This document shows, piece after piece, positions 1 through 64,000 of a DNA stretch of 64,000 nucleotides. Both the position numbers and the translations under genes were made by a program. The notes under the pieces are model-generated. The model saw only the letters and a list, made by a program, of their open reading frames with translations. It was not told the origin of the DNA and made no database searches. Within the stretch, counting starts at the first letter, position 1. Every line of letters begins with the position of its first letter. The stretch spans positions 62,001 through 126,000 of the forward strand of contig MKTL01000024.1 in NCBI GenBank assembly GCA_001897605.1. The letters run 5' to 3'. The stretch is from Clostridiales bacterium 38-18. GTDB lineage: Bacteria > Bacillota > Clostridia > Peptostreptococcales > Acidaminobacteraceae.

Positions 1-253
1 CGCCATTATCATGGTTGACGATAAATACATCTAATTCATCGCCTTCTTTGAAATTGGCTTTCAAATCGAAGTTAGCATCTGCTGACACTTCATTTCTTGG
101 GATTACGCCGTCAGATTTATAGCCAATGTTAACGATGATAACATCAGCATTAACTTGAATTATGCTTCCTTTAACAATTGACCCTTTTCTTGGAATTTTC
201 AATGATTCTTCGATTTGCTCCATCATTTCAGCCATTGAACTGTGATTATCCAT
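1..253 (-). CDS. rpsA: 30S ribosomal protein S1, N-terminal part (runs off window)
   Basis: The first 84 codons are present; the rest lies beyond base 1. The translation begins MDNHSSMAEMMEQIEESLKI and continues into an S1/OB-fold pattern (KGSIVKGSIIQVNADVIIVN, then GYKSDGVIPRNE and KEGDELDVFIV), typical of S1 RNA-binding repeats in ribosomal protein S1. The protein binds mRNA on the small ribosomal subunit. The start ATG shares one base with the stop of ispH (TAATG), so the two are translationally coupled. An ispH-rpsA tandem is common in Clostridia. A shorter S1-domain protein cannot be excluded because the 3' end is missing, but context favours S1. Confidence 0.85.
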   Translation of the reverse strand, partial: MDNHSSMAEMMEQIEESLKIPRKGSIVKGSIIQVNADVIIVNIGYKSDGVIPRNEVSADANFDLKANFKEGDELDVFIVNHDNG

Positions 254-1113
254 TAAAAAAATACCTCGCCTTCGTTTTCTATTTTAAGAATGACCGACTG
301 GATTATCCAATCAGGCGTAGACGCTCCGGCTGTAATACCAATGCTTCGTGTACCTTTCAACGCTTCGCCGTTTAAATCATCCTTAGTTTCAATATGAATT
401 GTTCTAGTTTGCAAAGCACAAAGCTCCGCTAATTTAATTGTGTTTGAGCTGTGTTTTCCACCTACGACGATCATAAGATCGACTTCAGAGGCAAGTGCTA
501 TCACTGCCTGTTGTCTTTGCTCAGTTGCTAGACAAATGGTATTAATCAACACACAGTCATCAAGTTTTGATTCAAGCTGCTCACTGATTGCCTTCCATAA
601 ATTAATATTGAAGGTTGTTTGAGCGACAACACATGTAGGACGCTGATCTAACGCAATTAGTTCCACGTCATCGATCGTTTTAATGATTTTAGCCTGATTA
701 TCGCACCAACCATTAATGCCAATTACCTCGGGATGTTTTGAATCGCCTACAATGATTATATTATACCCTTTAGATGCATAAGTTGAAACTGTATTTTGAA
801 TTTTTTTTACATAAGGACAAGTGGCATCCTTAAGCATAACACCCTTTGATTCAGCTTCTTCATATACACTTTTAGGCGCTCCATGAGATCGAATCACCAC
901 TAAAGCACCATCTATTTCATTATCGCTTAAATCGGCTATTTTATCAATGATTAAAACACCTTTCTCATGATAATAATCCGTTACCTGCTGGTTATGAATA
1001 ATTGGTCCAAGTGTATATACCCTATTCTTTTCTTCGATGAGATTTTCTAGGAGCGTTACCGCTCTTTTGACGCCATAGCAGTAACCAGAATGCTCTGCAA
1101 CTCGTATTTTCAT
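253..1113 (-). CDS. ispH: 4-hydroxy-3-methylbut-2-enyl diphosphate reductase
   Basis: IspH carries out the last step of the MEP isoprenoid pathway, reducing HMBPP to IPP and DMAPP with a [4Fe-4S] cluster. The 286-residue protein has the three cluster cysteines in the expected places: Cys12 (HSGYCYGVKRAV), Cys99 (DATCPYV) and Cys194 (NTICLATEQRQ). The reading frame extends upstream to 1158, but I chose the ATG at 1113 because GAGG stands 6 bases before it and the protein then begins MKIRVAEHSGYC like known IspH. It is followed by rpsA with a one-base overlap and preceded by plsC and cmk. With dxs and ispA elsewhere in the window it shows the non-mevalonate route is used. Confidence 0.95.
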   Translation of the reverse strand: MKIRVAEHSGYCYGVKRAVTLLENLIEEKNRVYTLGPIIHNQQVTDYYHEKGVLIIDKIADLSDNEIDGALVVIRSHGAPKSVYEEAESKGVMLKDATCPYVKKIQNTVSTYASKGYNIIIVGDSKHPEVIGINGWCDNQAKIIKTIDDVELIALDQRPTCVVAQTTFNINLWKAISEQLESKLDDCVLINTICLATEQRQQAVIALASEVDLMIVVGGKHSSNTIKLAELCALQTRTIHIETKDDLNGEALKGTRSIGITAGASTPDWIIQSVILKIENEGEVFF

Positions 1114-1125
1114 ATAAACCTCGTC

Positions 1126-1154
1126 ATTATAACATAATATATAGTCTATGTCTA
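1126..1154 (-). promoter_or_regulatory. possible sigma-A promoter close to ispH
   Basis: On the minus strand, TAGACA (1154-1149) and TATAAT (1131-1126) are separated by 17 bases, a near-consensus housekeeping promoter. The difficulty is that the predicted transcript would start around 1119, at the ribosome site, leaving almost no leader for the ATG at 1113. It may be fortuitous, or may give a nearly leaderless ispH message. Read-through from cmk-plsC is the simpler model. Confidence 0.35.
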
Positions 1155-1223
1155 CCAAGGAAAGATGAACATTTCCTTAGAATTTCATTATACTGATATA
1201 GACAATAAAGCGATTACCTCGAC

Positions 1224-1838
1224 CTATTTTTTCGGTACATTTTCAGGTTTGTAATATTTCATATCTGAATAAATTAAATCTAATATTGATTTTGAAATGC
1301 TCTCAAACTCATCAGAGGATAATTTTTGATCATAATACTGTGATAAATCTATTGGCGAATGAAAGACCACTCTTAAGGGCTTTCTAAATTTATAAAAAGA
1401 ATCTATGGTTATTGCCAAAACCGGCGTCTTAGTTTTAATTGCAAGCATCGACATGCCCGCCTTAACTTCTAAGGGTTCAAATCCCTTGTTACGGGTTCCT
1501 TCTGGAAACAAGCCAAGACTTTCACCATTTTTAAGAATACCTAGTGCCAGCTTAATTGCCTTGAGGTCATTGGCATCTCGATCAACGGGAAAAACACCAA
1601 TTTTTGTTAAAAACGCTGCTACGATTCTGTGTTTGAATAACTCTTTTTTCGCCATAAATCTAGTGCTAATCGGTAAAAGTCCGCCAATAACAAAGGGATC
1701 CTGTAAATTGAGATGATTGCCACACACCACATAGTTTTGTGACCAATCTATCTGATCAAAGCCTTCAATTTCAAATTTAAAGAACAGCTTATAGTAAAGA
1801 TAAGCACCCTTTCGACATATCCTATATAATAAATTCAT
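1224..1838 (-). CDS. plsC: 1-acyl-sn-glycerol-3-phosphate acyltransferase
   Basis: This membrane-associated acyltransferase places the second acyl chain on lysophosphatidic acid to make phosphatidic acid. The catalytic H(X)4D motif is at 42-47 (NHLNLQDP) and the glycerol-phosphate binding motif FPEGTR at 111-116. At 204 residues it is a normal compact bacterial PlsC. GGGAGG precedes the ATG by 5 bases. It lies 18 bases after cmk, an arrangement repeated in many Clostridia, so the two are one transcript. The 110-base gap to ispH holds a 7-bp hairpin and a possible promoter. Confidence 0.92.
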   Translation of the reverse strand: MNLLYRICRKGAYLYYKLFFKFEIEGFDQIDWSQNYVVCGNHLNLQDPFVIGGLLPISTRFMAKKELFKHRIVAAFLTKIGVFPVDRDANDLKAIKLALGILKNGESLGLFPEGTRNKGFEPLEVKAGMSMLAIKTKTPVLAITIDSFYKFRKPLRVVFHSPIDLSQYYDQKLSSDEFESISKSILDLIYSDMKYYKPENVPKK

Positions 1839-1856
1839 TTTACCTCCCTAAGACGC

Positions 1857-2507
1857 CTAACTCCTTACCGCCTTCAAGATTACTTCTATTACTTCTTCTA
1901 TGGTTAAATCAGTCGTATCAATTTCAATTGCATCCTCTGCCTTTTTAAGTGGTGAAACCTCTCTATTAGAATCAAAGGTATCGCGTCTTATGATATCCGC
2001 TACGATCTCATCTAAATCACCGGTAAACCCTTTAGCAGAAAGCTCAGCAAGTCGTCTTCTTGCACGTTCTCGTGGATCTGCCACCAGAAAGAATTTGTAT
2101 GACGCGTTAGGCAATACAGTTGTGCCAATATCTCTACCGTCCATAATAACAGATTGTCCGTTTGCGATAGCCTGCTGTCTTTTTACCATCTCAGATCTGA
2201 CGTATGCATCAGCAGAAACTAAAGATACATTTAAGGTGACTCTCTGTGTTCTAATTGCTTCAGATACATCTAACCCATCAACTATGATGCTATTTTGATT
2301 AAAGCAAATTGTCATTTGGTCGACAACTGCCTTAAGAGCAGCTTGATCATTTAAGTCAATCTCAGCTTCTAAAGCTTTATAGGTAACCGCACGATACATC
2401 GCACCTGTATCTAGATAAGTGATCCTAAGCTGTTCAGCTATCTTTTTGGCTACAGTGCTCTTACCAGAGCCAGCTGGCCCATCAACAGCAATTTGTAAAT
2501 TAGTCAT
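1857..2507 (-). CDS. cmk: cytidylate kinase
   Basis: Cmk phosphorylates CMP and dCMP, recycling nucleotides from RNA turnover and lipid synthesis. The 216-residue protein starts MTNLQIAVDG and has the P-loop GPAGSGKS at residues 10-17, the DTGAMYRA nucleoside-monophosphate segment, and the DGRDIGT and RRDxxDSNREVSPLKKAEDA motifs of the type I CMP kinase family. It is the first gene of the cmk-plsC-ispH-rpsA unit. A clear promoter lies about 65 bases upstream, and a 7-bp hairpin (2540-2560) sits in the leader. Confidence 0.96.
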   Translation of the reverse strand: MTNLQIAVDGPAGSGKSTVAKKIAEQLRITYLDTGAMYRAVTYKALEAEIDLNDQAALKAVVDQMTICFNQNSIIVDGLDVSEAIRTQRVTLNVSLVSADAYVRSEMVKRQQAIANGQSVIMDGRDIGTTVLPNASYKFFLVADPRERARRRLAELSAKGFTGDLDEIVADIIRRDTFDSNREVSPLKKAEDAIEIDTTDLTIEEVIEVILKAVRS

Positions 2508-2572
2508 TTTATCACCTTTTACGTTTCAAAATTAAAATACTATATCTTATGCAGATATAGCTCTCCACTAAA

Positions 2573-2601
2573 ATTATAGCTTAAATTGGTCTTATTTACA
2601 A
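2573..2601 (-). promoter_or_regulatory. sigma-A promoter of cmk operon
   Basis: On the minus strand, TTGTAA (2601-2596), a 17-base spacer and a perfect TATAAT (2578-2573). It stands immediately after the terminator of the preceding rpiR gene, where a new transcription unit would begin. The leader contains the inverted pair CTATATC/GATATAG (2540-2560) with no following T run, so it is a leader hairpin rather than a terminator. Confidence 0.7.
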
Positions 2602-2603
2602 AT

Positions 2604-2628
2604 GAAAAAGGCATGATTGCTCATGCCT
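2604..2628 (-). terminator. rho-independent terminator after rpiR
   Basis: A perfect 8-bp stem, AGGCATGA/TCATGCCT, with a 4-base loop (2609-2628) is followed on the minus strand by CTTTTTC. It lies 5 bases after the rpiR stop codon and closes the kor-rpiR unit. Confidence 0.85.
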
Positions 2629-2633
2629 CATAA

Positions 2634-3485
2634 TTATTTTAAGCCATATACACTGTAATCGCCCCAGATACGCTCTAATTTTTCAAGGTTTTTCTCAACG
2701 CCTTCTTTTTTTAGACTCAGTCCAATAATCAAAGCATTGATCAAACTCATAGGTGCGACAAAGGAATCGATAAAGGTGTTCATGTTATACTTTGCTGTTA
2801 AGCAGTACTTCACCTTCTCAAAGAGCGGTGAATTAAGTCCGTCCGTTATTCCTAAGATGGTCGTCTCGTTCTTGATGGCATAATCAACACAGTCGTACGT
2901 CCTCTTAGAATATCTTGGGAAGGATAAAACAATCATTGCATCGTCTTTCGACATATTGAGTAATTGATCGTAAACATCCTGTGCCGTCTCATGTATAACA
3001 TGAATTTCCGGAAGGATGAAATTGAGATAAAAACCCAAATAATTTGCTAAAACGGATGAACTACGTAGCCCTAATATATAAACCTTCTTTGCCTTTATGA
3101 TCTCATCGATGAAATTACTTAAAACTTCAGAATCGAACTGATCGATGGTTTGTCTGATATTGTCAATATCACTTAACATAATCTTTGTAAGATACTCAGA
3201 CTCTGTATGATCCTTAGACATTTCAAAACGCTGAACCGTGGTCAACTTGGTTTTAATGGTTTCTTGTAATTCCTTTTGTAATTCGGGATAGCCGTCATAT
3301 CCAATTGAGCCAGCAAATCTAACAACCGTTGATTCACTGATATCTACGTTTTTCCCTAGAGCTGAAGCGGTCATAAAAGCGACCTTATCGTAGTTAGACA
3401 AAATATAATCTGCGATTTTCTTATGACTTTTACTTAAGGTAAGATATTGCTGCCTAATTCTACTTAATAAATCCGATTGACTCAT
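2634..3485 (-). CDS. MurR/RpiR-family transcriptional regulator (HTH plus SIS)
   Basis: The N-terminal ~75 residues form the RpiR helix-turn-helix (LSKSHKKIADYIL, MTASALGKNVDISESTVVRFAGSIGYDGYPELQ). Residues ~125-260 are a SIS domain (KVYILGLRSSSVLANY ... MIVLSFPRYSKRTYDCVDYA), which in this family binds a phosphosugar or other phosphorylated ligand. The length, 283 residues, is normal. It follows korC by 34 bases without a terminator and ends in a strong one, so it is probably the last gene of the kor operon and may control it. Linking an RpiR regulator to 2-oxoacid oxidation is inference. The ligand cannot be read from sequence. Confidence 0.88.
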   Translation of the reverse strand: MSQSDLLSRIRQQYLTLSKSHKKIADYILSNYDKVAFMTASALGKNVDISESTVVRFAGSIGYDGYPELQKELQETIKTKLTTVQRFEMSKDHTESEYLTKIMLSDIDNIRQTIDQFDSEVLSNFIDEIIKAKKVYILGLRSSSVLANYLGFYLNFILPEIHVIHETAQDVYDQLLNMSKDDAMIVLSFPRYSKRTYDCVDYAIKNETTILGITDGLNSPLFEKVKYCLTAKYNMNTFIDSFVAPMSLINALIIGLSLKKEGVEKNLEKLERIWGDYSVYGLK

Positions 3486-3519
3486 ATGAACACCTCAACT
3501 TTTGTTATTGATGTTTGTA

Positions 3520-4059
3520 TTACACTTGTTTAGCCAACTCATAGCCCTTTTCAAGTGCTAATCGGTTTAGATCTTCAGTGCCTTTAGGAATGCGCGCCAT
3601 AATTGCTGCTTCTAAGCTTTCTCTAGACACGATTCCAGTAAGTCCTACGATTAGTCCAAGTGCTACGATGTTTGCTACGATCTCTTTACCAACCTCGTTA
3701 ATCGCCGTTTTAATAATCGGCACCTTGTAGACGTTCTTTGCCGTTACGCCTGCAGGAAGTGTAATACTATCATCTATTATTATTGTACCATCTTCTGTGA
3801 TATCTTTGATATATTTATCGCTCGCAATTTGCGTTAAAGCTAATGTCATGTTCGGTAAAGTAACTTTTGGGAAGTCAATGCTGGTTTCACTGATGATAAC
3901 TTCCGCTTTACTTGCCCCGCCTCTTGCTTCTGGTCCATAGCTTTGCGTTTGAATTGCATTTTTATTATCTTTAAGAGCAGCTTCTGCTAAGATGATCCCA
4001 GCTGTTATAAGGCCTTGACCACCTGAACCCGATAATCTTAATTCCAATTGTTTGCTCAT
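3520..4059 (-). CDS. korC: 2-oxoacid:ferredoxin oxidoreductase, gamma subunit
   Basis: This 179-residue protein carries the pattern of the gamma domain of pyruvate/2-oxoglutarate ferredoxin oxidoreductases: LRLSGSGGQGLITAGIILAEAA at the start, then QSYGPEARGGASKAEV. It is the third catalytic component of a four-subunit enzyme that oxidatively decarboxylates a 2-oxoacid to an acyl-CoA and reduces ferredoxin. The order korD-korA-korB-korC with 0-17 base junctions identifies the complex. 2-Oxoglutarate is the likeliest substrate because the alpha subunit resembles KorA, but a branched-chain or other 2-oxoacid cannot be excluded. Confidence 0.88.
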   Translation of the reverse strand: MSKQLELRLSGSGGQGLITAGIILAEAALKDNKNAIQTQSYGPEARGGASKAEVIISETSIDFPKVTLPNMTLALTQIASDKYIKDITEDGTIIIDDSITLPAGVTAKNVYKVPIIKTAINEVGKEIVANIVALGLIVGLTGIVSRESLEAAIMARIPKGTEDLNRLALEKGYELAKQV

Positions 4060-4075
4060 CGTCTTCTCCCCTCGA

Positions 4076-4891
4076 CTATTTTTTCAACTGAGCGATGATT
4101 TTATCATATTGCTCAGTGTACTCTGGTTCGACTTTGTTGAGGAACTCACCGATTAAGAACTTACCCTCTTTTTTCTCTGGAGGTAATTTCTCTGCAACTT
4201 TATGATCGATAAAGCTATCTTTAAGGAAATTCATCATATCGACTGCAGAGCCTTTTTTGTTCTTACGTCCGTAGTAAGTTGGACAGATTGAGATTGCTTC
4301 AACAAGTGAGAAGCCTTTATGCGCAATTGCCGCTTCCATTAATTTATCCATTTGTGGTACATGATACGCTGTCGTTTTAGCTGCATAAGTTGCACCTGCT
4401 CCGATAGCTAATTGAGTAATATCAAAAGGTTTATCAATATTACCGTATGGCGCTGTGGTTCCTTTTTCAGAGGTTGGTGTCGTTGGAGAGTATTGACCGC
4501 CAGTCATACCATAGATGTTATTGTTAAAGCAAATTGTCGTTAATCCGATATTTCTTCTCGCTGCATGGATTAAGTGGTTACCACCAATTGCAGATAAGTC
4601 GCCATCACCAGCGATAACAATTACTTCTAATTCTGGATTTGCAAGTTTGACACCAGTTGCAAATGCAAGTGCTCTACCATGTGTTGTATGAAGTGTGTTG
4701 AAATCCATGTAACCAGGCGCTCTTGAAGAACAACCGATACCAGAAACGATACAAACCTTATCTTTATCTAAGCCAAGCTTATCAATCGCACGCGCGATAG
4801 ATGCCATGATAATACCGTGACCACAACCTGGACACCAGATGTGTGGTAATTTTTCCATACGGAAAAAGCCTTCAGCCAATGGATGATTCAT
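4076..4891 (-). CDS. korB: 2-oxoacid:ferredoxin oxidoreductase, beta (TPP) subunit
   Basis: The beta subunit binds thiamine diphosphate and a [4Fe-4S] cluster. Visible features are IWCPGCGHG near residue 20, the second cysteine segment GIGCSSR, the TPP motif GDGDLSAIGGNHLIHAARRN around residue 95, NNNIYGMTGGQ, and ISICPTYYGR. The length, 271 residues, is normal for KorB. Its ATG shares one base with the korA stop, so the two subunits are translationally coupled. The partner subunits are immediately upstream and downstream. Confidence 0.92.
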   Translation of the reverse strand: MNHPLAEGFFRMEKLPHIWCPGCGHGIIMASIARAIDKLGLDKDKVCIVSGIGCSSRAPGYMDFNTLHTTHGRALAFATGVKLANPELEVIVIAGDGDLSAIGGNHLIHAARRNIGLTTICFNNNIYGMTGGQYSPTTPTSEKGTTAPYGNIDKPFDITQLAIGAGATYAAKTTAYHVPQMDKLMEAAIAHKGFSLVEAISICPTYYGRKNKKGSAVDMMNFLKDSFIDHKVAEKLPPEKKEGKFLIGEFLNKVEPEYTEQYDKIIAQLKK

Positions 4892-6024
4892 TATAATACC
4901 TCCTTAAATGCACGGATCAATTCTTCAGGGGTTAAGACTTCGCCATTTGCTTTACCACAGTGGCGAACATCACAATTACCTTTTACGACGCGCTCAACTT
5001 CACGCACCATTTGTCCGTAGTTTAATTCGGCAACGAGGATATTTTTAACTTTTTTGCTAAGCTCAGCAACTTGCTTTTCTGGGAAAGGCCATACCGTAAT
5101 TGGTCTAAATAAGCCAACCTTGATGCCTTCATTTCTTAGGGTCTTGATAGCAGCCTTAGCAGTTCTTGCAGTACCACCGTAGGATACGATTAAGTACTCT
5201 GCATCAGCTACTTCGACTTCTTCATATGTGATTAGATCATCTAAATTATCTTCTATTTTAGCCATCAAGCGATTCATTAAAACGCCAGCGTTTTTAGTAC
5301 TGTTGCTAGGGAAGCCAGTTTCATCATGCATAAGTCCTGTTACGTGATATCTAAAGCCTGAGCCAAAGTCAGCCATTTTTGGCACTAAATCTCCATCATA
5401 AACTTTGTATGCTTTGTATTCATCGCCTTGATTTGGTTTGATTCTATTATAAACTTCGATTTCAGAAGCATCTGGAATCTCGATTTTTTCTCTCATATGA
5501 CCTGTGATCTCATCTGTTAATAGGATGACAGGTGTTCTGTATTTCTCAGCTAAATTAAACGCTCTGATGGTTAAGTCAAACGTCTCTTTAACTGAATCTG
5601 GTGTTAAACAAATAACTGGATGATCCCCATGCGTTCCCCACATTGCTTGCATCAAATCACCTTGACCTGGCGCAGTTGGTAAACCTGTACTTGGACCACC
5701 ACGTTGTACGTTGACGATAACTACTGGCACCTCAGCTAGTGCAGCATAACCGATGTTTTCTTGTTTGAGTGAAAAGCCTGGACCAGATGTAGCAGTCATT
5801 GCTTTAGCACCTGTTAAGGATGCCCCTATAGCTGCAGCGATACCTGCGATTTCATCTTCCATTTGGATAAACTTACCACCAATTCTTGGTAGTTTCTCAG
5901 CCGATAATTCAGCGATTTCTGTTGAAGGTGTAATCGGATAGCCTGAATAAAATGTCATACCTGCCATTAATGCGCCTTCTACACAAGCTTCGTTTCCTTG
6001 TAGAAATTTGACTTTCTTAGCCAT
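4891..6024 (-). CDS. korA: 2-oxoacid:ferredoxin oxidoreductase, alpha subunit
   Basis: The 377-residue alpha subunit begins MAKKVKFLQGNEACVEGALM and continues with GYPITPSTEIAE, the pyrimidine-binding and domain II signature of this enzyme family. TSGPGFSLKQENIGYAALAE and QRGGPSTGLPTAPGQGDLMQ follow, and the C-terminal third (LFRPITVWPFPEKQV, AELNYGQMVREVERVV) is also characteristic. The NEACVEGAL start matches KorA-type more closely than VorB- or PorA-type sequences. It couples by one-base overlaps to korD before it and korB after it. Confidence 0.9.
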   Translation of the reverse strand: MAKKVKFLQGNEACVEGALMAGMTFYSGYPITPSTEIAELSAEKLPRIGGKFIQMEDEIAGIAAAIGASLTGAKAMTATSGPGFSLKQENIGYAALAEVPVVIVNVQRGGPSTGLPTAPGQGDLMQAMWGTHGDHPVICLTPDSVKETFDLTIRAFNLAEKYRTPVILLTDEITGHMREKIEIPDASEIEVYNRIKPNQGDEYKAYKVYDGDLVPKMADFGSGFRYHVTGLMHDETGFPSNSTKNAGVLMNRLMAKIEDNLDDLITYEEVEVADAEYLIVSYGGTARTAKAAIKTLRNEGIKVGLFRPITVWPFPEKQVAELSKKVKNILVAELNYGQMVREVERVVKGNCDVRHCGKANGEVLTPEELIRAFKEVL

Positions 6025-6233
6025 TATTCTTTACCTCCTAAAAAAATTGCAAAATCTGGGCATCTCATTTGGCACATACCACACTTGATACAGTTTTCTC
6101 TGTCAAGCATCGTCACCTTGCCATTTTCATTGAAGCCTAGAACTTTTTTAGGACAAAACGCTATACAAATACCACAACCTTTACACCAAGCTTCGTTGAT
6201 GTGAATGGTCAAATTTTCTTTTGAATCAGCCAT
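6024..6233 (-). CDS. korD: 2x[4Fe-4S] ferredoxin subunit of 2-oxoacid oxidoreductase
   Basis: A 69-residue ferredoxin with two cluster motifs, CKGCGICIAFCPKK and CIKCGMCQMRCPD, that passes electrons from the TPP/4Fe-4S core to soluble ferredoxin. The frame is open to 6266, but AGGAGGA stands at the right distance before the ATG at 6233, so I start there (MADSKENLTIH). It is the first gene of korDABC and overlaps korA by one base. Confidence 0.9.
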   Translation of the reverse strand: MADSKENLTIHINEAWCKGCGICIAFCPKKVLGFNENGKVTMLDRENCIKCGMCQMRCPDFAIFLGGKE

Positions 6234-6261
6234 TAGAATCCTCCTTTTACTCTCACTTACA

Positions 6262-6289
6262 ATCATATCATATCAAGGTTGTTTTGCAA
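6262..6289 (-). promoter_or_regulatory. sigma-A promoter of korDABC
   Basis: On the minus strand, TTGCAA (6289-6284), a 16-base spacer and TATGAT (6267-6262) lie 29 bases before the korD start codon. A 14-bp palindrome AAAATTGCAATTTT (6321-6334) and an 8-bp inverted pair AATTGTAT/ATACAATT further upstream could be operator sites, but nothing identifies their regulator. Confidence 0.55.
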
Positions 6290-6377
6290 GGATTATTTCA
6301 TTTTTGGAGGAATTCTTTATAAAATTGCAATTTTTCATTCAAATTGTATGATAGGCTTTTTGAATAGCTGTATACAA

Positions 6378-6866
6378 TTATTTCTTTTTAATACCTTTGC
6401 AGGGTTGATCAAAAAACGCCGCAATACTTGGAAGCACTAATGAATCCCCTAAATCTACACGATTTAGTTCAAGTTGAATTACTTCACTAATAGCGCTGCT
6501 ATCTTTGTCAAAGTCTTCACACTGCCCATTTAAAACATGACGATAGAACGCGCGCTCAATTTCATTTCCTATGAATACTGCAGACGTTGCCCCGCTCATC
6601 TCAGCACTGTTTAGCATCGCTCTTAAAAGACCTTCACCGAGGGCAATACGTCTTTCGTTTTCAGCGACATGGACCGCATTGATCAAAACGCACCTTTCAG
6701 TGACAAATGCGTATTGACCAGCACCGATAATCGCATCGCCATCCTTAACTACAAATCGCTTAAAATTCAAATTTGCAAGCTGTCTTTCAAAAAACAAATT
6801 TTCGATTTCATATGAAACTTCCCGCCAACTTGTTATACGAGATTCTAATGGTTTAATTTCAATCAT
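6378..6866 (-). CDS. GNAT-fold acetyltransferase-like protein
   Basis: The 162-residue product begins MIEIKPLESRITSWREV. It shows a GNAT-like core: a strand FVVKDGDAIIGAGQYAFV, a conserved middle strand VLINAVHVAENERRIALGEGLLRAML resembling the acetyl-CoA pyrophosphate loop (R-x-x-x-G-E-G), and a final FIGNEIERAFYRHVLNG. Substrate unknown. I took the ATG at 6866 rather than the open upstream extension because it follows the scpB stop by one base (TAAGATG), implying coupling. Its tight link to scpAB is the only functional hint, and it may simply be co-transcribed. Confidence 0.7.
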   Translation of the reverse strand: MIEIKPLESRITSWREVSYEIENLFFERQLANLNFKRFVVKDGDAIIGAGQYAFVTERCVLINAVHVAENERRIALGEGLLRAMLNSAEMSGATSAVFIGNEIERAFYRHVLNGQCEDFDKDSSAISEVIQLELNRVDLGDSLVLPSIAAFFDQPCKGIKKK

Positions 6867-6867
6867 C

Positions 6868-7497
6868 TTATGCCTCTTCTTCAGAAATAGTATCGATTGT
6901 GTCATCCTTTTGATCAAATGCATCCTCTGGTACATCTTCTTCTACCTGAGCTGCTTTAGCTGTTCTCGAAGTTATCGTCTCAACAAAATCACCGACTTCC
7001 GGTAGATCCATTAAGGTTTTAAAGCCAAAACTCTTAAGAAAGGTATCTGTCGTGCCATAGATCTGTGGTCGTCCAATTTTCTCAAGTCTTCCCATCACTT
7101 GAACGAGTTCTCTTTCCACGAGATTTTGAAGCGGTCCATCAGAGTTAACACCTCTAATTTGTTCGATGTCCAGCTTCGTAATAGGTTGCTTGTACGCGAT
7201 AATGGCAAGCACCTCTAAAGCAGAATTGGAAAGACCTTTATTACGACTTGTCGCACAGAGTTGTTCAATATAAGCATAATTGGCTCTTAGAGTGCTCAGC
7301 TGATAATGCTTATTTACTTCAACGATTTGAATACCCCTGCCTTCCTTTTTAAAGGTCTCTATCATTTCTTCGATCACTTCTTCGACTACAGATGCCTTTA
7401 AGTCTAAAATCTTTGCGATTTTACTTAAACTGAGTGGCTCTCCCCATGCAAATAAAAGCGATTCTATTACTGATTTATAATTAATGCTGGTTTCCAT
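6868..7497 (-). CDS. scpB: segregation and condensation protein B
   Basis: ScpB is a winged-helix kleisin partner that dimerises and joins ScpA and Smc in the bacterial condensin. The sequence has the usual MExxxYKSVIESLLFAWGEPLSLSKIAKIL start and the second winged-helix region (NKGLSNSALEVLAIIAYKQPITKLDIEQIRGVNS, RPQIYGTTDTFLKSFG). The length, 209 residues, is normal, with an acidic tail. Its ribosome site is GAGAGG. It lies 132 bases after scpA, an unusually wide gap filled by a decayed tandem repeat. Confidence 0.95.
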   Translation of the reverse strand: METSINYKSVIESLLFAWGEPLSLSKIAKILDLKASVVEEVIEEMIETFKKEGRGIQIVEVNKHYQLSTLRANYAYIEQLCATSRNKGLSNSALEVLAIIAYKQPITKLDIEQIRGVNSDGPLQNLVERELVQVMGRLEKIGRPQIYGTTDTFLKSFGFKTLMDLPEVGDFVETITSRTAKAAQVEEDVPEDAFDQKDDTIDTISEEEA

Positions 7498-7564
7498 ATC
7501 GTTCCTCTCATTTTATCTGGGATTTAACCTCAATTAATACTTTAAGATTATTTATTTACTTATA

Positions 7565-7640
7565 TTTGTCTTATTTCAGTTATTTGCAGTACAGTTACTT
7601 ACAGCTCAATTTTTTTACTGCTCAATTATTTATAGCTCAG
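7565..7640 (-). repeat. decayed ~15-bp tandem repeat across the scpA stop codon
   Basis: Read on the minus strand there are four recognisable units and one eroded one: CTGAGCTATAAATAA (7640-7626), TTGAGCAGTAAAAAAA (7625-7610), TTGAGCTGTAAGTAA (7609-7595), CTGTACTGCAAATAA (7594-7580) and CTGAAATAAGACAAA (7579-7565). Each contains TAA in the same place. The first unit contains the actual scpA stop, so the repeat is a duplication of the gene's 3' end that moved scpB away from scpA. Confidence 0.75.
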
Positions 7641-8448
7641 TCATAACAACTTGGGTATTCTCATCCGCTTCATCTTCTTCAACCAGTTCTTCTTGACGAT
7701 CCTCAAGTGCTCTTTTACGAATAGAGATTTCACCAAAAATAGTTTCTTGTACGATTCTGATTTCTTTTAGCTTTAGCATTTCAAGAATCGCTAAAAAGGT
7801 GACAACTACCTCTTCTCTTGTGATGAACGCGTCAAATAGGGTTGAAAACTCAAAGCTTTCTTCGGTCAATATACGATTTCTAATTTTGATCAACTTATCG
7901 TCGACTGTGTGCGCATCGCGTTTGATGCCTTTAAAGTACTTTTGTCTACCGTCATCAAAACGGTTAATTTTAACGAGGACTCGCTGTATGGCCTCTACTA
8001 AAAGCATTTGATCCATGGATTCGTTAAGTGTTTCTTTGCTGACATGATCCACATATAGGCTTAGATCTGACTGTTCTTTAAAGACAACCTCATCCAACGT
8101 GCCTTCAGTTTCTCGAAGCAGACTTGCAATTTCTTTAAACTGTTTGTATTCAACCAGTCGTTTAACCAACTCTCGTCTCGGATCTTCATCGCTGTAATCG
8201 AACACTTCCATCTCATTTCGATCGGGTAGTAGCATTCTCGACTTGATCTCAATCAAGGTTGCCGCCATGACGATAAACTCAGTGGCGGTGTCTAGATCGA
8301 TATTTGATAGGTTATCGATTACTTCAAGGTATTGTGAAGTAATACTGACGATAGGGATATCATATATGTCAACTTCTTCTCTCGTTATTAAATGTAGTAG
8401 TAGATCCAGGGGGCCTTCAAAGGCTTCCAGTTTAATATCTATGCTCAT
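7630..8448 (-). CDS. scpA: segregation and condensation protein A (kleisin)
   Basis: ScpA bridges the Smc heads in condensin. The 272-residue protein opens MSIDIKLEAFEGPLDLLLHLI, the diagnostic ScpA motif, followed by EVDIYDIPIVSITSQYLEVI and EFIVMAATLIEIKSRMLLP. The C-terminal winged helix is around EEVVVTFLAILEMLKLKEI. An upstream TTG could extend it by five codons; I prefer the ATG at 8448 because GAGAG precedes it and the family begins there. It overlaps the end of the nucleotidyltransferase gene by 17 bases. The C-terminus is an acidic tail ending in TEL. Confidence 0.94.
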   Translation of the reverse strand: MSIDIKLEAFEGPLDLLLHLITREEVDIYDIPIVSITSQYLEVIDNLSNIDLDTATEFIVMAATLIEIKSRMLLPDRNEMEVFDYSDEDPRRELVKRLVEYKQFKEIASLLRETEGTLDEVVFKEQSDLSLYVDHVSKETLNESMDQMLLVEAIQRVLVKINRFDDGRQKYFKGIKRDAHTVDDKLIKIRNRILTEESFEFSTLFDAFITREEVVVTFLAILEMLKLKEIRIVQETIFGEISIRKRALEDRQEELVEEDEADENTQVVMTEL

Positions 8449-9679
8449 ATAATTTGCTCTCAATCCAATTTATTTCTTCTTTGACAGTCATAGGTTGTAA
8501 CTGCTCTATTTTATAGCGTTGCAAAGCCCCTAAGGTTGAACGCTTATTATATGTGATGGGTAAGTTTTTTTCAATCAATGCTTTTCTATTGATCATGATC
8601 TTAAGTGGTTTAAGCGTATTGATGTATCTTTCAAGATTTGCATTACTTTGTGGTGTTTGTGAAGCAATCCATGCAATCGCTAATTCAAAATCACTGAAAG
8701 GCGAAAGCAAATCAAACAAGTCAATATCTAAAATCGTCTCACAATCAAGTCGCTCTAAAACCATAAGCGTCCGGCTGACACCTCGACTTATGGTTTTAGA
8801 TGTATTAAACCAAAACGTTAGATTGGAAGAATAATAGGCTAATAGCTCTAGCTGCTGTAACTCTTTTATAGACAATTCTGGAAGAAGCTTGATTACTTGT
8901 ACCGTGTTTTCATGAATCCTGTTAGGAACAGCAATTGGGATTGGCTTTGCTTCTTCACTGATTTCAGGTACTACCTCAATCAGCAGACGATGCTCATTCA
9001 GTCGGTGTAGAAGCTCTGAATATTGGTCGTCCTCTATGTACTTAAGAAGTATTTTTTTATACCTCGCTTTTGAAAAATGGGTCAACCAATTATCCTGAAC
9101 TGCTCGATTAAACTGATCTTCTGTCAAAGGTTCTAATGATAAATCAAACGTTACCATATATTTAACTGCACGCATTAATCGAGATGGATCTTCATAGAAG
9201 CTATCTTCGTGAAGCGTTCTAATGCATTTCTGTTTAATATCCTGCGAAAAAAGCGGATGTGAATAGGCTACAGTGACAGGTCCAGAATGACCTAGTAAAT
9301 CTGAAATAGACTGTGGCGTCACTTCTACATAGCCCGTATTAATAGTAAAATCCCTGCGTTTAAGGTCGCCCACTAGATCACTGATCATTATATCTGGTAG
9401 CCCTTTATTTGCATGATACGTTTCAGTTCTAAATACGGCTAGATCGATTTGATAAGGCACAGCATTTAAAGTGGCAGTCATAAACTCACTGGTCTGAGTG
9501 ATATCAAATATTTTAATGGCTTCATAGAACAGGTCTTCGTTCATTGCAAGATCAATGTCAAAACTCTGCTTATGATAAAAGGCGTCGCGAACACAACCGC
9601 CCACGAAAAAAAATGGTGAATTAAGATGGTTCGCAATTTCAGTTAACTTAAGTAGTATGTCTTCAACCCTTTGTACCAT
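8432..9679 (-). CDS. cca: tRNA nucleotidyltransferase / poly(A) polymerase family protein
   Basis: A class II nucleotidyltransferase, most likely the CCA-adding enzyme that completes tRNA 3' ends. It has GGCVRD at 27-32, the metal-binding pair D41-I-D43, RRDFTINTGYVEV, and the neck motif EDPSRLMRAVKYM. It lacks an obvious HD domain and ends in an alpha-helical region. I start at the ATG at 9679 because GGAGG stands 6 bases before it; the open frame upstream lacks a site. A poly(A) polymerase or A-adding half-enzyme is the alternative. The 415-residue length fits either. It heads the cca-scpA-scpB-GNAT operon. Confidence 0.8.
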   Translation of the reverse strand: MVQRVEDILLKLTEIANHLNSPFFFVGGCVRDAFYHKQSFDIDLAMNEDLFYEAIKIFDITQTSEFMTATLNAVPYQIDLAVFRTETYHANKGLPDIMISDLVGDLKRRDFTINTGYVEVTPQSISDLLGHSGPVTVAYSHPLFSQDIKQKCIRTLHEDSFYEDPSRLMRAVKYMVTFDLSLEPLTEDQFNRAVQDNWLTHFSKARYKKILLKYIEDDQYSELLHRLNEHRLLIEVVPEISEEAKPIPIAVPNRIHENTVQVIKLLPELSIKELQQLELLAYYSSNLTFWFNTSKTISRGVSRTLMVLERLDCETILDIDLFDLLSPFSDFELAIAWIASQTPQSNANLERYINTLKPLKIMINRKALIEKNLPITYNKRSTLGALQRYKIEQLQPMTVKEEINWIESKLYEHRY

Positions 9680-9709
9680 CCTAAGCCTCCAATTTGAGCA
9701 ACTCATATT

Positions 9710-9738
9710 ATTATAACGTCAACTAAAATGAAAGACAA
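9710..9738 (-). promoter_or_regulatory. sigma-A promoter of cca-scpAB operon
   Basis: On the minus strand, TTGTCT (9738-9733), a 17-base spacer and a perfect TATAAT (9715-9710), placing the start about 25 bases before the cca ATG. It lies just downstream of the pdp terminator. Confidence 0.75.
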
Positions 9739-9810
9739 CTTAAACCAATCTGATTCCTTTTTATTATATAATAGAAAGCATCATTTAAAAAAAATAAATC
9801 ATTGCTGTTA

Positions 9811-9850
9811 TAAAAAAACACCCCACTTATTTTATCTAATAAATGGGGTG
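9811..9850 (-). terminator. terminator of the nucleoside salvage operon
   Basis: CACCCCA (9819-9825) pairs with TGGGGTG (9844-9850), and the stem continues weakly through TTATT/AATAA. On the minus strand it is followed by TTTTTTT. It ends the xerD/deoB-punA-pdp region 51 bases after the pdp stop. Confidence 0.85.
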
Positions 9851-9901
9851 AGACTTATTTGAAAATCTAACCTAGCACAATTAACCTACTAACCTATTTA
9901 C

Positions 9902-11203
9902 CTACTCGATAATCTCATAGATGTATTTAACCTCACCAGGGTGATGATTGCTAACGACGAAAGCGGTTCTTGCCATACGCTCAGCTTCAGTTGTATCATC
10001 TGCGTTTGTATGGAGCACACAGAGGACATCTCCTAAGTTGACGTGTTCACCAATTTTCTTTTTAAGTGTGATGCCAGCTGCAAAATCGATTGCATCTTCC
10101 TTTTTGCGTCTACCAGCACCGAGCATCATTGCTGATATACCAATCTTTTCAGCATCAAATCCAGCGACATAACCTTCAAGATCAGCCTTAACTTCAATGT
10201 GTTTTGAAGCTTTTGGTAATAACTCAGGGTTAGAGATCACTTCTGGGTTACCACCTTGAATTTGAACGAATTTTTTAAGAATCTCAATTGCTTCACCAGA
10301 AGCAATCAATGCTTCAAAGTGTTTGCGCGCTTGTTCAATGTTCTTAAAAGCGCCACCCAACACAGCCATATACGAAGCGATGGTAAGTGCAACTTCAGTT
10401 TCATCTTCAGCGCCGTGACCACTAAGCACTTCTATCGCCTCTTGGATTTCGTTTGCATTGCCCACTTCATGTCCAAGTGGTTGATCCATGTTCGTAATAA
10501 CAGCAACTGTTTTTCTATTGAGTGAGTTACCGATAGCTACCATGGTTTTTGCTAGCTCCCTAGCATCGTCAAGTGATTTCATGAAAGCACCTGAGCCTAC
10601 TTTAACATCGAGAACGATTGCGTCAGTGCCTGCGGCAATTTTTTTACTCATAATTGAGCTTGCAATTAACGGGATACTATCGATCGTCCCCGTTACATCT
10701 CTTAAAGCATATAGTTTTTTATCTGCAGGTGTCAGATTGCCCGACTGTCCAACGATTGCCATTTTATATTGGTTGACGTTGTTGATAAAGTCTTCATTGC
10801 TAAGCTCAACTTTAAATCCTTCAATCGCTTCAAGTTTATCGATGGTTCCGCCTGTATGACCGAGGCCTCTGCCTGACATTTTGGCTACAGGAACACCCAC
10901 TGAAGCAACGAGTGGAATAACGATTAAGCTGATTTTATCACCTACACCACCAGTTGAGTGCTTGTCAACCTTGATGCCTTCAATTCTGCTAAGGTCCACT
11001 TGATCGCCAGAACGCACCATGGCATCCGTTAAATCTGCAATTTCTTGAGCTTCCATTCCCTTAAAATAGATTGCCATTAATAGAGCAGACGCTTGGTAAT
11101 CAGGAATTTCACCTTTAGTATATCCTTCAATAAAAAAGTCAATTTCAGCTTTTGATAATGACTCTCCGTGTTTTTTCTTATTGATTACATCAACTATACG
11201 CAT
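9902..11203 (-). CDS. pdp: pyrimidine-nucleoside phosphorylase
   Basis: The enzyme cleaves thymidine, deoxyuridine or uridine with phosphate to the base and (deoxy)ribose-1-phosphate. The 433-residue sequence starts MRIVDVINKKKHGESLSKAEI and contains the phosphate and ribose binding region KVDKHSTGGVGDK, the MSGRGLGHTGGTIDKLEAI signature and VGSGAFMKSLDDA, matching thymidine/pyrimidine phosphorylases. Whether it prefers thymidine (DeoA) or accepts uridine (Pdp) cannot be judged by eye; Firmicute homologues are usually Pdp. It is the last gene of deoB-punA-pdp, which channels nucleosides to pentose phosphates. Confidence 0.93.
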   Translation of the reverse strand: MRIVDVINKKKHGESLSKAEIDFFIEGYTKGEIPDYQASALLMAIYFKGMEAQEIADLTDAMVRSGDQVDLSRIEGIKVDKHSTGGVGDKISLIVIPLVASVGVPVAKMSGRGLGHTGGTIDKLEAIEGFKVELSNEDFINNVNQYKMAIVGQSGNLTPADKKLYALRDVTGTIDSIPLIASSIMSKKIAAGTDAIVLDVKVGSGAFMKSLDDARELAKTMVAIGNSLNRKTVAVITNMDQPLGHEVGNANEIQEAIEVLSGHGAEDETEVALTIASYMAVLGGAFKNIEQARKHFEALIASGEAIEILKKFVQIQGGNPEVISNPELLPKASKHIEVKADLEGYVAGFDAEKIGISAMMLGAGRRKKEDAIDFAAGITLKKKIGEHVNLGDVLCVLHTNADDTTEAERMARTAFVVSNHHPGEVKYIYEIIE

Positions 11204-11216
11204 TGCCGCCTCCTAA

Positions 11217-12038
11217 TTATGCAATTTCGATAATTCGATTCACAAGTTTGATAAATGTGCTTTGAACTCGATTTGCAACTTCTACAACTTCTTGATGATT
11301 TAAAGCTGTCTTTTGAATGCCGGCAGCCATATTTGTAATACATGAGATACCTGTTACTTTCATACCCATATGTGCTGCTACAAGTGCCTCAGGAGCAGTT
11401 GACATACCTACGGCATCTCCGCCTAACATTTTAGCAAGTCTAACTTCAGCAGGCGTCTCGTAAGCAGGACCAGTAAAATAGAAATAAACCCCTTGCTTGA
11501 GATCAATATTCAAAGCTTTTGCTTCATCAAGTATTTGTGCATTGAACTCAGGGCTATAAATACTTGAAGCATCTGGGAATCTTGGTCCAAGCTCAGATTC
11601 GTTTTTACCGATCAATGGATTAACACCCATGATATTGATTTGATCTGTAATCAGCATCAGTGTACCACCGCTGAACGATTCATTTGTACCACCAGCAGCA
11701 TTGGTTAAAATCAAATGCTTCACGCCTAAAGCCTTTAACACTCTCACAGGAAATGTTACTTCTTGCATCGTGTAACCTTCGTAGTAGTGAAAGCGCCCTT
11801 GCATCGCAATGACGTTTTTACCATTGAGTTTACCTACGACAAACTGACCCTCGTGACCTTCTACAGTAGATACTGGAAAATGAGGAATTTCAGAATACTT
11901 AATTTTAATAGGTGATTCAATCTCCTCTGCCATAACACCTAAACCCGAGCCGAGTATCAATCCTATATCAGGCTTAACAGTGAGCTTTGACTCAATATAT
12001 GCTTTCGCTTCACTCATTTTCAAGAGCAATTGATCCAT
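11217..12038 (-). CDS. punA: purine-nucleoside phosphorylase, type I (trimeric)
   Basis: This enzyme phosphorolyses inosine, guanosine and their deoxy forms. The 273-residue protein has GLILGSGLGVMAEEI near the N-terminus, FHYYEGYTMQEVTFPVRV, LTNAAGGTNESF, GVYFYFTGPAYETPAEVR and MSTAPEALVAAHMGMKV, all type I (trimeric, PNPH/PunA) motifs rather than DeoD hexameric ones. It sits 13 bases before pdp and 18 after deoB in one transcript, feeding ribose-1-phosphate to phosphopentomutase. Confidence 0.95.
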   Translation of the reverse strand: MDQLLLKMSEAKAYIESKLTVKPDIGLILGSGLGVMAEEIESPIKIKYSEIPHFPVSTVEGHEGQFVVGKLNGKNVIAMQGRFHYYEGYTMQEVTFPVRVLKALGVKHLILTNAAGGTNESFSGGTLMLITDQINIMGVNPLIGKNESELGPRFPDASSIYSPEFNAQILDEAKALNIDLKQGVYFYFTGPAYETPAEVRLAKMLGGDAVGMSTAPEALVAAHMGMKVTGISCITNMAAGIQKTALNHQEVVEVANRVQSTFIKLVNRIIEIA

Positions 12039-12056
12039 TTTTGCCTCCTAAGACAC

Positions 12057-13229
12057 TTATTTTAAAATTTCATTTTTAAAGCTTGTTCCGTTTGCAGTAG
12101 CTGGGATACCTAAAATGTCTGATACAGTTGCAGCTACATCTGCAAACGTCTGACGTGTACCAATATTGGTACCTGCTTTTACGTCATCACCATAGATTAA
12201 GAGTGGAATATATTCTCTTGTATGATCGGTACCACTATATGCGGGATCATTACCATGATCTGCAAGAATGATGAGTAGGTCAGAAGGCTTCATTGCATTA
12301 AATAATTCTGGCAATCTTGCATCCACCTCTTCAATCGCTTGACGATAGCCAGCGACATCTCTTCTATGACCGAACTTTGCGTCAAAATCTACTAAGTTTG
12401 TAAATAGAATGCCTTTAAAATCTTCTTTAAGATAATTCAGGGTCTGATCGACACCATCCATATTATCCTTTGTATGAACATCGTGTGTGATCCCTTCGCC
12501 ATCGTAAATATCGACGATTTTACCGACCGCTCTTACGTCATACCCAGCTTCTTTTGCATAATCAAGAACCGTTTTTTCAAATGGCTTTATGCTATAATCT
12601 CTTCTGTTTGAAGTTCTTTGGAAATTACCCGGTTCGCCTACGAACGGTCTCGCAATGACTCTGGCAACCTGATCATCTCCAACTAAGATATCTCTAGCAA
12701 TTTGACACATGCGATAGAGCTCATCTAAAGGAATGATATCCTCATGTGCAGCAATTTGAAATACGGAATCTGCTGATGTATAAACAATCGGATTTCCAGT
12801 TTTCATATGCTCTTCACCCAGTTCATCTAAGACAACTGTACCTGATGCAGGTTTATTACAGAGCACCTTGCGACCTGTTTGTGCTTCAAAAGCATTTATA
12901 ATATGTGGCGGGAAGCCATCCGGATAGGTTTTAAAGGGTTGTTCAATTTTAAGTCCTGCAATTTCCCAGTGACCAGTCGTTGTATCTTTACCATTAGAAG
13001 CTTCTAAGCTTCTACCAAATGCGCCGATTGGATTTGGGTCTGCATCGATATAATCGATGCCGTCGATGTTGCCTACGCCTAATTTTCTTAAATTAGGAAT
13101 TTTAAAATGATCTGTCGATTTTGCAATGTGACCCAGGGTGCTAACACCGATATCACCAAATTGCTCTGAGTCTGGCAAAGCGCCAATACCCACGCTATCA
13201 AGTACAAATAATACCACGCGATTAACCAT
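12057..13229 (-). CDS. deoB: phosphopentomutase
   Basis: DeoB interconverts ribose-1-phosphate and ribose-5-phosphate using two metal ions in an alkaline-phosphatase-like fold. Metal and active-site segments are VLDSVGIGALPD at the start, SNGKDTTTGHWEIAG near residue 90, and DFDAKFGHRRD with LADHGNDPAYSGTDHTREY near the C-terminus. The length, 390 residues, is normal. GGAGG precedes the ATG. It follows xerD, separated by a strong terminator, so it may have its own start, although I see no convincing promoter in the 80-base gap. Confidence 0.96.
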   Translation of the reverse strand: MVNRVVLFVLDSVGIGALPDSEQFGDIGVSTLGHIAKSTDHFKIPNLRKLGVGNIDGIDYIDADPNPIGAFGRSLEASNGKDTTTGHWEIAGLKIEQPFKTYPDGFPPHIINAFEAQTGRKVLCNKPASGTVVLDELGEEHMKTGNPIVYTSADSVFQIAAHEDIIPLDELYRMCQIARDILVGDDQVARVIARPFVGEPGNFQRTSNRRDYSIKPFEKTVLDYAKEAGYDVRAVGKIVDIYDGEGITHDVHTKDNMDGVDQTLNYLKEDFKGILFTNLVDFDAKFGHRRDVAGYRQAIEEVDARLPELFNAMKPSDLLIILADHGNDPAYSGTDHTREYIPLLIYGDDVKAGTNIGTRQTFADVAATVSDILGIPATANGTSFKNEILK

Positions 13230-13313
13230 AGTGTTCCTCCTATATTTTTCTACCGATTCTCAGTTCAGTTTTTTTTGATTACATAAGCTTCAATCCAACT
13301 GACAGCGGCTAAT

Positions 13314-13337
13314 TAAAAAAGAGCCTAATTAGGCTCT
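13314..13337 (-). terminator. terminator that contains the xerD stop codon
   Basis: The palindrome AGAGCCTAATTAGGCTCT (13337-13320) is followed on the minus strand by TTTTTT. The last xerD codon (GCC) and its stop TAA (13331-13329) lie inside the hairpin, so translation termination and the terminator share sequence. Confidence 0.85.
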
Positions 13338-14222
13338 AGGGTGTGTTTTTTCATAGATATCTCTCAGCTTGGCATTCGACATTTCAAGGTAAATCTGAGT
13401 TGTTGCAACATCAGAATGCCCTAACATTTCTTGAACTGATTTTAAATCTGCGCCATTTTGAATTAAATGAAATGCAAAAGAGTGTCTCAGCGTATGCGGT
13501 GTAATTGATTTGTGAATATTCGCTTCTTCTGAATAGCGTTTTATCACTTTCCAAAACCCTTGACGCGTCAATTTCTTTCCATAATAATTCACAAATAAGG
13601 CATCTTCGTCCTCAGAAACAAGCTGACCCCTACCATCTTTCAAATAAATTTCAATCGCTCTTGAAGCCATTGAACCTAGCGGAATCACTCTTGTCTTGTT
13701 CGCTCCTTTACACTTGATATACCCCATGGTTGTGTTGATATCAGATAGTGTCAAAGAAATCAGTTCAGAAACGCGAATACCAGTAGCATAGAGAAGCTCA
13801 ATCATGGCTTTATCCCTTTTGCCTATAGATGTTCGCACATCAGGTCTTGATAGTAATCTTTCAACCTCTGCAAGAGTTAATACCTGAGGCATTTTACGAT
13901 CTTGCTTCGGTGCTTCCAGTTCGGTTGTTGGATTGCTTAACATAAACCCTTTGTGGTGTAAAAACGAATAAAAGGTTCTAAGCGACGCAATCGTTCTAGA
14001 AATTGTCGCATTTGCTTTTCCTGACTTCTTGAGAGAAATCGTATAGGTCATCAGATCAACTGGCGAAACCTGAGTTAAATCGTCTAGCTTTAAATTTGAA
14101 CTCACATACTCACAAAAAAACTTTAAGTCTCTTTTGTATGACAATAGCGTATTCGTCGATAATTTCTTGTGATCTACAAGAAAAGCTTCATATTCGTTTA
14201 TGTAACTGTTCATCTTTTCCAT
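13329..14222 (-). CDS. xerD: tyrosine recombinase XerD
   Basis: This is the chromosome-dimer-resolving tyrosine recombinase. It has an N-terminal SAM-like core-binding domain (1-100) and a C-terminal catalytic domain with the full active-site set: Arg150 (GIRVSEL), Lys172 (KGANKTR), His243-x-x-Arg246 (HTLRHSF), His269 (MLGHSD) and Tyr278 (TTQIYLE). The length, 297 residues, is typical. The xerD-deoB-punA order matches the Bacillus ripX-drm-pup locus, so it is the housekeeping enzyme and not a mobile-element integrase. The start could also be the fourth codon (14213). Confidence 0.93.
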   Translation of the reverse strand: MEKMNSYINEYEAFLVDHKKLSTNTLLSYKRDLKFFCEYVSSNLKLDDLTQVSPVDLMTYTISLKKSGKANATISRTIASLRTFYSFLHHKGFMLSNPTTELEAPKQDRKMPQVLTLAEVERLLSRPDVRTSIGKRDKAMIELLYATGIRVSELISLTLSDINTTMGYIKCKGANKTRVIPLGSMASRAIEIYLKDGRGQLVSEDEDALFVNYYGKKLTRQGFWKVIKRYSEEANIHKSITPHTLRHSFAFHLIQNGADLKSVQEMLGHSDVATTQIYLEMSNAKLRDIYEKTHPRA

Positions 14223-14289
14223 ATATATACCCCTATTTTATCTTAAACCCATGAAATTTAAATACATTTGACCATCTTTTGTAGTGATT

Positions 14290-15480
14290 TTACAATTTGG
14301 ATGCCTTTATTGTTTTCTTTTGCGCATACATTTCTTCGTCCGCTTCGTGTACAAAGCTCAATAAAGTAGTGTGTTTTGAAGCTTCAAACTGTGTTATACC
14401 AACGCTCGCACTAATTTTAAACTTATATTCACCCACAGAATTCACCTTTAAAAACTCATCTGTAATTCTTCTCCAAACTCTTTGGGCTTGTTGCTTGTTA
14501 CACCTCGTAAAAATAATTAAAAACTCATCCCCTCCTAATCTCGATACGACATCAAACTCTCTAAGTGACGATTGTATATTCATAGAAATTGTTTTAATTA
14601 ATCGGTCGCCCTCCTTATGTCCCCATTTGTCGTTGACAACCTTCAGATCGTTTATATCTACATAAGCAATCGTCAAATCATACTTAAATCTAATCGCTCT
14701 TGCCATTTCAGATTTCAAATGTGTCAAACCCGCTTCTCTACTGAGTGCACCTGTCATGACATCGGTTTCAGCTTTAAACTTATAGTTTTCAAGGTTACGA
14801 TCGACCATGAAGGTACGATTAACAAGTATGATCAGCACGAGAATCATTACGGTGACAAACAAAAAGCTAACGATAAAGTAACCTGTAAAGGCAGAAGAAT
14901 TAGGTACTCTCAACACACCATTTGCAGTGAATTTCGCCATATTTTCAAAGGTTAATCTTTGATAGATGATCACCAATGAAAACAAGCCTAGATTGCTTAA
15001 AAGCATAATCAAATCTAAGCGAATATTGTTTTGAGCGTATTTTTTAAACTGTGAAACCACCATTCTATAATAACTCAGTAAGGTTACCAGCCCACCAAAA
15101 TAAAAGATATTTGCCAAAAAATTTCCTGACGCATAGAGCGTTCTATAATCCAAAAGATTGCCATCAACTAATAGAATTAAGTTAGCTGCTACCATTGATG
15201 CAATAATTGACATCAAGTAGAGCAACATAACAGACATAGCAGATACAAACGATGAAATTTGATACATAAATCGCAAAAGTAGCATAAGCCCGAGATGAAA
15301 GATAAGCACCGAATTGAGGTGAATTAGGTCAACTCGAGTCATCATGATAGCCAAATAAAGCACCGTTATCCCGTGCTTTAATTTTGATTCTTTTTTTAAT
15401 TTAGGTGCCAGACGCGTCAAAACGACAAGCATTAGGCTCCCTGTTAACAGGCTGTACAAAAATCTTATCAACAAATCCAT
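14290..15480 (-). CDS. membrane-bound diguanylate cyclase
   Basis: The first ~225 residues form about six transmembrane helices (e.g. 5-23, 36-50, 60-75, 85-105, 155-175, 200-220) with no recognisable named sensor. Residues ~235-396 are a GGDEF domain with the intact catalytic signature GGDEF at 316-320. The inhibitory I-site R307-x-x-D310 lies exactly five residues before it, so an active, product-inhibited cyclic-di-GMP synthase is expected. It begins one base after the recN stop, thus at the end of the long repair/isoprenoid operon. No EAL or HD-GYP domain is fused. Sensed signal unknown. Confidence 0.88.
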   Translation of the reverse strand: MDLLIRFLYSLLTGSLMLVVLTRLAPKLKKESKLKHGITVLYLAIMMTRVDLIHLNSVLIFHLGLMLLLRFMYQISSFVSAMSVMLLYLMSIIASMVAANLILLVDGNLLDYRTLYASGNFLANIFYFGGLVTLLSYYRMVVSQFKKYAQNNIRLDLIMLLSNLGLFSLVIIYQRLTFENMAKFTANGVLRVPNSSAFTGYFIVSFLFVTVMILVLIILVNRTFMVDRNLENYKFKAETDVMTGALSREAGLTHLKSEMARAIRFKYDLTIAYVDINDLKVVNDKWGHKEGDRLIKTISMNIQSSLREFDVVSRLGGDEFLIIFTRCNKQQAQRVWRRITDEFLKVNSVGEYKFKISASVGITQFEASKHTTLLSFVHEADEEMYAQKKTIKASKL

Positions 15481-15481
15481 T

Positions 15482-17173
15482 TCAATGCCTCAAAATGATT
15501 TTTTTATCTCTCGCATTTTTCAACATCTCGCGTGCATGCTGTGTTGTTGATTCTGTTACCTTTGCGCCACCAACCAATCTACTGATCTCATCTTCCATTT
15601 TACCTTCATCTAATTTTGAAAGGACAGTTTCAGTTTGAGTGCCATCAGATGACTTCTCAATTAAATAGTGATGATCAGCATAGACTGCAATCTGTGGCAA
15701 ATGGGTAATACAGATAATCTGACTGTTCATAGCAATTTTTGATAATTTTTCTCCGACAATATTAGCAGTAATGCCACTAATCCCTGTATCGATCTCATCA
15801 AAAACAAGGGTAGCAACCTCATCAATTCTGCCGATAACGATTTTAATCGCAAGCATCAGTCTTGAGAGCTCACCTCCAGAGACTACCTTCTTTAAGGCTC
15901 TAAAGGGTTGACCGATATTGGTCGTTATTAAAAAATCGATTTCATCGATTCCCATTCTTCTAACAGAATGGTTTTGTATTAACTCTATTCTAAAAGAAGC
16001 TTCCTTCATATTAAGCTCATGGAGTTCTTGCTCTAATGCCTTTTCAAAAGCTTTTGCTGCCTTGGCTCTTAACTCTGAAAGCTTTGAGGCTTCGCTAAAA
16101 TAAGTCGCCATTTTATTCTCGATCGCTTGATTCACTTCAGCTATCTTAGATTCAATAGATTCAAGATTTTCACGTTCTGAACATAAGCTATCATAATGTG
16201 AAATTATTAGTTCAATACCTTGACCATATTTCGTCTTGAGTGTGTTAATGGTATCAAGGCGTTCCTCCAAGGCTTTTAGTTTTTCAGGATCAACATCAAG
16301 CTTTTCTGAATAATGAACCAAATCCTTTGAAAGATCCTCCATTAAATAAAAGATATCCTTTAATCTTAAACCAAACCCATCAAGCATCTCGTGAAACCCT
16401 TCTAGCTTTCTGAATTGTCCATTGATTGATGAAAGGCTACCAATTGTCCCATCGCCATAGTCACCATTAAAAAACTCGATTGCATTCTCTATCGTTTCTT
16501 TTATCTGTCCCATGTGATTAAGGTATTCAAATGATTTTTCAAGTTCAATATCTTCACCTGGTTTTAGCTTGGCGAGTTCTATTTCGTTGATTTGATAATT
16601 TATATAATCAAGCTGCTTCACGCGATCATTTGATTTATCCTCTAAAACCGCTAGCGACTCTCTAAGCTCATTTATTTCGTCATAATATCGACGAATATTT
16701 TTCAAAATACCTTCGTGCTGCTCACCACCATACGCGTCAAGTAGTGTCAGCTGTTCTTCCTTTCCTAGTAAGGTCTGATGCTCATTTTGACCATGAATAT
16801 TAATTAACGCTTCCGTTACTTGCTTAAGCTGTGAAAGCGTTACCATCTGTCCATTAATTCTCGACTGACTCTTGCCCTTCGATTGAATTTCGCGGGATAG
16901 GATGATTACCTCGTCATCGGTCGGAATCATTTGATTCATTAATATTGAATTTACTGTGGGATTGGTTTGAAAGCTGGCATTAATCAGCGCTTTATCGCTA
17001 CCAATTCGAACGGCATCTTTACTTGCTGTGCCACCCATCACAAGATTTAATGCTCCTAAAACCATCGACTTACCAGCTCCAGTTTCACCTGTTAAGACGT
17101 TTAGACCTTCATCAAACCTGAGCTGCGCTTTTTTAATCAAGACAAAATCACTAATGTTAAGCTCAAAAAGCAT
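15482..17173 (-). CDS. recN: DNA repair protein RecN
   Basis: RecN is an SMC-like ATPase acting in double-strand-break repair. The 563-residue protein starts MLFELNISDFVLIKKAQLRF with the Walker A GETGAGKS at about 30-37. It has a central coiled coil (roughly 150-370), the ABC signature VVSGGELSRLMLAIKIV and Walker B TLVFDEIDTGISG near the C-terminus. It lies 17 bases after argR, the argR-recN pairing seen throughout Firmicutes. Confidence 0.96.
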   Translation of the reverse strand: MLFELNISDFVLIKKAQLRFDEGLNVLTGETGAGKSMVLGALNLVMGGTASKDAVRIGSDKALINASFQTNPTVNSILMNQMIPTDDEVIILSREIQSKGKSQSRINGQMVTLSQLKQVTEALINIHGQNEHQTLLGKEEQLTLLDAYGGEQHEGILKNIRRYYDEINELRESLAVLEDKSNDRVKQLDYINYQINEIELAKLKPGEDIELEKSFEYLNHMGQIKETIENAIEFFNGDYGDGTIGSLSSINGQFRKLEGFHEMLDGFGLRLKDIFYLMEDLSKDLVHYSEKLDVDPEKLKALEERLDTINTLKTKYGQGIELIISHYDSLCSERENLESIESKIAEVNQAIENKMATYFSEASKLSELRAKAAKAFEKALEQELHELNMKEASFRIELIQNHSVRRMGIDEIDFLITTNIGQPFRALKKVVSGGELSRLMLAIKIVIGRIDEVATLVFDEIDTGISGITANIVGEKLSKIAMNSQIICITHLPQIAVYADHHYLIEKSSDGTQTETVLSKLDEGKMEDEISRLVGGAKVTESTTQHAREMLKNARDKKIILRH

Positions 17174-17190
17174 GCGACCTCCACCTGTCT

Positions 17191-17640
17191 CTAGACTAAT
17201 AATTCTTTAAACTGTTTAAGTAAATCCTGAACCATATCTTGTTCTTTTACCAAAAGAAAAATAGTGTCATCGCCAGCAATACTTCCAACTATTTGCTTTA
17301 GATTTAACGCGTCAATTGATACTGCAGCTGCACTAGCAGAGCCAACAAGTGTCTTTACAACGATGATATTGCCAGCATGATCAATAGAGGTTACTGAATT
17401 TCTAAAAATTTTTAGAAAGCGTTCGTTTACGACGCCCTCTTTTTCCCTAATCGAGGCATACTTGTAGCGACCATCTTTAGTAAGTACCTTGATTAGTCTC
17501 ATCTCCTTGATATCACGAGAAACAGTTGCTTGAGTAACCTGAAAACCCGATTCACGTAATTCTGATGCCAGCTCATCTTGCGTTTCAATGTCTTTACTTT
17601 CAATAATTTCAAGAATTTTCGAATGTCTAGAGTATTTCAT
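17191..17640 (-). CDS. argR: arginine repressor ArgR/AhrC
   Basis: This arginine-sensing repressor and activator is hexameric in known members. The N-terminal winged helix is [20 protein letters not shown] and the following [22 protein letters not shown]. The C-terminal oligomerisation and arginine-binding part contains [14 protein letters not shown] and [12 protein letters not shown]. An upstream extension to 17673 is open, but GGGGGA precedes the ATG at 17640 and the family begins MKYSRH. The 149-residue length is normal. Its presence in an ornithine-fermenting genome is notable because arginine is a source of ornithine; no ARG-box was recognised before ord. Confidence 0.94.
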
Positions 17641-17661
17641 AATCATTCCCCCAATAGAAGT

Positions 17662-17690
17662 ATTATATAACATTATTAAAATTGTGTAAA
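17662..17690 (-). promoter_or_regulatory. sigma-A promoter of argR-recN
   Basis: On the minus strand, TTTACA (17690-17685), a 17-base spacer and TATAAT (17667-17662). It lies in the gap after the second chromate transporter gene, so argR-recN can be transcribed independently of the upstream genes. Confidence 0.7.
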
Positions 17691-17705
17691 ATACTTACTG
17701 TCAAG

Positions 17706-18257
17706 CTACCAGATGAAAATACTAATTATGCCAAATCCTAATATATAATAAAGAGGGTGCTTTTGCGTCTTCTTAATTAAAAGATATGAAACGACGAGCA
17801 ATGCCCATGCTTTATAATCAAAATTCGACAAAAGCTCTGAGGGTGAATCGACACCACCATCAAATAAGGAAACCCTAGCAACTTGTATAATAGATGTTGC
17901 GATCAAGCCAATCACTGTGGCCTTTAATCCTACAAATGCTGCAACCACAACTGGATGCGTCCTGTATTTTGCCAATACCTTAGACAAGGCAATCGCTAAA
18001 ATAAAAGCAGGTGTAACAATGATAATAGAAGCCAGGATAGCCCCTAGAACACTTGCCTCTCTATAGCCTATGAAGGTTGCCATGTTTATGGCGATTGGCC
18101 CTGGTGTAGACTGAGAAATTGCGATTAGGTCTGCGAACTGACTGTCTGTTAGCCAGTGATTTCCAATTGAAATATCTCGCAGCAGAGGAATCATAGCCAA
18201 TCCACCACCATAGGTAAACAATCCAATCTTGAAGAATTCTAAAAGTAGTTTAATCAT
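17706..18257 (-). CDS. chrA: chromate transporter family protein, second half (short CHR)
   Basis: A 183-residue hydrophobic protein with the CHR-family N-terminal motif FFKIGLFTYGGGLAMIPLL and ISQSTPGPIAINMATFIGY, plus about five membrane segments. It pairs with the adjacent gene, which has the homologous half, as in the two-gene short-CHR transporters that together form one transporter. Family members export chromate, but in anaerobes the physiological anion is uncertain. It overlaps its partner by four bases. The pair interrupts the usual tlyA-argR order, suggesting insertion of an accessory cassette. Confidence 0.85.
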   Translation of the reverse strand: MIKLLLEFFKIGLFTYGGGLAMIPLLRDISIGNHWLTDSQFADLIAISQSTPGPIAINMATFIGYREASVLGAILASIIIVTPAFILAIALSKVLAKYRTHPVVVAAFVGLKATVIGLIATSIIQVARVSLFDGGVDSPSELLSNFDYKAWALLVVSYLLIKKTQKHPLYYILGFGIISIFIW

Positions 18258-18802
18258 TTAGCCACCCGCTCTCTGAAAACGAGTACACCACTGACGCCAC
18301 CCGCAATAATAACCAATACGGGATTGATGAAACTAAATAGAACGAGTATAAATGCCAATAAGGCAATTACAGCTGTTTTTCGATCAAATACTGCTGCCTT
18401 AAACAGTCTTTGAAATGAATCAATTAGCAATGCAAGTACCACTACTCTTATGCCTTTAAATGCATTTTTTACAAGCTGCTGATCTTCTATTTTAGTAAAT
18501 ATCATTGCTATTAGCATAATAATTAAAATAGACGGTGTAATAACGCCTAAGGTACAGATCAATGCACCTTTTGTTTTTCCCAAGCGATAACCAATTAACG
18601 CTGAGGTATTTGCAGCTATGACCCCTGGAAGGGTTTGCGCTATGGTGTAGCATTCAACGACTTCATCCATGCTCATAATCTTTTGATCTTTGACCAACTC
18701 TTGCTCAATAATGGGCAACATCGCATATCCACCGCCGATTGTAAATAAACCAACTCGGAAAAATGCAATATAAAGCTTGATCATTTGTTTGAAACGTAAC
18801 AT
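18254..18802 (-). CDS. chrA: chromate transporter family protein, first half (short CHR)
   Basis: The 182-residue product has MIKLYIAFFRVGLFTIGGGYAMLPII and YTIAQTLPGVIAANTSALIGYRLG, the CHR-domain signatures, with several transmembrane helices. It ends in an ATGA overlap with the second CHR gene. The two halves are paralogous but clearly diverged (GGYAMLPII versus GGLAMIPLL), as expected for obligate heteromeric short-CHR pairs with opposite membrane topology. It begins 8 bases after tlyA. Confidence 0.85.
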   Translation of the reverse strand: MLRFKQMIKLYIAFFRVGLFTIGGGYAMLPIIEQELVKDQKIMSMDEVVECYTIAQTLPGVIAANTSALIGYRLGKTKGALICTLGVITPSILIIMLIAMIFTKIEDQQLVKNAFKGIRVVVLALLIDSFQRLFKAAVFDRKTAVIALLAFILVLFSFINPVLVIIAGGVSGVLVFRERVAK

Positions 18803-18810
18803 TTGTACTC

Positions 18811-19617
18811 CTATTCTGCTATTAGTGATTCATGTGCAGACTGTGCAACTTTATCTGTATCAATCATTAAATCCGTGTTATCAGTTATAAGGGTTGCATA
18901 TGCCAAAAACTCAATATTCCCCTTTGGCCCCTTTATAGGTGAAAAGGTCAAATAACTGACAAAAATCTCATTTTCTTTACAAAAGTGCATAATGCTTTCC
19001 AAAACCTGCTTATGGACTTTTAAATCTCGAATGACGCCACTTTTTTTAACCTGATCTCTGCCGGCTTCAAATTGAGGCTTTATTAAAAAAACCATACTGC
19101 CATCTTCTTTTAATAGCTGCTTTGCAACTGGTAAAACAAGCTTTAAAGAGATGAATGAGACATCAATGCTCAAAAAATCAATCTTTTCGCCGATCTGAGC
19201 TTCTGTCACATATCGAATGTTGGTTCTCTCCATATTGGTGACGCGTTCATCGTTTCTAAGCTTCCAATCCAATTGTCCATAGCCCACATCAACAGAAAAC
19301 ACATGATCTGCCCCATTTTGAAGCATACAATCTGTAAAGCCACCTGTTGAAGCGCCAATGTCCATACATCTCTTACCACTTAAATCTATATTGAGCGTTT
19401 TAATCGCTTTTTCAAGCTTTAAACCTCCGCGACTCACATAGGGAATTGGATTTCCTTTTAGAGTTATTTCAGATGCTGTATCTACCTTTGTTCCAGGTTT
19501 ATCGATTCTTTCTGTACCTATAAAAACAAGACCTGCCATAATCGCTTTCTGCGCACGCTCTCTTGTTTCAATAAGTCCCTGTTCTACTAAAAGGACATCA
19601 ATCCTTTCCTTAGACAT
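18811..19617 (-). CDS. tlyA: TlyA family rRNA 2'-O-methyltransferase
   Basis: An N-terminal S4 RNA-binding domain (MSKERIDVLLVEQGLIETRERAQKAIMAG) is joined to an FtsJ-like methyltransferase domain with CMDIGASTGGFTDCMLQNGA, VFSVDVGYGQLDWKLR and FLSIDVSFISLKLVLP. TlyA proteins 2'-O-methylate cytidines in rRNA. The length, 268 residues, is normal. It overlaps the dxs stop by eight bases and follows the conserved xseAB-ispA-dxs-tlyA order of Firmicutes. Confidence 0.93.
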   Translation of the reverse strand: MSKERIDVLLVEQGLIETRERAQKAIMAGLVFIGTERIDKPGTKVDTASEITLKGNPIPYVSRGGLKLEKAIKTLNIDLSGKRCMDIGASTGGFTDCMLQNGADHVFSVDVGYGQLDWKLRNDERVTNMERTNIRYVTEAQIGEKIDFLSIDVSFISLKLVLPVAKQLLKEDGSMVFLIKPQFEAGRDQVKKSGVIRDLKVHKQVLESIMHFCKENEIFVSYLTFSPIKGPKGNIEFLAYATLITDNTDLMIDTDKVAQSAHESLIAE

Positions 19618-21460
19618 GATTTACCTCCTGTATAAAAGCTTGAATTCCAGCGACATCTAATCCTATTGAAGCAAGTAATTCATCCATTTCACCTTGCTCA
19701 ATAAAGCGATCCTCTATCCCCCTGTGATGGCAAGGTACAGATACACCTGCCCTTATAAGACCACTGGCAACATTCTCACCCATACCACCCGCAATAATAT
19801 GATCTTCAAGTGTAATAAGTGTCTTATATGGCTTACAGTGCTTGACCAGCTCCTCGGTATCAAGCGGTTTGATTTTTCTAAGATTGAGAACACCTACCTT
19901 GCCATTGGAAGTCTTTGCCACTTCTAAGGCAGTTTTCACTAGCTTTCCCGTAGCAATTAGCAGCGTTTCAGTTCCCTCTATTAAAAGCTCTGGCTTCAGG
20001 CTATCAGGTAACGTACTATCAATTTCATACGCACCGCCTCTTGGATATCGAATCGCAATTGGCCCTTCATTATAACTCGATGCAAAATTGAGCATATAGG
20101 AGAGCTCCGTCGCATCCTTTGGCGAAAGAATCATCATATTGGGAAGATGAGATAAATAAGAAATATCAAATATACCGTGATGTGTTTCACCGTCATTTCC
20201 TACCAGACCTGCTCGATCTATACAAAGAACAACTGGGGCTTTTTGAATACAGACATCATGAACCACCTGATCATAAGCTCTTTGTAGGAAGGTTGAGTAA
20301 AGTGCAACAAAAGGCTTTACACCAGACAGCGCCATACCAGCCGCCATCGTTACCGCATGCTGCTCTGCTATTGCGACGTCAAATGTACGCTCTGGGTATA
20401 ACTTTGAAAAATCAGATAGACCCGTTCCCTCTATCATCGCTGCACTAATTGCCACTACATTTTTATCCTTGTCCGCAATATCGATTAGTGTGTCACCAAA
20501 TACCTTTGAGTAATCCTTTTTACCGCCACTCTTAAGAGGAATGAATGGATCAAACTTACCAACGCCGTGATATAAGTTAGGGGCTGTTTCCGCAAACTTA
20601 TAGCCTTTCCCCTTTTGCGTAATAACATGAAGAATCACAGGACCATCCACTTGCTTCATCATTTCCATATGCTTGACCAATTGTCTCAAATCATGACCAT
20701 TAATAGGTCCAATATAGGTCAATCCAATTTCTTCGAAAAATACACCACCATCTACTACAAAATACTTAAAAGAATCCTTAAGCTTACTGATCAAATCCAC
20801 TATTGGTTGCCCCAGTGATGGAAGGCGCATGAGCTTGGTCTTAGTCGTCCCTTTAATTTTGGAATAGTTCTCACTAGTCCTTAAACTATTGAGCGCAATT
20901 GACATACCACCTACATTATGAGATATAGACATTTCATTGTCATTTAATATAATTTTGACATTGTTTTTACTGTGTCCAATATAGTTGATCGCTTCGTAGG
21001 CCATACCACCGGTTAAGGCACCGTCTCCGATTATACCGATGACATCATAGCTTAAACCTCTGATGTCTCTGGCAAGAGCCATACCCACTGCAGCAGATAT
21101 TGACGTACTACTATGCCCTGTATCAAAGTGATCGTGCTCGGACTCATGTCTTTTTGGGAAACCACTCAATCCCTTATATTGTCTTAAGGAATCAAATTGA
21201 TCACATCTCCCCGTTAATAGCTTGTGAACGTAAGCCTGATGCCCAACGTCCCATACAAATTTATCATTAGGACTATCAAATACCTTGTGAAGTGCCATAG
21301 TCAATTCCACAACACCTAAATTCGAAGCTAAATGGCCTCCTGTTTTAGAAATGGACTGAACTAAAAAATTACGAATCTCATATGCCAGAACGGTAAGTTC
21401 TTCATAGGACAATTTTTTTAAATCTTCAGGGGATTTGATGTCGTTTAAATACTTATACAT
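19610..21460 (-). CDS. dxs: 1-deoxy-D-xylulose-5-phosphate synthase
   Basis: The TPP enzyme that starts the MEP pathway by condensing pyruvate with glyceraldehyde-3-phosphate. Visible motifs include GHLASNLGVVELTMALH, FVWDVGHQAYVHKLLTGR, GTGHSSTSISAAVGMA (read as DTGHSSTS), IIGDGALTGGMAYEAIN with LNDNEMSIS, and the transketolase segment FDVAIAEQHAVTMAAGMA. I start at the ATG at 21460 (MYKYLNDIKSPEDLKKLS) because AAAGGAA precedes it and family members begin there, giving 616 residues. With ispH and ispA it defines isoprenoid synthesis in this window. Confidence 0.96.
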   Translation of the reverse strand: MYKYLNDIKSPEDLKKLSYEELTVLAYEIRNFLVQSISKTGGHLASNLGVVELTMALHKVFDSPNDKFVWDVGHQAYVHKLLTGRCDQFDSLRQYKGLSGFPKRHESEHDHFDTGHSSTSISAAVGMALARDIRGLSYDVIGIIGDGALTGGMAYEAINYIGHSKNNVKIILNDNEMSISHNVGGMSIALNSLRTSENYSKIKGTTKTKLMRLPSLGQPIVDLISKLKDSFKYFVVDGGVFFEEIGLTYIGPINGHDLRQLVKHMEMMKQVDGPVILHVITQKGKGYKFAETAPNLYHGVGKFDPFIPLKSGGKKDYSKVFGDTLIDIADKDKNVVAISAAMIEGTGLSDFSKLYPERTFDVAIAEQHAVTMAAGMALSGVKPFVALYSTFLQRAYDQVVHDVCIQKAPVVLCIDRAGLVGNDGETHHGIFDISYLSHLPNMMILSPKDATELSYMLNFASSYNEGPIAIRYPRGGAYEIDSTLPDSLKPELLIEGTETLLIATGKLVKTALEVAKTSNGKVGVLNLRKIKPLDTEELVKHCKPYKTLITLEDHIIAGGMGENVASGLIRAGVSVPCHHRGIEDRFIEQGEMDELLASIGLDVAGIQAFIQEVNHV

Positions 21461-21514
21461 AGCCGTTCCTTTCTCCATAGCAGAACGCCCTGCCCTTCTT
21501 ACATTTTTCCAAAG

Positions 21515-21961
21515 CTAAACCATTAGATTGGCAACTAAAATACCTAAAATAGCGCCAACAACGACTTCAGTTGGTTTATGACCTATTAGTTCTTTAAGCT
21601 TTTCTTCTTCAAAGTGCTTGTTTTTATAAAGATCAACTATAATATTATTGAGTAATTTTGCCTGTCTTCCTACAGATCTTCTAACCCCAGAGGCATCGTA
21701 CATCACAATAAAGGCCATTATCAGTGATAAGGCATAAATAGCCGAACCCCAGCCCTCCTGTAGCCCAATTGCAGTTGACGCTGATACGATAGTAGCGGTG
21801 TGCGCACTTGGCATGCCACCCGAACCATGCAGCCTTTCTAATCTCAACTCTTTATCAATAAGAAGCGTCAAAATTAACTTAATGGTTTGCGCAACCAACC
21901 AAGCTAAGGCTGCTGACCAAAATATTCTATTTGATATAAATTCACTCAAAAAGTCGCCCAT
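21515..21961 (-). CDS. divergent PAP2-family membrane protein (DUF212/YuiD-like)
   Basis: A 148-residue membrane protein with the divergent PAP2 pattern GGMPSAHTATIVSASTAIGL (the S-x-H of acid phosphatases), then FIVMYDASGVRRSVGRQAKLLN and LKELIGHKPTEVVVGAILGILVA. Four transmembrane segments are apparent. PAP2 proteins dephosphorylate lipid phosphates or prenyl diphosphates. Its place between ispA and dxs suggests a prenyl phosphate substrate, which is inference only. It lies 9 bases after ispA. Confidence 0.82.
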   Translation of the reverse strand: MGDFLSEFISNRIFWSAALAWLVAQTIKLILTLLIDKELRLERLHGSGGMPSAHTATIVSASTAIGLQEGWGSAIYALSLIMAFIVMYDASGVRRSVGRQAKLLNNIIVDLYKNKHFEEEKLKELIGHKPTEVVVGAILGILVANLMV

Positions 21962-21970
21962 TCATCACCT

Positions 21971-22888
21971 CTAATAATCTCTTCTGCTTAAAAACAACAC
22001 CAGCGACCTTAAAAAATCACTTTGACAGCTTAATTTATCAATTTCCATTAGGATAGACTGCTCCAGCTCAGACACATATGCTCTCGTCTGTTCTAAGCCC
22101 AACAAAGCCGGATAGGTACACTTCTCATTTTGAAGATCTATCTGCGTGCGTTTGCCAATCTTTGACTCGTCACCGACTACATCGAGAATATCATCCACCA
22201 ATTGAAATAAAAGGCCAATTGCTTCACCTATACTTTTTAATTTAAACAGCTCCGCATCATCCGCACGACCTAAGATGGCACCTGCTAAAACAGCGGCCTT
22301 TAGAAGCTTGCCTGTTTTATTGGCATTAATAAAGTCAAGGGCTTCTCTATCAATCACACCCTCGTGATATTTTATGTCTGCTACCTGCCCCAAAATCATA
22401 CCCTTTGAGCCAGAGGCCTGTAAAATTTCGTACATTGCCCTTAGACCCTTTTCTGGACTATCAAGGCTAATTGAAGCATTTATCATCAGCTCACTTGCAA
22501 GATTTAGTAATGCATCTCCTGAAAGAATTGCCATATCCTCACCGAAAACGACGTGATTCGTAGGTTTTCCTCTTCTAAGATCATCGTTGTCCATGCTTGG
22601 TAGATCATCGTGTATAAGCGAATAGGTGTGTATCATTTCTATTGCAATCGCAAATTCAAGAGCAGTCTTTAATTCAGCCCCATAAGCAGTTGCCATTTCT
22701 AGAAGAATCATCGGTCTAATCCGCTTTCCTCCAGCAAGTAAAGAGTAATTCATGCCCTCCTTAACGATGTCAATTGCTCTATTTGATGCATTCGTCCTTT
22801 CTATATCTGAAAAGTGAGCTTCAATTGCACCTGATAATAGGCTGTCAAATCTTGAGATTAAAGTCTGAACTTCTCTATTAAGCTTCAT
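21971..22888 (-). CDS. ispA: polyprenyl synthetase (farnesyl diphosphate synthase type)
   Basis: The protein condenses IPP with allylic diphosphates, probably giving C15 farnesyl diphosphate. It has LLAGGKRIRPMILLE, the first aspartate-rich motif IHDDLPSMDNDDLRRG, GDALLNLASELM, TGKLLKAAVLAGAILG and the second motif LLFQLVDDILDVVGD. The ATG at 22888 is preceded by GAGGAGG and overlaps xseB by 11 bases; the open frame upstream is not used. 305 residues is typical. Chain length cannot be fixed by eye, but the xseAB-ispA-dxs context is that of IspA. Confidence 0.92.
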   Translation of the reverse strand: MKLNREVQTLISRFDSLLSGAIEAHFSDIERTNASNRAIDIVKEGMNYSLLAGGKRIRPMILLEMATAYGAELKTALEFAIAIEMIHTYSLIHDDLPSMDNDDLRRGKPTNHVVFGEDMAILSGDALLNLASELMINASISLDSPEKGLRAMYEILQASGSKGMILGQVADIKYHEGVIDREALDFINANKTGKLLKAAVLAGAILGRADDAELFKLKSIGEAIGLLFQLVDDILDVVGDESKIGKRTQIDLQNEKCTYPALLGLEQTRAYVSELEQSILMEIDKLSCQSDFLRSLVLFLSRRDY

Positions 22889-23087
22889 TCGAGCCCTCCT
22901 CATCCACAAGAATCGTCTGAATTTTTGCTTCTGTACTCTCTAAAATCAGGTTGCATTCCCGATACAGCTTGATGCCTTCTTCAAAAACCTTTAATAGCTC
23001 TTCAAGTGGTGCTTCGCCTCTTTCTAAAATTGTAGATAGTTCAGCCAATCGTTCAATTTTTTTCTCATATGTCGATTTTCCTGCCAT
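22878..23087 (-). CDS. xseB: exodeoxyribonuclease VII small subunit
   Basis: A 69-residue helical protein with the XseB pattern YEKKIERLAELSTILERGEAPLEELLKVFEEGIKLYRECN. It combines with XseA in exonuclease VII, which degrades single-stranded DNA. It lies one base after xseA and overlaps ispA, so all three are coupled. The many acidic and leucine residues fit its known helical-hairpin structure. Confidence 0.93.
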   Translation of the reverse strand: MAGKSTYEKKIERLAELSTILERGEAPLEELLKVFEEGIKLYRECNLILESTEAKIQTILVDEEGSNEA

Positions 23088-23088
23088 C

Positions 23089-24303
23089 TTATTCTCCCTT
23101 AATTTTCTTAATATGAGTCACCTCAGCGTCAATGCTACCATCTGTAACTCTGACCTTAATCTCTGATCCAACCTTAAGTTGCAAGGTTGATACTACCGGT
23201 TCATCGTTAGCTGTAATGATACCATAGCCTCGTCTCATAACTGCAAAAGGACTCATGGCATCAAGCTTGGTACCCAGGGTCAGTAGCTTTTCTTTTTCTG
23301 TACGTACAGCACGGGTGATATTCTGAACAGAAAGTGTCTTCTTGTGACTCAAATCTTGTATTTTAAACTGAATTGTACGGCTAAGTCTATTAGACAGTTG
23401 ATGCGGTTCAAATCGATTGAGCTTTGATCTCTCTAGCTCCATTCGACGACTCACCAGCAACGACATTCTTTGAATTTGACGATTTAAATCTAATGTCATT
23501 TCATTTTTTGATACAATGGCAATTTCCGCTGCTGCTGAAGGTGTAGCTGCCCTTTGATCTGCAACAAAATCACTTATAGTAAAATCTGTTTCGTGTCCCA
23601 CGCCTGTTATAATAGGGATCTCTGAGTGGTATATGGCATAAGCGACAACCTCCTCGTTAAATGACCATAGCTCTTCAATGGAGCCACCACCTCTAGCAAG
23701 TATGATTAAATCGATGTCCTGTCTTTGATTAAAATAGTCTATCCCTTTACAAATTTCAAATTTTGATTGCTCGCCTTGTACACGAATTGGGTAAATCAAT
23801 AGCTCTGAAAAATTATTTCTGCGCTTTGCAACTGAAAGAATATCTTGAATCGCTGCACCTGTGGGCGAGGTTAATATTCCTATTTTCCTTGGCAGCTTTG
23901 GTATAGGTTTTTTGTGAGCGCTGTCAAAGAGCCCACCCTTTTCCAATTTTGACTTGAGCGCTTCAAACTTAACATGTAAATCCCCCAAACCAATATTATT
24001 CATTGCAAACGCATTTAATTGGTAACGCCCATCCTTTTCATAGATGGTAATTTGACCTTTTGCATGTACACGATCGCCATTTTTAGGATTAAAATCTAAT
24101 GCACTTACGTATTGAGAAAACATGACACACGCCATTTTGCTTTGATCATCCTTTAGTGTAAAATACGCGTGTCCACTGGAATGTCTAATATAATTAGAGA
24201 TTTCTCCTTCAATAATAATTTGATTAATTATAGGATCTGTACTCATAAGCCTTTTAAGATATCGTGTGGCCTCCGTTACAGTAAATGACTTCATTTTTAT
24301 CAT
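23089..24303 (-). CDS. xseA: exodeoxyribonuclease VII large subunit
   Basis: The catalytic subunit of exonuclease VII, with an N-terminal OB domain (ITEGEISNYIRHSSGHAYFTLKD equivalent, residues 25-100), the nuclease core KIGILTSPTGAAIQDILSVAKRR, LIILARGGGSIEELWSFNEE and ITGVGHETDFTISDFVADQRAATPSAAAEI. A long coiled coil and the C-terminal segment DAMSPFAVMRRGYGI follow. AGGAG precedes the ATG at 24303. 404 residues is standard. It is part of the asp23-nusB-M22-xseA operon. Confidence 0.95.
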   Translation of the reverse strand: MIKMKSFTVTEATRYLKRLMSTDPIINQIIIEGEISNYIRHSSGHAYFTLKDDQSKMACVMFSQYVSALDFNPKNGDRVHAKGQITIYEKDGRYQLNAFAMNNIGLGDLHVKFEALKSKLEKGGLFDSAHKKPIPKLPRKIGILTSPTGAAIQDILSVAKRRNNFSELLIYPIRVQGEQSKFEICKGIDYFNQRQDIDLIILARGGGSIEELWSFNEEVVAYAIYHSEIPIITGVGHETDFTISDFVADQRAATPSAAAEIAIVSKNEMTLDLNRQIQRMSLLVSRRMELERSKLNRFEPHQLSNRLSRTIQFKIQDLSHKKTLSVQNITRAVRTEKEKLLTLGTKLDAMSPFAVMRRGYGIITANDEPVVSTLQLKVGSEIKVRVTDGSIDAEVTHIKKIKGE

Positions 24304-24335
24304 CTTGTTCTCCTATCGCTAGTTCTCAATAGATA

Positions 24336-25262
24336 TCAACCTAACTGTTGTAATCTTCCCATTTCAGCAACACCCAGCGCGTTATCTCGAGAATATTCTG
24401 GGGGTGAAAAATAAAGCGTTTTATGAGGGCAATTGTATTTAAGCCATTCCTTCACAATCGAGTTAGATGAAACGCCACCTGAAAAAACGATCGATAGCTC
24501 TGATGGTATATCTGATATCAATTGGTAAAGCAGGTTAGATATTGTATTAAATATATGTCTACAGCAGTATTCAGCTGACTTTTCCGTTATTAATTTATTG
24601 TACTGATTTTCAAGCCCTGAAAGATTAAATCTACCAAATTCCATTTTCTTAATCTTAAAACAATCGTTATGTGTTACCGTTTGCGCCATTTGATCCATTT
24701 CCTTTCCACAGGGAAATGCTAGTCCAAGCTTAATACCTATACGATCGATCAGCTGACCAAAATTTAAATCGAGGGTGCCTCCGATTAGCTCTATTTCAAA
24801 AGCCTTGTCAAACCATTTAACCGATAATAGCTCAGTTGTACCACCTGAAAGATGCAAACCAATGAAACGCTCAGGTATTGGATCAATCCTGAGTGAATGT
24901 AACGCTGCCATTAGATGGCCCTCTTGATGTGAAAAAGTGTAAAGCGGTAGCCCTAGTGCGTTGGATAAATTGGTTGCAAACAACACACCAGCATGAAACA
25001 CAGGCATGTATGAGCCTTCAACCGGTCTCGGTCGACTGGACACTGCAATTGCAGTTAAATTCAATGGATTTACATTTAAAACCAAATCAGAAAACACTTC
25101 AGAAAGCTTGTTAACATGCTGAAAAAAGCCCTCAGATTGACGCAGTCCGCGTTCTCCGGGCTTTACCTTAAGCATGTGATTGTTTTCATAGACGATGCTG
25201 CCATAATCATCGATTACAATCATTGAAGTTGTGTAACAACTGGTATCTACGCCTAAAATCAT
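24336..25262 (-). CDS. TsaD/Gcp-like M22 family protein (paralogue)
   Basis: The sequence has the ASKHA ATPase pattern of the TsaD family: LGVDTSCYTTSMIVID at the N-terminus, TFSHQEGHLMAALHSL with the HxxxH metal pair, GLHLSGGTTELLSV, GGTLDLNFGQLIDRIG and IVFSGGVSSNS near the C-terminus. At 308 residues it is shorter than housekeeping TsaD, which makes the t6A tRNA modification with TsaB/TsaE. No tsaB, tsaE or rimI gene is nearby. The fixed clostridial position next to nusB-xseA suggests a lineage-specific paralogue of unknown role. Confidence 0.75.
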   Translation of the reverse strand: MILGVDTSCYTTSMIVIDDYGSIVYENNHMLKVKPGERGLRQSEGFFQHVNKLSEVFSDLVLNVNPLNLTAIAVSSRPRPVEGSYMPVFHAGVLFATNLSNALGLPLYTFSHQEGHLMAALHSLRIDPIPERFIGLHLSGGTTELLSVKWFDKAFEIELIGGTLDLNFGQLIDRIGIKLGLAFPCGKEMDQMAQTVTHNDCFKIKKMEFGRFNLSGLENQYNKLITEKSAEYCCRHIFNTISNLLYQLISDIPSELSIVFSGGVSSNSIVKEWLKYNCPHKTLYFSPPEYSRDNALGVAEMGRLQQLG

Positions 25263-25265
25263 ATC

Positions 25266-25652
25266 CTATTCCTTGACTGTATAATGGCTTAATACTCCGT
25301 TTATAAATTTTCCAGATTTCTCATCAACGTATTTCTTTGCGAGATTAACGGCTTCATTTATACTTACTTTAACTGGAATTGCGTCATCGTATAATATTTC
25401 TGTCAATCCAAGTCTCAAAATGGACAAGTCCAATTTAGATATTCTTTCGAGTTTCCATCCCTTAAGATGTTCAGAGATTTGAGCTTCAACTTCGTCTTTA
25501 TTTGCATACCATAGCCCTATGATACTCTTAATATAAACGTCATCTAGCGCTTCCTCGTAATGTCTTAGAAATCTCTCTAACTCATAATCTTTTTGGATTT
25601 CCATTTGATATAGAATCTCCATAGCCACTTCACGGCTTCTTATGCGATTCAT
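25266..25652 (-). CDS. nusB: transcription antitermination factor NusB
   Basis: A 128-residue all-helical protein with [19 protein letters not shown] at the N-terminus, [50 protein letters not shown] at the C-terminus. NusB binds boxA RNA with NusE to prevent premature termination of rRNA operons. It lies between asp23 and the M22 gene, a common Firmicute arrangement. Confidence 0.96.
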
Positions 25653-25716
25653 TTGTCCTCCCTACATGAAAATGACTAACTTCCTTGAAGCCAGCCAGAT
25701 TTCCACACACAATAAC

Positions 25717-26079
25717 TTAATTTTTGGTGTTGATACCTTCAACAAAGACATTGACTGATTTTACTTCAAACCCAGTCATTGATTCTATAGCTAACTTTAC
25801 GTTCTCTTGAACCATTTTTGCGATCTCGTGAATTTTTGTACCATAATCCACAATGACACTTAAATCTATTTGAACCACATTATCTTCCATTTCAACACGA
25901 ACGCCTTTATTGAAATTCTTTTTGCCCATGATTTCCATCATTTCTTCAGAAAACGTACCACTCAAAGCCTTAATACCCTCTATTTCTGCAGCTGCAATTG
26001 AACCAATTACACCAATTACGTCATCTGCGATGTTAACTTTACCATGTTTATAAGCATCTATGATCATGTTTTCAGCCAT
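25717..26079 (-). CDS. Asp23/Gls24 family envelope stress protein
   Basis: A 120-residue alpha/beta protein with VNIADDVIGVIGSIAAAEIEGIKALSG and VEMEDNVVQIDLSVIVDYGTKIHEIAKMVQENVKLAIE, and ends in KSVNVFVEGI. This is the Asp23 (YqhY/AmaP-linked) family found at the cell envelope of Gram-positive bacteria. YqhY homologues next to accBC/nusB are thought to affect lipid synthesis and wall homeostasis. The gene has a near-perfect promoter and is the first of the operon that continues through nusB, xseAB, ispA and dxs. Confidence 0.9.
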   Translation of the reverse strand: MAENMIIDAYKHGKVNIADDVIGVIGSIAAAEIEGIKALSGTFSEEMMEIMGKKNFNKGVRVEMEDNVVQIDLSVIVDYGTKIHEIAKMVQENVKLAIESMTGFEVKSVNVFVEGINTKN

Positions 26080-26108
26080 TTTTTGCCTCCTTTGTTCACT
26101 ATATTGAT

Positions 26109-26137
26109 ATTATAGCAAACTTGTGATTTCAATACAA
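26109..26137 (-). promoter_or_regulatory. strong sigma-A promoter of asp23-nusB operon
   Basis: On the minus strand, TTGTAT (26137-26132), a 17-base spacer and TATAAT (26114-26109) preceded by TGC, an extended -10. The start would be near 26102, with AAAGGAGG before the asp23 ATG. Confidence 0.8.
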
Positions 26138-26225
26138 ATAATTAAATACCACAAGCGAATATGCGTCGATAATATAAAACTTCGTACTTCAAACCCTTTG
26201 ATAATACCCCTTCAAGAGGGTTGCT

Positions 26226-26266
26226 AAAAAAAAGAGATGCTGTCTGAGCACTGTCAGACAGCATCT
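26226..26266 (-). terminator. strong terminator after CD1247-like gene
   Basis: A 13-bp perfect stem (26235-26247 with 26254-26266, arms AGATGCTGTCTGA and its complement) and a 6-base loop are followed on the minus strand by C and eight T. It begins 14 bases after the stop. Confidence 0.93.
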
Positions 26267-26280
26267 ACTATTTGTTTACT

Positions 26281-26712
26281 TTATTCTTCGCAGCAGTCGC
26301 AGCCTTCTTCACCACAGCATTCACAGTCTTCTGTGAATTCGATGATAACGCCACAGCTTGGGCATTCAACATCTTCACCCTTATCGATTAAATTGCCATC
26401 AACAAAGAAAGATTCCCCACATTCAGGACATTCAACTTCTTCAAAATCGTCACCTTCGAAATCATCGTCCTCGTAGATATCATCTTCAAGGTCCGCAAGA
26501 TCTTCGTCAATTGCTTCTACATAATCGTCTAACTCCAATACAGCATCGTTGAGATCATCGAGCTCGTCATAAACGTCATCCACTTCATCAGCGAAATCTT
26601 CTAAAACTTCGATAATTTGAAGCAATAACTTGCCTTCGTTAGTCTCTTCACTAATTTTCATGCCCTCAGCTAATCCTTTAAGATAAGCCACTTTTTCATG
26701 CATATAGCTCAT
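26281..26712 (-). CDS. CD1247-like acidic zinc-ribbon protein
   Basis: The N-terminal 35 residues (MSYMHEKVAYLKGLAEGMKI) match a conserved clostridial family known as CD1247 N-terminal domain proteins. Residues ~40-95 are a very acidic heptad-like helix (DEVDDVYDELDDLNDAV) and the C-terminus carries two CxxC pairs, VECPECGESFFV and VECPSCGVIIEF, i.e. a zinc ribbon, then a Cys-rich tail CECCGEEGCDCCEE. I start at 26712, where AGGAGGG stands before the ATG, giving 143 residues. No function is established. The acidic region plus zinc ribbon suggests a nucleic-acid or polymerase-associated protein, by analogy only. Confidence 0.75.
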   Translation of the reverse strand: MSYMHEKVAYLKGLAEGMKISEETNEGKLLLQIIEVLEDFADEVDDVYDELDDLNDAVLELDDYVEAIDEDLADLEDDIYEDDDFEGDDFEEVECPECGESFFVDGNLIDKGEDVECPSCGVIIEFTEDCECCGEEGCDCCEE

Positions 26713-26874
26713 TTGAATCCCTCCTTTTAGTGGGTAATATATATTAAACGGCATAAGCCATTTAAAACTGTACCTTGCCCCATTACGGAAACGCCATGGA
26801 TATTCATCCAATAATTAAAGATTAAGACTCAATGGTTTAGCGAACTAAGAGTACTGTCCTGTCCAAATAACTGA

Positions 26875-27432
26875 CTAAGCTCTTGATAAATATTCGCCGC
26901 TACGTGTATCGATCTTAATTTTATCGCCTTCATTTACAAATGTAGGTACAACGATTTCTGCGCCAGTTTCAACCTTAGCTTTTTTAGTAACGTTTGTAGC
27001 CGTGTCACCTTTTACGCCTGGCTCTGCTTCTACAACTTCAAGAATTACAAAGTTAGGTGGCTCAACAAGGAAACATTTACCTTTGTAGAATTTAAGCGTA
27101 GCAGAATCATTTTCTTTAATGAAAAGAATCGCGTCCTCTACTTGCTCGTATTGTAATGGAATTTGATCGTATGTTTCATTGTCCATAAAGTAGTACAATT
27201 CGCCTTCATTGTACAAGTATTGCATTTCTTTAGTTTCAATATGTGCTCTTGGGAACTTTTCAGATGGGTTGAAAGCTTGCTCTCTAATTGTCCCATTGAT
27301 TAAGCTTTTGTACTTAGTTCTAACAAAAGCAGCGCCTTTACCAGGTTTAACATGTTGAAAATCAACAATTACGAAAGGTTCGTTATTTATTTCAAACGTA
27401 ACGCCTTTTCTAAAATCACTTGCAGCTATCAT
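26875..27432 (-). CDS. efp: translation elongation factor P
   Basis: EF-P relieves ribosome stalling at polyproline. The 185-residue protein starts [20 protein letters not shown], has the loop lysine at position 32 ([12 protein letters not shown]) that is post-translationally modified in many bacteria, and the C-terminal [14 protein letters not shown] and [16 protein letters not shown] lies 8 bases before the ATG at 27432. It has its own consensus promoter. No epmA, epmB or ymfI modification gene is visible in the window. Confidence 0.96.
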
Positions 27433-27474
27433 TATAAAAACCTCCAAATAATAATCAAACTCAGACCAACACTT

Positions 27475-27504
27475 ATTATAGCTTTAAACTTTATTGATTG
27501 TCAA
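27475..27504 (-). promoter_or_regulatory. consensus sigma-A promoter of efp
   Basis: On the minus strand, perfect TTGACA (27504-27499) and perfect TATAAT (27480-27475) are separated by 18 bases. This is the closest match to consensus seen in the window and fits a highly expressed translation factor. Confidence 0.85.
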
Positions 27505-27559
27505 GAATTCTCCATACATAGATTTTATCAGAACTGATACACCTATGCAATTAAAACCA

Positions 27560-28057
27560 TCACATTGAAATCGCATCAATTATCTCTTCTGCAAGTGCAT
27601 CAGAGGTTTTTCCGTCTATTTCCACGACTACATTTGCAGCAGCTTCATAGAGTCCTTGCCTAACATTTAAAATCGCGTGCAATGAATGCTTTTGAAGCAT
27701 AGGACGATTATCAAAATTACCACCTAAATTAGCTTCAAGCTGCTCAATGCTTGCCTTTAAATAAATCACTTTTCCAAGCGTTCTTAGCTCGAGAGTGTTC
27801 TGAGCATTCGTTACAATACCGCCACCAGTGGAGATTACTGCAGAATTTACACTTGAAAGCCTACTGGTCAAATCCATTTCAAGCTTTCGGAAATGTGCCT
27901 CGCCATACATATCGAAAATTCTTTGAATGGTCATCCCCTGCATCGACTCTATTAATGCGTCCATATCAATAAATCTATACCCAAGTCGAGATGCCAGGAT
28001 TGGTCCAATCGTCGTCTTTCCTGAACCCATCATGCCTATGAGGATGATGTTATTCAT
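27560..28057 (-). CDS. aroK: shikimate kinase
   Basis: The enzyme phosphorylates shikimate in chorismate synthesis. The 165-residue protein begins MNNIILIGMMGSGKTTIGPI (P-loop GMMGSGKT), followed by FIDMDALIESMQGMTI, the shikimate-binding arginine in EAHFRKLEM, STGGGIVT and NRPMLQK. It overlaps the degenerate pilT-like gene by four bases (ATGA). No other aro genes are nearby, so it is a detached pathway gene. Confidence 0.93.
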   Translation of the reverse strand: MNNIILIGMMGSGKTTIGPILASRLGYRFIDMDALIESMQGMTIQRIFDMYGEAHFRKLEMDLTSRLSSVNSAVISTGGGIVTNAQNTLELRTLGKVIYLKASIEQLEANLGGNFDNRPMLQKHSLHAILNVRQGLYEAAANVVVEIDGKTSDALAEEIIDAISM

Positions 28058-29133
28058 AACCCCTCCAATTTTTGTGCACTTCTCTCTAACCGTTTAACAA
28101 ACTCTAAATCCTGACAAAACTTGTAAAGTGTCTCTTGATTGATCATCTTCTCAGAGTATCGTTCGAATAGATTAAAATCCATACTGGTCATTCCCTGCTT
28201 TTTGCCTACAATTAGGGTATTTCTTATCTCTAAAAAGGCCTCTGATAAAATACTTGACCGAATCGCTGTATTATTTAGCAATAGCTCATAGCACAATATT
28301 CTTTTATTACTAGAAATCGTTGGAACCAGCTGTTGTGCAATTATACCCGTTAAATTCGATGCCAACTTGAGCTTTCTATTTTCACGTCTTTCGGGCTTCG
28401 CCGAAGCAATTATTGACTCAATGGTGGTAACCGCGTTTATTGAAGGAATTCCCGCTATGACCAACTTACCTGATTCGGAAATTTGAAGTGCAAGTTCTAA
28501 AGCTGCTTCGTCTGAAACATCCGATATCATAACCACATCAGGATCATGTCGCATAATGCTTCTGATACCTTCATAGATTGAATCACAATCTATTCCAACA
28601 TCCCTTTGTAAAACAATTGAATGACCATGTTTAAACAGATATTCTATCGGCGACTCAACAGTGATTATATTTAAACACTCCGCTTCATTAAGATGCTGAA
28701 CCAGGGAAGCCATTGTGGTGGAGCGACCTGATCCAGATGCGCCACTGACCAATATTAAGCCTCGGCCCTGGGCGGTAAGCTCATACATAATATTGGGGAT
28801 TTCAAGTGCCTCTCGTGTGGGAATCGTCAATTTCAGAATTCGTATAGAAATACTATAGGTGCCTCTTTGTTTAATTATATTTACTCTAAATCTGCCGTAT
28901 TCACTTAAGGAAAAACTAAAATGAACCTCACCCTTTTCCTCTAGGCGATCATATTGCTCAGGATTACAAAGCTCCTTAACGCCCTCAGCAACCTGTTCAT
29001 GTGATAGGGTTTCATAGCTATCAACCGCTTTGAGTGTCCCATTAATTCTCAGCATTGGCTTTGCATAAGGCGCTATATGAATGTCGGAGGCATTTAGCTC
29101 TATCGCTGTTTTGATTAACTCAAGATGGTTCAA
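28054..29133 (-). CDS. degenerate PilT-like protein (predicted pseudo-ATPase)
   Basis: The 359-residue protein aligns end to end by eye with type IV pilus retraction ATPases: the N-terminal domain (ELNASDIHIAPYAKPMLRI), the GRFRVNIIKQRG segment and the C-terminal half are recognisable. However, every ATPase motif is altered. Walker A is GASGSGRST with Arg137 for lysine; the Asp box ends VESPIEYL instead of LEDPIEY; the Walker B GEMRD is SDVSD (204-208); the His box TGHLVLSTLHT is SGKLVIAGIPS. The reading frame is intact, so it is maintained. It lies between mgsA and aroK, away from the pilus genes at 45-49 kb. A regulatory or structural partner of PilT is inference. Confidence 0.85.
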   Translation of the reverse strand: MNHLELIKTAIELNASDIHIAPYAKPMLRINGTLKAVDSYETLSHEQVAEGVKELCNPEQYDRLEEKGEVHFSFSLSEYGRFRVNIIKQRGTYSISIRILKLTIPTREALEIPNIMYELTAQGRGLILVSGASGSGRSTTMASLVQHLNEAECLNIITVESPIEYLFKHGHSIVLQRDVGIDCDSIYEGIRSIMRHDPDVVMISDVSDEAALELALQISESGKLVIAGIPSINAVTTIESIIASAKPERRENRKLKLASNLTGIIAQQLVPTISSNKRILCYELLLNNTAIRSSILSEAFLEIRNTLIVGKKQGMTSMDFNLFERYSEKMINQETLYKFCQDLEFVKRLERSAQKLEGL

Positions 29134-29150
29134 AGGATCACCCCAATTTT

Positions 29151-29618
29151 CTATAAATCTCTTTTTAAATACGAGTCGAAATTGATAATTTTACGTGGAT
29201 AACTTTGGTCCATAAACTTACTTGTCAACAAAAAGTCCGCAGTAGAACGGTTCATAGCGATGGGAATATTATATAATGTGGCAATTCTCAGCAAGGCTTT
29301 AACATCCGGATCATGAGGATGCATGCTCATAGGGTCCCAAAAGAACACCATAAAATCAATTTCACCTTCAACAATCAAGCTACCAATCTGTTGATCGCCA
29401 CCTAATGGTCCGCTTTTAAGACCTCTTATCGGCAACGACAACGCTTCTGTTATCATCTTAGAGGTCGTGCCAGTTCCATATAAAAAATGCTTTGTAAGCG
29501 CCTCTTTATGCTCACCACACCATTCAATCATATCTTTTTTTCTTGAGTCGTGAGCGATTAGTGCGATGTGCTTTGTCGGAAGTATTTCAGCTATTTCTAC
29601 TTTATTCGCTTCTATCAT
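29151..29618 (-). CDS. mgsA: methylglyoxal synthase
   Basis: MgsA converts dihydroxyacetone phosphate to methylglyoxal and phosphate, a bypass relieving phosphosugar stress. The 155-residue protein has HIALIAHDSRKKDMIEWC, FLYGTGTTSKMI, the phosphate and catalytic segment GLKSGPLGGDQQIGSLI, and MVFFWDPMSMHPHDPDVKALLR, all family hallmarks. It is 10 bases after udk and 17 before the pilT-like gene. Confidence 0.95.
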   Translation of the reverse strand: MIEANKVEIAEILPTKHIALIAHDSRKKDMIEWCGEHKEALTKHFLYGTGTTSKMITEALSLPIRGLKSGPLGGDQQIGSLIVEGEIDFMVFFWDPMSMHPHDPDVKALLRIATLYNIPIAMNRSTADFLLTSKFMDQSYPRKIINFDSYLKRDL

Positions 29619-29628
29619 TGGATCTCCT

Positions 29629-30255
29629 TTATTGCTTTTCTTTAATGATGGACATGACTTTTGTCGTCATAAGGTCGATAGCAACCTTGTTATAGCCACC
29701 CTCTGGTATAATAATGTCAGCATATTTTTTCATAGGCTCGATGAATTGCTCATGAGCAGGCTTTACAGTTGTCAGATATTGATCAATTACGGATTCTAAG
29801 GTTCTGCCACGTTCGTTAATGTCTCTGGTAATCCTTCTAATGATTCTTACATCTGCATCTGTATCCACAAAGATTTTAATATCCATCAGCTCTCTTAGTC
29901 GCTCATCCTCTAATATCATAATGCCCTCGATTATGATAATTTCTCTAGGTCTAACGTGAATGGATTCCGTTTCTCGATTGTGCTTTGAAAAATTATAGAT
30001 GGGCTTATCAATTGCTTTATGCTCACATAGCTGCTTGATATGCGCAATTAATAGCTCAGTATCAAAAGCAAGTGGATGATCATAATTCGTCTTAACACGC
30101 TCTTCGTAGGTTAAATTACTCTGATCTTTATAATAGGCATCTTGCTCTATAATAAGGATGTTATCCTCTGGTAGCGACTTAAAAATAGCCTTCGCAACGG
30201 TACTCTTCCCCGATCCTGTACCACCACATACCCCAATAACAACAGGTTTACTCAT
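29629..30255 (-). CDS. udk: uridine kinase
   Basis: Udk phosphorylates uridine and cytidine. The 208-residue protein has the P-loop [19 protein letters not shown], then [28 protein letters not shown] and [29 protein letters not shown], and [15 protein letters not shown]. The order mltG-trmR-trhP-udk mirrors the Bacillus yrrL-yrrM-yrrN-yrrO-udk cluster, so this is the canonical locus. Confidence 0.96.
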
Positions 30256-30277
30256 AAAATCCTCCCAAATGATTTCT

Positions 30278-31507
30278 TTAATCTCTTGCGACCATACGAA
30301 CGAGATCGTGTTTTTTCACTTCATGATGAAGTGGTATTTTTACAATCATTTTAGCATGTGGTGCGACTTCGATTGGCTCGTCGTCTTTATCATACATCAC
30401 ATCCACTAGATGCTCGTGATAGAAATAATTTGGACCAATAATTTCAATCATATCGCCCTTTTTAAAATGATTTCTCTGCTCAATAGTTGCAATTCCAGTT
30501 TCTTTATCATAGCTTTCCACAACACCTATAAAATCATAGGTTCTTACATAAGAGCTCGTTGTATATAGCTGATCTTCATGTGTTGGCTTATTATTATAAA
30601 AGCCATGTGTAAATTCTCTATGGGAAACCTTTTGTAATTCTTCAAACCATTCAGGATTATAAACATAGTTTTCTGGATCTTTATAGAATTCATCAATTGC
30701 TTGTCTATAGGCTCTTACTATAGAGGCTACGTAGTAAATCGTCTTCATTCTGCCTTCTATCTTCAAGCTGTCAAGACCAGATCGTATCAATTCAGGAATC
30801 TGATCAATAACACACAAATCCTTTGAATTAAAGAAGAAGGTTCCCGCCTCAGTTTCTTCAACTGGAAAATACTCACCAGGTCTGGTTTTTTCAACCAAGT
30901 TGTACTCCCACCTACAAGGCTGAGCACATGCACCTCTGTTGGCATCTCTTCCAGCCATATAGTTGCTCATAAGACATCTACCAGAGTATGAAATACACAT
31001 CGCACCATGCACAAAGGCTTCAATTTCTAAGGACATCGGTGTTTTGGCTCTAATCTCAGCAATTTCCTCAAATGAAAGCTCTCTCGCTAAAATTACGCGT
31101 TTTACGCCTTGTTCATGCCAAAAATTCGCACTCATGTAGTTGGTATTATTCGCTTGGGTACTTAGGTGCACCTCTAGATTTGGAGCATATTTTTTCACAA
31201 ACATAAAAGTGCCCGGATCAGATAGAATTACTGCATCAAGACCAATGTCCTTAATTTGATCGATGTAGCTCTCCAGATAATTGATGTCTTCATTGTGCGG
31301 TATTATATTTAAGGTCAAGAAAACGCGTCTGCCTCTTTCATGTGCAAAAGCGATGCCTTCCTTCATATCTTCTATAGAAAAGTTCTTTGAAGCCGCGCGC
31401 AGACCAAAAACCTGTCCGCCAATATAGACTGCGTCTGCACCATACAAAATGGCATACTTTAATTTTTCTAAATCGCCAGCAGGTGCTAGCAATTCAACAC
31501 GCTTCAT
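30278..31507 (-). CDS. trhP: U32 family tRNA hydroxylation protein TrhP
   Basis: U32 'peptidase' family member, 409 residues. The N-terminus is [30 protein letters not shown], and a cysteine-rich [4Fe-4S]-type region follows: [20 protein letters not shown] and [13 protein letters not shown]. Family members YrrO/TrhP hydroxylate uridine-34 of tRNA using prephenate as the oxygen-atom source pathway, which works without O2. It overlaps trmR by four bases (ATGA), and trmR methylates that hydroxyl. Bacillus has two adjacent copies (trhP1, trhP2), but only the YrrO-like one is here, so a single protein presumably suffices. Confidence 0.85.
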
Positions 31508-32172
31508 GCATGTCCTCCTTTTTTTATACTAATCGCGAGTCCATCACCCATTGGTAATACTGTCGTTTCCAGTTCTGGATGCGTCGTTAGAAACGCGAGA
31601 TACTTTCTCATTCGTTTAACAATTGTAATCTTTCTTCGTACAAGGTACTCATTTGTAGCGATCATGCCTTTATATAGTACATTATCAGAAACAATGATGC
31701 CTTCATCCTTAAGCATAGGGTAGCAAAGATCAAAAAATGCTTTATAATGTCCCTTGGCTGCATCAATAAAGATCATATCGTATTTTCCATTCAGTGTTTG
31801 AAGCACCTCTGCAGCATCTCCAAGATGCTGAATTACCTCAACCCTTGGCGCAATTGATTTAAGCTCTGCAAAAGTTTCAGATGCCTTTTGATACATTTCC
31901 TCTTTCAATTCTATCGTTTCAATTATGCCGCTTTGCATTTCAAGCGCCATCAGTGAAGCAGAATAGCCTATGGCTGTTCCTATTTCAAGGATCGCCCTAG
32001 GCTGTTTAATTTTTAGCATAACTTTAAGATATTGTGCAATCTCTGATTGAACGATAGGAACATGGTGCTCTTCGGCATAAACCTCAAGAGCACCTAACAG
32101 TCCAGTGTGTGTCGGTACAAGTGTTTTTATATAGCTTTCAACATAAGGATCGACAATTTTGCTTTCAATCAT
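31504..32172 (-). CDS. trmR: tRNA 5-hydroxyuridine methyltransferase
   Basis: A class I O-methyltransferase of the YrrM/TrmR type, which converts 5-hydroxyuridine-34 to 5-methoxyuridine in tRNAs for four-codon boxes. Motifs seen: SAM-binding ILEIGTAIGYSASLMALEM, IETIELKEEMYQKA, and MIFIDAAKGHYKAFFDLCYPML with DNVLYKG. The N-terminus begins MIESKIVDPYVESYI. 222 residues. It directly follows mltG without a gap and overlaps trhP, reproducing the Bacillus gene order, so I prefer TrmR to a catechol methyltransferase. Confidence 0.85.
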   Translation of the reverse strand: MIESKIVDPYVESYIKTLVPTHTGLLGALEVYAEEHHVPIVQSEIAQYLKVMLKIKQPRAILEIGTAIGYSASLMALEMQSGIIETIELKEEMYQKASETFAELKSIAPRVEVIQHLGDAAEVLQTLNGKYDMIFIDAAKGHYKAFFDLCYPMLKDEGIIVSDNVLYKGMIATNEYLVRRKITIVKRMRKYLAFLTTHPELETTVLPMGDGLAISIKKGGHA

Positions 32173-33183
32173 TTAATTCCCCTTTTGGGCATCTCGATTA
32201 TGTCCTTCTAAAGTTTCATTAAAATAATGAGAACCATCATTGGTTTCTTTGGTTACAAAGTATAAATAATTCGTGTCTGCTGGATAAAGAGCCGAATGAA
32301 TCGCTAGCTCACCAGGTGAAGCGATAGGTGATGGCGTAAGTCCAGCATTCAAATAGGTGTTATAAGGACTTTCTATTGCAATATCTGCATAGCTTAGAAC
32401 ATCCTTTCTTTCTTGAAGGATGAACTGCACCGTTGCACAAGATTGTAACAGCATACCTATATCTATACGATTGTGGAAGACACTTGATACAATAGGGAAC
32501 TCTTCATCGATTTTAGCTTCACGTTCAATGATTGACGCCAGCGTTACAACTTGGTCAACTGTCATACCAAGCTCTTCAGCTCTTGTATAGTACTCATCCT
32601 TGAATACTTCATTAAATCGACTCAGCATTCTATCGACGATTTGATATTCGGTCACCCCTACTTTAAATGTGTAGGTATCTGGGAAAAGATAGCCTTCTAG
32701 TCGATAGCTTCTATCTACACCCTCTAAGAAAGGATAATCAAACTCACCGTTTTCAAGAACATCAATAAAGGCGTCTCGATCAATCAGTCCCTCTTCCTCC
32801 AGCTTATCGATGATTTGTCTCACCTCATAGCCCTCAGGAATTGTAAAAGTAACGGTTTCGACGAAGATATCACCATTGACTAGCTTATTAATAATCGTTT
32901 CAAGATCCATCGACTTGGAGATTTTATAGTCCCCAGCTTTCATTTGACCATCGACTTCCATCTCTTTTGCCTTCACCTTAAATGCATTTGCATTTTGAAT
33001 AAGACCTTGTTCCTCAAGATCACTTCCTATGCTAGCAGTCGAAGCACCACTTGGAACCGTAAACAAAACCTCGGAGGTATCATTAGGATCCACTGGGGTG
33101 TAGTATTTTTCTAAAATTGCCGAACAACCAGAGAAAAACACCAAAGTGACAAATAACAACGTTAGAAGTGTTAATTTTTTCAT
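32173..33183 (-). CDS. mltG: endolytic murein transglycosylase MltG, possibly a lipoprotein
   Basis: MltG cuts nascent glycan strands. The YceG domain spans residues ~40-336 with IPEGYEVRQIIDKLEEEGLID, YLFPDTYTF, and the catalytic region LASIIEREAKIDEEFPIVSSVFHNRI, then YNTYLNAGLTPSPIASPGELAIHSAL. The N-terminus, MKKLTLLTLLFVTLVFFSGC, ends in a lipobox-like FSGC. Most MltG proteins have a single membrane anchor instead, so this one may be lipid-anchored (Phe at -3 is atypical). GGGAGG precedes the ATG at 33183. 336 residues is normal. Confidence 0.92.
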   Translation of the reverse strand: MKKLTLLTLLFVTLVFFSGCSAILEKYYTPVDPNDTSEVLFTVPSGASTASIGSDLEEQGLIQNANAFKVKAKEMEVDGQMKAGDYKISKSMDLETIINKLVNGDIFVETVTFTIPEGYEVRQIIDKLEEEGLIDRDAFIDVLENGEFDYPFLEGVDRSYRLEGYLFPDTYTFKVGVTEYQIVDRMLSRFNEVFKDEYYTRAEELGMTVDQVVTLASIIEREAKIDEEFPIVSSVFHNRIDIGMLLQSCATVQFILQERKDVLSYADIAIESPYNTYLNAGLTPSPIASPGELAIHSALYPADTNYLYFVTKETNDGSHYFNETLEGHNRDAQKGN

Positions 33184-33205
33184 ATTTCCTCCCAAAGGTA
33201 AAATA

Positions 33206-35044
33206 CTAAACCTCCATGAACACTGGTAAAATCATAGGAGATCGTTTCGTACTTTGATAAATATATTGACTGAGTGCATCTCTCACAGAGGTCTTTAATG
33301 AAGCCCAGTCTTTAATGTTTTTGTCATAGCATTTTTTAAGCTCTTCCTCGATAACGGCTCTAGCGCCATCCATTAATACTTCTGATTCTCTTACGTATAC
33401 AAATCCTCGCGAAATTAAATCAGGACCGCTAATGTGTTCTCCAGTTACACTAGAAATGGCAACAACGATGATAATCAATCCATCTTCAGCAAGGTGTTTT
33501 CTATCTCTGAGAACGATGTTACCAACATCGCCAACACCAAGACCATCGATGAATACTCGGCCAGCTTGAACTGGTTTACCTAACCTCGCTCCTTCAGATG
33601 TAAACTCTAAGACGCTTCCATTATTGAGGATGAAAATATTTTTATCATGCATCCCCATTGACATTGCAAGCTGCTTGTGTCGATCAAGATGGACATACTC
33701 ACCATGTACTGGAACAAAATACTTAGGCTTAGTTAATGCCTGCATGAGCTTTAGCTCCTCTTGCTTAGCATGTCCAGAAACGTGAACATCCGCCAAAGAC
33801 TCATATATCATTTTTGCGCCTTTTTTAGTCAATTGGTTGATAATCTTATAAACGGACTTCTCATTTCCAGGTATTGGAGAAGAGGATAGAATTACCAAAT
33901 CACCAGGAGTGATCTCCATATTTCTATGCTCAGAATTCGCCATTCTAGCCAGTGCACTCATCGGCTCCCCTTGAGAGCCAGTCGTAATGACAACAAGCTC
34001 ATTTTCTGGATAACGTGAAATATCCTTGATATCAATAATCATATCATTTGAAGGTAATTTTAAGTAACCAAGCTCTATTGCAACCCCAGTGACATTCACC
34101 ATACTTCTGCCAGAGAAAGCTACCTTACGATTATTGAGGTAAGCTGCATTGATAATTTGTTGTACTCTATGGACATTAGACGCAAACGAAGCAACGATGA
34201 TGCGAGAGGTAGCATGTCTAAAAATTTCCTCGAATGTATCTCCCACTGAGCTTTCAGACATGGTATAGCCTTCTCTTAAGACATTTGTACTGTCAGAGAG
34301 TAATGCCATTACACCCTCATCTCCAAGTCTTGCAAGTCTATGCAAATCTGTTCTTTGTCCATCTATTGGTGTAAAGTCAATTTTGAAATCACCTGTTTGC
34401 ACGATTGTTCCATATGGGGTTCTAATCGCATAAGCTACCGAATCGGCAATACTGTGACAAACTCGGATAGGTTCAATCTCAAAAGCGCCAACCTTAATAA
34501 TTTGTCCAGGTACGATGGTAATCAATTTTGGATTGAGCTTATGCTCTTTAAGCTTATTTTCAACTAATCCTAACGTCAAACGCGTTCCGTAGATTGGGAC
34601 ATTTAAGTCTCTTAAAAAATATGGAATCGCCCCGATATGATCTTCATGACCATGAGTCAGGAATATGCCTCTTAATTTTTGATGATTTTTCTTTAAATAG
34701 GTGATGTCTGGAATTACGACATCAATTCCTAGAAGCTCGTCCTCAGGAAACGCCATCCCACAATCCACTACAAAGATATCGTTCTCAAACTCGTAAGCAG
34801 TCATGTTTTTACCAATCTCATTGAGACCACCGAGTGGAATCACTCTAACTGGAGTCTCCTTTGATACGGCTTCATTAGGAACCTTTACAGGCTGTGCGGT
34901 CTTAGGTTCCTCCTTTTTTGCTTTATTTCTATTATTGGTATTCTTTTTGTTTGTATTGCTTTTCTTTGGCGCGTTTGATACTGATTCGCCAGCATTATTT
35001 AATTTGTTTTCACTTAGTTCTTCATTATTTATTTTCTTTGTCAT
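33206..35044 (-). CDS. rnjA: ribonuclease J
   Basis: A 5'-to-3' exo/endoribonuclease of mRNA turnover and rRNA maturation. The metallo-beta-lactamase/beta-CASP core starts at about residue 66 (VRVIPLGGLNEIGKNMTAYE), with the zinc motif FLTHGHEDHIGA, VQTGDFKIDFTPIDGQ and VHVSGHAKQEEL, then KYFVPVHGEYVHL. The first ~65 residues are an added low-complexity Asn/Lys/Glu tail (KKSNTNKKNTNNRNKAKKEE) not needed for catalysis. At 612 residues it is longer than usual RNase J (about 555). It stands 22 bases before mltG. The gene after fur begins a new unit past a terminator. Confidence 0.94.
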   Translation of the reverse strand: MTKKINNEELSENKLNNAGESVSNAPKKSNTNKKNTNNRNKAKKEEPKTAQPVKVPNEAVSKETPVRVIPLGGLNEIGKNMTAYEFENDIFVVDCGMAFPEDELLGIDVVIPDITYLKKNHQKLRGIFLTHGHEDHIGAIPYFLRDLNVPIYGTRLTLGLVENKLKEHKLNPKLITIVPGQIIKVGAFEIEPIRVCHSIADSVAYAIRTPYGTIVQTGDFKIDFTPIDGQRTDLHRLARLGDEGVMALLSDSTNVLREGYTMSESSVGDTFEEIFRHATSRIIVASFASNVHRVQQIINAAYLNNRKVAFSGRSMVNVTGVAIELGYLKLPSNDMIIDIKDISRYPENELVVITTGSQGEPMSALARMANSEHRNMEITPGDLVILSSSPIPGNEKSVYKIINQLTKKGAKMIYESLADVHVSGHAKQEELKLMQALTKPKYFVPVHGEYVHLDRHKQLAMSMGMHDKNIFILNNGSVLEFTSEGARLGKPVQAGRVFIDGLGVGDVGNIVLRDRKHLAEDGLIIIVVAISSVTGEHISGPDLISRGFVYVRESEVLMDGARAVIEEELKKCYDKNIKDWASLKTSVRDALSQYIYQSTKRSPMILPVFMEV

Positions 35045-35114
35045 ATGTCACCTCTTATCTAATCTACAGTCATTTTTCCGATCCGACTGTGCCGATGACA
35101 CCGTTCCTGTTTAC

Positions 35115-35144
35115 GAAAAAGAAACCCTGTACTAAACAAGGTTT
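35115..35144 (-). terminator. terminator enclosing the fur stop codon
   Basis: On the minus strand AAACCTTGT (35144-35136), a 5-base loop and ACAGGGTTT (35130-35122) form a 9-bp stem with one G-T pair, then CTTTTT. The fur stop TAG (35134-35132) lies in the loop, like the xerD case. Confidence 0.75.
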
Positions 35145-35575
35145 TTACATTTACTACAAATACCATAAAATTTCAACTTATGATCTAGGATCTCAAACGC
35201 ATATTCCTTTTCAATCTTATTTTCAAGCTCATCTAATAAATCGCCTTCAACTTCAATAACCGCACCACATTGCGTGCAGATTAGATGATGGTGATTGTGA
35301 TGGCCTTCGTCATTGTATAGTTCATACCGTACACATCCGTCCTCTAAATTTAAGGAAGATACGACTTCAAGCTCCTCGAGTAATTGTAAAGTTCTATAAA
35401 CAGTTGCCAGTCCCATTTCAGGATTGGTTTGCTTTACGATGTCATAAATTTCTTCTGTATTGAGATGTAAGCCTTTGTTCGCTTCAATGGCACTCAATAT
35501 CGCTATTCTCTGTGGTGTTAATTTATAACCCGCTTCCTTTAACTTCTTCTTGTATCCATCATATACTGAACTCAT
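35132..35575 (-). CDS. fur: Fur-family metalloregulator
   Basis: A 147-residue protein with the Fur winged helix (YKLTPQRIAILSAIEANKGLHLNTEEIYDIVKQTNPEMGLATVYRTLQLLEE, residues ~17-70) and C-terminal metal region: a histidine-rich DEGHHNHHHLICTQCG and CSKCK near the end, two CxxC structural zinc pairs. It could be Fur, PerR or Zur. The HHNHHHLIC pattern and the absence of an adjacent peroxidase gene favour Fur. It follows DUF1292 and ruvX in the order often seen in Clostridia. Confidence 0.85.
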   Translation of the reverse strand: MSSVYDGYKKKLKEAGYKLTPQRIAILSAIEANKGLHLNTEEIYDIVKQTNPEMGLATVYRTLQLLEELEVVSSLNLEDGCVRYELYNDEGHHNHHHLICTQCGAVIEVEGDLLDELENKIEKEYAFEILDHKLKFYGICSKCKNLV

Positions 35576-35599
35576 AATCTCACCTCAATACTATAATTT

Positions 35600-35890
35600 T
35601 TATTCTTCGTCCATTTCGTCCAGCAGTTCGTTGTATGCATCTACTACCGAATTCAACTCGTCTTCATCTTCAATGGTTTCAAATACAAACTCATCGCCTT
35701 CTTCTGAAACTCTAAATATTAGTACCTCATCCTCGTCGTTAACGTTAGATAAAATTGCATACTCTTGACCGTCTAGTTCAAGATTTGCAATTACATTAAA
35801 TAGTGTAGGTACACCATTTTCATCTAGTAATTCTACCACATCTGATTCTTCAAAATCTGGTTCTACTACATCGAATAAATTATCGCTCAT
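35600..35890 (-). CDS. DUF1292 protein (YrzB family)
   Basis: A 96-residue acidic protein with the DUF1292 pattern VVELLDENGVPTLFNVIANLELDGQEYAILSN, DEDEVLIFRVSEEGDEFVFETIEDEDELNSVVDAYNEL. The family is conserved next to ruvX and ireB in Firmicutes and its function is not established. It stands 18 bases after ruvX and about 24 before fur, in a single operon. Confidence 0.9.
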   Translation of the reverse strand: MSDNLFDVVEPDFEESDVVELLDENGVPTLFNVIANLELDGQEYAILSNVNDEDEVLIFRVSEEGDEFVFETIEDEDELNSVVDAYNELLDEMDEE

Positions 35891-35908
35891 GTTTTTTCTC
35901 CTTCTCTA

Positions 35909-36349
35909 TTAAACCGTTCTATTTCGATCTAAATAACCTTGCAAAATCAAAGAGGCTGCGAGCATATCTACGACTTTCTTACGATTTTCGCGTCTTACAT
36001 CGCCTTCAATTAACGCACGAGTCGCGCTCATCGTCGTCAATCTTTCATCCCAATATTCGATTTTAATCTTTTCTTTAATTCGATCGGAATAAATCAATTT
36101 TTTTTCTAATTTATCCATGAATTGTTTGGTTTTCTCACCCTGTGGGCCAACCGTCCCATTCATGTTATATGGCATACCTGTCACAATCGTCGTCACTTCA
36201 TATTCATTTATTAAATCCACCAATCGATCGATGTCTTGCTTAATCGATTGTCTGATAATGGTTTCTTTTCCTTGCGCAGTTATCAATAAAGCATCGCTAA
36301 TAGATACACCAATTGTACGGTCACCGACATCTAGTCCCATTATTCTCAT
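35909..36349 (-). CDS. ruvX: RuvX/YqgF Holliday junction resolvase family
   Basis: A 146-residue RNase H-fold protein with MRIMGLDVGDRTIGVSISD, VTTIVTGMPYNMNGTVGPQ and IEYWDERLTTMSATRALIE, the RuvX/YqgF signatures (catalytic Asp in LDVG, Glu/Asp in WDERLTT). Homologues process pre-16S rRNA ends and resolve recombination junctions in vitro. It follows the aldo/keto reductase gene by about 50 bases. Confidence 0.93.
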   Translation of the reverse strand: MRIMGLDVGDRTIGVSISDALLITAQGKETIIRQSIKQDIDRLVDLINEYEVTTIVTGMPYNMNGTVGPQGEKTKQFMDKLEKKLIYSDRIKEKIKIEYWDERLTTMSATRALIEGDVRRENRKKVVDMLAASLILQGYLDRNRTV

Positions 36350-36402
36350 TTAATCATATCCTCCAGTATACCGTATTTAAACGCTTTATACAATGTTAAT
36401 TC

Positions 36403-37353
36403 TCAATAGACCTTAATGCAAAACTCAGGGCAAACGGTTGAGCAGTAGCCGCACAAAACACAACGTGATCGATCAACTTTTGCAATACCATCTTCCAGTG
36501 AAAGTGCTTTGTGATCACACTTTTCTACACATGCCCCACAGCCTATACACCAGTCTGCTATTTGCAATTTCTTTTCTTTATGGTCAATTCGGCTAATCAT
36601 TTCATCTGTAATCGATTCGCCAAGAATCTTTGCGACGTTAAAGTCAATTTCAGCAAAGGATTGCATACCAAACGCAATCGCATCTAGATATGACTGTGCT
36701 TTAAGATACTCAAAGCACTGATCTATGCCTCCGAGAAGATTGCCCCCACCAAATGGTTTCATGCCAAAAACGCCACCGCCTAAAGCCTTGTAGCGTAATA
36801 GAGCATTTTCCATATCTTCACGAGTACCATCTTGTATGCCAAGTCCATTAATATTTGTGATTGGATGAACAATTTCTATTTCAGGGTACTTAATCGCCCC
36901 GAGAACACCAGCCACATAATGTGTTGAAATGCCAAAAGCTCTAATTCTACCCTGCTGCTTTTGTTTTAAAAAATATTCTATTGCTTCGTAGTGTCCCTTA
37001 ATCGTATGTTCACTCATTTGTTCATGAAGCATAAATACATCGATGTAATCTGTATTCATTTCACTGAGTGCTTTTTCGAAGCTAACCGATGCCGTTTCTT
37101 CAGAATAGGCATAGCATTTACTTGCAATTACAAGCTTATCTCTACCAATTCTCTTTATGGCTTCATTTAAGTGTGCATAGGTCTCATAAAGCTCAGCGGT
37201 ATCTATAAAGTTTATGCCCTTAGAATAGGCATATTCAATCAATGAGGCCCCTTCATTAGCGCTCAAATCGCGTTGAAGCGGCCCCATTGTTAAACTTCCG
37301 AAGCAAATCTTTGATACCTCAATATTTGACTTCCCTAATTTGTTATAAATCAT
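36403..37353 (-). CDS. aldo/keto reductase fused to a 2x[4Fe-4S] ferredoxin domain
   Basis: Residues 1-250 are an aldo/keto reductase barrel (GKSNIEVSKICFGSLTMGPL, FIDTAELYETYAHLNEAI with the catalytic tyrosine, VIASKCYAYS with the lysine, FMLHEQMSEHTIKGHYEAI with the histidine). Residues ~265-316 add a ferredoxin with CIGCGACVEKCDHKA and CVLCGYCSTVCPEFC. Such AKR-ferredoxin proteins are frequent in anaerobes; their substrates are mostly unknown. It overlaps ireB by four bases (ATGA). It interrupts the usual ireB-ruvX neighbourhood. Confidence 0.88.
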   Translation of the reverse strand: MIYNKLGKSNIEVSKICFGSLTMGPLQRDLSANEGASLIEYAYSKGINFIDTAELYETYAHLNEAIKRIGRDKLVIASKCYAYSEETASVSFEKALSEMNTDYIDVFMLHEQMSEHTIKGHYEAIEYFLKQKQQGRIRAFGISTHYVAGVLGAIKYPEIEIVHPITNINGLGIQDGTREDMENALLRYKALGGGVFGMKPFGGGNLLGGIDQCFEYLKAQSYLDAIAFGMQSFAEIDFNVAKILGESITDEMISRIDHKEKKLQIADWCIGCGACVEKCDHKALSLEDGIAKVDRSRCVLCGYCSTVCPEFCIKVY

Positions 37354-37604
37354 TTCTTGTTATTCTCAATATAATAGTTGATTAGAACTTCGAGGATATC
37401 ATCTCGTTCGATTTTTTTAATCATAGTTCTTGCATCGTTGTGTGTTGTGATATAGGTAGGGTCACCAGAGATCAGATAACCAATCAATTGATTAACAGGG
37501 TTGTACCCTTTTTCATCAAGTGCGTTATACACATAAAGCAAAATGTCTTTATGCTCACCATTTTCAAGATAATCCTCTACACTAAATTTCATCGTATTTT
37601 TCAT
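37350..37604 (-). CDS. ireB: IreB-family regulatory phosphoprotein
   Basis: An 84-residue protein with MKFSVEDYLENGEHKDILLYVYNALDEKGYNPVNQLIGYLISGDPTYITTHNDAR (in pieces: YNPVNQLIGYLISGDP, ARTMIKKIERD). IreB (YrzL) is a small target of the PASTA kinase IreK in enterococci, affecting cell-wall stress resistance. It lies 54 bases after alaS in the standard alaS-ireB-ruvX order. No PASTA kinase is in the window. Confidence 0.9.
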   Translation of the reverse strand: MKNTMKFSVEDYLENGEHKDILLYVYNALDEKGYNPVNQLIGYLISGDPTYITTHNDARTMIKKIERDDILEVLINYYIENNKK

Positions 37605-37658
37605 CGGAGTCCCCCTTCTAATCGAAGTAATTTATCCTATGATGTCATTATACCCTTT

Positions 37659-40283
37659 TTAGCTTAATAAATCATAAACTTTTTGAAGAGCTTCTTCAAC
37701 TTTTTCAGGGTCTTTGCCACCAGCTTGGGCCATGTTTGGTTTACCACCACCACCGCCACCAGCGATTTTTGCAACTTCTCTAATGATATTGCCAGCATGA
37801 GCGCCTTTTTTAACTGCTATATCAGAAACCATAGCAAGGAGTTCAACCTTTCCATCTGCTACGTTTGCAAGTACCACGACACTGTTCTCAAACTGATTTT
37901 TGACTTGATCGCCTAGGTTGCGAAGCGTATTCATATCGACGCCATCAAATTTAGCAGTAACGACTTGGTAGCCATTTATTTCTTTCATACTGTTAAGAAC
38001 ATCAGATAATGCGTTTTTAGCCAATTTATTTTTTAGTGCTTCATTTTCACGTTGAAGCGATTTTATCTCACCCTGTAGCTGTTCAGCCTTATGACTGACT
38101 TCGCCTACACTTGTCTTAAGGATATCAGATACTTGATGGAGTTTATTGTCTAAATCTGTAAGCAATTTGTAAACATTTTCACCCGTGAATGCTTCAATTC
38201 TTCTCACACCAGCTGCAACACCTGTTTCACTGACAATTTTAAAGAGGCCAACTTCTGCCGTATTGGTAAGATGTGTACCACCACACAGCTCAATGCTGTA
38301 TTCGCCCATAGTTACTACACGAACAGATTCGCCATATTTTTCGCCAAACAGCGCCATTGCACCTTTTTCTCTAGCGCGGTCAATTGACATCTCTTCAGTT
38401 ACAACTGGTAGAGAATTAAAGATTTGCTCATTAACCAGCTTTTCAATCTTCATCAAATCCTCATGTGAAATTGCTTCAAAGTGTGAAAAGTCAAATCTCA
38501 ATCTCTCAGGGCTAACCATAGAACCCGCTTGTTCTACATGTGTGCCAAGTACAGTTCTTAGCGCTTTATGCAAAAGATGGGTTGCTGAGTGATTTCTTGC
38601 TGTTGCCATACGTTTTTGTACGTTTACACTTGCTGTCACTGAATCGTTGGTTTTAACACTGCCTTTTAAAATTCTAACTTGATGACTGATGATTCTACCA
38701 ACGCTTTTTTTAGTTTCTATAACCTCCGCCATGAAGTGATCGTTGAAAATATGGCCAACATCACCCACCTGACCGCCACCCTCAGGATAGAAAGGTGTTT
38801 GATCAAGAACTAATGTTACATCCATCCCCTCTATCGCTTCAGGTACGATTTCATCTCCAACTACAGCGACAATTTTACACGTCTCTTGTAGACTTTGATA
38901 GCCAATAAAGCTCGATACGACGTCTTTTGGGAGCTGTGCAACGGCGTCGCTTGCCCATCCGAGTTCATCGCCATTTCCCCTAGCACTTCTAGCTCTTTCT
39001 TTTTGGTTTTCCATTTGTACGCCAAACTCTTTTTCATTGACACTGAGACCTTGCTCTTCGAGAATTTCTAACGTTAACTCGATAGGGAAGCCATATGTGT
39101 CATAGAGTTTAAAAGCTCGCTCACCATCAAGTACCGTTAAGTTATTTGACTTGAGGCTTTCGATATACTCATTCAAAATATTTAAACCTTGATCGATTGT
39201 CGCTTGGAAACGTTCTTCCTCGATAGAAATAATCCGTTTAATATAATCTTGTCTTTCAACTAAATTACTGTAGTTATCACCATATGCCTCAATGACTGTA
39301 TCTACTAATATTGTTAAGATATTACCTGTCATACCTAACTTCTTAGCGTGACGAGCAGCACGTCTTAGAAGTCTTCTAAGCACGTAGCCACGACCTTCAT
39401 TATTTGGCATGATGCCATCGCCAACCATGAAAGTTACAGCTTTAACGTGGTCTGTAACGATACGTACTGAAATGTCCTTTTCTCTCTCTTTTCCATATTC
39501 AACGCCTGAATTTGAAATAACGGCATCTCTAATCAACTTAATCGTATCAACTTCGAAAATAGTATCCACATCTTGCATGATACATGCGATTCTTTCTAGT
39601 CCCATCCCTGTATCAATGTTTTTCTTTTCAAGCTCACTATAATTGCCATTTTCATCTCTATCAAACTGAGTAAATACGTGATTCCAGAATTCAAGGAATC
39701 GTTCACAATCGCAGCCAGGACGACAATTAGGATCGCCACAGCCATACGCTTCGCCTCTATCAAAATAAATCTCAGAGCAAGGACCACATGGACCGGTTCC
39801 GATTTCCCAGAAGTTATCCGCTTTACCAAGACGTGTGATTTTTTCTTCTGGAATGCCAATGACGTCTCTCCAAATTGCAAATGCCTCATCGTCTTCTAAA
39901 TAGACAGATGGCCAAAGCTTTTCTACTGGCATTTCTAAAACCTCAGTGATAAACTCCCAGCCGTACTTAATAGAACCTTCTTTAAAATAATCTCCAAAAG
40001 AAAAGTTCCCTAGCATTTCGAAAAAGGTTGCATGTCTAGCTGTTTTACCTACATTATCGATATCACCCGTTCTTATACACTTTTGACAAGTTGCCATCGT
40101 TGAATTCGGTGGCACTTCAACACCAGTGAAATAATTTTTAAGTGGTTGCATCCCTGCATTTACAAGTAACAAACTTTTATCTCCATGTGGTACAAGAGAA
40201 TAGCTTGAAGTAACATAGTGACCTTTTGATTCATAAAATTCTAAAAATGCTTTTCTAATTTCATTTAAACCCATTTTTTTCAT
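37659..40283 (-). CDS. alaS: alanyl-tRNA synthetase
   Basis: The 874-residue class II synthetase has KMGLNEIRKAFLEFYESKGH at the start, GKTARHATFFEMLGNFSFGDYFK, MGLERIACIMQ, the editing-domain zinc site (NHSATHLLHKAL and ELCGGTHLTNT), a coiled-coil linker, and the DHHA1 end with REVAKIAGGGGGGKPNMAQAGGKDP. GGGGAGG precedes the ATG at 40283. Expression is controlled by a T-box leader. Length and motif order are normal. Confidence 0.98.
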   Translation of the reverse strand: MKKMGLNEIRKAFLEFYESKGHYVTSSYSLVPHGDKSLLLVNAGMQPLKNYFTGVEVPPNSTMATCQKCIRTGDIDNVGKTARHATFFEMLGNFSFGDYFKEGSIKYGWEFITEVLEMPVEKLWPSVYLEDDEAFAIWRDVIGIPEEKITRLGKADNFWEIGTGPCGPCSEIYFDRGEAYGCGDPNCRPGCDCERFLEFWNHVFTQFDRDENGNYSELEKKNIDTGMGLERIACIMQDVDTIFEVDTIKLIRDAVISNSGVEYGKEREKDISVRIVTDHVKAVTFMVGDGIMPNNEGRGYVLRRLLRRAARHAKKLGMTGNILTILVDTVIEAYGDNYSNLVERQDYIKRIISIEEERFQATIDQGLNILNEYIESLKSNNLTVLDGERAFKLYDTYGFPIELTLEILEEQGLSVNEKEFGVQMENQKERARSARGNGDELGWASDAVAQLPKDVVSSFIGYQSLQETCKIVAVVGDEIVPEAIEGMDVTLVLDQTPFYPEGGGQVGDVGHIFNDHFMAEVIETKKSVGRIISHQVRILKGSVKTNDSVTASVNVQKRMATARNHSATHLLHKALRTVLGTHVEQAGSMVSPERLRFDFSHFEAISHEDLMKIEKLVNEQIFNSLPVVTEEMSIDRAREKGAMALFGEKYGESVRVVTMGEYSIELCGGTHLTNTAEVGLFKIVSETGVAAGVRRIEAFTGENVYKLLTDLDNKLHQVSDILKTSVGEVSHKAEQLQGEIKSLQRENEALKNKLAKNALSDVLNSMKEINGYQVVTAKFDGVDMNTLRNLGDQVKNQFENSVVVLANVADGKVELLAMVSDIAVKKGAHAGNIIREVAKIAGGGGGGKPNMAQAGGKDPEKVEEALQKVYDLLS

Positions 40284-40309
40284 AATGTGACCTCCCCAAT
40301 TTATTGTAC

Positions 40310-40544
40310 AAAAAAACCTCCAAAGAATGTGTAGGGACGACTTATCGCGGTACCACCCTACTTATTGGACAACGCCCAATCACTTTGAAGGTTAAACTGC
40401 ATCTTAACGTTTGCAAAACGCACTTTCCTACTATCCGTTCAGAAAATGGGCTCGGAAGCTGCTTCGATTCTTGCGCATTTCCACCACACATACGCTCTCT
40501 ATCGTTGAATCTACTCCTCTTCGTCTATGCCTGTTATTTATTCT
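40310..40544 (-). promoter_or_regulatory. T-box leader (tRNA-Ala responsive) of alaS
   Basis: The minus strand carries the 14-base T-box AGGGTGGTACCGCG (40359-40346), which matches the consensus exactly. Its variable position is T, complementary to discriminator A of tRNA-Ala. Upstream is a Stem I-like region with GAAGAGGAGTAG, AGAGAG, GGTGG and, on the 3' side, GAAGCAGCTTCC (40465-40454), which contains Ala codons GCA and GCT as specifier candidates. The terminator arm AACCTTCAAAGTG (40393-40381) can pair with CATTCTTTGGAGGTT, which is followed by TTTTTT (around 40327-40310). Uncharged tRNA-Ala would favour the antiterminator. Confidence 0.93.
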
Positions 40545-40550
40545 TATCAC

Positions 40551-40579
40551 ATTTTAACACATTTATTTTTAAAGAACAA
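40551..40579 (-). promoter_or_regulatory. promoter of the alaS T-box transcript
   Basis: On the minus strand TTGTTC (40579-40574), 17 bases, TAAAAT (40556-40551). It is just after the iscU stop, so alaS is separately transcribed from iscRSU. Confidence 0.55.
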
Positions 40580-40586
40580 ATATTTT

Positions 40587-41033
40587 TTAAAACTCAATGT
40601 CGACAACTTCGTGATCATGATCGTGTTCTTCGTGCGGATCAAAACCTTCAAGCCCTGCATAAGTCTTGCCATTTTTATGAGCATAATCATAAATTGCTGC
40701 TTTAAGTGCTTGTTCAGCAAGTACAGAGCAATGTACTTTAACTGGAGGTAGTCCGCCTAAAGCGTCTACAACCTGCTTATTTGTAACCTTTAAAGCGTCT
40801 TCAATGCTCAGTCCCATAATAAGCTCAGTTGCAATAGATGAAGCTGCTATAGCAGAACCACAACCAAAAGTCTTAAATTTTATATCTTTAATATGATCAT
40901 TTTCAACTTTTATATAGATGCGCATGATGTCACCACATTTCACATTGCCTACTTCGCCAACACCATCAGCATTTTCAATTTCTCCAACGTTTCTTGGGTT
41001 CATGAAATGATCCATTACCTTCTCAGTATACAT
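40587..41033 (-). CDS. iscU: iron-sulfur cluster scaffold protein (NifU/IscU-like)
   Basis: The scaffold on which IscS-derived sulfide and iron form clusters. The 148-residue protein begins MYTEKVMDHFMNPRNVGEIE, with the three cluster cysteines in KCGDIMRIYI, FGCGSAIAAS and KVHCSVLAEQAL. Its C-terminus is an added His/Asp/Glu-rich tail (HEEHDHDHEVVDIEF) that may bind metal. It lies 2 bases after iscS. Clostridial NifU N-domain proteins often carry such tails. Confidence 0.93.
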   Translation of the reverse strand: MYTEKVMDHFMNPRNVGEIENADGVGEVGNVKCGDIMRIYIKVENDHIKDIKFKTFGCGSAIAASSIATELIMGLSIEDALKVTNKQVVDALGGLPPVKVHCSVLAEQALKAAIYDYAHKNGKTYAGLEGFDPHEEHDHDHEVVDIEF

Positions 41034-41035
41034 GC

Positions 41036-42211
41036 TTACTTTCCTCCCTGTACCCTGTCATATAAAGGGGACATCATTCTTAATTTTTGAACTACCTCTT
41101 TTAAAGCCTCTATTGTATAATCCACATCCTCCTCTGACGTAAAATCGCCAATCGTCAGACGGAGTGAACCGTGTGCAATTTCATGCGGCAATCCAATCGC
41201 AAGCAATACATGCGAAGGATCTAGTGAACCAGAGGTACAAGCCGAACCACTTGAACCGCCAATTCCTTTTGCATTTAAACTGAGTAGTAAAGCCTCTCCT
41301 TCGATGAATTCGAAGCAAACGTTAACATTTCCAGGGTGTCGTTCTGTAGGATGACCATTGTATTTTACATAATCAACGGACGCCAAAATGCCTTTAACCA
41401 AACGCTCTCTTAGAGCTATCAAATGTGAAACATGAGCCTCTAGATTTTGATCGGCTATTTCAGCAGCCTTTGCAAATCCCATAATCCCTGCAATATTTTC
41501 AGTCCCAGCACGACGTTTTCTTTCCTGTGCACCACCTTCTATAAGGTTGTGAATACGAATCCCCTTTTTAATATAAAGGGCACCCACACCCTTTGGTCCA
41601 TAAATCTTATGACTAGAGATGCTCATCAAATCAATCCCGAATGTACCCACGTCTATTTTAACGTTGCCATAGGCTTGTACGGCGTCAGTATGAAAAATGG
41701 CGCCACCTTCATGAACGATTTTTGAAATTTCTTCGATTTTTTGCATCGTTCCGATTTCATTGTTGATATACATAATTGAAACCAGTACAGTTGTCGGTCT
41801 CATCGCTGCTTTAAGTGCCTCTAAATCTATTTGTCCATAGGCATCAACATCCAAATAAGTAACCTCAAAGCCTTCTTTTTCAAGTGCCTCACAAGTATGA
41901 AGGATTGCATGATGCTCTATTTTAGTCGTAATAATATGGTTACCCTTTGCTTTATTAGCATGCATAACCCCTTTTAATGCCCAGTTATCCGATTCAGAAC
42001 CGCCCGCTGTGAAATAAATCGTATCTGAAGCCGCTCCCACAGTAGCCGCTACACGAGAACGTGCATTTTCCAAAGCTCTTTTGGCATCCTGTCCAAAGCT
42101 GTGTATACTTGAAGCATTGCCGAAGGTCTCGGTAAAATAAGGAAGCATTTCTTGGACAACTTCCTCTTTAACTGGTGTTGTCGCTGAATAATCTAAGTAA
42201 ATTTTTCTCAC
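41036..42211 (-). CDS. iscS: cysteine desulfurase (IscS/NifS)
   Basis: The PLP enzyme that takes sulfur from cysteine. The 391-residue protein begins MRKIYLDYSATTPVKEEV, has TAGGSESDNWALKG, the PLP lysine in MSISSHKIYGPKGVGALY and the active-site cysteine in GIGGSSGSACTSG. It has the short class I loop with SGSACTSG expected of IscS/NifS. It stands between iscR and iscU in an ISC-type operon. Confidence 0.95.
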   Translation of the reverse strand: MRKIYLDYSATTPVKEEVVQEMLPYFTETFGNASSIHSFGQDAKRALENARSRVAATVGAASDTIYFTAGGSESDNWALKGVMHANKAKGNHIITTKIEHHAILHTCEALEKEGFEVTYLDVDAYGQIDLEALKAAMRPTTVLVSIMYINNEIGTMQKIEEISKIVHEGGAIFHTDAVQAYGNVKIDVGTFGIDLMSISSHKIYGPKGVGALYIKKGIRIHNLIEGGAQERKRRAGTENIAGIMGFAKAAEIADQNLEAHVSHLIALRERLVKGILASVDYVKYNGHPTERHPGNVNVCFEFIEGEALLLSLNAKGIGGSSGSACTSGSLDPSHVLLAIGLPHEIAHGSLRLTIGDFTSEEDVDYTIEALKEVVQKLRMMSPLYDRVQGGK

Positions 42212-42230
42212 TTCTTACCCCTCCAAAACG

Positions 42231-42692
42231 TTATTTGCATTCACAAATGCTACTGATGATTAGACTTTCTTGATTGGTTTGATAATCGTCTATCATATGC
42301 TGTAATGTAATTGAATTTACGACACTTGTAATGCTTTCGTAGATTTTTTCATAAATAACCTTTGTGACACAATACCTCGAGTGATCACAAACTTCTTCTT
42401 CTGTATCCATTACAACACAATCCGTAGGGGCTAAGGGACCTTCTAAAGTCGTTAAAATAACGCCAACAGTTATCTCGGTCGGCCCTTTGGCAAGCATATA
42501 GCCGCCTTGAGCGCCTCTAACGCTTTCAACCAGTCCAGCTTTTCTTAAAGGCGATATCAATTGTTCTAGATAATTAACTGAAATTGCTTGTCTTTCAGCT
42601 ATGCTAGTCAGTGAAATTGGACCATCGCCATAATTTAGTGCAAGATCAAACATCGCCTTTAGACCATAACGGCCTCGTGTAGATAATTTCAA
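42231..42692 (-). CDS. iscR: Rrf2-family regulator, IscR-like
   Basis: The N-terminal winged helix is MKLSTRGRYGLKAMFDLALN and the recognition part SVNYLEQLISPLRKAGLVESVRGAQGGY. Cysteines 92, 102 and 108 (DCVV, EVCDHSRYC) fit the three cluster ligands of IscR, so an Fe-S-sensing repressor of iscRSU is likely. A CymR-type cysteine regulator is the alternative. It uses TTG as start at 42692 with AGGAG about 8 bases before; no ATG exists there and the family start MKLSTRGRYGL fixes it. 153 residues. Confidence 0.88.
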   Translation of the reverse strand: MKLSTRGRYGLKAMFDLALNYGDGPISLTSIAERQAISVNYLEQLISPLRKAGLVESVRGAQGGYMLAKGPTEITVGVILTTLEGPLAPTDCVVMDTEEEVCDHSRYCVTKVIYEKIYESITSVVNSITLQHMIDDYQTNQESLIISSICECK

Positions 42693-42739
42693 AATGGTTT
42701 CTCCTTTAAATCCTAGTTTTTTACTAAGAAATCATAATA

Positions 42740-42768
42740 ATTATAATATATCCGATTAAATGCGTCAA
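42740..42768 (-). promoter_or_regulatory. sigma-A promoter of iscRSU
   Basis: On the minus strand TTGACG (42768-42763), a 17-base spacer and TATAAT (42745-42740). The start would be near 42733, with a 40-base leader before the TTG start of iscR. Confidence 0.8.
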
Positions 42769-42800
42769 CTTTAAAACCCAAAGCTTATTTAAAGAAATTG

Positions 42801-42829
42801 TTAACTTTCTGACTCATTAAACCGATATA
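42801..42829 (+). promoter_or_regulatory. possible sigma-D-like or sigma-A promoter of the plus-strand orphan gene
   Basis: Plus strand TTAA (42801-42804), 16 bases and ACCGATAT (42821-42828) resembles the flagellar sigma consensus TAAA-N15-GCCGATAA with two mismatches. A weak sigma-A reading is TTAACT, 17 bases, GATATA. Only one can be right, and neither is strong. Confidence 0.3.
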
Positions 42830-42858
42830 CCTTATGAAACTATTTTAAGAGGTGAGCT

Positions 42859-43710
42859 ATGTCTGAAAGAATGAACGAACTTTTTACTCTAACTCAAAAA
42901 GCACAAAAGATGGAAATGATCAATGAAGAAAAAGCCCTTGAGCTCTATCTTGAAATATTTGAAAACTATACCCCTAAAATTTCTAAGACCTATGAAAGTT
43001 TCATTAGGCTACTAGAAAAAAGACAACGCTTTGTTGAAGCTGAGGTCATCTGCTCTAAAGCCATCGAGCTGATCAAGGCCGATGAAATATCAGGCACACT
43101 TGATCGGTTTGCCGCAATAAAGGAGAGGTTAGATCGAAAGATAGAGGAACTTGCACCGCAACCCATTGCTAAGAAAAAGGGCATTAAGCTAACTAGAATG
43201 CATCTCATTTTATTTGCAACCATCATAATTATTGGTGTCCTATTGGTTCGCTATACCTCCCCCTTTGAAGACCTAAATGTCAATCTAGAAGGAAAGGATT
43301 CACTGAATAACGGCGATTCAATTTATGGCGAGTCTACAGATTCTCCAGAAATTTCATATGAGATAACTGAAGCTATGAAAGAGACGGCTACAAATACCTT
43401 GCTTAAAAATCACGATGTTCTAGCAGCAGACATAATTCCTCAAGAAGACACGCTGGGAATTGCGATTATTATTTCCGCAGGTACGACACAGGACAGAGCA
43501 CAGGAGCTATCTGAAATTTATCTGAGAGCACTCGCCGGCGCAGCCTCTGCTACCTACAAGGATCTAGATGCACCAACTAAATCCACATTAGGTGAGCTTT
43601 ACGATTATTATGAGTTGGTCATTTCAGTGGGCACGAGTACCAAAGAGGCGGATTTAATTGCTAAAGGCACTAAAGTTAGAGGTGCTAAAAGCATTTATTG
43701 GCGTAATTAA
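42859..43710 (+). CDS. TPR-like, single-pass membrane protein of unknown function
   Basis: Residues 1-100 are alpha-helical and resemble tetratricopeptide-type helices (MINEEKALELYLEIFENYTP, RFVEAEVICSKAIELIKADE). Residues 114-131 are one transmembrane helix (LILFATIIIIGVLLVRY). Residues ~165-283 form a folded extracytoplasmic domain with no motif that I recognise. So the TPR-like part would be cytoplasmic and the C-terminal part outside. It is one of few plus-strand genes, transcribed divergently from iscR, ending at a convergent terminator. AGAGGTGAG precedes its ATG. Function unknown. Confidence 0.7.
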   Translation: MSERMNELFTLTQKAQKMEMINEEKALELYLEIFENYTPKISKTYESFIRLLEKRQRFVEAEVICSKAIELIKADEISGTLDRFAAIKERLDRKIEELAPQPIAKKKGIKLTRMHLILFATIIIIGVLLVRYTSPFEDLNVNLEGKDSLNNGDSIYGESTDSPEISYEITEAMKETATNTLLKNHDVLAADIIPQEDTLGIAIIISAGTTQDRAQELSEIYLRALAGAASATYKDLDAPTKSTLGELYDYYELVISVGTSTKEADLIAKGTKVRGAKSIYWRN

Positions 43711-43716
43711 TAATGA

Positions 43717-43755
43717 AGGAGCTGCTACCCTCAACTGTGGAAGGAAGCAGCTCCT
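43717..43755. terminator. hairpin between convergent genes
   Basis: AGGAGCTGCT (43717-43726) pairs with AGCAGCTCCT (43746-43755), a perfect 10-bp stem with a 19-base loop. T runs on both sides are weak. It separates the plus-strand TPR-like gene from the minus-strand DJ-1 gene and may serve both. Confidence 0.6.
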
Positions 43756-43788
43756 ATTAATTTTATAAATATTAGTTTTTAAATTACA

Positions 43789-44331
43789 TTAGTCGTTAAT
43801 TAGTGCCTTAGAAAGTTGTTCACTTACCTTATGTCCTTTGAGAGTTTCTACAATTTTCAATGCAAACTCCATAGCAGCACCAGGACCTTTTCCTGTAATC
43901 AACTCACCATCTTGTACGACTTTATCCTCAAGATGAACAAAATCGTGAAGCTGACTTTCAAATCCTGGGTAACAGGTTACCCTTCTACCCTTAATTAAAT
44001 TGTGCTTTGCCAGAACAGTCGGTGCTGCGCAAATCGCAGCAATATGAATATCTGTCTCATATGCCTCTTGTAAAAGATTACGAAGAGAATCACTCTCTGC
44101 CAAATGCTTTGCACCAGGCATACCGCCAGGCAGGACGAGCATTAGAGCATCATTTAATGAAGATATATCCTTAAGGGTACCATCCATCTGAACCGTTATA
44201 CCATGCGATCCAGTCACCTTAAGTGAATTAATACCGATCATATGTGTCCTAATATCCGCACGCCTCAATATATCTACCACCGTTAAGGCTTCAATTTCTT
44301 CGAAACCATCAGCGAAAAATACGTAAACCAT
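43789..44331 (-). CDS. DJ-1/PfpI family protein
   Basis: A 180-residue class I glutamine amidotransferase-like protein of the DJ-1 branch: MVYVFFADGFEEIEALTVVDILRRA with the conserved glutamate, VLPGGMPGAKHLAES, and the nucleophile elbow IAAICAAPTVLAKHN, then GYPGFESQL-like ending (CYPGFESQLHD). Members are chaperones, deglycases or redox sensors, and the exact reaction is disputed. GGAGG lies 5 bases before the ATG at 44331. It is 22 bases after the transglutaminase-like gene. Confidence 0.88.
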   Translation of the reverse strand: MVYVFFADGFEEIEALTVVDILRRADIRTHMIGINSLKVTGSHGITVQMDGTLKDISSLNDALMLVLPGGMPGAKHLAESDSLRNLLQEAYETDIHIAAICAAPTVLAKHNLIKGRRVTCYPGFESQLHDFVHLEDKVVQDGELITGKGPGAAMEFALKIVETLKGHKVSEQLSKALIND

Positions 44332-44353
44332 GTGAACCTCCAATTAAAAACAT

Positions 44354-45148
44354 TTAATATTCATAAACCTTTGTATAGTATTTTTCATTTTTTTTCATAA
44401 CTAAGGTTGCAGTGCTACCCTTCCAAGTGCTATCCACGGTATTATCGATAATATACCATTTACCATCAATCAATATTTCATTCCAAGCATGATACCCTTC
44501 GACATATTTAGAATAACCCTTGACCAGCTTCGTTGGAATGCCTTGTTCTCTCTCAATAGATGCAAACAAAGCCGAGTAATCGTAGCAAATACCTTTTAAA
44601 TCCTCATAGGTTTTCTCGACGCTTGGAATATAGTCTGAGGTTAGCGTAGGAATTTTATCATAATCATAGCTCATGTTTTTAACGAGATACTTGTAAAGAG
44701 TTTCAAGGCGGCTACTATTGGTCGTGCTCTTTTTAAGGAGATCTTGTCCAAAAGCGATCGCTTTTAAATCTTCATTCCAGTTTACATTTTGAACAGAATT
44801 CAAATAGACTATATTGGGATCCTTAAGATTTAGAGTAACACTTTGTTGAGTGACATAGACGTACTTTGTACCACTAACGTTTTTCAGAAGCCCAACCTTA
44901 TAGGTGCCATTACCAAGCTGCAGTGGGAAGGTTTCTGTTTTGCCATCAGCACTAAAAGGATAAGTAATTTTCGTGTCATCCTTGGAGATTAATACCTTGT
45001 ATTTTAATCCATCCGTGGCTTTATACGTAACATCGACAATTCCTTTATCTAGTGAAGAAGTGTCAATGGTTGGTTTAGCTTCACCAAAGGAAACCCCTAT
45101 TACAATAACCAGCAGTAACACACTAACTGTCAAGAATTTTTTCAACAT
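44354..45148 (-). CDS. secreted transglutaminase-like protein
   Basis: Residues 1-~32 are a signal peptide (MLKKFLTVSVLLLVIVIGVS, cleavage after GEA likely). The N-terminal domain (~35-130) is beta-rich. Residues ~145-264 form a transglutaminase-like core with the catalytic Cys in LKGICYDYSALFASI, His in EGYHAWNEI and Asp in YIIDNTVDSTW. Such proteins cleave or crosslink peptide bonds, often at the cell surface. The ATG at 45148 has GGAGG 8 bases upstream. It follows pilT by 16 bases and may be co-expressed with the pilus genes. Confidence 0.82.
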   Translation of the reverse strand: MLKKFLTVSVLLLVIVIGVSFGEAKPTIDTSSLDKGIVDVTYKATDGLKYKVLISKDDTKITYPFSADGKTETFPLQLGNGTYKVGLLKNVSGTKYVYVTQQSVTLNLKDPNIVYLNSVQNVNWNEDLKAIAFGQDLLKKSTTNSSRLETLYKYLVKNMSYDYDKIPTLTSDYIPSVEKTYEDLKGICYDYSALFASIEREQGIPTKLVKGYSKYVEGYHAWNEILIDGKWYIIDNTVDSTWKGSTATLVMKKNEKYYTKVYEY

Positions 45149-45164
45149 AATAAGCACCTCCATA

Positions 45165-46232
45165 TCAATCGGGCTCACCTAAATATCTTTTAATTGTATC
45201 ATAATTGATGCAGTGAAGCAAAGCATCGTCCTTACTGATCTTACCTTCGCTGTATAGATCCGCAAGACTTGCATCCATACTGATCATACCCACACTTTTA
45301 CCTGAATGGATTGCAGCTTCAATCTGTGGGATTTTACCATCTCTAATCATATTTCGGATGGCATGGTTCATACCCATTATTTCAAATGCTGGCACCCTTC
45401 CCAATTCTTCTGAAGGGATCAATTGTTGTGACACCACACCCTGAAGTACAGTGGATAACTGAATTCTAATTTGCTGCTGTTGATTGGGTGGGAAGACATC
45501 TATAATACGGTCAATGGTTTTTGCAGCGCCTACCGTATGTAAGGTTGAAAGCACTAAATGTCCTGTTTCTGCTGCTGTTAATGCAATTGAAATGGTTTCA
45601 TAGTCTCTCATTTCACCGATAAGGATAACGTCTGGTGCTTGTCTCAAGGCTGATCTTAGCCCATCTGCATAGCTTCTTGTATCTATCCCAATTTCTCTTT
45701 GATCAACTATACTTTTATCATGTCTATGAATGTACTCAATCGGATCTTCAAGGGTTAAAATGTGACAGGAACGTTCTTTATTGATTAAGTCAATGATGCA
45801 GGATAGCGTCGTCGATTTACCACTTCCAGTTGGTCCAGTTATAAGCACCAATCCCTTTGTTTTTTTTCTGATATCCAAAACTGATTTGGGAATTCTCAAT
45901 CGCTCTATATCCAGCTTGTCAAATTTTAAAACTCTAATAGCGGCAGCATGAGAGCCTCTTTGCGTATAGGCATCCACCCTAAATCGTCCAACATTGCTCA
46001 ACGAGTAAGAAAAATCCTTCTCTCCCTTTTCTAAAAACTCCTGATAATGCTCCTGCTTTCTAAAAAGCTGCTTAACCAGCTGCTCTGTATCGTCGGGCAT
46101 TAATTTTGCGTCGCCGATTTTTTCGAATGAACCGTGCACCTTTAGTGTAGGCGGTACGCCAACGGTTATAAATACATCTGAAGCATCCTTTTTTATCGCT
46201 AATTCCAATAAATCTTCTAAGCCTATCATCAT
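45165..46232 (-). CDS. pilT: type IV pilus retraction ATPase PilT
   Basis: The 355-residue hexameric motor disassembles pili to power twitching. All motifs are intact: Walker A GPTGSGKS (133-140), Asp box LEDPIEY (161-167), Walker B DVILIGEMRD (191-200) and His box TGHLVLSTLHT (213-223). It ends the pilC-pseudopilin block and overlaps the preceding gene by four bases. Comparison with the degenerate copy at 28 kb shows this is the active one. Confidence 0.93.
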   Translation of the reverse strand: MMIGLEDLLELAIKKDASDVFITVGVPPTLKVHGSFEKIGDAKLMPDDTEQLVKQLFRKQEHYQEFLEKGEKDFSYSLSNVGRFRVDAYTQRGSHAAAIRVLKFDKLDIERLRIPKSVLDIRKKTKGLVLITGPTGSGKSTTLSCIIDLINKERSCHILTLEDPIEYIHRHDKSIVDQREIGIDTRSYADGLRSALRQAPDVILIGEMRDYETISIALTAAETGHLVLSTLHTVGAAKTIDRIIDVFPPNQQQQIRIQLSTVLQGVVSQQLIPSEELGRVPAFEIMGMNHAIRNMIRDGKIPQIEAAIHSGKSVGMISMDASLADLYSEGKISKDDALLHCINYDTIKRYLGEPD

Positions 46233-46882
46233 TCATTCCCCTTTGGATCACCAAATTCTAATTCATCGCTATATTCAAAAGCTTTCGGTAATTCGCGCCA
46301 TTCCTTTACTTCAGGAAAATTTGATTCTGCTACTAAAGGTAGATTATAAGAGACTAGAAGCTCTCTTTGCGTTTCAGCATCAGTAATCACAAAGCTCATA
46401 CTAGGAACCAAACTGCCATCAAAGCCACTTTTTATTATGCTGGCGTCGTAATTAAATGTCACCTGCTGTGACTCATAAAGCGCTTTATAAAGGCTGTAAA
46501 GCCATATGGTCTGTTGAAGCTTTTCTTCGCTTAAGCCTAGCTCGATAAGGTGACTGATGCTGGTTATCTCGACATCGCTAAAATCAAGTGCCGTCATCAA
46601 ATTATCAACGCTAATGCGATTCTCCTTATTTTGTGTCGCTGTATCTAAAAACGTATTCTTAATATCAATTTGCTTTTTTTGAGCTATATTTTCAAGTGCG
46701 TAATACCCTTTCGTCCAATCGGCATGCTTTCTAGCAATTTTCAAATTCGAATATGAAGACATCATAGCCAATACACCAAAGGTAATCAAAAGCAGCATGA
46801 TCATTATAACGAGGACAGATGAACTCCCTCTTTCTGAATTAAGCATTTTAATATTATCGATATTTTTCCATTTCGATTTCAT
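46229..46882 (-). CDS. PilX-like minor pilus component, predicted
   Basis: A 217-residue protein with a single N-terminal hydrophobic helix (SVLVIMIMLLLITFGVLAMM) after SERGSSS, resembling the PilX N-terminus, and a soluble alpha/beta remainder without recognised domain. No glutamate occupies the +5 place of true prepilins. GGAG stands 8 bases before the ATG at 46882; it overlaps the previous gene by 29 bases and pilT by four. Its position suggests a pilus tip or assembly component. Confidence 0.65.
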   Translation of the reverse strand: MKSKWKNIDNIKMLNSERGSSSVLVIMIMLLLITFGVLAMMSSYSNLKIARKHADWTKGYYALENIAQKKQIDIKNTFLDTATQNKENRISVDNLMTALDFSDVEITSISHLIELGLSEEKLQQTIWLYSLYKALYESQQVTFNYDASIIKSGFDGSLVPSMSFVITDAETQRELLVSYNLPLVAESNFPEVKEWRELPKAFEYSDELEFGDPKGNE

Positions 46883-47357
46883 AAATAGGCTCCGCTTCTT
46901 TAGATTCTATATCAACTACTTGTAATTCATAGGTTGATTTGGAATAGGCTAAGGCTTGTGTCTCTATTGATTTTAGCTGAAGAAGATATCTATAATTTTC
47001 TTTCGCATCAACAGCTTCAAAATCCTTGTCAAAGTAGATTTTTATCACGTTATAGTCATTTTCATTAGTAAATACCGCATGCTTCATCACCTTTAGGTTT
47101 TTAAGGTGATCCAGTGCGCTATCAACCTCTATAGCTTCTAGAATACTTTCACTGATATAGACGCTCTCATCTAATGCCCTCGCTTTTTCATTTAACGTTT
47201 GTGAGGTTATAAACATTTGAACGACATACGTACTCAACAGCGCTAAAACCGCAATTGAAAGTATGATTTCAACTAAAGAGATTCCCCTTGAGTGTCGCAT
47301 TCTATTTGGAACCTCTAATTCATCAATTTGTTTCACTAATCTACAGATTAATTTCAT
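46854..47357 (-). CDS. prepilin-like protein
   Basis: The cleavage motif RG25|ISLVE30 followed by a hydrophobic helix (IILSIAVLALLSTYVVQMF) is that of prepilin-peptidase substrates: glycine at -1 and glutamate at +5. The mature part is 142 residues. With GAGGAG before 47357 the leader would be 25 residues, longer than usual; an internal ATG at 47300 would give a 6-residue leader. It lies 3 bases after the next prepilin gene. Confidence 0.78.
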   Translation of the reverse strand: MKLICRLVKQIDELEVPNRMRHSRGISLVEIILSIAVLALLSTYVVQMFITSQTLNEKARALDESVYISESILEAIEVDSALDHLKNLKVMKHAVFTNENDYNVIKIYFDKDFEAVDAKENYRYLLQLKSIETQALAYSKSTYELQVVDIESKEAEPIYEIEMEKYR

Positions 47358-47360
47358 AAG

Positions 47361-47873
47361 TTACTCCTCAAAAGGTTTAACCTTTGTTTTAAGTGAAATT
47401 TCTAGTTCAGATAACTGTTGCCCACCCAATGACATAGAAATTTTAATACTGTGATCATTAAAATCATAATTTAGAGTGCTAAGCTCCGCAATTTCAAAGC
47501 TCACATCGTCAGTAGGTACATCTCCCTCTGGAATAGTTGCCTCACGCAAATACCCGTCTGAAAGGTAAATCCAGGTATTATAGATTTCACCTGAAAGCTC
47601 TTCCTTTATCACAAGTGCTTCCGAACCAATGCTACCCGATTCATCAACGTAAACTGCATTTTCCATATCACTTTGACGTAGCTTTGTCATAACATATGAG
47701 CTTGCAATACGCACAGTTGCCATCTCAGATTTTTCATCTACCAATCCTTGGTAGGCTCCTGATGTAGATGCGGCAAGAGTAAATACAGCAAGTCCAAAGA
47801 TCAACAAGAGCATCATTGCAATTACCATTTCAACTAGGCTATACCCTTTTTCATTTAGTAATTTTTGCTTCAT
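47361..47873 (-). CDS. prepilin-like protein
   Basis: The N-terminus is MKQKLLNEKG10|YSLVEMVIAM with a canonical short leader, Gly at -1 and Glu at +5, and a helix VIAMMLLLIFGLAVFTLAAS. The body (170 residues total) has a beta-rich C-terminal part with no recognised domain. It is probably a minor pilin of the PilW/PilV type. Its spacing of 6 bases to the preceding gene fits an operon. Confidence 0.8.
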   Translation of the reverse strand: MKQKLLNEKGYSLVEMVIAMMLLLIFGLAVFTLAASTSGAYQGLVDEKSEMATVRIASSYVMTKLRQSDMENAVYVDESGSIGSEALVIKEELSGEIYNTWIYLSDGYLREATIPEGDVPTDDVSFEIAELSTLNYDFNDHSIKISMSLGGQQLSELEISLKTKVKPFEE

Positions 47874-47879
47874 CTCGAC

Positions 47880-48182
47880 CTACCATTTCTTATAAACAGC
47901 TATGTTCGGAAGAATATTAGATGCAATCCACTCATAATGATAATAATAAGCAGACTCATTCAATACCAGTCCATAATGCGCGACGAGGTAATTTAGATCT
48001 GGATAGCTTCCCTCAAGGGCGTAGCATTGAATAGCTGCCTTTTGTATCGCATCTTCTACTGTTTTTGCACGTTCTAAATTTGCTTTGCCAGTAAACCCGT
48101 CAATTCCCATGAATGATTGTGCAATAAATAGTACGAATATGAGAATTAAAACGATATAGGCCCATTTCATATATCGACGCAT
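47880..48182 (-). CDS. small pseudopilin-like membrane protein
   Basis: A 100-residue protein with one N-terminal membrane helix (MKWAYIVLILIFVLFIAQSF) and a globular part containing ERAKTVEDAIQKAAIQCYALEGSYPDLNYL, the helix-then-loop form typical of short pilins, but no GF/Y-x-x-x-E cleavage motif. It may be a pilin derivative that is anchored and not processed. GGAGTGG precedes its ATG; it starts about 9 bases after pilC. Confidence 0.6.
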   Translation of the reverse strand: MRRYMKWAYIVLILIFVLFIAQSFMGIDGFTGKANLERAKTVEDAIQKAAIQCYALEGSYPDLNYLVAHYGLVLNESAYYYHYEWIASNILPNIAVYKKW

Positions 48183-48191
48183 AAGCCACTC

Positions 48192-49247
48192 CTAACCAAT
48201 AGAGGACATGATGTTAATCAATGGTAACATAACGAGCAAAAGAATTGCGCCAACAACTAGAGATAAAATAATCACCAAGGTCGGCTCGATAGAAACCGTC
48301 ATGCGATGTAAGCCTCTGCTCAATTCTGCATCGTAAATGCTAGAGATTTTATCCAGCATTTGATCCAGTTCACCTGTTTTATCCCCAAGTGTTATCATTC
48401 TTATAAACAACTTAGGAAAAAGCTCAGTCTCTTCTAATGCGGTGGCCAATGGCTTTCCAGCTTCTATAGCACTGATTGCCATTTTTAATTTTTCTTCAAC
48501 ATATGCATTTTCCATCAGAGGTAAAATCATATCCAAGCTTGACTGGATTGGCATACCACTCTTAGTCAATATCGAAAGAGCCGATGAAAACTTAACAACG
48601 ATAGCTTGCTTATAAAGCTTGGACGCAATTGGTGCTTTTATTAACAAGCGATCTCTTTGAGCAAGTAATAGGCGCGTTTTAAATAAAAGCACCAAATAAA
48701 TAGCAACAAGCGCTACAAGACCAATAATAATAATCAAACCATTTTGTAAGCCCTCACTAAAATCCAAAACAAATTGAGTAGCTGTTGGAATTTCACCCCC
48801 GACTGAGAGTAAAATTTCATGGAAGATTGGCAAAACTTTTAGAACTAAAAGTAGAATTACAGCTGCCATAAGCGCAATTAAGACGACAGGATACACAAGT
48901 GCATTTTTCACCTTCTGTTTGACGATCTCATTTTGCTCATAATGCTTTGAAAGCTGTTCAAACACTTCTGGTAATCGACCTGTATTTTCAGCGATTCTCA
49001 ACATCGCCACCATATATTCTGGAAAAATACCACGCACAGCGATAGCTTCGCTTAATGGCATTCCCTGCTCTGCGTCTAGATAAATCTGATGTGCCAAATG
49101 CTTCATACGTCCTTCGAAAACATCTCCTGATAGAAGATGTAATGCCTCTATGTAAGGCAAGCCTGCTTTTAAAACCACAGAAAATTGATAACAAAATATA
49201 CTCAATTCTGATGTACTCAATTTTTTAACACCGTTTGATTGATCCAT
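48192..49247 (-). CDS. pilC: type II secretion/type IV pilus inner-membrane protein PilC (GspF family)
   Basis: The 351-residue platform protein carries two GspF domains: LSIFCYQFSVVLKAGLPYIEAL near the N-terminus, GIFPEYMVAMLRIAENTGRLPEVFEQLS, and the paired C-terminal versions KFSSALSILTKSGMPIQSSLDM and ELFPKLFIRMITLGDKTGELDQML. Three membrane helices are visible (around 125-145, 170-190, 325-345). It is the first gene of the pilus block. No pilB extension ATPase, pilD peptidase or pilM/N/O/Q genes are here. Confidence 0.92.
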   Translation of the reverse strand: MDQSNGVKKLSTSELSIFCYQFSVVLKAGLPYIEALHLLSGDVFEGRMKHLAHQIYLDAEQGMPLSEAIAVRGIFPEYMVAMLRIAENTGRLPEVFEQLSKHYEQNEIVKQKVKNALVYPVVLIALMAAVILLLVLKVLPIFHEILLSVGGEIPTATQFVLDFSEGLQNGLIIIIGLVALVAIYLVLLFKTRLLLAQRDRLLIKAPIASKLYKQAIVVKFSSALSILTKSGMPIQSSLDMILPLMENAYVEEKLKMAISAIEAGKPLATALEETELFPKLFIRMITLGDKTGELDQMLDKISSIYDAELSRGLHRMTVSIEPTLVIILSLVVGAILLLVMLPLINIMSSIG

Positions 49248-49285
49248 AATTTACCACCTTATCAAAAATTATAGCTTAATTTATT

Positions 49286-49310
49286 ATACCCTTTTGAACG
49301 GGAATTAAAC
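49286..49310 (-). promoter_or_regulatory. possible promoter of the pilus operon
   Basis: On the minus strand GTTTAA (49310-49305), 13 bases and GGGTAT (49291-49286) fit the general-stress sigma-B consensus of Bacillus. The same bases also contain a TATAAT (49289-49284) without a sigma-A -35 at the right distance. Which sigma factor is used is unproved. Confidence 0.4.
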
Positions 49311-49419
49311 GGTTGTACGTTTATAGTTTAAGACTTCATTTTACTGCTTTCTTTTAGAATACAGTATTCGCATATGAAAATCATCCATAAATATTATTTT
49401 AGTATCATATTTTTTTCAT

Positions 49420-49449
49420 TTGATTCTTCTATGGCGTCAGGGGTATAAT
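49420..49449 (+). promoter_or_regulatory. sigma-A promoter of the small membrane protein gene
   Basis: Plus strand TTGATT (49420-49425), an 18-base spacer and TATAAT (49444-49449), followed 8 bases on by GGAGG and the ATG at 49470. Confidence 0.65.
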
Positions 49450-49469
49450 TAATTAATGGAGGTGTTAAT

Positions 49470-49772
49470 ATGTCTAAGAAGAAAAAAGCTCTTGAAGCAG
49501 AAAAACTTTTGAAGGAACGTAAAAGACGCAAGAATTGTTTCTGCTTTGGTATTTTCCTTGGTTTACTATTGGGATTCTGTATTGGATACTTGGTTAAAAA
49601 AGCATCTTCAAAAGATGCAAGACAGCTGGAAAATGAACGTGCATTTTATAAATCTAGACTTGGAGAAATTAAGCATTCTCTCTACCAGATTAAAATGCAT
49701 CTTAAAGGCGAGGATGCTATTGAGACCTTAGAGGAAGTTATCGAGGAAGCGGTTGAAGATACAATCAATTAA
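49470..49772 (+). CDS. small single-pass membrane protein, unknown
   Basis: A 100-residue protein: a basic N-terminus (KKKKALEAEKLLKERKRRKN), a glycine-rich transmembrane helix at 24-43 (CFGIFLGLLLGFCIGYLVKK), then a charged helical tail ending in acidic residues. It resembles the YtxH-like membrane proteins of Firmicutes in layout, but I see no diagnostic motif. The promoter, GGAGG and terminator are all clear, so it is a genuine monocistronic gene. Function unknown. Confidence 0.75.
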   Translation: MSKKKKALEAEKLLKERKRRKNCFCFGIFLGLLLGFCIGYLVKKASSKDARQLENERAFYKSRLGEIKHSLYQIKMHLKGEDAIETLEEVIEEAVEDTIN

Positions 49773-49801
49773 AAGCTTATTTTACGGGCTTAACAAATTT
49801 A

Positions 49802-49832
49802 AAGAGTCCCTGCAAAGGTTGCAGGGACTCTT
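49802..49832. terminator. terminator shared by convergent genes
   Basis: A 14-bp perfect stem (AAGAGTCCCTGCAA, 49802-49815, with 49819-49832) and a 3-base loop. It separates the plus-strand small gene from the minus-strand rarA and can serve both, though the T runs are short. Confidence 0.8.
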
Positions 49833-49842
49833 ATTATATTAG

Positions 49843-51177
49843 TTATTCAGGAGCATACTTTGTCTTATTAAGGTATTTTTTGATTTCAGCCTCATAGCCC
49901 AAATCAGTCGGTTCATAATATTTCTTATCCTTTATTTCGTCTGGTAAATACTGTTGTTTTACATAATGCCCCTCGAAGGCATGTGGATACAGATATTGTT
50001 TGGTCGTTTCACTGTTCTTATATTTTCTCTCTAAGGATAAGGAGGTGCCATCCTTAAGATAGTAAGGAATTGTCCCCGTATGCTTGTTGTTTAGATCCTC
50101 TAAAACTAGATTAATACCCATATACGCGGCATTAGACTTTGGCGCTGTAGCGATATAGGTTACCGCCTGGGCAAGGATTATTCTGCCCTCTGGCATGCCT
50201 ATGAAATCAACCGCCTGAGCTGCACTGTTTGCAAGAACAAGTGCCATAGGATCCGCATTTCCTACGTCCTCTGCCGCACAAATAACAACCCTTCTTGCAA
50301 TAAATCTAGGATCTTCACCACCTGCTATCATTTTTCCGAGATAAAATAATGCCGCATCTGGATCTGAGCCCCTCATACTTTTTATAAATGCAGATACAAT
50401 ATCATAATGGTTATCACCATTTTTATCATAGTCCATATTTTTCATTTGTATGCAATCTTCAATGTCCTGACTTGTTATTATAATGCGTTCCGACAAATCC
50501 AATTTGGGCAATATGGCCAGCTCGAGGATATTGAGTGCTCTTCTAGCATCGCCATCGGCCACATCTGATATATAGGCAAGCAGCTCTTCCTCTATTGAAA
50601 TGGGAAATTCTCCCAGCCCATTCACCTTATCCTCAAGCGCATTTTTAAGTATTCGTACGATTTGGTCAGAGGTTAGCTTTATCAATCTGAAGACAGAGGA
50701 TCTAGATATTAAGGCGCTATTTACTTCAAAATATGGATTTTCTGTCGTAGCGCCAATTAAAATAAAAGTACCATCCTCTACAAATGGTAGCAAGGCGTCC
50801 TGCTGACTTTTATTGAAGCGATGAATTTCATCTATAAACAAAACACTTTTACGACTGTACATCGCAAATTCACTCTTTGCGCGTTCAACGGCTTCTCTTA
50901 TATCCTTAATCCCTGAGGTGACGGCATTCATACTTATAAAGGTACCTTTAGTTTGCTTTGCTATAATTTTAGCAAGTGATGTTTTTCCACTTCCAGGTGG
51001 TCCATATAAGATCAAGGATGTCAATCGATCAGATAAAATCAGCTTTGGAAGAAGCTTTCCTTCACCCATAATATTTTCTTGCCCAACAAATGCCTCTAAC
51101 GTTTCTGGCTTCATTCTCTCTGCCAAGGGTGCTTGGCTACTTTTATTTTGAGCTGACATATAGTCAAATAAATCCAT
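49843..51177 (-). CDS. rarA: replication-associated recombination protein A (AAA ATPase)
   Basis: RarA (MgsA, Mgs1/WRNIP1 family) acts at stalled replication forks. The 444-residue protein has PLAERMKPETLEAFVGQENIMGEGKLL, Walker A GPPGSGKTSLAKII, Walker B SVLFIDEIHRFNKSQQDALLP, sensor 1 FILIGATTENPYFEVNSALISRS and the C-terminal GSDPDAALFYLGKMIAGGEDPRFIARRVVICAAEDVG. All are standard for the family. It follows the GntR gene by 15 bases. Confidence 0.95.
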   Translation of the reverse strand: MDLFDYMSAQNKSSQAPLAERMKPETLEAFVGQENIMGEGKLLPKLILSDRLTSLILYGPPGSGKTSLAKIIAKQTKGTFISMNAVTSGIKDIREAVERAKSEFAMYSRKSVLFIDEIHRFNKSQQDALLPFVEDGTFILIGATTENPYFEVNSALISRSSVFRLIKLTSDQIVRILKNALEDKVNGLGEFPISIEEELLAYISDVADGDARRALNILELAILPKLDLSERIIITSQDIEDCIQMKNMDYDKNGDNHYDIVSAFIKSMRGSDPDAALFYLGKMIAGGEDPRFIARRVVICAAEDVGNADPMALVLANSAAQAVDFIGMPEGRIILAQAVTYIATAPKSNAAYMGINLVLEDLNNKHTGTIPYYLKDGTSLSLERKYKNSETTKQYLYPHAFEGHYVKQQYLPDEIKDKKYYEPTDLGYEAEIKKYLNKTKYAPE

Positions 51178-51192
51178 GTTTCCTCCCTAATA

Positions 51193-51837
51193 CTACAAAT
51201 ACAAGCTCAGTTTATTATAAAAAGCTTGTAAGGCTGTTTTATCTAGCTCTGAACCAAAGCTCAAAATGGCTTTCTTAAGCAAATTTTTCTCGATGTAGCT
51301 CAAATCAATAGTGCCATTTAAGCTTATGAGAAAGGCTTCATGAGCAATTGAAATCAATCTGTATTTAAACGAGGCTCCCCTTGAAATCGCTATTTTTTCA
51401 AGAATTTGAAACCAAGTTAACAAATCACTTATTGAAGCATCCTCTGATTGGAGTATGGTTCTTGAAAGATTTAATATTTCTTCCTGAGCTTGAAAAGGCA
51501 GATGCTCATAAAAGAGGCATTCCTCTAAATCAAATTGTTTAACGGTCTGAAAAATCTCATGCTTTTGTGATTTTAAATCCATATACTCATATCCTAGACT
51601 ATCTGCTGAAAATCCTGGAGTGTCAGAGATAAAAGTGCCGATACCTCGTTTTACAGTGAGCACATTTTTACTAATCAATATTTTAATCGCTTCTCTTAAC
51701 GTAGCACGTGAAACACCAAGCTCTTCGGCTAGTTCAAGTTCATTTGGCATCTGATCGCCAGGTTTGTAAAACCCTTGCGTTATGGATGTTTTAATTGTTT
51801 CTGCAATTTTTTCCGATAGCAATAATTTTTGATACAT
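51193..51837 (-). CDS. GntR-family transcriptional regulator
   Basis: The N-terminal winged helix (LLLSEKIAETIKTSITQGFYKPGDQMPNELELAEELGVSRATLREAIKILISKNVLTVKRGIGTFIS; e.g. LAEELGVSRATLREAIKILI) is GntR type. The C-terminal helical domain (residues ~85-214) is FadR/FCD-like in size, 214 residues total, but lacks a clear set of metal-binding residues. Ligand unknown. It is transcribed divergently from the sigma-D-driven gene at 51954 and shares its 115-base control region, so it could regulate that gene. Confidence 0.82.
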   Translation of the reverse strand: MYQKLLLSEKIAETIKTSITQGFYKPGDQMPNELELAEELGVSRATLREAIKILISKNVLTVKRGIGTFISDTPGFSADSLGYEYMDLKSQKHEIFQTVKQFDLEECLFYEHLPFQAQEEILNLSRTILQSEDASISDLLTWFQILEKIAISRGASFKYRLISIAHEAFLISLNGTIDLSYIEKNLLKKAILSFGSELDKTALQAFYNKLSLYL

Positions 51838-51862
51838 ATTAGCCTCTTTTCAAACACAAGTC

Positions 51863-51890
51863 TAAAGAATTTGATCTATCCTGCCGATAG
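51863..51890 (+). promoter_or_regulatory. sigma-D/FliA-type promoter
   Basis: Plus strand TAAAG (51863-51867) and GCCGATAG (51883-51890) with 16 bases between TAAA and GCCGATAG: the flagellar sigma (sigma-D/sigma-28) consensus TAAA-N14-16-GCCGATAA/T with a single mismatch. A nearly symmetrical element TGCCGATAGTTATATCGCA (51882-51900) overlaps the -10 and could be an operator of the divergent GntR gene. Confidence 0.72.
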
Positions 51891-51953
51891 TTATATCGCA
51901 AGGATGCATGTCTCTTAATATAGTATCATGATTTGTTTCAAGGAGGAATACTT

Positions 51954-52544
51954 ATGATTACTAATCCAGTGGCAATTAATGCCATCAACAAAATCACATC
52001 AGGCAATGAAAATAATCCAGTAAAGACTACAGCATCTGATCTTAATCAAAATACACTTAAATCTGATACACCAATAGATACTATCGAGCTTGGCAAAGGT
52101 ACTGAGAATTTTGGTACCTATAAAGTAGACCGAGAGAAATTAAACGCAATGAAGCTTGATTTTCAAAAGAATACCGATTCATTCAAACAGATGATAAAAG
52201 AAATGCTCGAAAAGCAAGGCTTGAAGTATGAGCAAGTTATGAAGGCATTTGACAAGGGTGAGGATGTCGTCGTCAAAGTAGATGAGGAAACGCGAGCAAA
52301 AGCTGCCGAAGCGGTTTCGGCAAATGGCTATTGGGGAGTAGAAAAAACCTCAGCGCGTATTTTAGATTATGCAAAAACCTTATCAGGTGGAGATGCTTCC
52401 AAACTAGAACAGCTGAAAAATGCCTTCCAGGCTGGATTTGATAAGGCTAAGGAAGCCTTCGGTGGTAAGCTGCCTGACATCTCACAGCAGACCTACGATA
52501 AAGTTATGGCAGGTTTTGACACCTTGTTTGATAAAGGTGAATAA
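51954..52544 (+). CDS. unknown protein, probable motility-regulon member
   Basis: A 196-residue soluble protein. Residues 1-60 are low in structure (Asn/Thr rich). Residues ~60-196 are helical with VEKTSARILDYAKTLSGGDA, LKNAFQAGFDKAKEAFGG and DISQQTYDKVMAGFDTLF. The latter pattern resembles the C-terminal halves of proteins annotated DUF5610, from memory and unverified. AGGAGG precedes the ATG at 51954. The promoter is sigma-D type, so it is probably expressed with late flagellar and chemotaxis genes. No signal peptide. Function unknown. Confidence 0.7.
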   Translation: MITNPVAINAINKITSGNENNPVKTTASDLNQNTLKSDTPIDTIELGKGTENFGTYKVDREKLNAMKLDFQKNTDSFKQMIKEMLEKQGLKYEQVMKAFDKGEDVVVKVDEETRAKAAEAVSANGYWGVEKTSARILDYAKTLSGGDASKLEQLKNAFQAGFDKAKEAFGGKLPDISQQTYDKVMAGFDTLFDKGE

Positions 52545-52550
52545 GTAAGA

Positions 52551-52582
52551 AAAATCCTTCGATTTCCTCGAAGGATTTTTTA
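52551..52582. terminator. bidirectional terminator
   Basis: AAAAATCCTTCGA, a 5-base loop and TCGAAGGATTTTT (52551-52581), with T runs on both strands. It serves the plus-strand unknown gene and the convergent minus-strand REC gene. Confidence 0.9.
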
Positions 52583-52597
52583 TTTCTGTACCATTTG

Positions 52598-53668
52598 TTA
52601 TTCAAGTGTTTCAAACTCTTTTTTGGAGATCGGAATGATCATATCAATTCTGAATACGCTTTCAATAACGACAGCTGTAAACTTACCTCCGACAATCCTT
52701 AAAATTGCTTCAACAAACCTACCATGATGCAAGAAAACATTTTGTACCCGCTCATTCAGCTCACTTTCTAAAACAAATTTCACAATATGCTTTAGTTCTA
52801 ATGCTTCCTCTGATACCTTTATAGATAAAATTTGTGGTCCATTTGCATGCACTAATTCTATTAAATCTGTCATCATACTGACCAACATCTTAAAATTATC
52901 ATAATAATAAAGCTTACTTTCCTCCTGTATAACATCAATCTCAAGCTCATAAAGTCCAATTCTAACTAAGGTTTGCTCAAGGGTATTCACAACGTCATCA
53001 AACCTAAAGGTTTTTAAGGTCACTCTGCTAAGCTCGAATACCTTATTGAGATAGTGCATCCTGTCGTTCATCCGTTGTATCACTTCGGAAACCTGTGACT
53101 TTTGTTCAGCAAGCCTCAAATCCTGTATCGTCATGAGATGATGGTGATTTGTCGCCTTAATCAATTCATCGTAAAGCTTAAGTACGTGATCAACCTTCTC
53201 GTAGCTATCGGTGAGCATTTTGTTGTATAAAATACCCTTTTTTTCACTTGATGTTAATCTATTTTCCTCAATTTTAGCATTTTCATATAAATCAATTGCT
53301 TCTCTTATATATACCTTCAACTCAGCTTCTAAATCCCATGGCTTTGTCATAAATTTATATATATTGACACTATTTATCGTAGCAAGGATTTGTGGTAATT
53401 GTGTATAACCCGAAAGAACAATTTTAATCGTTTCTGGACTAATTTCTTCAACCTGCTTTAAAAGCTCAAGTCCATTCATACCTGGCATCCGCATGTCTGT
53501 AATTAAAACACTTATCTTATCTTCTCTTACAAATGCCTCAAGTGCTTGCATTCCGCTGGTAGCAAAAATTAAAGAATAAGCCTCCGAATGCAACCCTCTA
53601 CTTAGCGATTTTAATATTTCGACTTCATCATCGACGATGAGCACCGTATGTTCCGAATAATCTACCAT
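52598..53668 (-). CDS. response regulator with degenerate histidine-kinase-like output domain
   Basis: Residues 1-125 are a receiver domain (LIVDDEVEILKSL, phospho-acceptor Asp58 in LITDMRMPGMNGLEL, Lys in YKFMTKPW). Residues ~145-235 form a long helical DHp-like coiled coil (YNKMLTDSYEKVDHVLKLYDEL, QVSEVIQRMNDRMHYLNKVFEL). The C-terminal ~110 residues look like a HATPase-fold remnant (SIKVSEEALELKHIVKFVLES, EAILRIVGGKFTAVVIESVFRIDMIIPIS) but have no N-box or G-box, so it is unlikely to bind ATP. The gene follows the REC-HDOD gene by 15 bases. A regulated adaptor is my inference. Confidence 0.72.
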   Translation of the reverse strand: MVDYSEHTVLIVDDEVEILKSLSRGLHSEAYSLIFATSGMQALEAFVREDKISVLITDMRMPGMNGLELLKQVEEISPETIKIVLSGYTQLPQILATINSVNIYKFMTKPWDLEAELKVYIREAIDLYENAKIEENRLTSSEKKGILYNKMLTDSYEKVDHVLKLYDELIKATNHHHLMTIQDLRLAEQKSQVSEVIQRMNDRMHYLNKVFELSRVTLKTFRFDDVVNTLEQTLVRIGLYELEIDVIQEESKLYYYDNFKMLVSMMTDLIELVHANGPQILSIKVSEEALELKHIVKFVLESELNERVQNVFLHHGRFVEAILRIVGGKFTAVVIESVFRIDMIIPISKKEFETLE

Positions 53669-53683
53669 GGCTCCCCCAAAAAA

Positions 53684-54841
53684 TCATTGTTTAAATTTAT
53701 CTATAGTATCCTTTATAAAATCGCTGCTGATGTTTAAAACATCCATAGCATATCTAAAGTTCATATCATTATTGCCCATCATATTATTGTCTATTTGCGA
53801 TGCTAAGCACATGAGCGCAACCTGCTTTTTATTTGATATATCTGGGTCATTTGGCGTGTGATGATATAATGTCATCTCAATGATGTCATAAGGGAAAGCC
53901 CACCAATTTAAAAAATAACCGCCAATGATCGCATGATCAATCCCGTATATAGCCTCCTCTTTTTGCAATAACCCATCGTCCTGATAGCTATGACTAAGGA
54001 TTTGAGTGTAATAGTCCTCTCCAAAAATTTGAAGCATTATAATTTTACCTATGTCATGAACAATGCCTGCGGCACTTATAATTGGAGGAACCTTTGTTCC
54101 AAAATACTTGACATATAATTCTTGAAAAATTAAATTCGTACGGTTTGAATGTGTCCAAATATATTCTGATTTAGAGTAGGTCTTCTCGTTCATTTGCGAA
54201 ATTTCATAGGATAGAACTATTTGCTTAAGATTATTTAAACCGATAAACATAATTGCCTGCTGGATATTACCTGTACGAGCGGCATAAAATGCAGAGTTTG
54301 CAATTCTTAAAATATTAGAGGTGATCGCTGGATCCCGCTCGATAATGGCCGTAATGTCTTCGATGCTTTTGTCGCGCTGTATGTAGAGATTTAATTCATT
54401 GAATAATCTTGGAATCGTCTTTATGCTATCAAACTGCTGAACGGTTTTAAATAAATGAGAATCCTTAAGTCTTTCTTCAAGGACAAACATTTTTCTGATG
54501 CCTTCAATTAACTCATCGTTGTTCCATGGCTTATAGTAGTACTGCTTTGCAAGATTTTTACTCACTGCTTCTGTGATACTTGATGCTGAAGCATAACCAG
54601 TGATGGCCACCCGAATCGTTTCAGGTGAAGCCTCTTTAAACAGCTTTAACACGCGAATCCCATCAAAGTAAGGCATCTTAATATCGGTGATTAGCATATC
54701 CAATTGATCTATTTCTAAAAAAATCTCAATCGCTTCTTTTATTCCATTTGCATAATAACACTCAAACTCTAGATTTCTAAAGGCGCGATTTAGCGCTCTT
54801 AAAATATTGCTCTCATCATCAATAAATAGAATTTTTTTCAT
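53684..54841 (-). CDS. response regulator with HDOD output domain
   Basis: Residues 1-125 are a receiver (ILFIDDESNILRALNRAF, Asp53 in ITDIKMPYFDGIRVL, YYYKPWNNDEL). Residues ~140-345 are an HDOD domain (TIPRLFNELNLYIQRD, IIERDPAITSNILRIANSAFYA, AAGIVHDIGKIIMLQIFG, YGIDHAIIGGYFLNWWAFP). HDOD proteins are non-enzymatic HD-fold relatives used in signalling; the HDIGK here is retained, though other metal residues are not all evident. I start at the ATG at 54841, preceded by GAGG. Its receiver is clearly paralogous to that of the following gene (SPETIxxxxxGY). Confidence 0.87.
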   Translation of the reverse strand: MKKILFIDDESNILRALNRAFRNLEFECYYANGIKEAIEIFLEIDQLDMLITDIKMPYFDGIRVLKLFKEASPETIRVAITGYASASSITEAVSKNLAKQYYYKPWNNDELIEGIRKMFVLEERLKDSHLFKTVQQFDSIKTIPRLFNELNLYIQRDKSIEDITAIIERDPAITSNILRIANSAFYAARTGNIQQAIMFIGLNNLKQIVLSYEISQMNEKTYSKSEYIWTHSNRTNLIFQELYVKYFGTKVPPIISAAGIVHDIGKIIMLQIFGEDYYTQILSHSYQDDGLLQKEEAIYGIDHAIIGGYFLNWWAFPYDIIEMTLYHHTPNDPDISNKKQVALMCLASQIDNNMMGNNDMNFRYAMDVLNISSDFIKDTIDKFKQ

Positions 54842-54919
54842 ACTTGACCTCACCATCTATCATTGCAACTCTTATATTTCAATAGGTATTATACCCCTTT
54901 GTCTACTATCCTAACATTC

Positions 54920-54954
54920 AAAAAGAGCCAGAACAATTCGTCCTAAGCTCTTTT
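54920..54954 (-). terminator. terminator of the ornithine operon after orr
   Basis: On the minus strand AAGAGCTTAGGAC, loop GAATT, GTTCTGGCTCTT forms an imperfect stem, then TTTG. It separates orr from the response-regulator genes. Confidence 0.7.
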
Positions 54955-55000
54955 ATCTTTAATAAATGAATATTAACCTAAGATATATTCTTTAAATATA

Positions 55001-56059
55001 CTATAAGATAACCTTTTCTACATATTCGGATGTAAACAATTTAAGCATTGCACCATACTCCATTTTAAATGACAGAATATCGCCAACCTTATAATCCGAT
55101 TTCGCAAGTGTAAAATCAAGAATCATATGATCGCTTGAGGCACCTAAAATCTTAAGTCTCTCATCAACAGGAATAAGATTTGTATGATCCACATCTTGCC
55201 TTCCAATTGCAACGATACCACGCTGTATCATCCCTTGATCCTCAAATATAGGCTTATTGCCAAATGCATCCATCCCTATTAATCCTCTAGGAACTGAATT
55301 CTTAAATTTATATTCTACGATTTGAGCCTCTAATATAAACGCATCATCATGCGTTCCTGGAATTTGCTCGCCATACGCGGCTTCTCTACCGAGTACAATC
55401 CCTTCGCCGATACGTAGATTATTAATTCTATTAGGTAAAGAGTCCCCATCTAATAGGTAAAGGCTACTTGAATTACCCCCAGAAACAATATTGAGAGTCA
55501 AGTTATATGTTTTCTCTATATGATTGGCAAGAGCAGTCAGTTCACTTAAGTTATCAGGTGTAGGTATTACGCCACCATAGCAGGTTAAATTCACACCGAT
55601 ACCTTCAACCTTGATCCATTCATTTTTGAGAATTAAAGGCATTACCTGATCAACATCTTCAGGCAAAAATCCTTCTCGAAGATCACCTAAATCAAACATG
55701 ACGACAATTCGGTGCTTTATCCCCTGATTCATAGCAGCTTGATTAAGTGCCTCTATGGTTTCAAGCTCTGAGTTAAAGCTAATGTCAGCAAATTTGACGA
55801 CATCCTCAACCTCTGAAAGCATCGGTAATCTAAGTAGGATCTTCTCACAAGGAAGCTCTTTCAGCTTAATTAAGTTCTGAATTCTAGAATCAGCAACCGC
55901 ACTCACTCCAGCTTCTAAGCAGATTCTAGCTAGATTTATATCGGCAGAGTGGACTTTAGTTACAACAAAAATATGGATGTCTTTAGCCTTTGCTTTATTT
56001 ACAATAATTTCTGTATTTTCTTTCAGCTTAGTTTTATTGATCACTACGCGTGGATACAT
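55001..56059 (-). CDS. orr: ornithine racemase
   Basis: A PLP-dependent racemase of the alanine-racemase-like fold type III, 352 residues. The PLP lysine is in IHIFVVTKVHSADINLAR, with VMFDLGDLREGF and IVSGGNSSSLYLL later. It converts L-ornithine to the D-form used by the aminomutase. Sequence alone cannot distinguish ornithine from other amino-acid racemases, but the position after ord-ortAB-oraSE fits Orr of Acetoanaerobium sticklandii. It is nine bases after mutL and is the last gene of the operon. Confidence 0.88.
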   Translation of the reverse strand: MYPRVVINKTKLKENTEIIVNKAKAKDIHIFVVTKVHSADINLARICLEAGVSAVADSRIQNLIKLKELPCEKILLRLPMLSEVEDVVKFADISFNSELETIEALNQAAMNQGIKHRIVVMFDLGDLREGFLPEDVDQVMPLILKNEWIKVEGIGVNLTCYGGVIPTPDNLSELTALANHIEKTYNLTLNIVSGGNSSSLYLLDGDSLPNRINNLRIGEGIVLGREAAYGEQIPGTHDDAFILEAQIVEYKFKNSVPRGLIGMDAFGNKPIFEDQGMIQRGIVAIGRQDVDHTNLIPVDERLKILGASSDHMILDFTLAKSDYKVGDILSFKMEYGAMLKLFTSEYVEKVIL

Positions 56060-56068
56060 TAGGACCTC

Positions 56069-57442
56069 CTAATCGATTTGAAGAGATTTTTTCATTAACA
56101 ATAACGCAGAAGTTTCATGCTCCTTTGATAAAACACCCAGCGAAGCCATAATATAGTCATTATCAATTAGAATTTGTGTTTCTTTGTTTGGTAAGAGCTT
56201 ATTACCAAGATAATGTTCTGTTATTGTTTTCAATAATGTTACACGATTTGGAAGTCGAGTACAAGCCCCTCCCGTTCCCACAATATACTTAATGCTGGTT
56301 AAATCCTTACCTTCTGCATATGTTTTTTTTCCGCCGCCACCATATAAAGTTCTAAATCCTCCAGCATGTCGATCTGCCGAAACGACAATTGCCTCTTTAG
56401 CTAAGCGCTCGACAAATGCGATCTGAAGCTCTGATTTTGGAATAGGAAGATGGGATTCAATTAAATGTGACAATTCTTGATCATCAACAGACAAATCCTT
56501 CATCAGAGTCTCTCTGCCAATCATCTCAACAATATTCCTCATGTTAACATAAACACCTAAATCACCCTCTACGGTTCTCTTAGAAATTGGCTCCGGACTT
56601 ATAAGTATTCTGGATACTTCCTCACTACCTTCGGTAACTGAATGTATATCCGTTGTAGCGCCCCCAACATCTACAGTCATCAAATCCCCAATGTCATTTT
56701 TCAACAGCTTTGAAGCTTCCATCACGGCACCAGGCGTCGGAATAATTGTTCCAGAAACCAGTTCTCTTATATGCTCCATACCAGGCGCATGTATGATGTG
56801 CATCTCAAAAATATCTTGTATTACCTTTCTAGCTGGTTCAACGTTTAAAAGATCAATTTTAGGATAAACATTTTCAACGATATAGAGCTGTTCACTTTTT
56901 CCAGCCTCTTCAAAAATCAATTTGATTTCATCGTGGTTTTGAACATTACCCGCATATAGCACAGGTGCGTCAAAGTCCAATGCAGCAATAAGCTCGGCGT
57001 TATAAATAGCGGTTTCAGTTTCGCCATAATCGACACCACCAGCCAACATTATGATATTAGGGCTTATTTGCTTTAGCCTTGCTATATCTGTTCTTTTTAG
57101 CTTACCGGCAGTAACCATGTGAAGATTTGCGCCGGCACCTAGTGCTGCTTCTTTAGCTGCCTTCGCCGTCATGTCATAAACTAATCCGTGTACAGTCATC
57201 TTTAGACCGCCTGCAGCACTACTTGTGGCCAGCAGCTTATTATAGCTCAAATCAGACACGCCAAACGAACTTTTAAGATCGTCGATTGCCTCTTGAAGAC
57301 CAATTCTAACATCGCCCTGCTGCACACTAGTTGGAGCTTGACCTTGACCGACGAAGGAAGGGTGATCTGTGTCTATGCCGTTGAAAGCATTTACAACCGT
57401 CGTTGTACTACCTATTTCAGCGACTAATATGTCAATTTTCAT
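56069..57442 (-). CDS. MutL/GlmL-family ASKHA ATPase, aminomutase reactivation factor (predicted)
   Basis: The 457-residue protein has ASKHA ATPase segments: DILVAEIGSTTTVVNAFNG near the start, NIIMLAGGVDYGE, LMTVDVGGATTDIHSV and YIVGTGGACTRLPNR. It belongs to the GlmL/MutL proteins that sit beside B12-dependent mutases. In ornithine clusters a homologue is conserved and likely re-activates OraSE by releasing damaged cobalamin. I start at 57442 where GGAGG precedes the ATG (MKIDILVAEIG). It follows oraE by 142 bases containing a terminator, so its expression is probably reduced. Confidence 0.85.
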   Translation of the reverse strand: MKIDILVAEIGSTTTVVNAFNGIDTDHPSFVGQGQAPTSVQQGDVRIGLQEAIDDLKSSFGVSDLSYNKLLATSSAAGGLKMTVHGLVYDMTAKAAKEAALGAGANLHMVTAGKLKRTDIARLKQISPNIIMLAGGVDYGETETAIYNAELIAALDFDAPVLYAGNVQNHDEIKLIFEEAGKSEQLYIVENVYPKIDLLNVEPARKVIQDIFEMHIIHAPGMEHIRELVSGTIIPTPGAVMEASKLLKNDIGDLMTVDVGGATTDIHSVTEGSEEVSRILISPEPISKRTVEGDLGVYVNMRNIVEMIGRETLMKDLSVDDQELSHLIESHLPIPKSELQIAFVERLAKEAIVVSADRHAGGFRTLYGGGGKKTYAEGKDLTSIKYIVGTGGACTRLPNRVTLLKTITEHYLGNKLLPNKETQILIDNDYIMASLGVLSKEHETSALLLMKKSLQID

Positions 57443-57525
57443 ATTGCCTCCATCTACAGACATATATTAAGTAGTTACTAAGTAAATAGCTTTGATTAGT
57501 AACGTAAATACACATCTAAATCTTT

Positions 57526-57563
57526 AATAAAAAGCTTAGCAAAGTAAATCCTTGCTAAGCTTA
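57526..57563 (-). terminator. intra-operon terminator between oraE and mutL
   Basis: On the minus strand an 11-bp perfect stem AAGCTTAGCAA (57563-57553) and TTGCTAAGCTT (57543-57533) with a 9-base loop is followed by TTTATT. It lies 22 bases after the oraE stop. The weak T run predicts partial read-through into mutL-orr. Confidence 0.75.
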
Positions 57564-57584
57564 AAATCTTTAGTCAGTTCTTAA

Positions 57585-59798
57585 TTATTCGCCTCTTTGA
57601 GCTCTACGCTTTTTAACTAAGAAGGTTGCGACATTTACACCTCGGTCATATCTACCAAAGCCTTCATCCATACCATTGTCTCTAGCGATATCAGGTGTAA
57701 CCTGAGTCCCACCAGCACAAATGATAAAACGATCTCTTACACCTTTTTCAACTGCATACTCATGAATGCGTTTCATGTTTTTGTAATGAACATCATCATG
57801 TGAAATGATAGTTGATGCAAGAATGACATCTGCATTGATCTCTATAGCAGCATCTACTAATTTTTCAACTGGTACGGATGTGCCAAGATATTCAACTTCA
57901 CAGCCGTATTTCTCGATACCACCGTGTTTAATATCGATGACTTCTCTAAGACCAACTGAATGCTCATCTTGACCAACCGTTGCAGCTACGATCTTAACTG
58001 GATGATCATTGAATTCGCCTCTAATCTCATCTTCACTCATAATTTCTGGTTCTGGTGGAATAACAAGTGAATTCATGTCGAGATCCATATCAAGAACCCC
58101 TTTAAGTTGAACTCTTGTACCCTCAGATGGGTGCATTTGTTCGATGTGAATCACTTCTACATCTTTAAGGTTCATTTTTTTAGCGAACTCGATTGCAGCA
58201 AATTGCGCTGGTCTTAATCCGATTGGTAGTAAGATTTCAAGTTGTACCACGCCATCGCCTAACCATTGTACTTCTGGTTTAACGTAGTTAGATTCACCTT
58301 TTTCACCTCTGTATTTTTCAGTTTCAGCCATACGTTGGTTGACGTTATCGTTTTCATCAAGCTCATCGATGAACACGATTTTTTCAGGTTTTTCAAATGT
58401 ACAACCACCGATTAAATCAGATGGATTTTCTACATTGTATTGTGCAACGTTATTGTAACCATAGTGAGCGGTTACAGGTGCCATATAGTCTGTCGCTCTT
58501 TCATAAACCGTACCAACACCTACGCCACCATCGATCTTACGGCCGATACCATCGCCATTTCTTTCAGGATAAATGCCTGAGTCTACGAAAAAGCCTTGCT
58601 CAACCGCATTAAAGTAGCCGCCCGCTTTTACGATTTCTTCTAAATAAAGAACCGCTCTTTCCTTAAGCTCTCTTGCTTTATCTCTTAAATAACCTTCGTC
58701 TTTAAGTTCAACCATATCCATCAATCCATCAAGACCAGCAAACGTTTGCTTCGCCGTATTACATGCCTCAATGTTGTACATATGCCAAGGTACATTTCTA
58801 CCTTCATCTGGCGTAATGGTAGATTGAATATCTGCAGAGGTTAATCTAGAGATCAACATGTTCATAACGTGTGTTACCGTTGCTTCTCTTGAAGATGAAG
58901 TGATATACTTCGTGTTCATTTGTGCACGCATTTTGTACTCAGTGAAAAGGTCACGAAGCGCAACTGCGTATGGTAAATCTAGCTTCATGCAAGGTGCTGG
59001 TGATGAAGTTGGTGGTACTGTAGAAAGTGAGATATTTGCTTTTGGCATACCTACTTTATGTGAGTAGAGCGCATTGATACCGTGTTGTACCATTAACTCA
59101 GGCATAACCTTCCAAGCTTCTCTAGCAGTTGCATTTGCATTATGTGCGCCGTCGATTTGAACCATATCAGCCCAAGTCATAACTTTTTTAGATTCTGCAG
59201 CATCCACAAATGAACGAACCATATTGATATTTCTGTAAAGAACATTGTATTGTGGATCTTGATGCGCGCCATTTACGCCTTCTTCTGCAAGCATAACCGC
59301 TACATCTGGACCAGCAACACCTGATACATATGAGTGATAATTGATTGGTCTGCCTACTTCTTCTTCAATCAGGTCAAGTGCTTTTCTGTGCGCTCTAACT
59401 TGCTTTCTAGAAATTGGAACCCCGCCTATACCTTGTGGTGTCCCTTCAATAAGACCATCAAAGTGTGATTGACCAGCAGTTCTGATAACCATAATATGGT
59501 CAGCGCCATGCCAAGCAGCCATTCTCATACGTCTAATATCATCTTCAAATCTTCCTGAAGCGATCTCAGTTGTAATGGTATTGTTTGGTTGTGGATCGAT
59601 ATTGCCAAAGTATTGTGCTGCTGGCATTGGTATATAGTTTTTAAGCGGTGTAGACATATCGCTAAATTCAAAAGGACCGTAAACTTGCTTTTCGCTTCTT
59701 TCTCTCCAAGTCCAACCACGTCTCTTTGGTCTATAACTTTCAAGATCTTTCAATATCTCTTTTACATCTATCTTTTTATTGATATCTAATTGAGTCAT
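57585..59798 (-). CDS. oraE: D-ornithine 4,5-aminomutase, large subunit
   Basis: OraE binds adenosylcobalamin and PLP and moves the 5-amino group of D-ornithine to C4, giving 2,4-diaminopentanoate. The 737-residue protein has a TIM-barrel first part and a C-terminal B12 domain. The cobalt ligand motif is DEHSVG with His613 and the PLP lysine is Lys624 in IDIKHGG, 11 residues apart as for His618 and Lys629 in the A. sticklandii enzyme. ILASTIISHDDVHY and IICAGGTQV complete the B12 fold. It overlaps oraS by one base (TAATG). Confidence 0.97.
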   Translation of the reverse strand: MTQLDINKKIDVKEILKDLESYRPKRRGWTWRERSEKQVYGPFEFSDMSTPLKNYIPMPAAQYFGNIDPQPNNTITTEIASGRFEDDIRRMRMAAWHGADHIMVIRTAGQSHFDGLIEGTPQGIGGVPISRKQVRAHRKALDLIEEEVGRPINYHSYVSGVAGPDVAVMLAEEGVNGAHQDPQYNVLYRNINMVRSFVDAAESKKVMTWADMVQIDGAHNANATAREAWKVMPELMVQHGINALYSHKVGMPKANISLSTVPPTSSPAPCMKLDLPYAVALRDLFTEYKMRAQMNTKYITSSSREATVTHVMNMLISRLTSADIQSTITPDEGRNVPWHMYNIEACNTAKQTFAGLDGLMDMVELKDEGYLRDKARELKERAVLYLEEIVKAGGYFNAVEQGFFVDSGIYPERNGDGIGRKIDGGVGVGTVYERATDYMAPVTAHYGYNNVAQYNVENPSDLIGGCTFEKPEKIVFIDELDENDNVNQRMAETEKYRGEKGESNYVKPEVQWLGDGVVQLEILLPIGLRPAQFAAIEFAKKMNLKDVEVIHIEQMHPSEGTRVQLKGVLDMDLDMNSLVIPPEPEIMSEDEIRGEFNDHPVKIVAATVGQDEHSVGLREVIDIKHGGIEKYGCEVEYLGTSVPVEKLVDAAIEINADVILASTIISHDDVHYKNMKRIHEYAVEKGVRDRFIICAGGTQVTPDIARDNGMDEGFGRYDRGVNVATFLVKKRRAQRGE

Positions 59799-60175
59799 TA
59801 CTTGTTACCTCCCTTGAAGATTTGGATAGCATCATCCCAATGTTTACCTTCGATTAATTCAAGACCCGCTGTGCGCACATCTAAATTCTTTTCTTTAGCG
59901 ATTCTATAGATCACATGACCTACGCCATGGCCTATTAAACCTCTATCAATAGCGCCGTCAACTAATGGTTGCGCTTCTAAGCTTGAAAAACCCATACGAA
60001 GTAAAACTGAACGTTCAATTGCTGGTGAGGTATGTGACTTTGCTAAGTCAAGTAATGGATCTACAATTTGTTCTACTAACTCCCAAAATCTTTCCTTTAA
60101 AGCTTCATCAGAAAGCTGAGCGAGATGTTGATTTCTTTGTAAATAATCATCTTCTCTTTTTACAAAACCTTTCAT
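59798..60175 (-). CDS. oraS: D-ornithine 4,5-aminomutase, small subunit
   Basis: The 125-residue accessory subunit begins MKGFVKREDDYLQRNQHLAQLSDEALKERFWELVEQIVDPLLDLAKSHTSP (in pieces: DDYLQRNQHLAQLSDEALK, FWELVEQIVDPLLDLAKSHT), matching the OraS pattern, followed by ERSVLLRMGFSSLEAQ and GHGVGHVIYRIAKEKNL. It stabilises the large subunit and closes the active site. It precedes oraE with a one-base overlap and follows ortB by 52 bases. Confidence 0.95.
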   Translation of the reverse strand: MKGFVKREDDYLQRNQHLAQLSDEALKERFWELVEQIVDPLLDLAKSHTSPAIERSVLLRMGFSSLEAQPLVDGAIDRGLIGHGVGHVIYRIAKEKNLDVRTAGLELIEGKHWDDAIQIFKGGNK

Positions 60176-60227
60176 TCTGATCCTCCTATTTTTTTATTCC
60201 GCATCTTTATTTAACTCGTTTAAACGA

Positions 60228-61634
60228 TTACTGTAATTCTTTAATCACTCTCTCAACATAAGCTTTGTCTTTTTTTGTTTCTAAACAAAGATAGTTGATT
60301 TCATCCTCGCTTAACTCAGCAAATGATTTTCCTGCGATTGCATTTTTGATTAGTGACACTCTGAGCTTGTCCATATCCAAATCGATTGCTTTAATTAGGT
60401 TTGGATGCCTTGGCAAGATAATGTTGACTCCTGGTTTTTGATCCACCGGATTACCAAAGTGAATATCGATACCATTGTCTCTTGCAAAGGATAATTGTGG
60501 CTGAATATGCTTACCTGCACCTGTGTACTCAGTCTCTTGAACCACGATGATTTGATCCGCATTCATTTCTTGAGCTATACTAAAGGCTGCTACTAAAGCT
60601 GTATTGCCTGCTGGTCCTTTTTCTAAGCCTTCGAGTTGTGCTAAAGCTTCTGTCATATAGAATACTTCGCCCTGAGTAACAGTGACGTATCTGTCCATAT
60701 AACGCATCGGTCTAGCTGCAGATCTCGGTACATCTGATCGATCAGGTACAGTAGAAAATGGTACGCCAAATCCAGTATGACCTGTCGTGAACGATTTTTT
60801 GTTAAATTGCTCATCACTTGCCATATGAAGTCCTGATAAATCAACGGAAGCACCTACAACCGTCGTATCTAAAGCACCTGCTTTAATCAAGCCTCTTGCC
60901 GTACCTGTAAGGTTACCGCCACCAGCATTTGTACAAACAACCACATCTGGATCTTTACCATATTTTTCTCTACATTGCATTGAAAGCTCATAGCCTAAGG
61001 TTTCAACACCAGCGATACCAAACGGGGTATAAAGAGATGCATTGAAATAGCCTGTTTCTTCAAGTAGGAGTAAAAATTGATAAAAGAGCTCTGGTCCAAC
61101 TGTTAGCTGTATGACCTCAGCGCCATAAGCTTCACATTTACGTGCTTTTTCTACGATTTCAGGTTGTCCAACCCCATTTGAATCAAATGTTTCTTGAACG
61201 ATGATACATTTGAGACCATGCATAGCTGCTTGTGAAGCAACTGCTGAACCATAATTACCGCTTGTCGCTGCGATAACGCCTTTATAACCAAGTCGCTTCG
61301 CATGATAAACCGCATTTGCTGCTCTTCTTGCTTTGAAGCTCCCTGAAGGATTACTCGCTTCGTCTTTTATAAATATTCTCGCACCCTTGCCTTCTGGTGC
61401 TAATTTTCTTGCTAGAGCCGTTAAATTTCTAAGCTCTAAAAGTGGCGTGTTACCAACACCTGTTTTACCTTGAATTTCTTGCATTTCTTCAAGCGTATAA
61501 CCGGTTTCACGCATCATTCTTTCATAATCAAAATGAATGCCATCTAGTTCAAAATCAGTATAGTCGATACCGATTGCTTGCTTCATAATTTCATTTCTTC
61601 GGCTCATTACCGCTGAATATGAATTATCTTTCAT
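60228..61634 (-). CDS. ortB: 2-amino-4-oxopentanoate thiolase, beta subunit
   Basis: A PLP enzyme of the threonine-synthase-like fold type II, with the PLP lysine in NPSGSFKARRAANAV, GVIAATSGNYGSAVASQAA and CTNAGGGNLTGTARG. OrtAB cleaves 2-amino-4-oxopentanoate with CoA to D-alanine and acetyl-CoA. The ATG at 61634 is preceded by GGAGGTGATC, a strong site; it overlaps ortA by 11 bases. 468 residues. Identification rests on fold plus its place in the ord-ortAB-oraSE operon. Confidence 0.93.
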   Translation of the reverse strand: MKDNSYSAVMSRRNEIMKQAIGIDYTDFELDGIHFDYERMMRETGYTLEEMQEIQGKTGVGNTPLLELRNLTALARKLAPEGKGARIFIKDEASNPSGSFKARRAANAVYHAKRLGYKGVIAATSGNYGSAVASQAAMHGLKCIIVQETFDSNGVGQPEIVEKARKCEAYGAEVIQLTVGPELFYQFLLLLEETGYFNASLYTPFGIAGVETLGYELSMQCREKYGKDPDVVVCTNAGGGNLTGTARGLIKAGALDTTVVGASVDLSGLHMASDEQFNKKSFTTGHTGFGVPFSTVPDRSDVPRSAARPMRYMDRYVTVTQGEVFYMTEALAQLEGLEKGPAGNTALVAAFSIAQEMNADQIIVVQETEYTGAGKHIQPQLSFARDNGIDIHFGNPVDQKPGVNIILPRHPNLIKAIDLDMDKLRVSLIKNAIAGKSFAELSEDEINYLCLETKKDKAYVERVIKELQ

Positions 61635-61944
61635 CTTGATCACCTCCAAAGAGAATATTTCTTAACTCTATTCCAATTTGAGTGATCTCTGGAACATAAT
61701 TGCCAAAAGAATGCTTATAGGTTGGTTCAAGTTCAATAACAGTCCCTTTTTCTATACGGCCTGTAATGGTCTTAACTTCTATTTCATCCCCTATATTTGC
61801 ATCTGTTTGACTAAACCCTTTAACCCACATTTCTAGAGGGACTTTTTTAGTATCCTCAGGCACTTGTGGTGCGCGCTCAGCTGGTGTTAATATCGTTCTA
61901 TGGATTCTAACCCAATCGCCTTTCTTAATTGTCAATTCCAACAC
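61624..61944 (-). CDS. ortA: 2-amino-4-oxopentanoate thiolase, alpha subunit
   Basis: A small 106-residue protein (MLELTIKKGDWVRIHRTILTPAERAPQVPEDTKKVPLEMWVKG in pieces: GDWVRIHRTILTPAERAPQVP, KKVPLEMWVKG) with beta-rich SH3-like content (IEVKTITGRIEKGTVIEL). It is the characteristic OrtA that accompanies OrtB in ornithine-fermenting clostridia; the pair forms the thiolase. It lies 5 bases after ord and overlaps ortB. Confidence 0.93.
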   Translation of the reverse strand: MLELTIKKGDWVRIHRTILTPAERAPQVPEDTKKVPLEMWVKGFSQTDANIGDEIEVKTITGRIEKGTVIELEPTYKHSFGNYVPEITQIGIELRNILFGGDQDER

Positions 61945-61949
61945 CTCTC

Positions 61950-62999
61950 TTATTTAACGAAACTTCTCATATCGCCCATGATTGCTCTAGGAACTGGTAA
62001 GTCTAACATTGTTTTTAAACCTGGTTCAGCATTGATAACTTGAGGAATCATGTTCACACACATTGCGATTGTACCCAAACCACCTTCAACTTCAGGTTTA
62101 ATGTTCATGTTAACTTCTGGTGAACCTTTTAATGTAATATAGTCACCAGTAAAAGTGCCTTCCATCTCTGGTTCGATTTGTTGTGGATGAATCATATTGA
62201 TTTTCACTTCGCCATCAACAAAACCTTGACCTGTCATATTTACACCAGCGACGTTGCCAGCAGCAGCGAAACCGTGTGGTGATTTTCTATCTACAGTTGT
62301 AACGATTGGTTTCATTTGTGTTTCAATTTTTTGAACATCCCAGCCAATTGCATCTGCGATCATATTGATTGACTCAGCAAAACCTACGTGACCAGCAAGT
62401 GAGCCATCTTCAACGCCTTTGTTGAACGCATCTACTGTAATACCAACGCCTTGCTCTTCCATAACTGCATGGCCAAATGGCGATAAGCTGTTCACGCGTT
62501 TTGCTTCAATTTCTGTTACGTCTGTCATACAGCCTGTTAATACAACCACTAATAAGTCCATAATTAAACCAGGGTTGATCCCAGTACCTAAAATTGTAAC
62601 GCCATTTTCTTTTGCTATTTTATCGAGTTCAGCTGCAAGTTCAGGACTTTGTGCTTTAGGATAAGACATTTCCTCTGCAGTTGAAATTACGTTGATTTTT
62701 TTCTCAAGAACGTGTTTTAATCTAGGAAAAGCTTTAGCAGTGAATGAATCCGTAGCTGTTAAGCAAATATCACAAGATTTTTCTGAAATGACTTCATCGA
62801 TGTTTTCATTAATAATGACTTCAGGTCTAGAGCCTCTTTCAACACCCAAAAGTTCGTATATACTTTTGCCAACTCTTTCAGGATTACGGTCACACACACC
62901 AACGATGTCTACACCTTTTTTAGTAAGAAGCATTTTTGCCATACCGCTTCCCATTGCACCAAAACCCCAAATTGCGACTTTAACATTTTCATTTCTCAT
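61950..62999 (-). CDS. ord: 2,4-diaminopentanoate dehydrogenase
   Basis: The NAD(P)-dependent dehydrogenase oxidises 2,4-diaminopentanoate to 2-amino-4-oxopentanoate with release of ammonia. The Rossmann motif is VAIWGFGAMGSGMAKMLLTK, with GVCDRNPERVGKS, GTGINPGLIMDLLVVVLTG and KPIVTTVDRKSPHGFAAAGN later. The family is similar to dihydrodipicolinate-reductase-like enzymes. I start at the ATG at 62999, which has GGAGG upstream, giving 349 residues. It is the first gene of the ornithine operon, downstream of a sigma-54 type promoter. Confidence 0.95.
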   Translation of the reverse strand: MRNENVKVAIWGFGAMGSGMAKMLLTKKGVDIVGVCDRNPERVGKSIYELLGVERGSRPEVIINENIDEVISEKSCDICLTATDSFTAKAFPRLKHVLEKKINVISTAEEMSYPKAQSPELAAELDKIAKENGVTILGTGINPGLIMDLLVVVLTGCMTDVTEIEAKRVNSLSPFGHAVMEEQGVGITVDAFNKGVEDGSLAGHVGFAESINMIADAIGWDVQKIETQMKPIVTTVDRKSPHGFAAAGNVAGVNMTGQGFVDGEVKINMIHPQQIEPEMEGTFTGDYITLKGSPEVNMNIKPEVEGGLGTIAMCVNMIPQVINAEPGLKTMLDLPVPRAIMGDMRSFVK

Positions 63000-63052
63000 G
63001 ATTGCCACCTCCGTATTTTTCCCATCTTGATAGGGATCCAACCTAAATATAA

Positions 63053-63069
63053 AGCAATTCCTATGCCAA
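63053..63069 (-). promoter_or_regulatory. sigma-54 (-24/-12) promoter of the ornithine operon
   Basis: The minus strand reads TTGGCATAGGAATTGCT (63069-63053). GG at -24 and GC at -12 are separated by exactly 10 bases, and the sequence agrees with the sigma-54 consensus TTGGCAC-N5-TTGCW at nearly all positions. Transcription would start near 63042, giving a ~42-base leader to ord with GGAGG. No sigma-A promoter was seen between it and ord. Confidence 0.82.
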
Positions 63070-63074
63070 CTTTT

Positions 63075-63108
63075 TTTAAACGTTCAAATTAGTGTTGAAG
63101 CGTTTAAA
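63075..63108. promoter_or_regulatory. dyad immediately upstream of the -24 element
   Basis: TTTAAACGTTCAA (63075-63087) and TTGAAGCGTTTAAA (63095-63108) form 13-bp arms with one extra G in the right arm. It lies just upstream of the sigma-54 element. The right arm core AAGCGTTT faintly recalls a CcpA cre site (two mismatches). Operator function is inference. Confidence 0.5.
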
Positions 63109-63195
63109 TTACTCAGTAGTAGCAAAATTAAGTGTGAATTCACTCTGTTACTATTTTGTAAATTTTCTGAATAATCCAATTGTTAAGCCGAAATA

Positions 63196-63260
63196 GCAAA
63201 TATTTTTGCATTTATTGAGCAAAATATTTTGCTATATATGTAATGTGCAAAATATTTTGC
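63196..63260. repeat. three-copy palindrome array, candidate enhancer sites
   Basis: Two identical perfect palindromes GCAAAATATTTTGC at 63219-63232 and 63247-63260, and a variant GCAAATATTTTTGC at 63196-63209. Centres are 23 and 28 bases apart. They lie 155-220 bases upstream of the sigma-54 start, the usual place for upstream activating sequences, and 55-120 bases upstream of the EamA start. Confidence 0.85.
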
Positions 63261-63301
63261 ATGATTTGCTTTAAAATTATGAATACGTGTTCTTTTCAAA
63301 A

Positions 63302-63310
63302 TGATATAAT
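63302..63310 (+). promoter_or_regulatory. extended -10 of the EamA gene
   Basis: Plus strand TGATATAAT: a perfect TATAAT (63305-63310) with the TG extension. No good -35 is found 16-18 bases upstream, consistent with an extended -10 or an activated promoter. The gene starts 28 bases downstream, after AGGAGG. Confidence 0.6.
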
Positions 63311-63337
63311 TGAAGCACTAAAGTTTAGGAGGCTTAT

Positions 63338-64000
63338 ATGAAGCAATCGTCACCCTATAAAATCTATTTTCTGATGTTTCTAGCCACCTTCTTTTGGGCA
63401 GGCGCTTTTATTGCTGCCAAACTAGGCGTTTATGATTTGAGTCCAGTTTTGCTTACCTTTCTTAGAATGGGACTTGCGGCGGTTATACTCTTCCCAATAT
63501 TAGTTTTCAAACAGAAGCAAACCTGGCAGTTAGAATTATCTGAGCTGAAATATGTTCTTGCAACTGCAATTGTAGGCATGATCGGCTATCATTTGTTTTT
63601 TTTCACAGCTCTAAAATACACCACTGCTTCAAACGCCTCCATGATTAATGCGACCAATCCATTAATTACTGCACTCTTAGCAACTTATTTTGCAGGTGAA
63701 AGACTCTCAATTAAAAAAATCATGTTACTCCTTATGGCCCTCACTGGTGTTTTATACATCATTACCAAGGGCAATCTGATTTCCATATTAGAGCTAGACT
63801 TTAATAAAGGTGACTTTATCATGCTATGTGGTACTTTCTTATGGGCGGTCTATGGTATTTTAGTAAAAAAAATAGTCCCAATGATGGGACCCTTAAAATT
63901 AACAACCTATTCATTTTTGTTTTGTGCTGTACTCCTGTTACCTTTTGCGACATATGATTTCATAAAAACACAAGCGTATTTGGTTGGTGGCTCACCGTAT
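63338..64000 (+). CDS. EamA/DMT-family transporter, N-terminal part (runs off window)
   Basis: 221 codons are present, opening MKQSSPYKIYFLMFLATFFW, then AGAFIAAKLGVYDLSPVLLT and LRMGLAAVILFPIL. Further features are YTTASNASMINATNPLITALLATYFAGERLS and GDFIMLCGTFLWAVYGILVKK (first and second EamA repeat). About seven of ten membrane helices lie within the window. Family members export amino acids or metabolites. Divergent arrangement with the ornithine operon and shared palindromes suggest a link with ornithine or alanine traffic, but that is inference. AGGAGG stands at the right distance before ATG 63338. Confidence 0.9.
   Translation, partial: MKQSSPYKIYFLMFLATFFWAGAFIAAKLGVYDLSPVLLTFLRMGLAAVILFPILVFKQKQTWQLELSELKYVLATAIVGMIGYHLFFFTALKYTTASNASMINATNPLITALLATYFAGERLSIKKIMLLLMALTGVLYIITKGNLISILELDFNKGDFIMLCGTFLWAVYGILVKKIVPMMGPLKLTTYSFLFCAVLLLPFATYDFIKTQAYLVGGSPY

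Follow-up and report, generated by a model that had tools for sequence, protein, structure and literature searches.

An ornithine fermentation operon of Clostridiales bacterium 38-18 with a conserved sigma-54 promoter element and palindromic sites for a putative OrdR activator

Analysis of a 64,000-nucleotide stretch of the Clostridiales bacterium 38-18 genome (hereafter the window) led to an ornithine fermentation operon, ord-ortAB-ora-orr, which is very probably driven from a sigma-54 promoter at 63069-63053 of the minus strand, with the enhancer-binding protein OrdR acting via three GCAAAN4TTTGC palindromes located further upstream (we give this reading a probability of about 0.93). The operon runs in the order ord, ortA, ortB, a 125-aa ORF, oraE, a GlmL-related gene and orr, and the six genes named by NCBIfam models all score above their cut-offs. 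Among the matches listed, the closest named Ord belongs to Fusibacter bizertensis (93%), followed by Fusibacter-like Clostridia. The features of the locus are as follows:

55001..56059, minus strand: orr, ornithine racemase (NF040742, above cut-off)
56069..57463, minus strand: GlmL-related ornithine degradation protein (Or-4; NF040744, above cut-off)
57585..59798, minus strand: oraE (NF040743, above cut-off)
59798..60175, minus strand: 125-aa ORF between ortB and oraE, probably oraS, judged by position and size only
60228..61649, minus strand: ortB (NF040741, above cut-off)
61624..61944, minus strand: ortA (NF040739, above cut-off)
61950..62999, minus strand: ord, the leading gene of the operon, encoding 2,4-diaminopentanoate dehydrogenase (540 bits to NCBIfam NF040740, whose cut-off is 400)
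63053..63069, minus strand: predicted sigma-54 promoter (-24 GG / -12 GC), TTGGCATAGGAATTGCT (zero-mismatch match and conservation)
63196..63209, no strand assigned: putative OrdR upstream activating site, promoter-proximal, GCAAATATTTTTGC (fits GCAAAN4TTTGC; half-sites invariant)
63219..63232, no strand assigned: putative OrdR upstream activating site, middle, GCAAAATATTTTGC (exact palindrome; 13 of 14 columns invariant)
63247..63260, no strand assigned: putative OrdR upstream activating site, distal, GCAAAATATTTTGC (exact palindrome; kept with some substitutions)
63302..63310, plus strand: TGATATAAT, an extended -10 that may belong to a sigma-A promoter for EamA (read from the sequence)
63338..64000, plus strand: EamA-family transporter gene, divergent, running past the window end (Pfam PF00892)

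The promoter element TTGGCATAGGAATTGCT bears its GG and GC exactly ten bases apart within TTGGCA-N6-TTGC (minus strand, 63069 to 63053) and is the sole zero-mismatch match to TTGGCAYRN4TTGCW in the 64-kb window, while at up to two mismatches the same pattern gives 15 matches in the window, which is not above chance. Throughout the genome TTGGCAN6TTGCW occurs 23 times, versus five for the reversed control, and for this reason the sequence match taken alone is moderate evidence and the weight rests on conservation. The transcription start of ord is predicted near 63041 and served as the reference for the distances of upstream sites. A sigma-70 promoter for ord was rejected, as a sigma-70-like scan of 62950-63400 passed no candidate (shuffles mean 2.2). 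The 17-mer recurs at G000:C16:373141-373157 (L209), about 55 bp before an ORF (L209:1572-2408) that by eye resembles a methyl-accepting chemotaxis protein and has a permease-like ORF next to it; no GCAAAN4TTTGC is present near this second copy.

All three palindromes fit GCAAAN4TTTGC, the middle and distal ones being identical (GCAAAATATTTTGC) and the proximal one a variant (GCAAATATTTTTGC). They are located approximately 155-219 bp upstream of the predicted start, and with respect to the promoter (63053-63069) their positions (63196-63260) fall within 100-250 bp upstream. At up to one mismatch, GCAAAATATTTTGC is found in two places of the whole genome (3,417,378 bases, 30 contigs), both before ord; at up to two mismatches it has three matches within the window, a number that is not rare (6 of 100 shuffles reach it). 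GCAAAN4TTTGC occurs in eight places genome-wide, three of them before ord, and the reversed control pattern in two. The five other sites were treated as chance occurrences: four fall inside open frames (537-1824 nt) and the fifth overlaps a frame of 159 nt. These data confirm what the earlier note had read upstream of ord, namely a sigma-54 -24/-12 element with GG and GC ten bases apart and, 155-220 bases upstream, three 14-bp palindromes (two identical and one variant), which stand far above chance. A direct and inverted repeat at 63075-63111, between the palindromes and the promoter, was rejected as a part of the system because relatives do not conserve it. On the other side of the palindromes, TGATATAAT is a perfect extended -10 before EamA with no recognisable -35, and a scan requiring a -35 gave no match.

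Conservation was studied in the order, where a search of 297 genomes detected Ord in 187. Upstream regions were compared for 108 of these 187 (30 loci from the search and 78 fetched; G140 and G056, where ord starts at a contig edge, are among the remainder), and dinucleotide shuffles of the same upstream DNA provided the chance baseline. The -24/-12 element (up to one mismatch, ord strand) is present in 102 of the 108 regions (shuffles average 2.5 and reach at most 7; none on the opposite strand), and exact GCAAAN4TTTGC in 92 with a total of 190 sites (shuffles average 0.3 and reach at most 2; none for the reversed pattern). The two occur together in 88 of the 108 regions, and 71, summed over the per-family lines, carry at least two exact palindromes. 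The elements are thus kept in other ord clusters, close relatives included. The six regions lacking the promoter element are G146 (194 bases only), G134, G161, G081, G007 and G031; G007 and G031 are the only two examined from family f7, and neither has an exact palindrome or an OrdR match within 900 bp. An exact palindrome is missing from 16 regions, 14 of which have a one-mismatch form, the exceptions being G116 (193 bases only) and G031. Alignment of the window with seven close relatives gave a mean column identity of 59%, and the invariant blocks were the three palindromes, the -24, the -12, the ribosome-binding site and the start codon. Other invariant columns upstream of the ribosome-binding site were scattered singles, and the distal palindrome was more variable than the proximal and middle copies.

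Spacings between neighbouring sites (exact or one-mismatch, n = 122) fall into clusters of 19-24 (84), 28-32 (14), 50-55 (6) and 206-209 (13), with five others; a circular phasing statistic depends on the period chosen and on shared ancestry, and nothing is claimed beyond the spacing clusters. Two exact palindromes 4-24 bases apart were found in 24 of 41 genomes of the family (reversed control 0 of 41), in a search that is blind to single sites and to other spacings, such as the pairs of G134 and G161, which are 51 bases apart. Since every close-pair match in those 24 genomes lies within about 460 bp upstream of ord (places compared by hand), OrdR seems, as judged by close pairs, to regulate a single operon in this family. 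In family f11, a third GCAAAN4TTTGC falls within the 3' portion of the ordR reading frame, about 206-209 bp further upstream than the proximal pair and at about -431 to -454 from ord (L032, L035, L243, L245, L247, L248, L249 and L251). It reads in frame as Ala-Lys-(Ile/Leu/Met)-Phe-Ala in the eight genomes where the frame was found, out of 12 tried, and may represent an enhancer site within the very gene that encodes its activator.

The genome encodes RpoN as a 476-aa ORF with an N-terminal AID domain and a C-terminal SRRTVAKYRD stretch, which we take to be the RpoN box. The Sigma54_activat profile gave ten strong and six weak matches in the genome, and one of the strong ones is located on the ord contig (L018:4246-5646, minus strand; 66245-67645 in window numbering), its 3' end being 2.2 kb past the window end, at a distance of 3.2 kb from the start codon of ord. 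The enhancer-binding protein had been described as unlinked, because the window ends short of its gene; this was wrong, since the gene and ord share a contig, with the gene 3.2 kb upstream, and in most of the relatives examined it is likewise close to ord. The protein harbors PAS, Sigma54_activat, AAA lid and HTH_8 domains, placing an AAA+ activator with a Fis-type helix-turn-helix near ord, and its own sequence reads GSFTGA; the form G-x-FTGA is present in 44 of 45 relatives. Strict Walker A and Walker B patterns, probably too strict, matched 36 and 16 of the 45, respectively. The Fis-type helix is less conserved than the AAA region, with 8 of 44 versus 75 of 169 columns at 90% or more (43 aligned proteins). 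The best NCBIfam match is the PrdR model (NF041552), but the score of 426.6 bits is well below the cut-off of 795 and the target operon is different, so that the protein was rejected as PrdR. The linked PAS-AAA-Fis enhancer-binding protein, which has orthologues near ord in the relatives searched and in Acetoanaerobium noterae, was identified as OrdR.

For 29 of the 30 best OrdR matches (the window genome included), the orthologue and ord share a contig, with the orthologue at most 4.7 kb upstream; in the exception, G122, ord is about 1.8 kb from the contig end. In 78 of the 108 regions, the end of an OrdR match is no more than 900 bp upstream of ord. Acetoanaerobium noterae has the same linkage: ordR is followed by a palindrome pair (22 bp apart) that starts on the final base of the ordR stop codon, then by a -24/-12 element and then by ord. 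The named loci are the best 80 of 382 relatives, of which 64 have at least 3 kb of upstream sequence. Among these 64, the promoter, an exact palindrome (both within 500 bp) and OrdR are all present in 36 and all absent in 19, the latter including, by title, Clostridium magnum, Propionigenium maris, four Christensenella-like records and several ruminant MAGs. Mixed patterns account for the other nine (four promoter and OrdR, two promoter only, two OrdR only, one promoter and palindrome); three of the 64 thus have a promoter with no OrdR match in the locus, and two have an OrdR match 7-9 kb upstream with no promoter within 500 bp. Such joint presence and absence is the pattern expected of an activator and its sites, and since the loci share ancestry no probability is attached to it.

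Several observations concern the surroundings of ordR. In the window genome it comes after an aspS-like ORF and an RseC-family gene (L018:4246-7925; RseC scanned, the aspS-like ORF read from sequence), while in Acetoanaerobium noterae a glyA-like ORF and ordR come after a fragment resembling aspS and an RseC-like ORF (L291:75-5371, names from sequence), so that the aspS-like and RseC neighbourhood is common to both. An extra exact GCAAAN4TTTGC at L291:4012-4025, about 30 bp inside the 5' end of the Acetoanaerobium noterae ordR, reflects either autoregulation or chance. The record carrying the operon in that species (NZ_CP154629.1, 2.63 Mb) is filed as a plasmid, bears housekeeping-like genes and looks like a chromosome. 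Between the linked activator gene and ord, the window genome has an EAL-GGDEF gene on the same strand as ord (L018:2243-4108; 64242-66107 in window numbering, past the window end) and the divergent EamA gene. The EAL-GGDEF gene lies between ordR and ord, on the strand of both, in the window genome and in seven (L051-L057) of the best 80 of 382 loci, and because of this position and orientation it is probably co-transcribed with ordR. Its product may tune or report OrdR activity; a coupling of the ornithine switch to cyclic-di-GMP signalling in the Fusibacter lineage via this gene, the enhancer staying with ord, is an improbable idea at present.

The palindromes sit between ord and EamA, 78-142 bp ahead of the EamA start codon, and could accordingly be taken for operators of the divergent gene with no relation to ord. 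However, they persist in L052, L053, L054 and L056, where the upstream neighbour is EAL-GGDEF, as well as in many loci where it is ordR, and both of these neighbours have the same orientation as ord. An EamA match close to ord occurred in only two of the best 80 of 382 loci, immediately divergent in one of them (L051). Because they are kept before ord next to EAL-GGDEF or ordR, the palindromes belong to ord, and a role as EamA operators, which such conservation largely refutes, was rejected as extremely improbable. OrdR-bound sites could also serve both genes, ord from its sigma-54 promoter and EamA from a sigma-A promoter, which would place fermentation and export under common control. The distal palindrome does end about 42 bp upstream of the good extended -10 of EamA, but an opposite-strand scan of the 108 upstream regions, that of the window included, gave no -24/-12 element toward EamA, and immediate divergence of EamA is confined to the window and L051 (among the window and the best 80 of 382). 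Moreover, activators of the OrdR class usually act on sigma-54 promoters only, and we regard such co-control as unlikely.

The ten strong Sigma54_activat matches would also allow another enhancer-binding protein of the genome, instead of the linked OrdR, to bind the palindromes. Against this, orthologues of the linked protein track ord and the palindrome across families, and at least four other enhancer-binding protein genes (C1:210304, C1:416145, C4:27168 and C16:42438) have TTGGCAN6TTGCW elements of their own within about 2.5 kb, which makes a different binder very unlikely. From its linkage, from the joint presence and absence and from its HTH_8 domain, we infer that OrdR is the protein that binds the palindromes.

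For the switch itself, the presence, conservation, specificity and linkage of the parts are direct observations, and together with rpoN and the elements conserved in relatives they strongly support the sigma-54 and enhancer control of ord that the earlier note had proposed. Looping and ATP-driven promoter opening are general features of the protein class to which OrdR belongs. OrdR (PAS-AAA+-Fis), whose gene is 3.2 kb upstream of ord and reads in the same direction, would bind the three palindromes and oligomerise on them, would reach the sigma-54 polymerase at the -24/-12 element through DNA looping, and would open the ord promoter at the expense of ATP whenever its PAS domain is active. By analogy, the PAS domain may respond to ornithine or a derivative, and an ornithine-pathway signal is plausible; this is the first candidate because the reported inducers of RocR are arginine, ornithine or proline (PMC4813224, PMC4348106).

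RocR of Bacillus subtilis is the nearest functional parallel, being, according to the available text of these two sources, a sigma-54 activator of an arginine/ornithine catabolic operon via UASs. RocR/SigL controls rocABC, rocDEF and rocG, and citrulline and ornithine are named as RocR metabolites (PMC4813224, PMC4348106). The RocR pathway differs, as it uses arginase and ornithine aminotransferase. The letters of the RocR UAS were not found in the available text of the literature searched, these two papers included. Seven rocA-type loci had no palindrome within one mismatch, and a G300-centred search gave a palindrome pair in none of the four genomes reached.

Sigma-54 control of ord is of an already known kind, of which the window organism is a well-supported further case. 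As far as the available text of the source goes, sigma-54/OrdR control of ord-ortBA-oraSEF-orr-nhaC was predicted in five Clostridiales species (Nie et al., 2019; PMC6615313), with a -24/-12 consensus of TTGGCATN5TTGCT, UASs that mostly precede the promoter by 100-250 bp, and a distinct OrdR UAS motif whose letters are in a figure and supplement. The operon, activator class, -24/-12 consensus and UAS range are the same here, but no Fusibacter is named among those five species, and in our genome two genes separate ordR from ord; Acetoanaerobium noterae, with its ordR-ord arrangement, is likewise outside the five. For C. difficile, the sections available report a -24/-12 promoter mapped upstream of ord and assigned to OrdR/CD0441 (Soutourina et al., 2020; PMC7438776). 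The novelty suggested by the earlier note was therefore overstated, given that these two papers already describe such control. Full-text literature searches gave no match for the 14-mer GCAAAATATTTTGC, the OrdR motif letters of PMC6615313 (figure and supplement) being outside their reach, and none for diaminopentanoate with sigma54.

Compared with the window, the C. difficile ord promoter TTGGCACGATTTATGCTTT differs in the spacer and the -12 region (PMC7438776), a source whose available sections give no UAS letters. Table 4 of that paper, in the part available, enters ord as 'NR' in the sigL-mutant column, and ornithine does not appear in the accessible text of two C. difficile sigL/rpoN mutant papers (PMC9130780, PMC12069270); in the same portions of these three sources, no expression evidence was found for dependence of ord on sigma-54. 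The same table lists hadA and ord with identical 19-base -24/-12 sequences, which may be real or a copying slip (PMC7438776, Table 4); over its first 17 bases, that sequence differs by one change from the ord promoter of G104, and likewise from that of G055. The window 17-mer TTGGCATAGGAATTGCT equals the first 17 bases of the prdA promoter of C. difficile, as given in that table; the model of the proline reductase activator PrdR is the best NCBIfam match of the linked activator, yet under its cut-off and with a different target operon.

Ornithine is among the amino acids that anaerobic clostridia ferment, and in C. difficile its fermentation has been reported, in the available text of the source, to support non-inflammatory gut colonisation (PMC8803604). 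As a regulatory principle, the switch is ordinary among the amino-acid fermentations of clostridia. The present analysis adds an operator in written form, figures for how widespread and how specific it is, the displaced position of ordR in the Fusibacter group and the exclusion of the EamA reading. With its operator written as GCAAAN4TTTGC, usually as a pair about 22 bp apart and with close pairs only before ord in the family, the system makes it possible to mark regulatory regions in the genomes of ornithine fermenters and supplies a defined DNA target with which the signal of OrdR can be tested.
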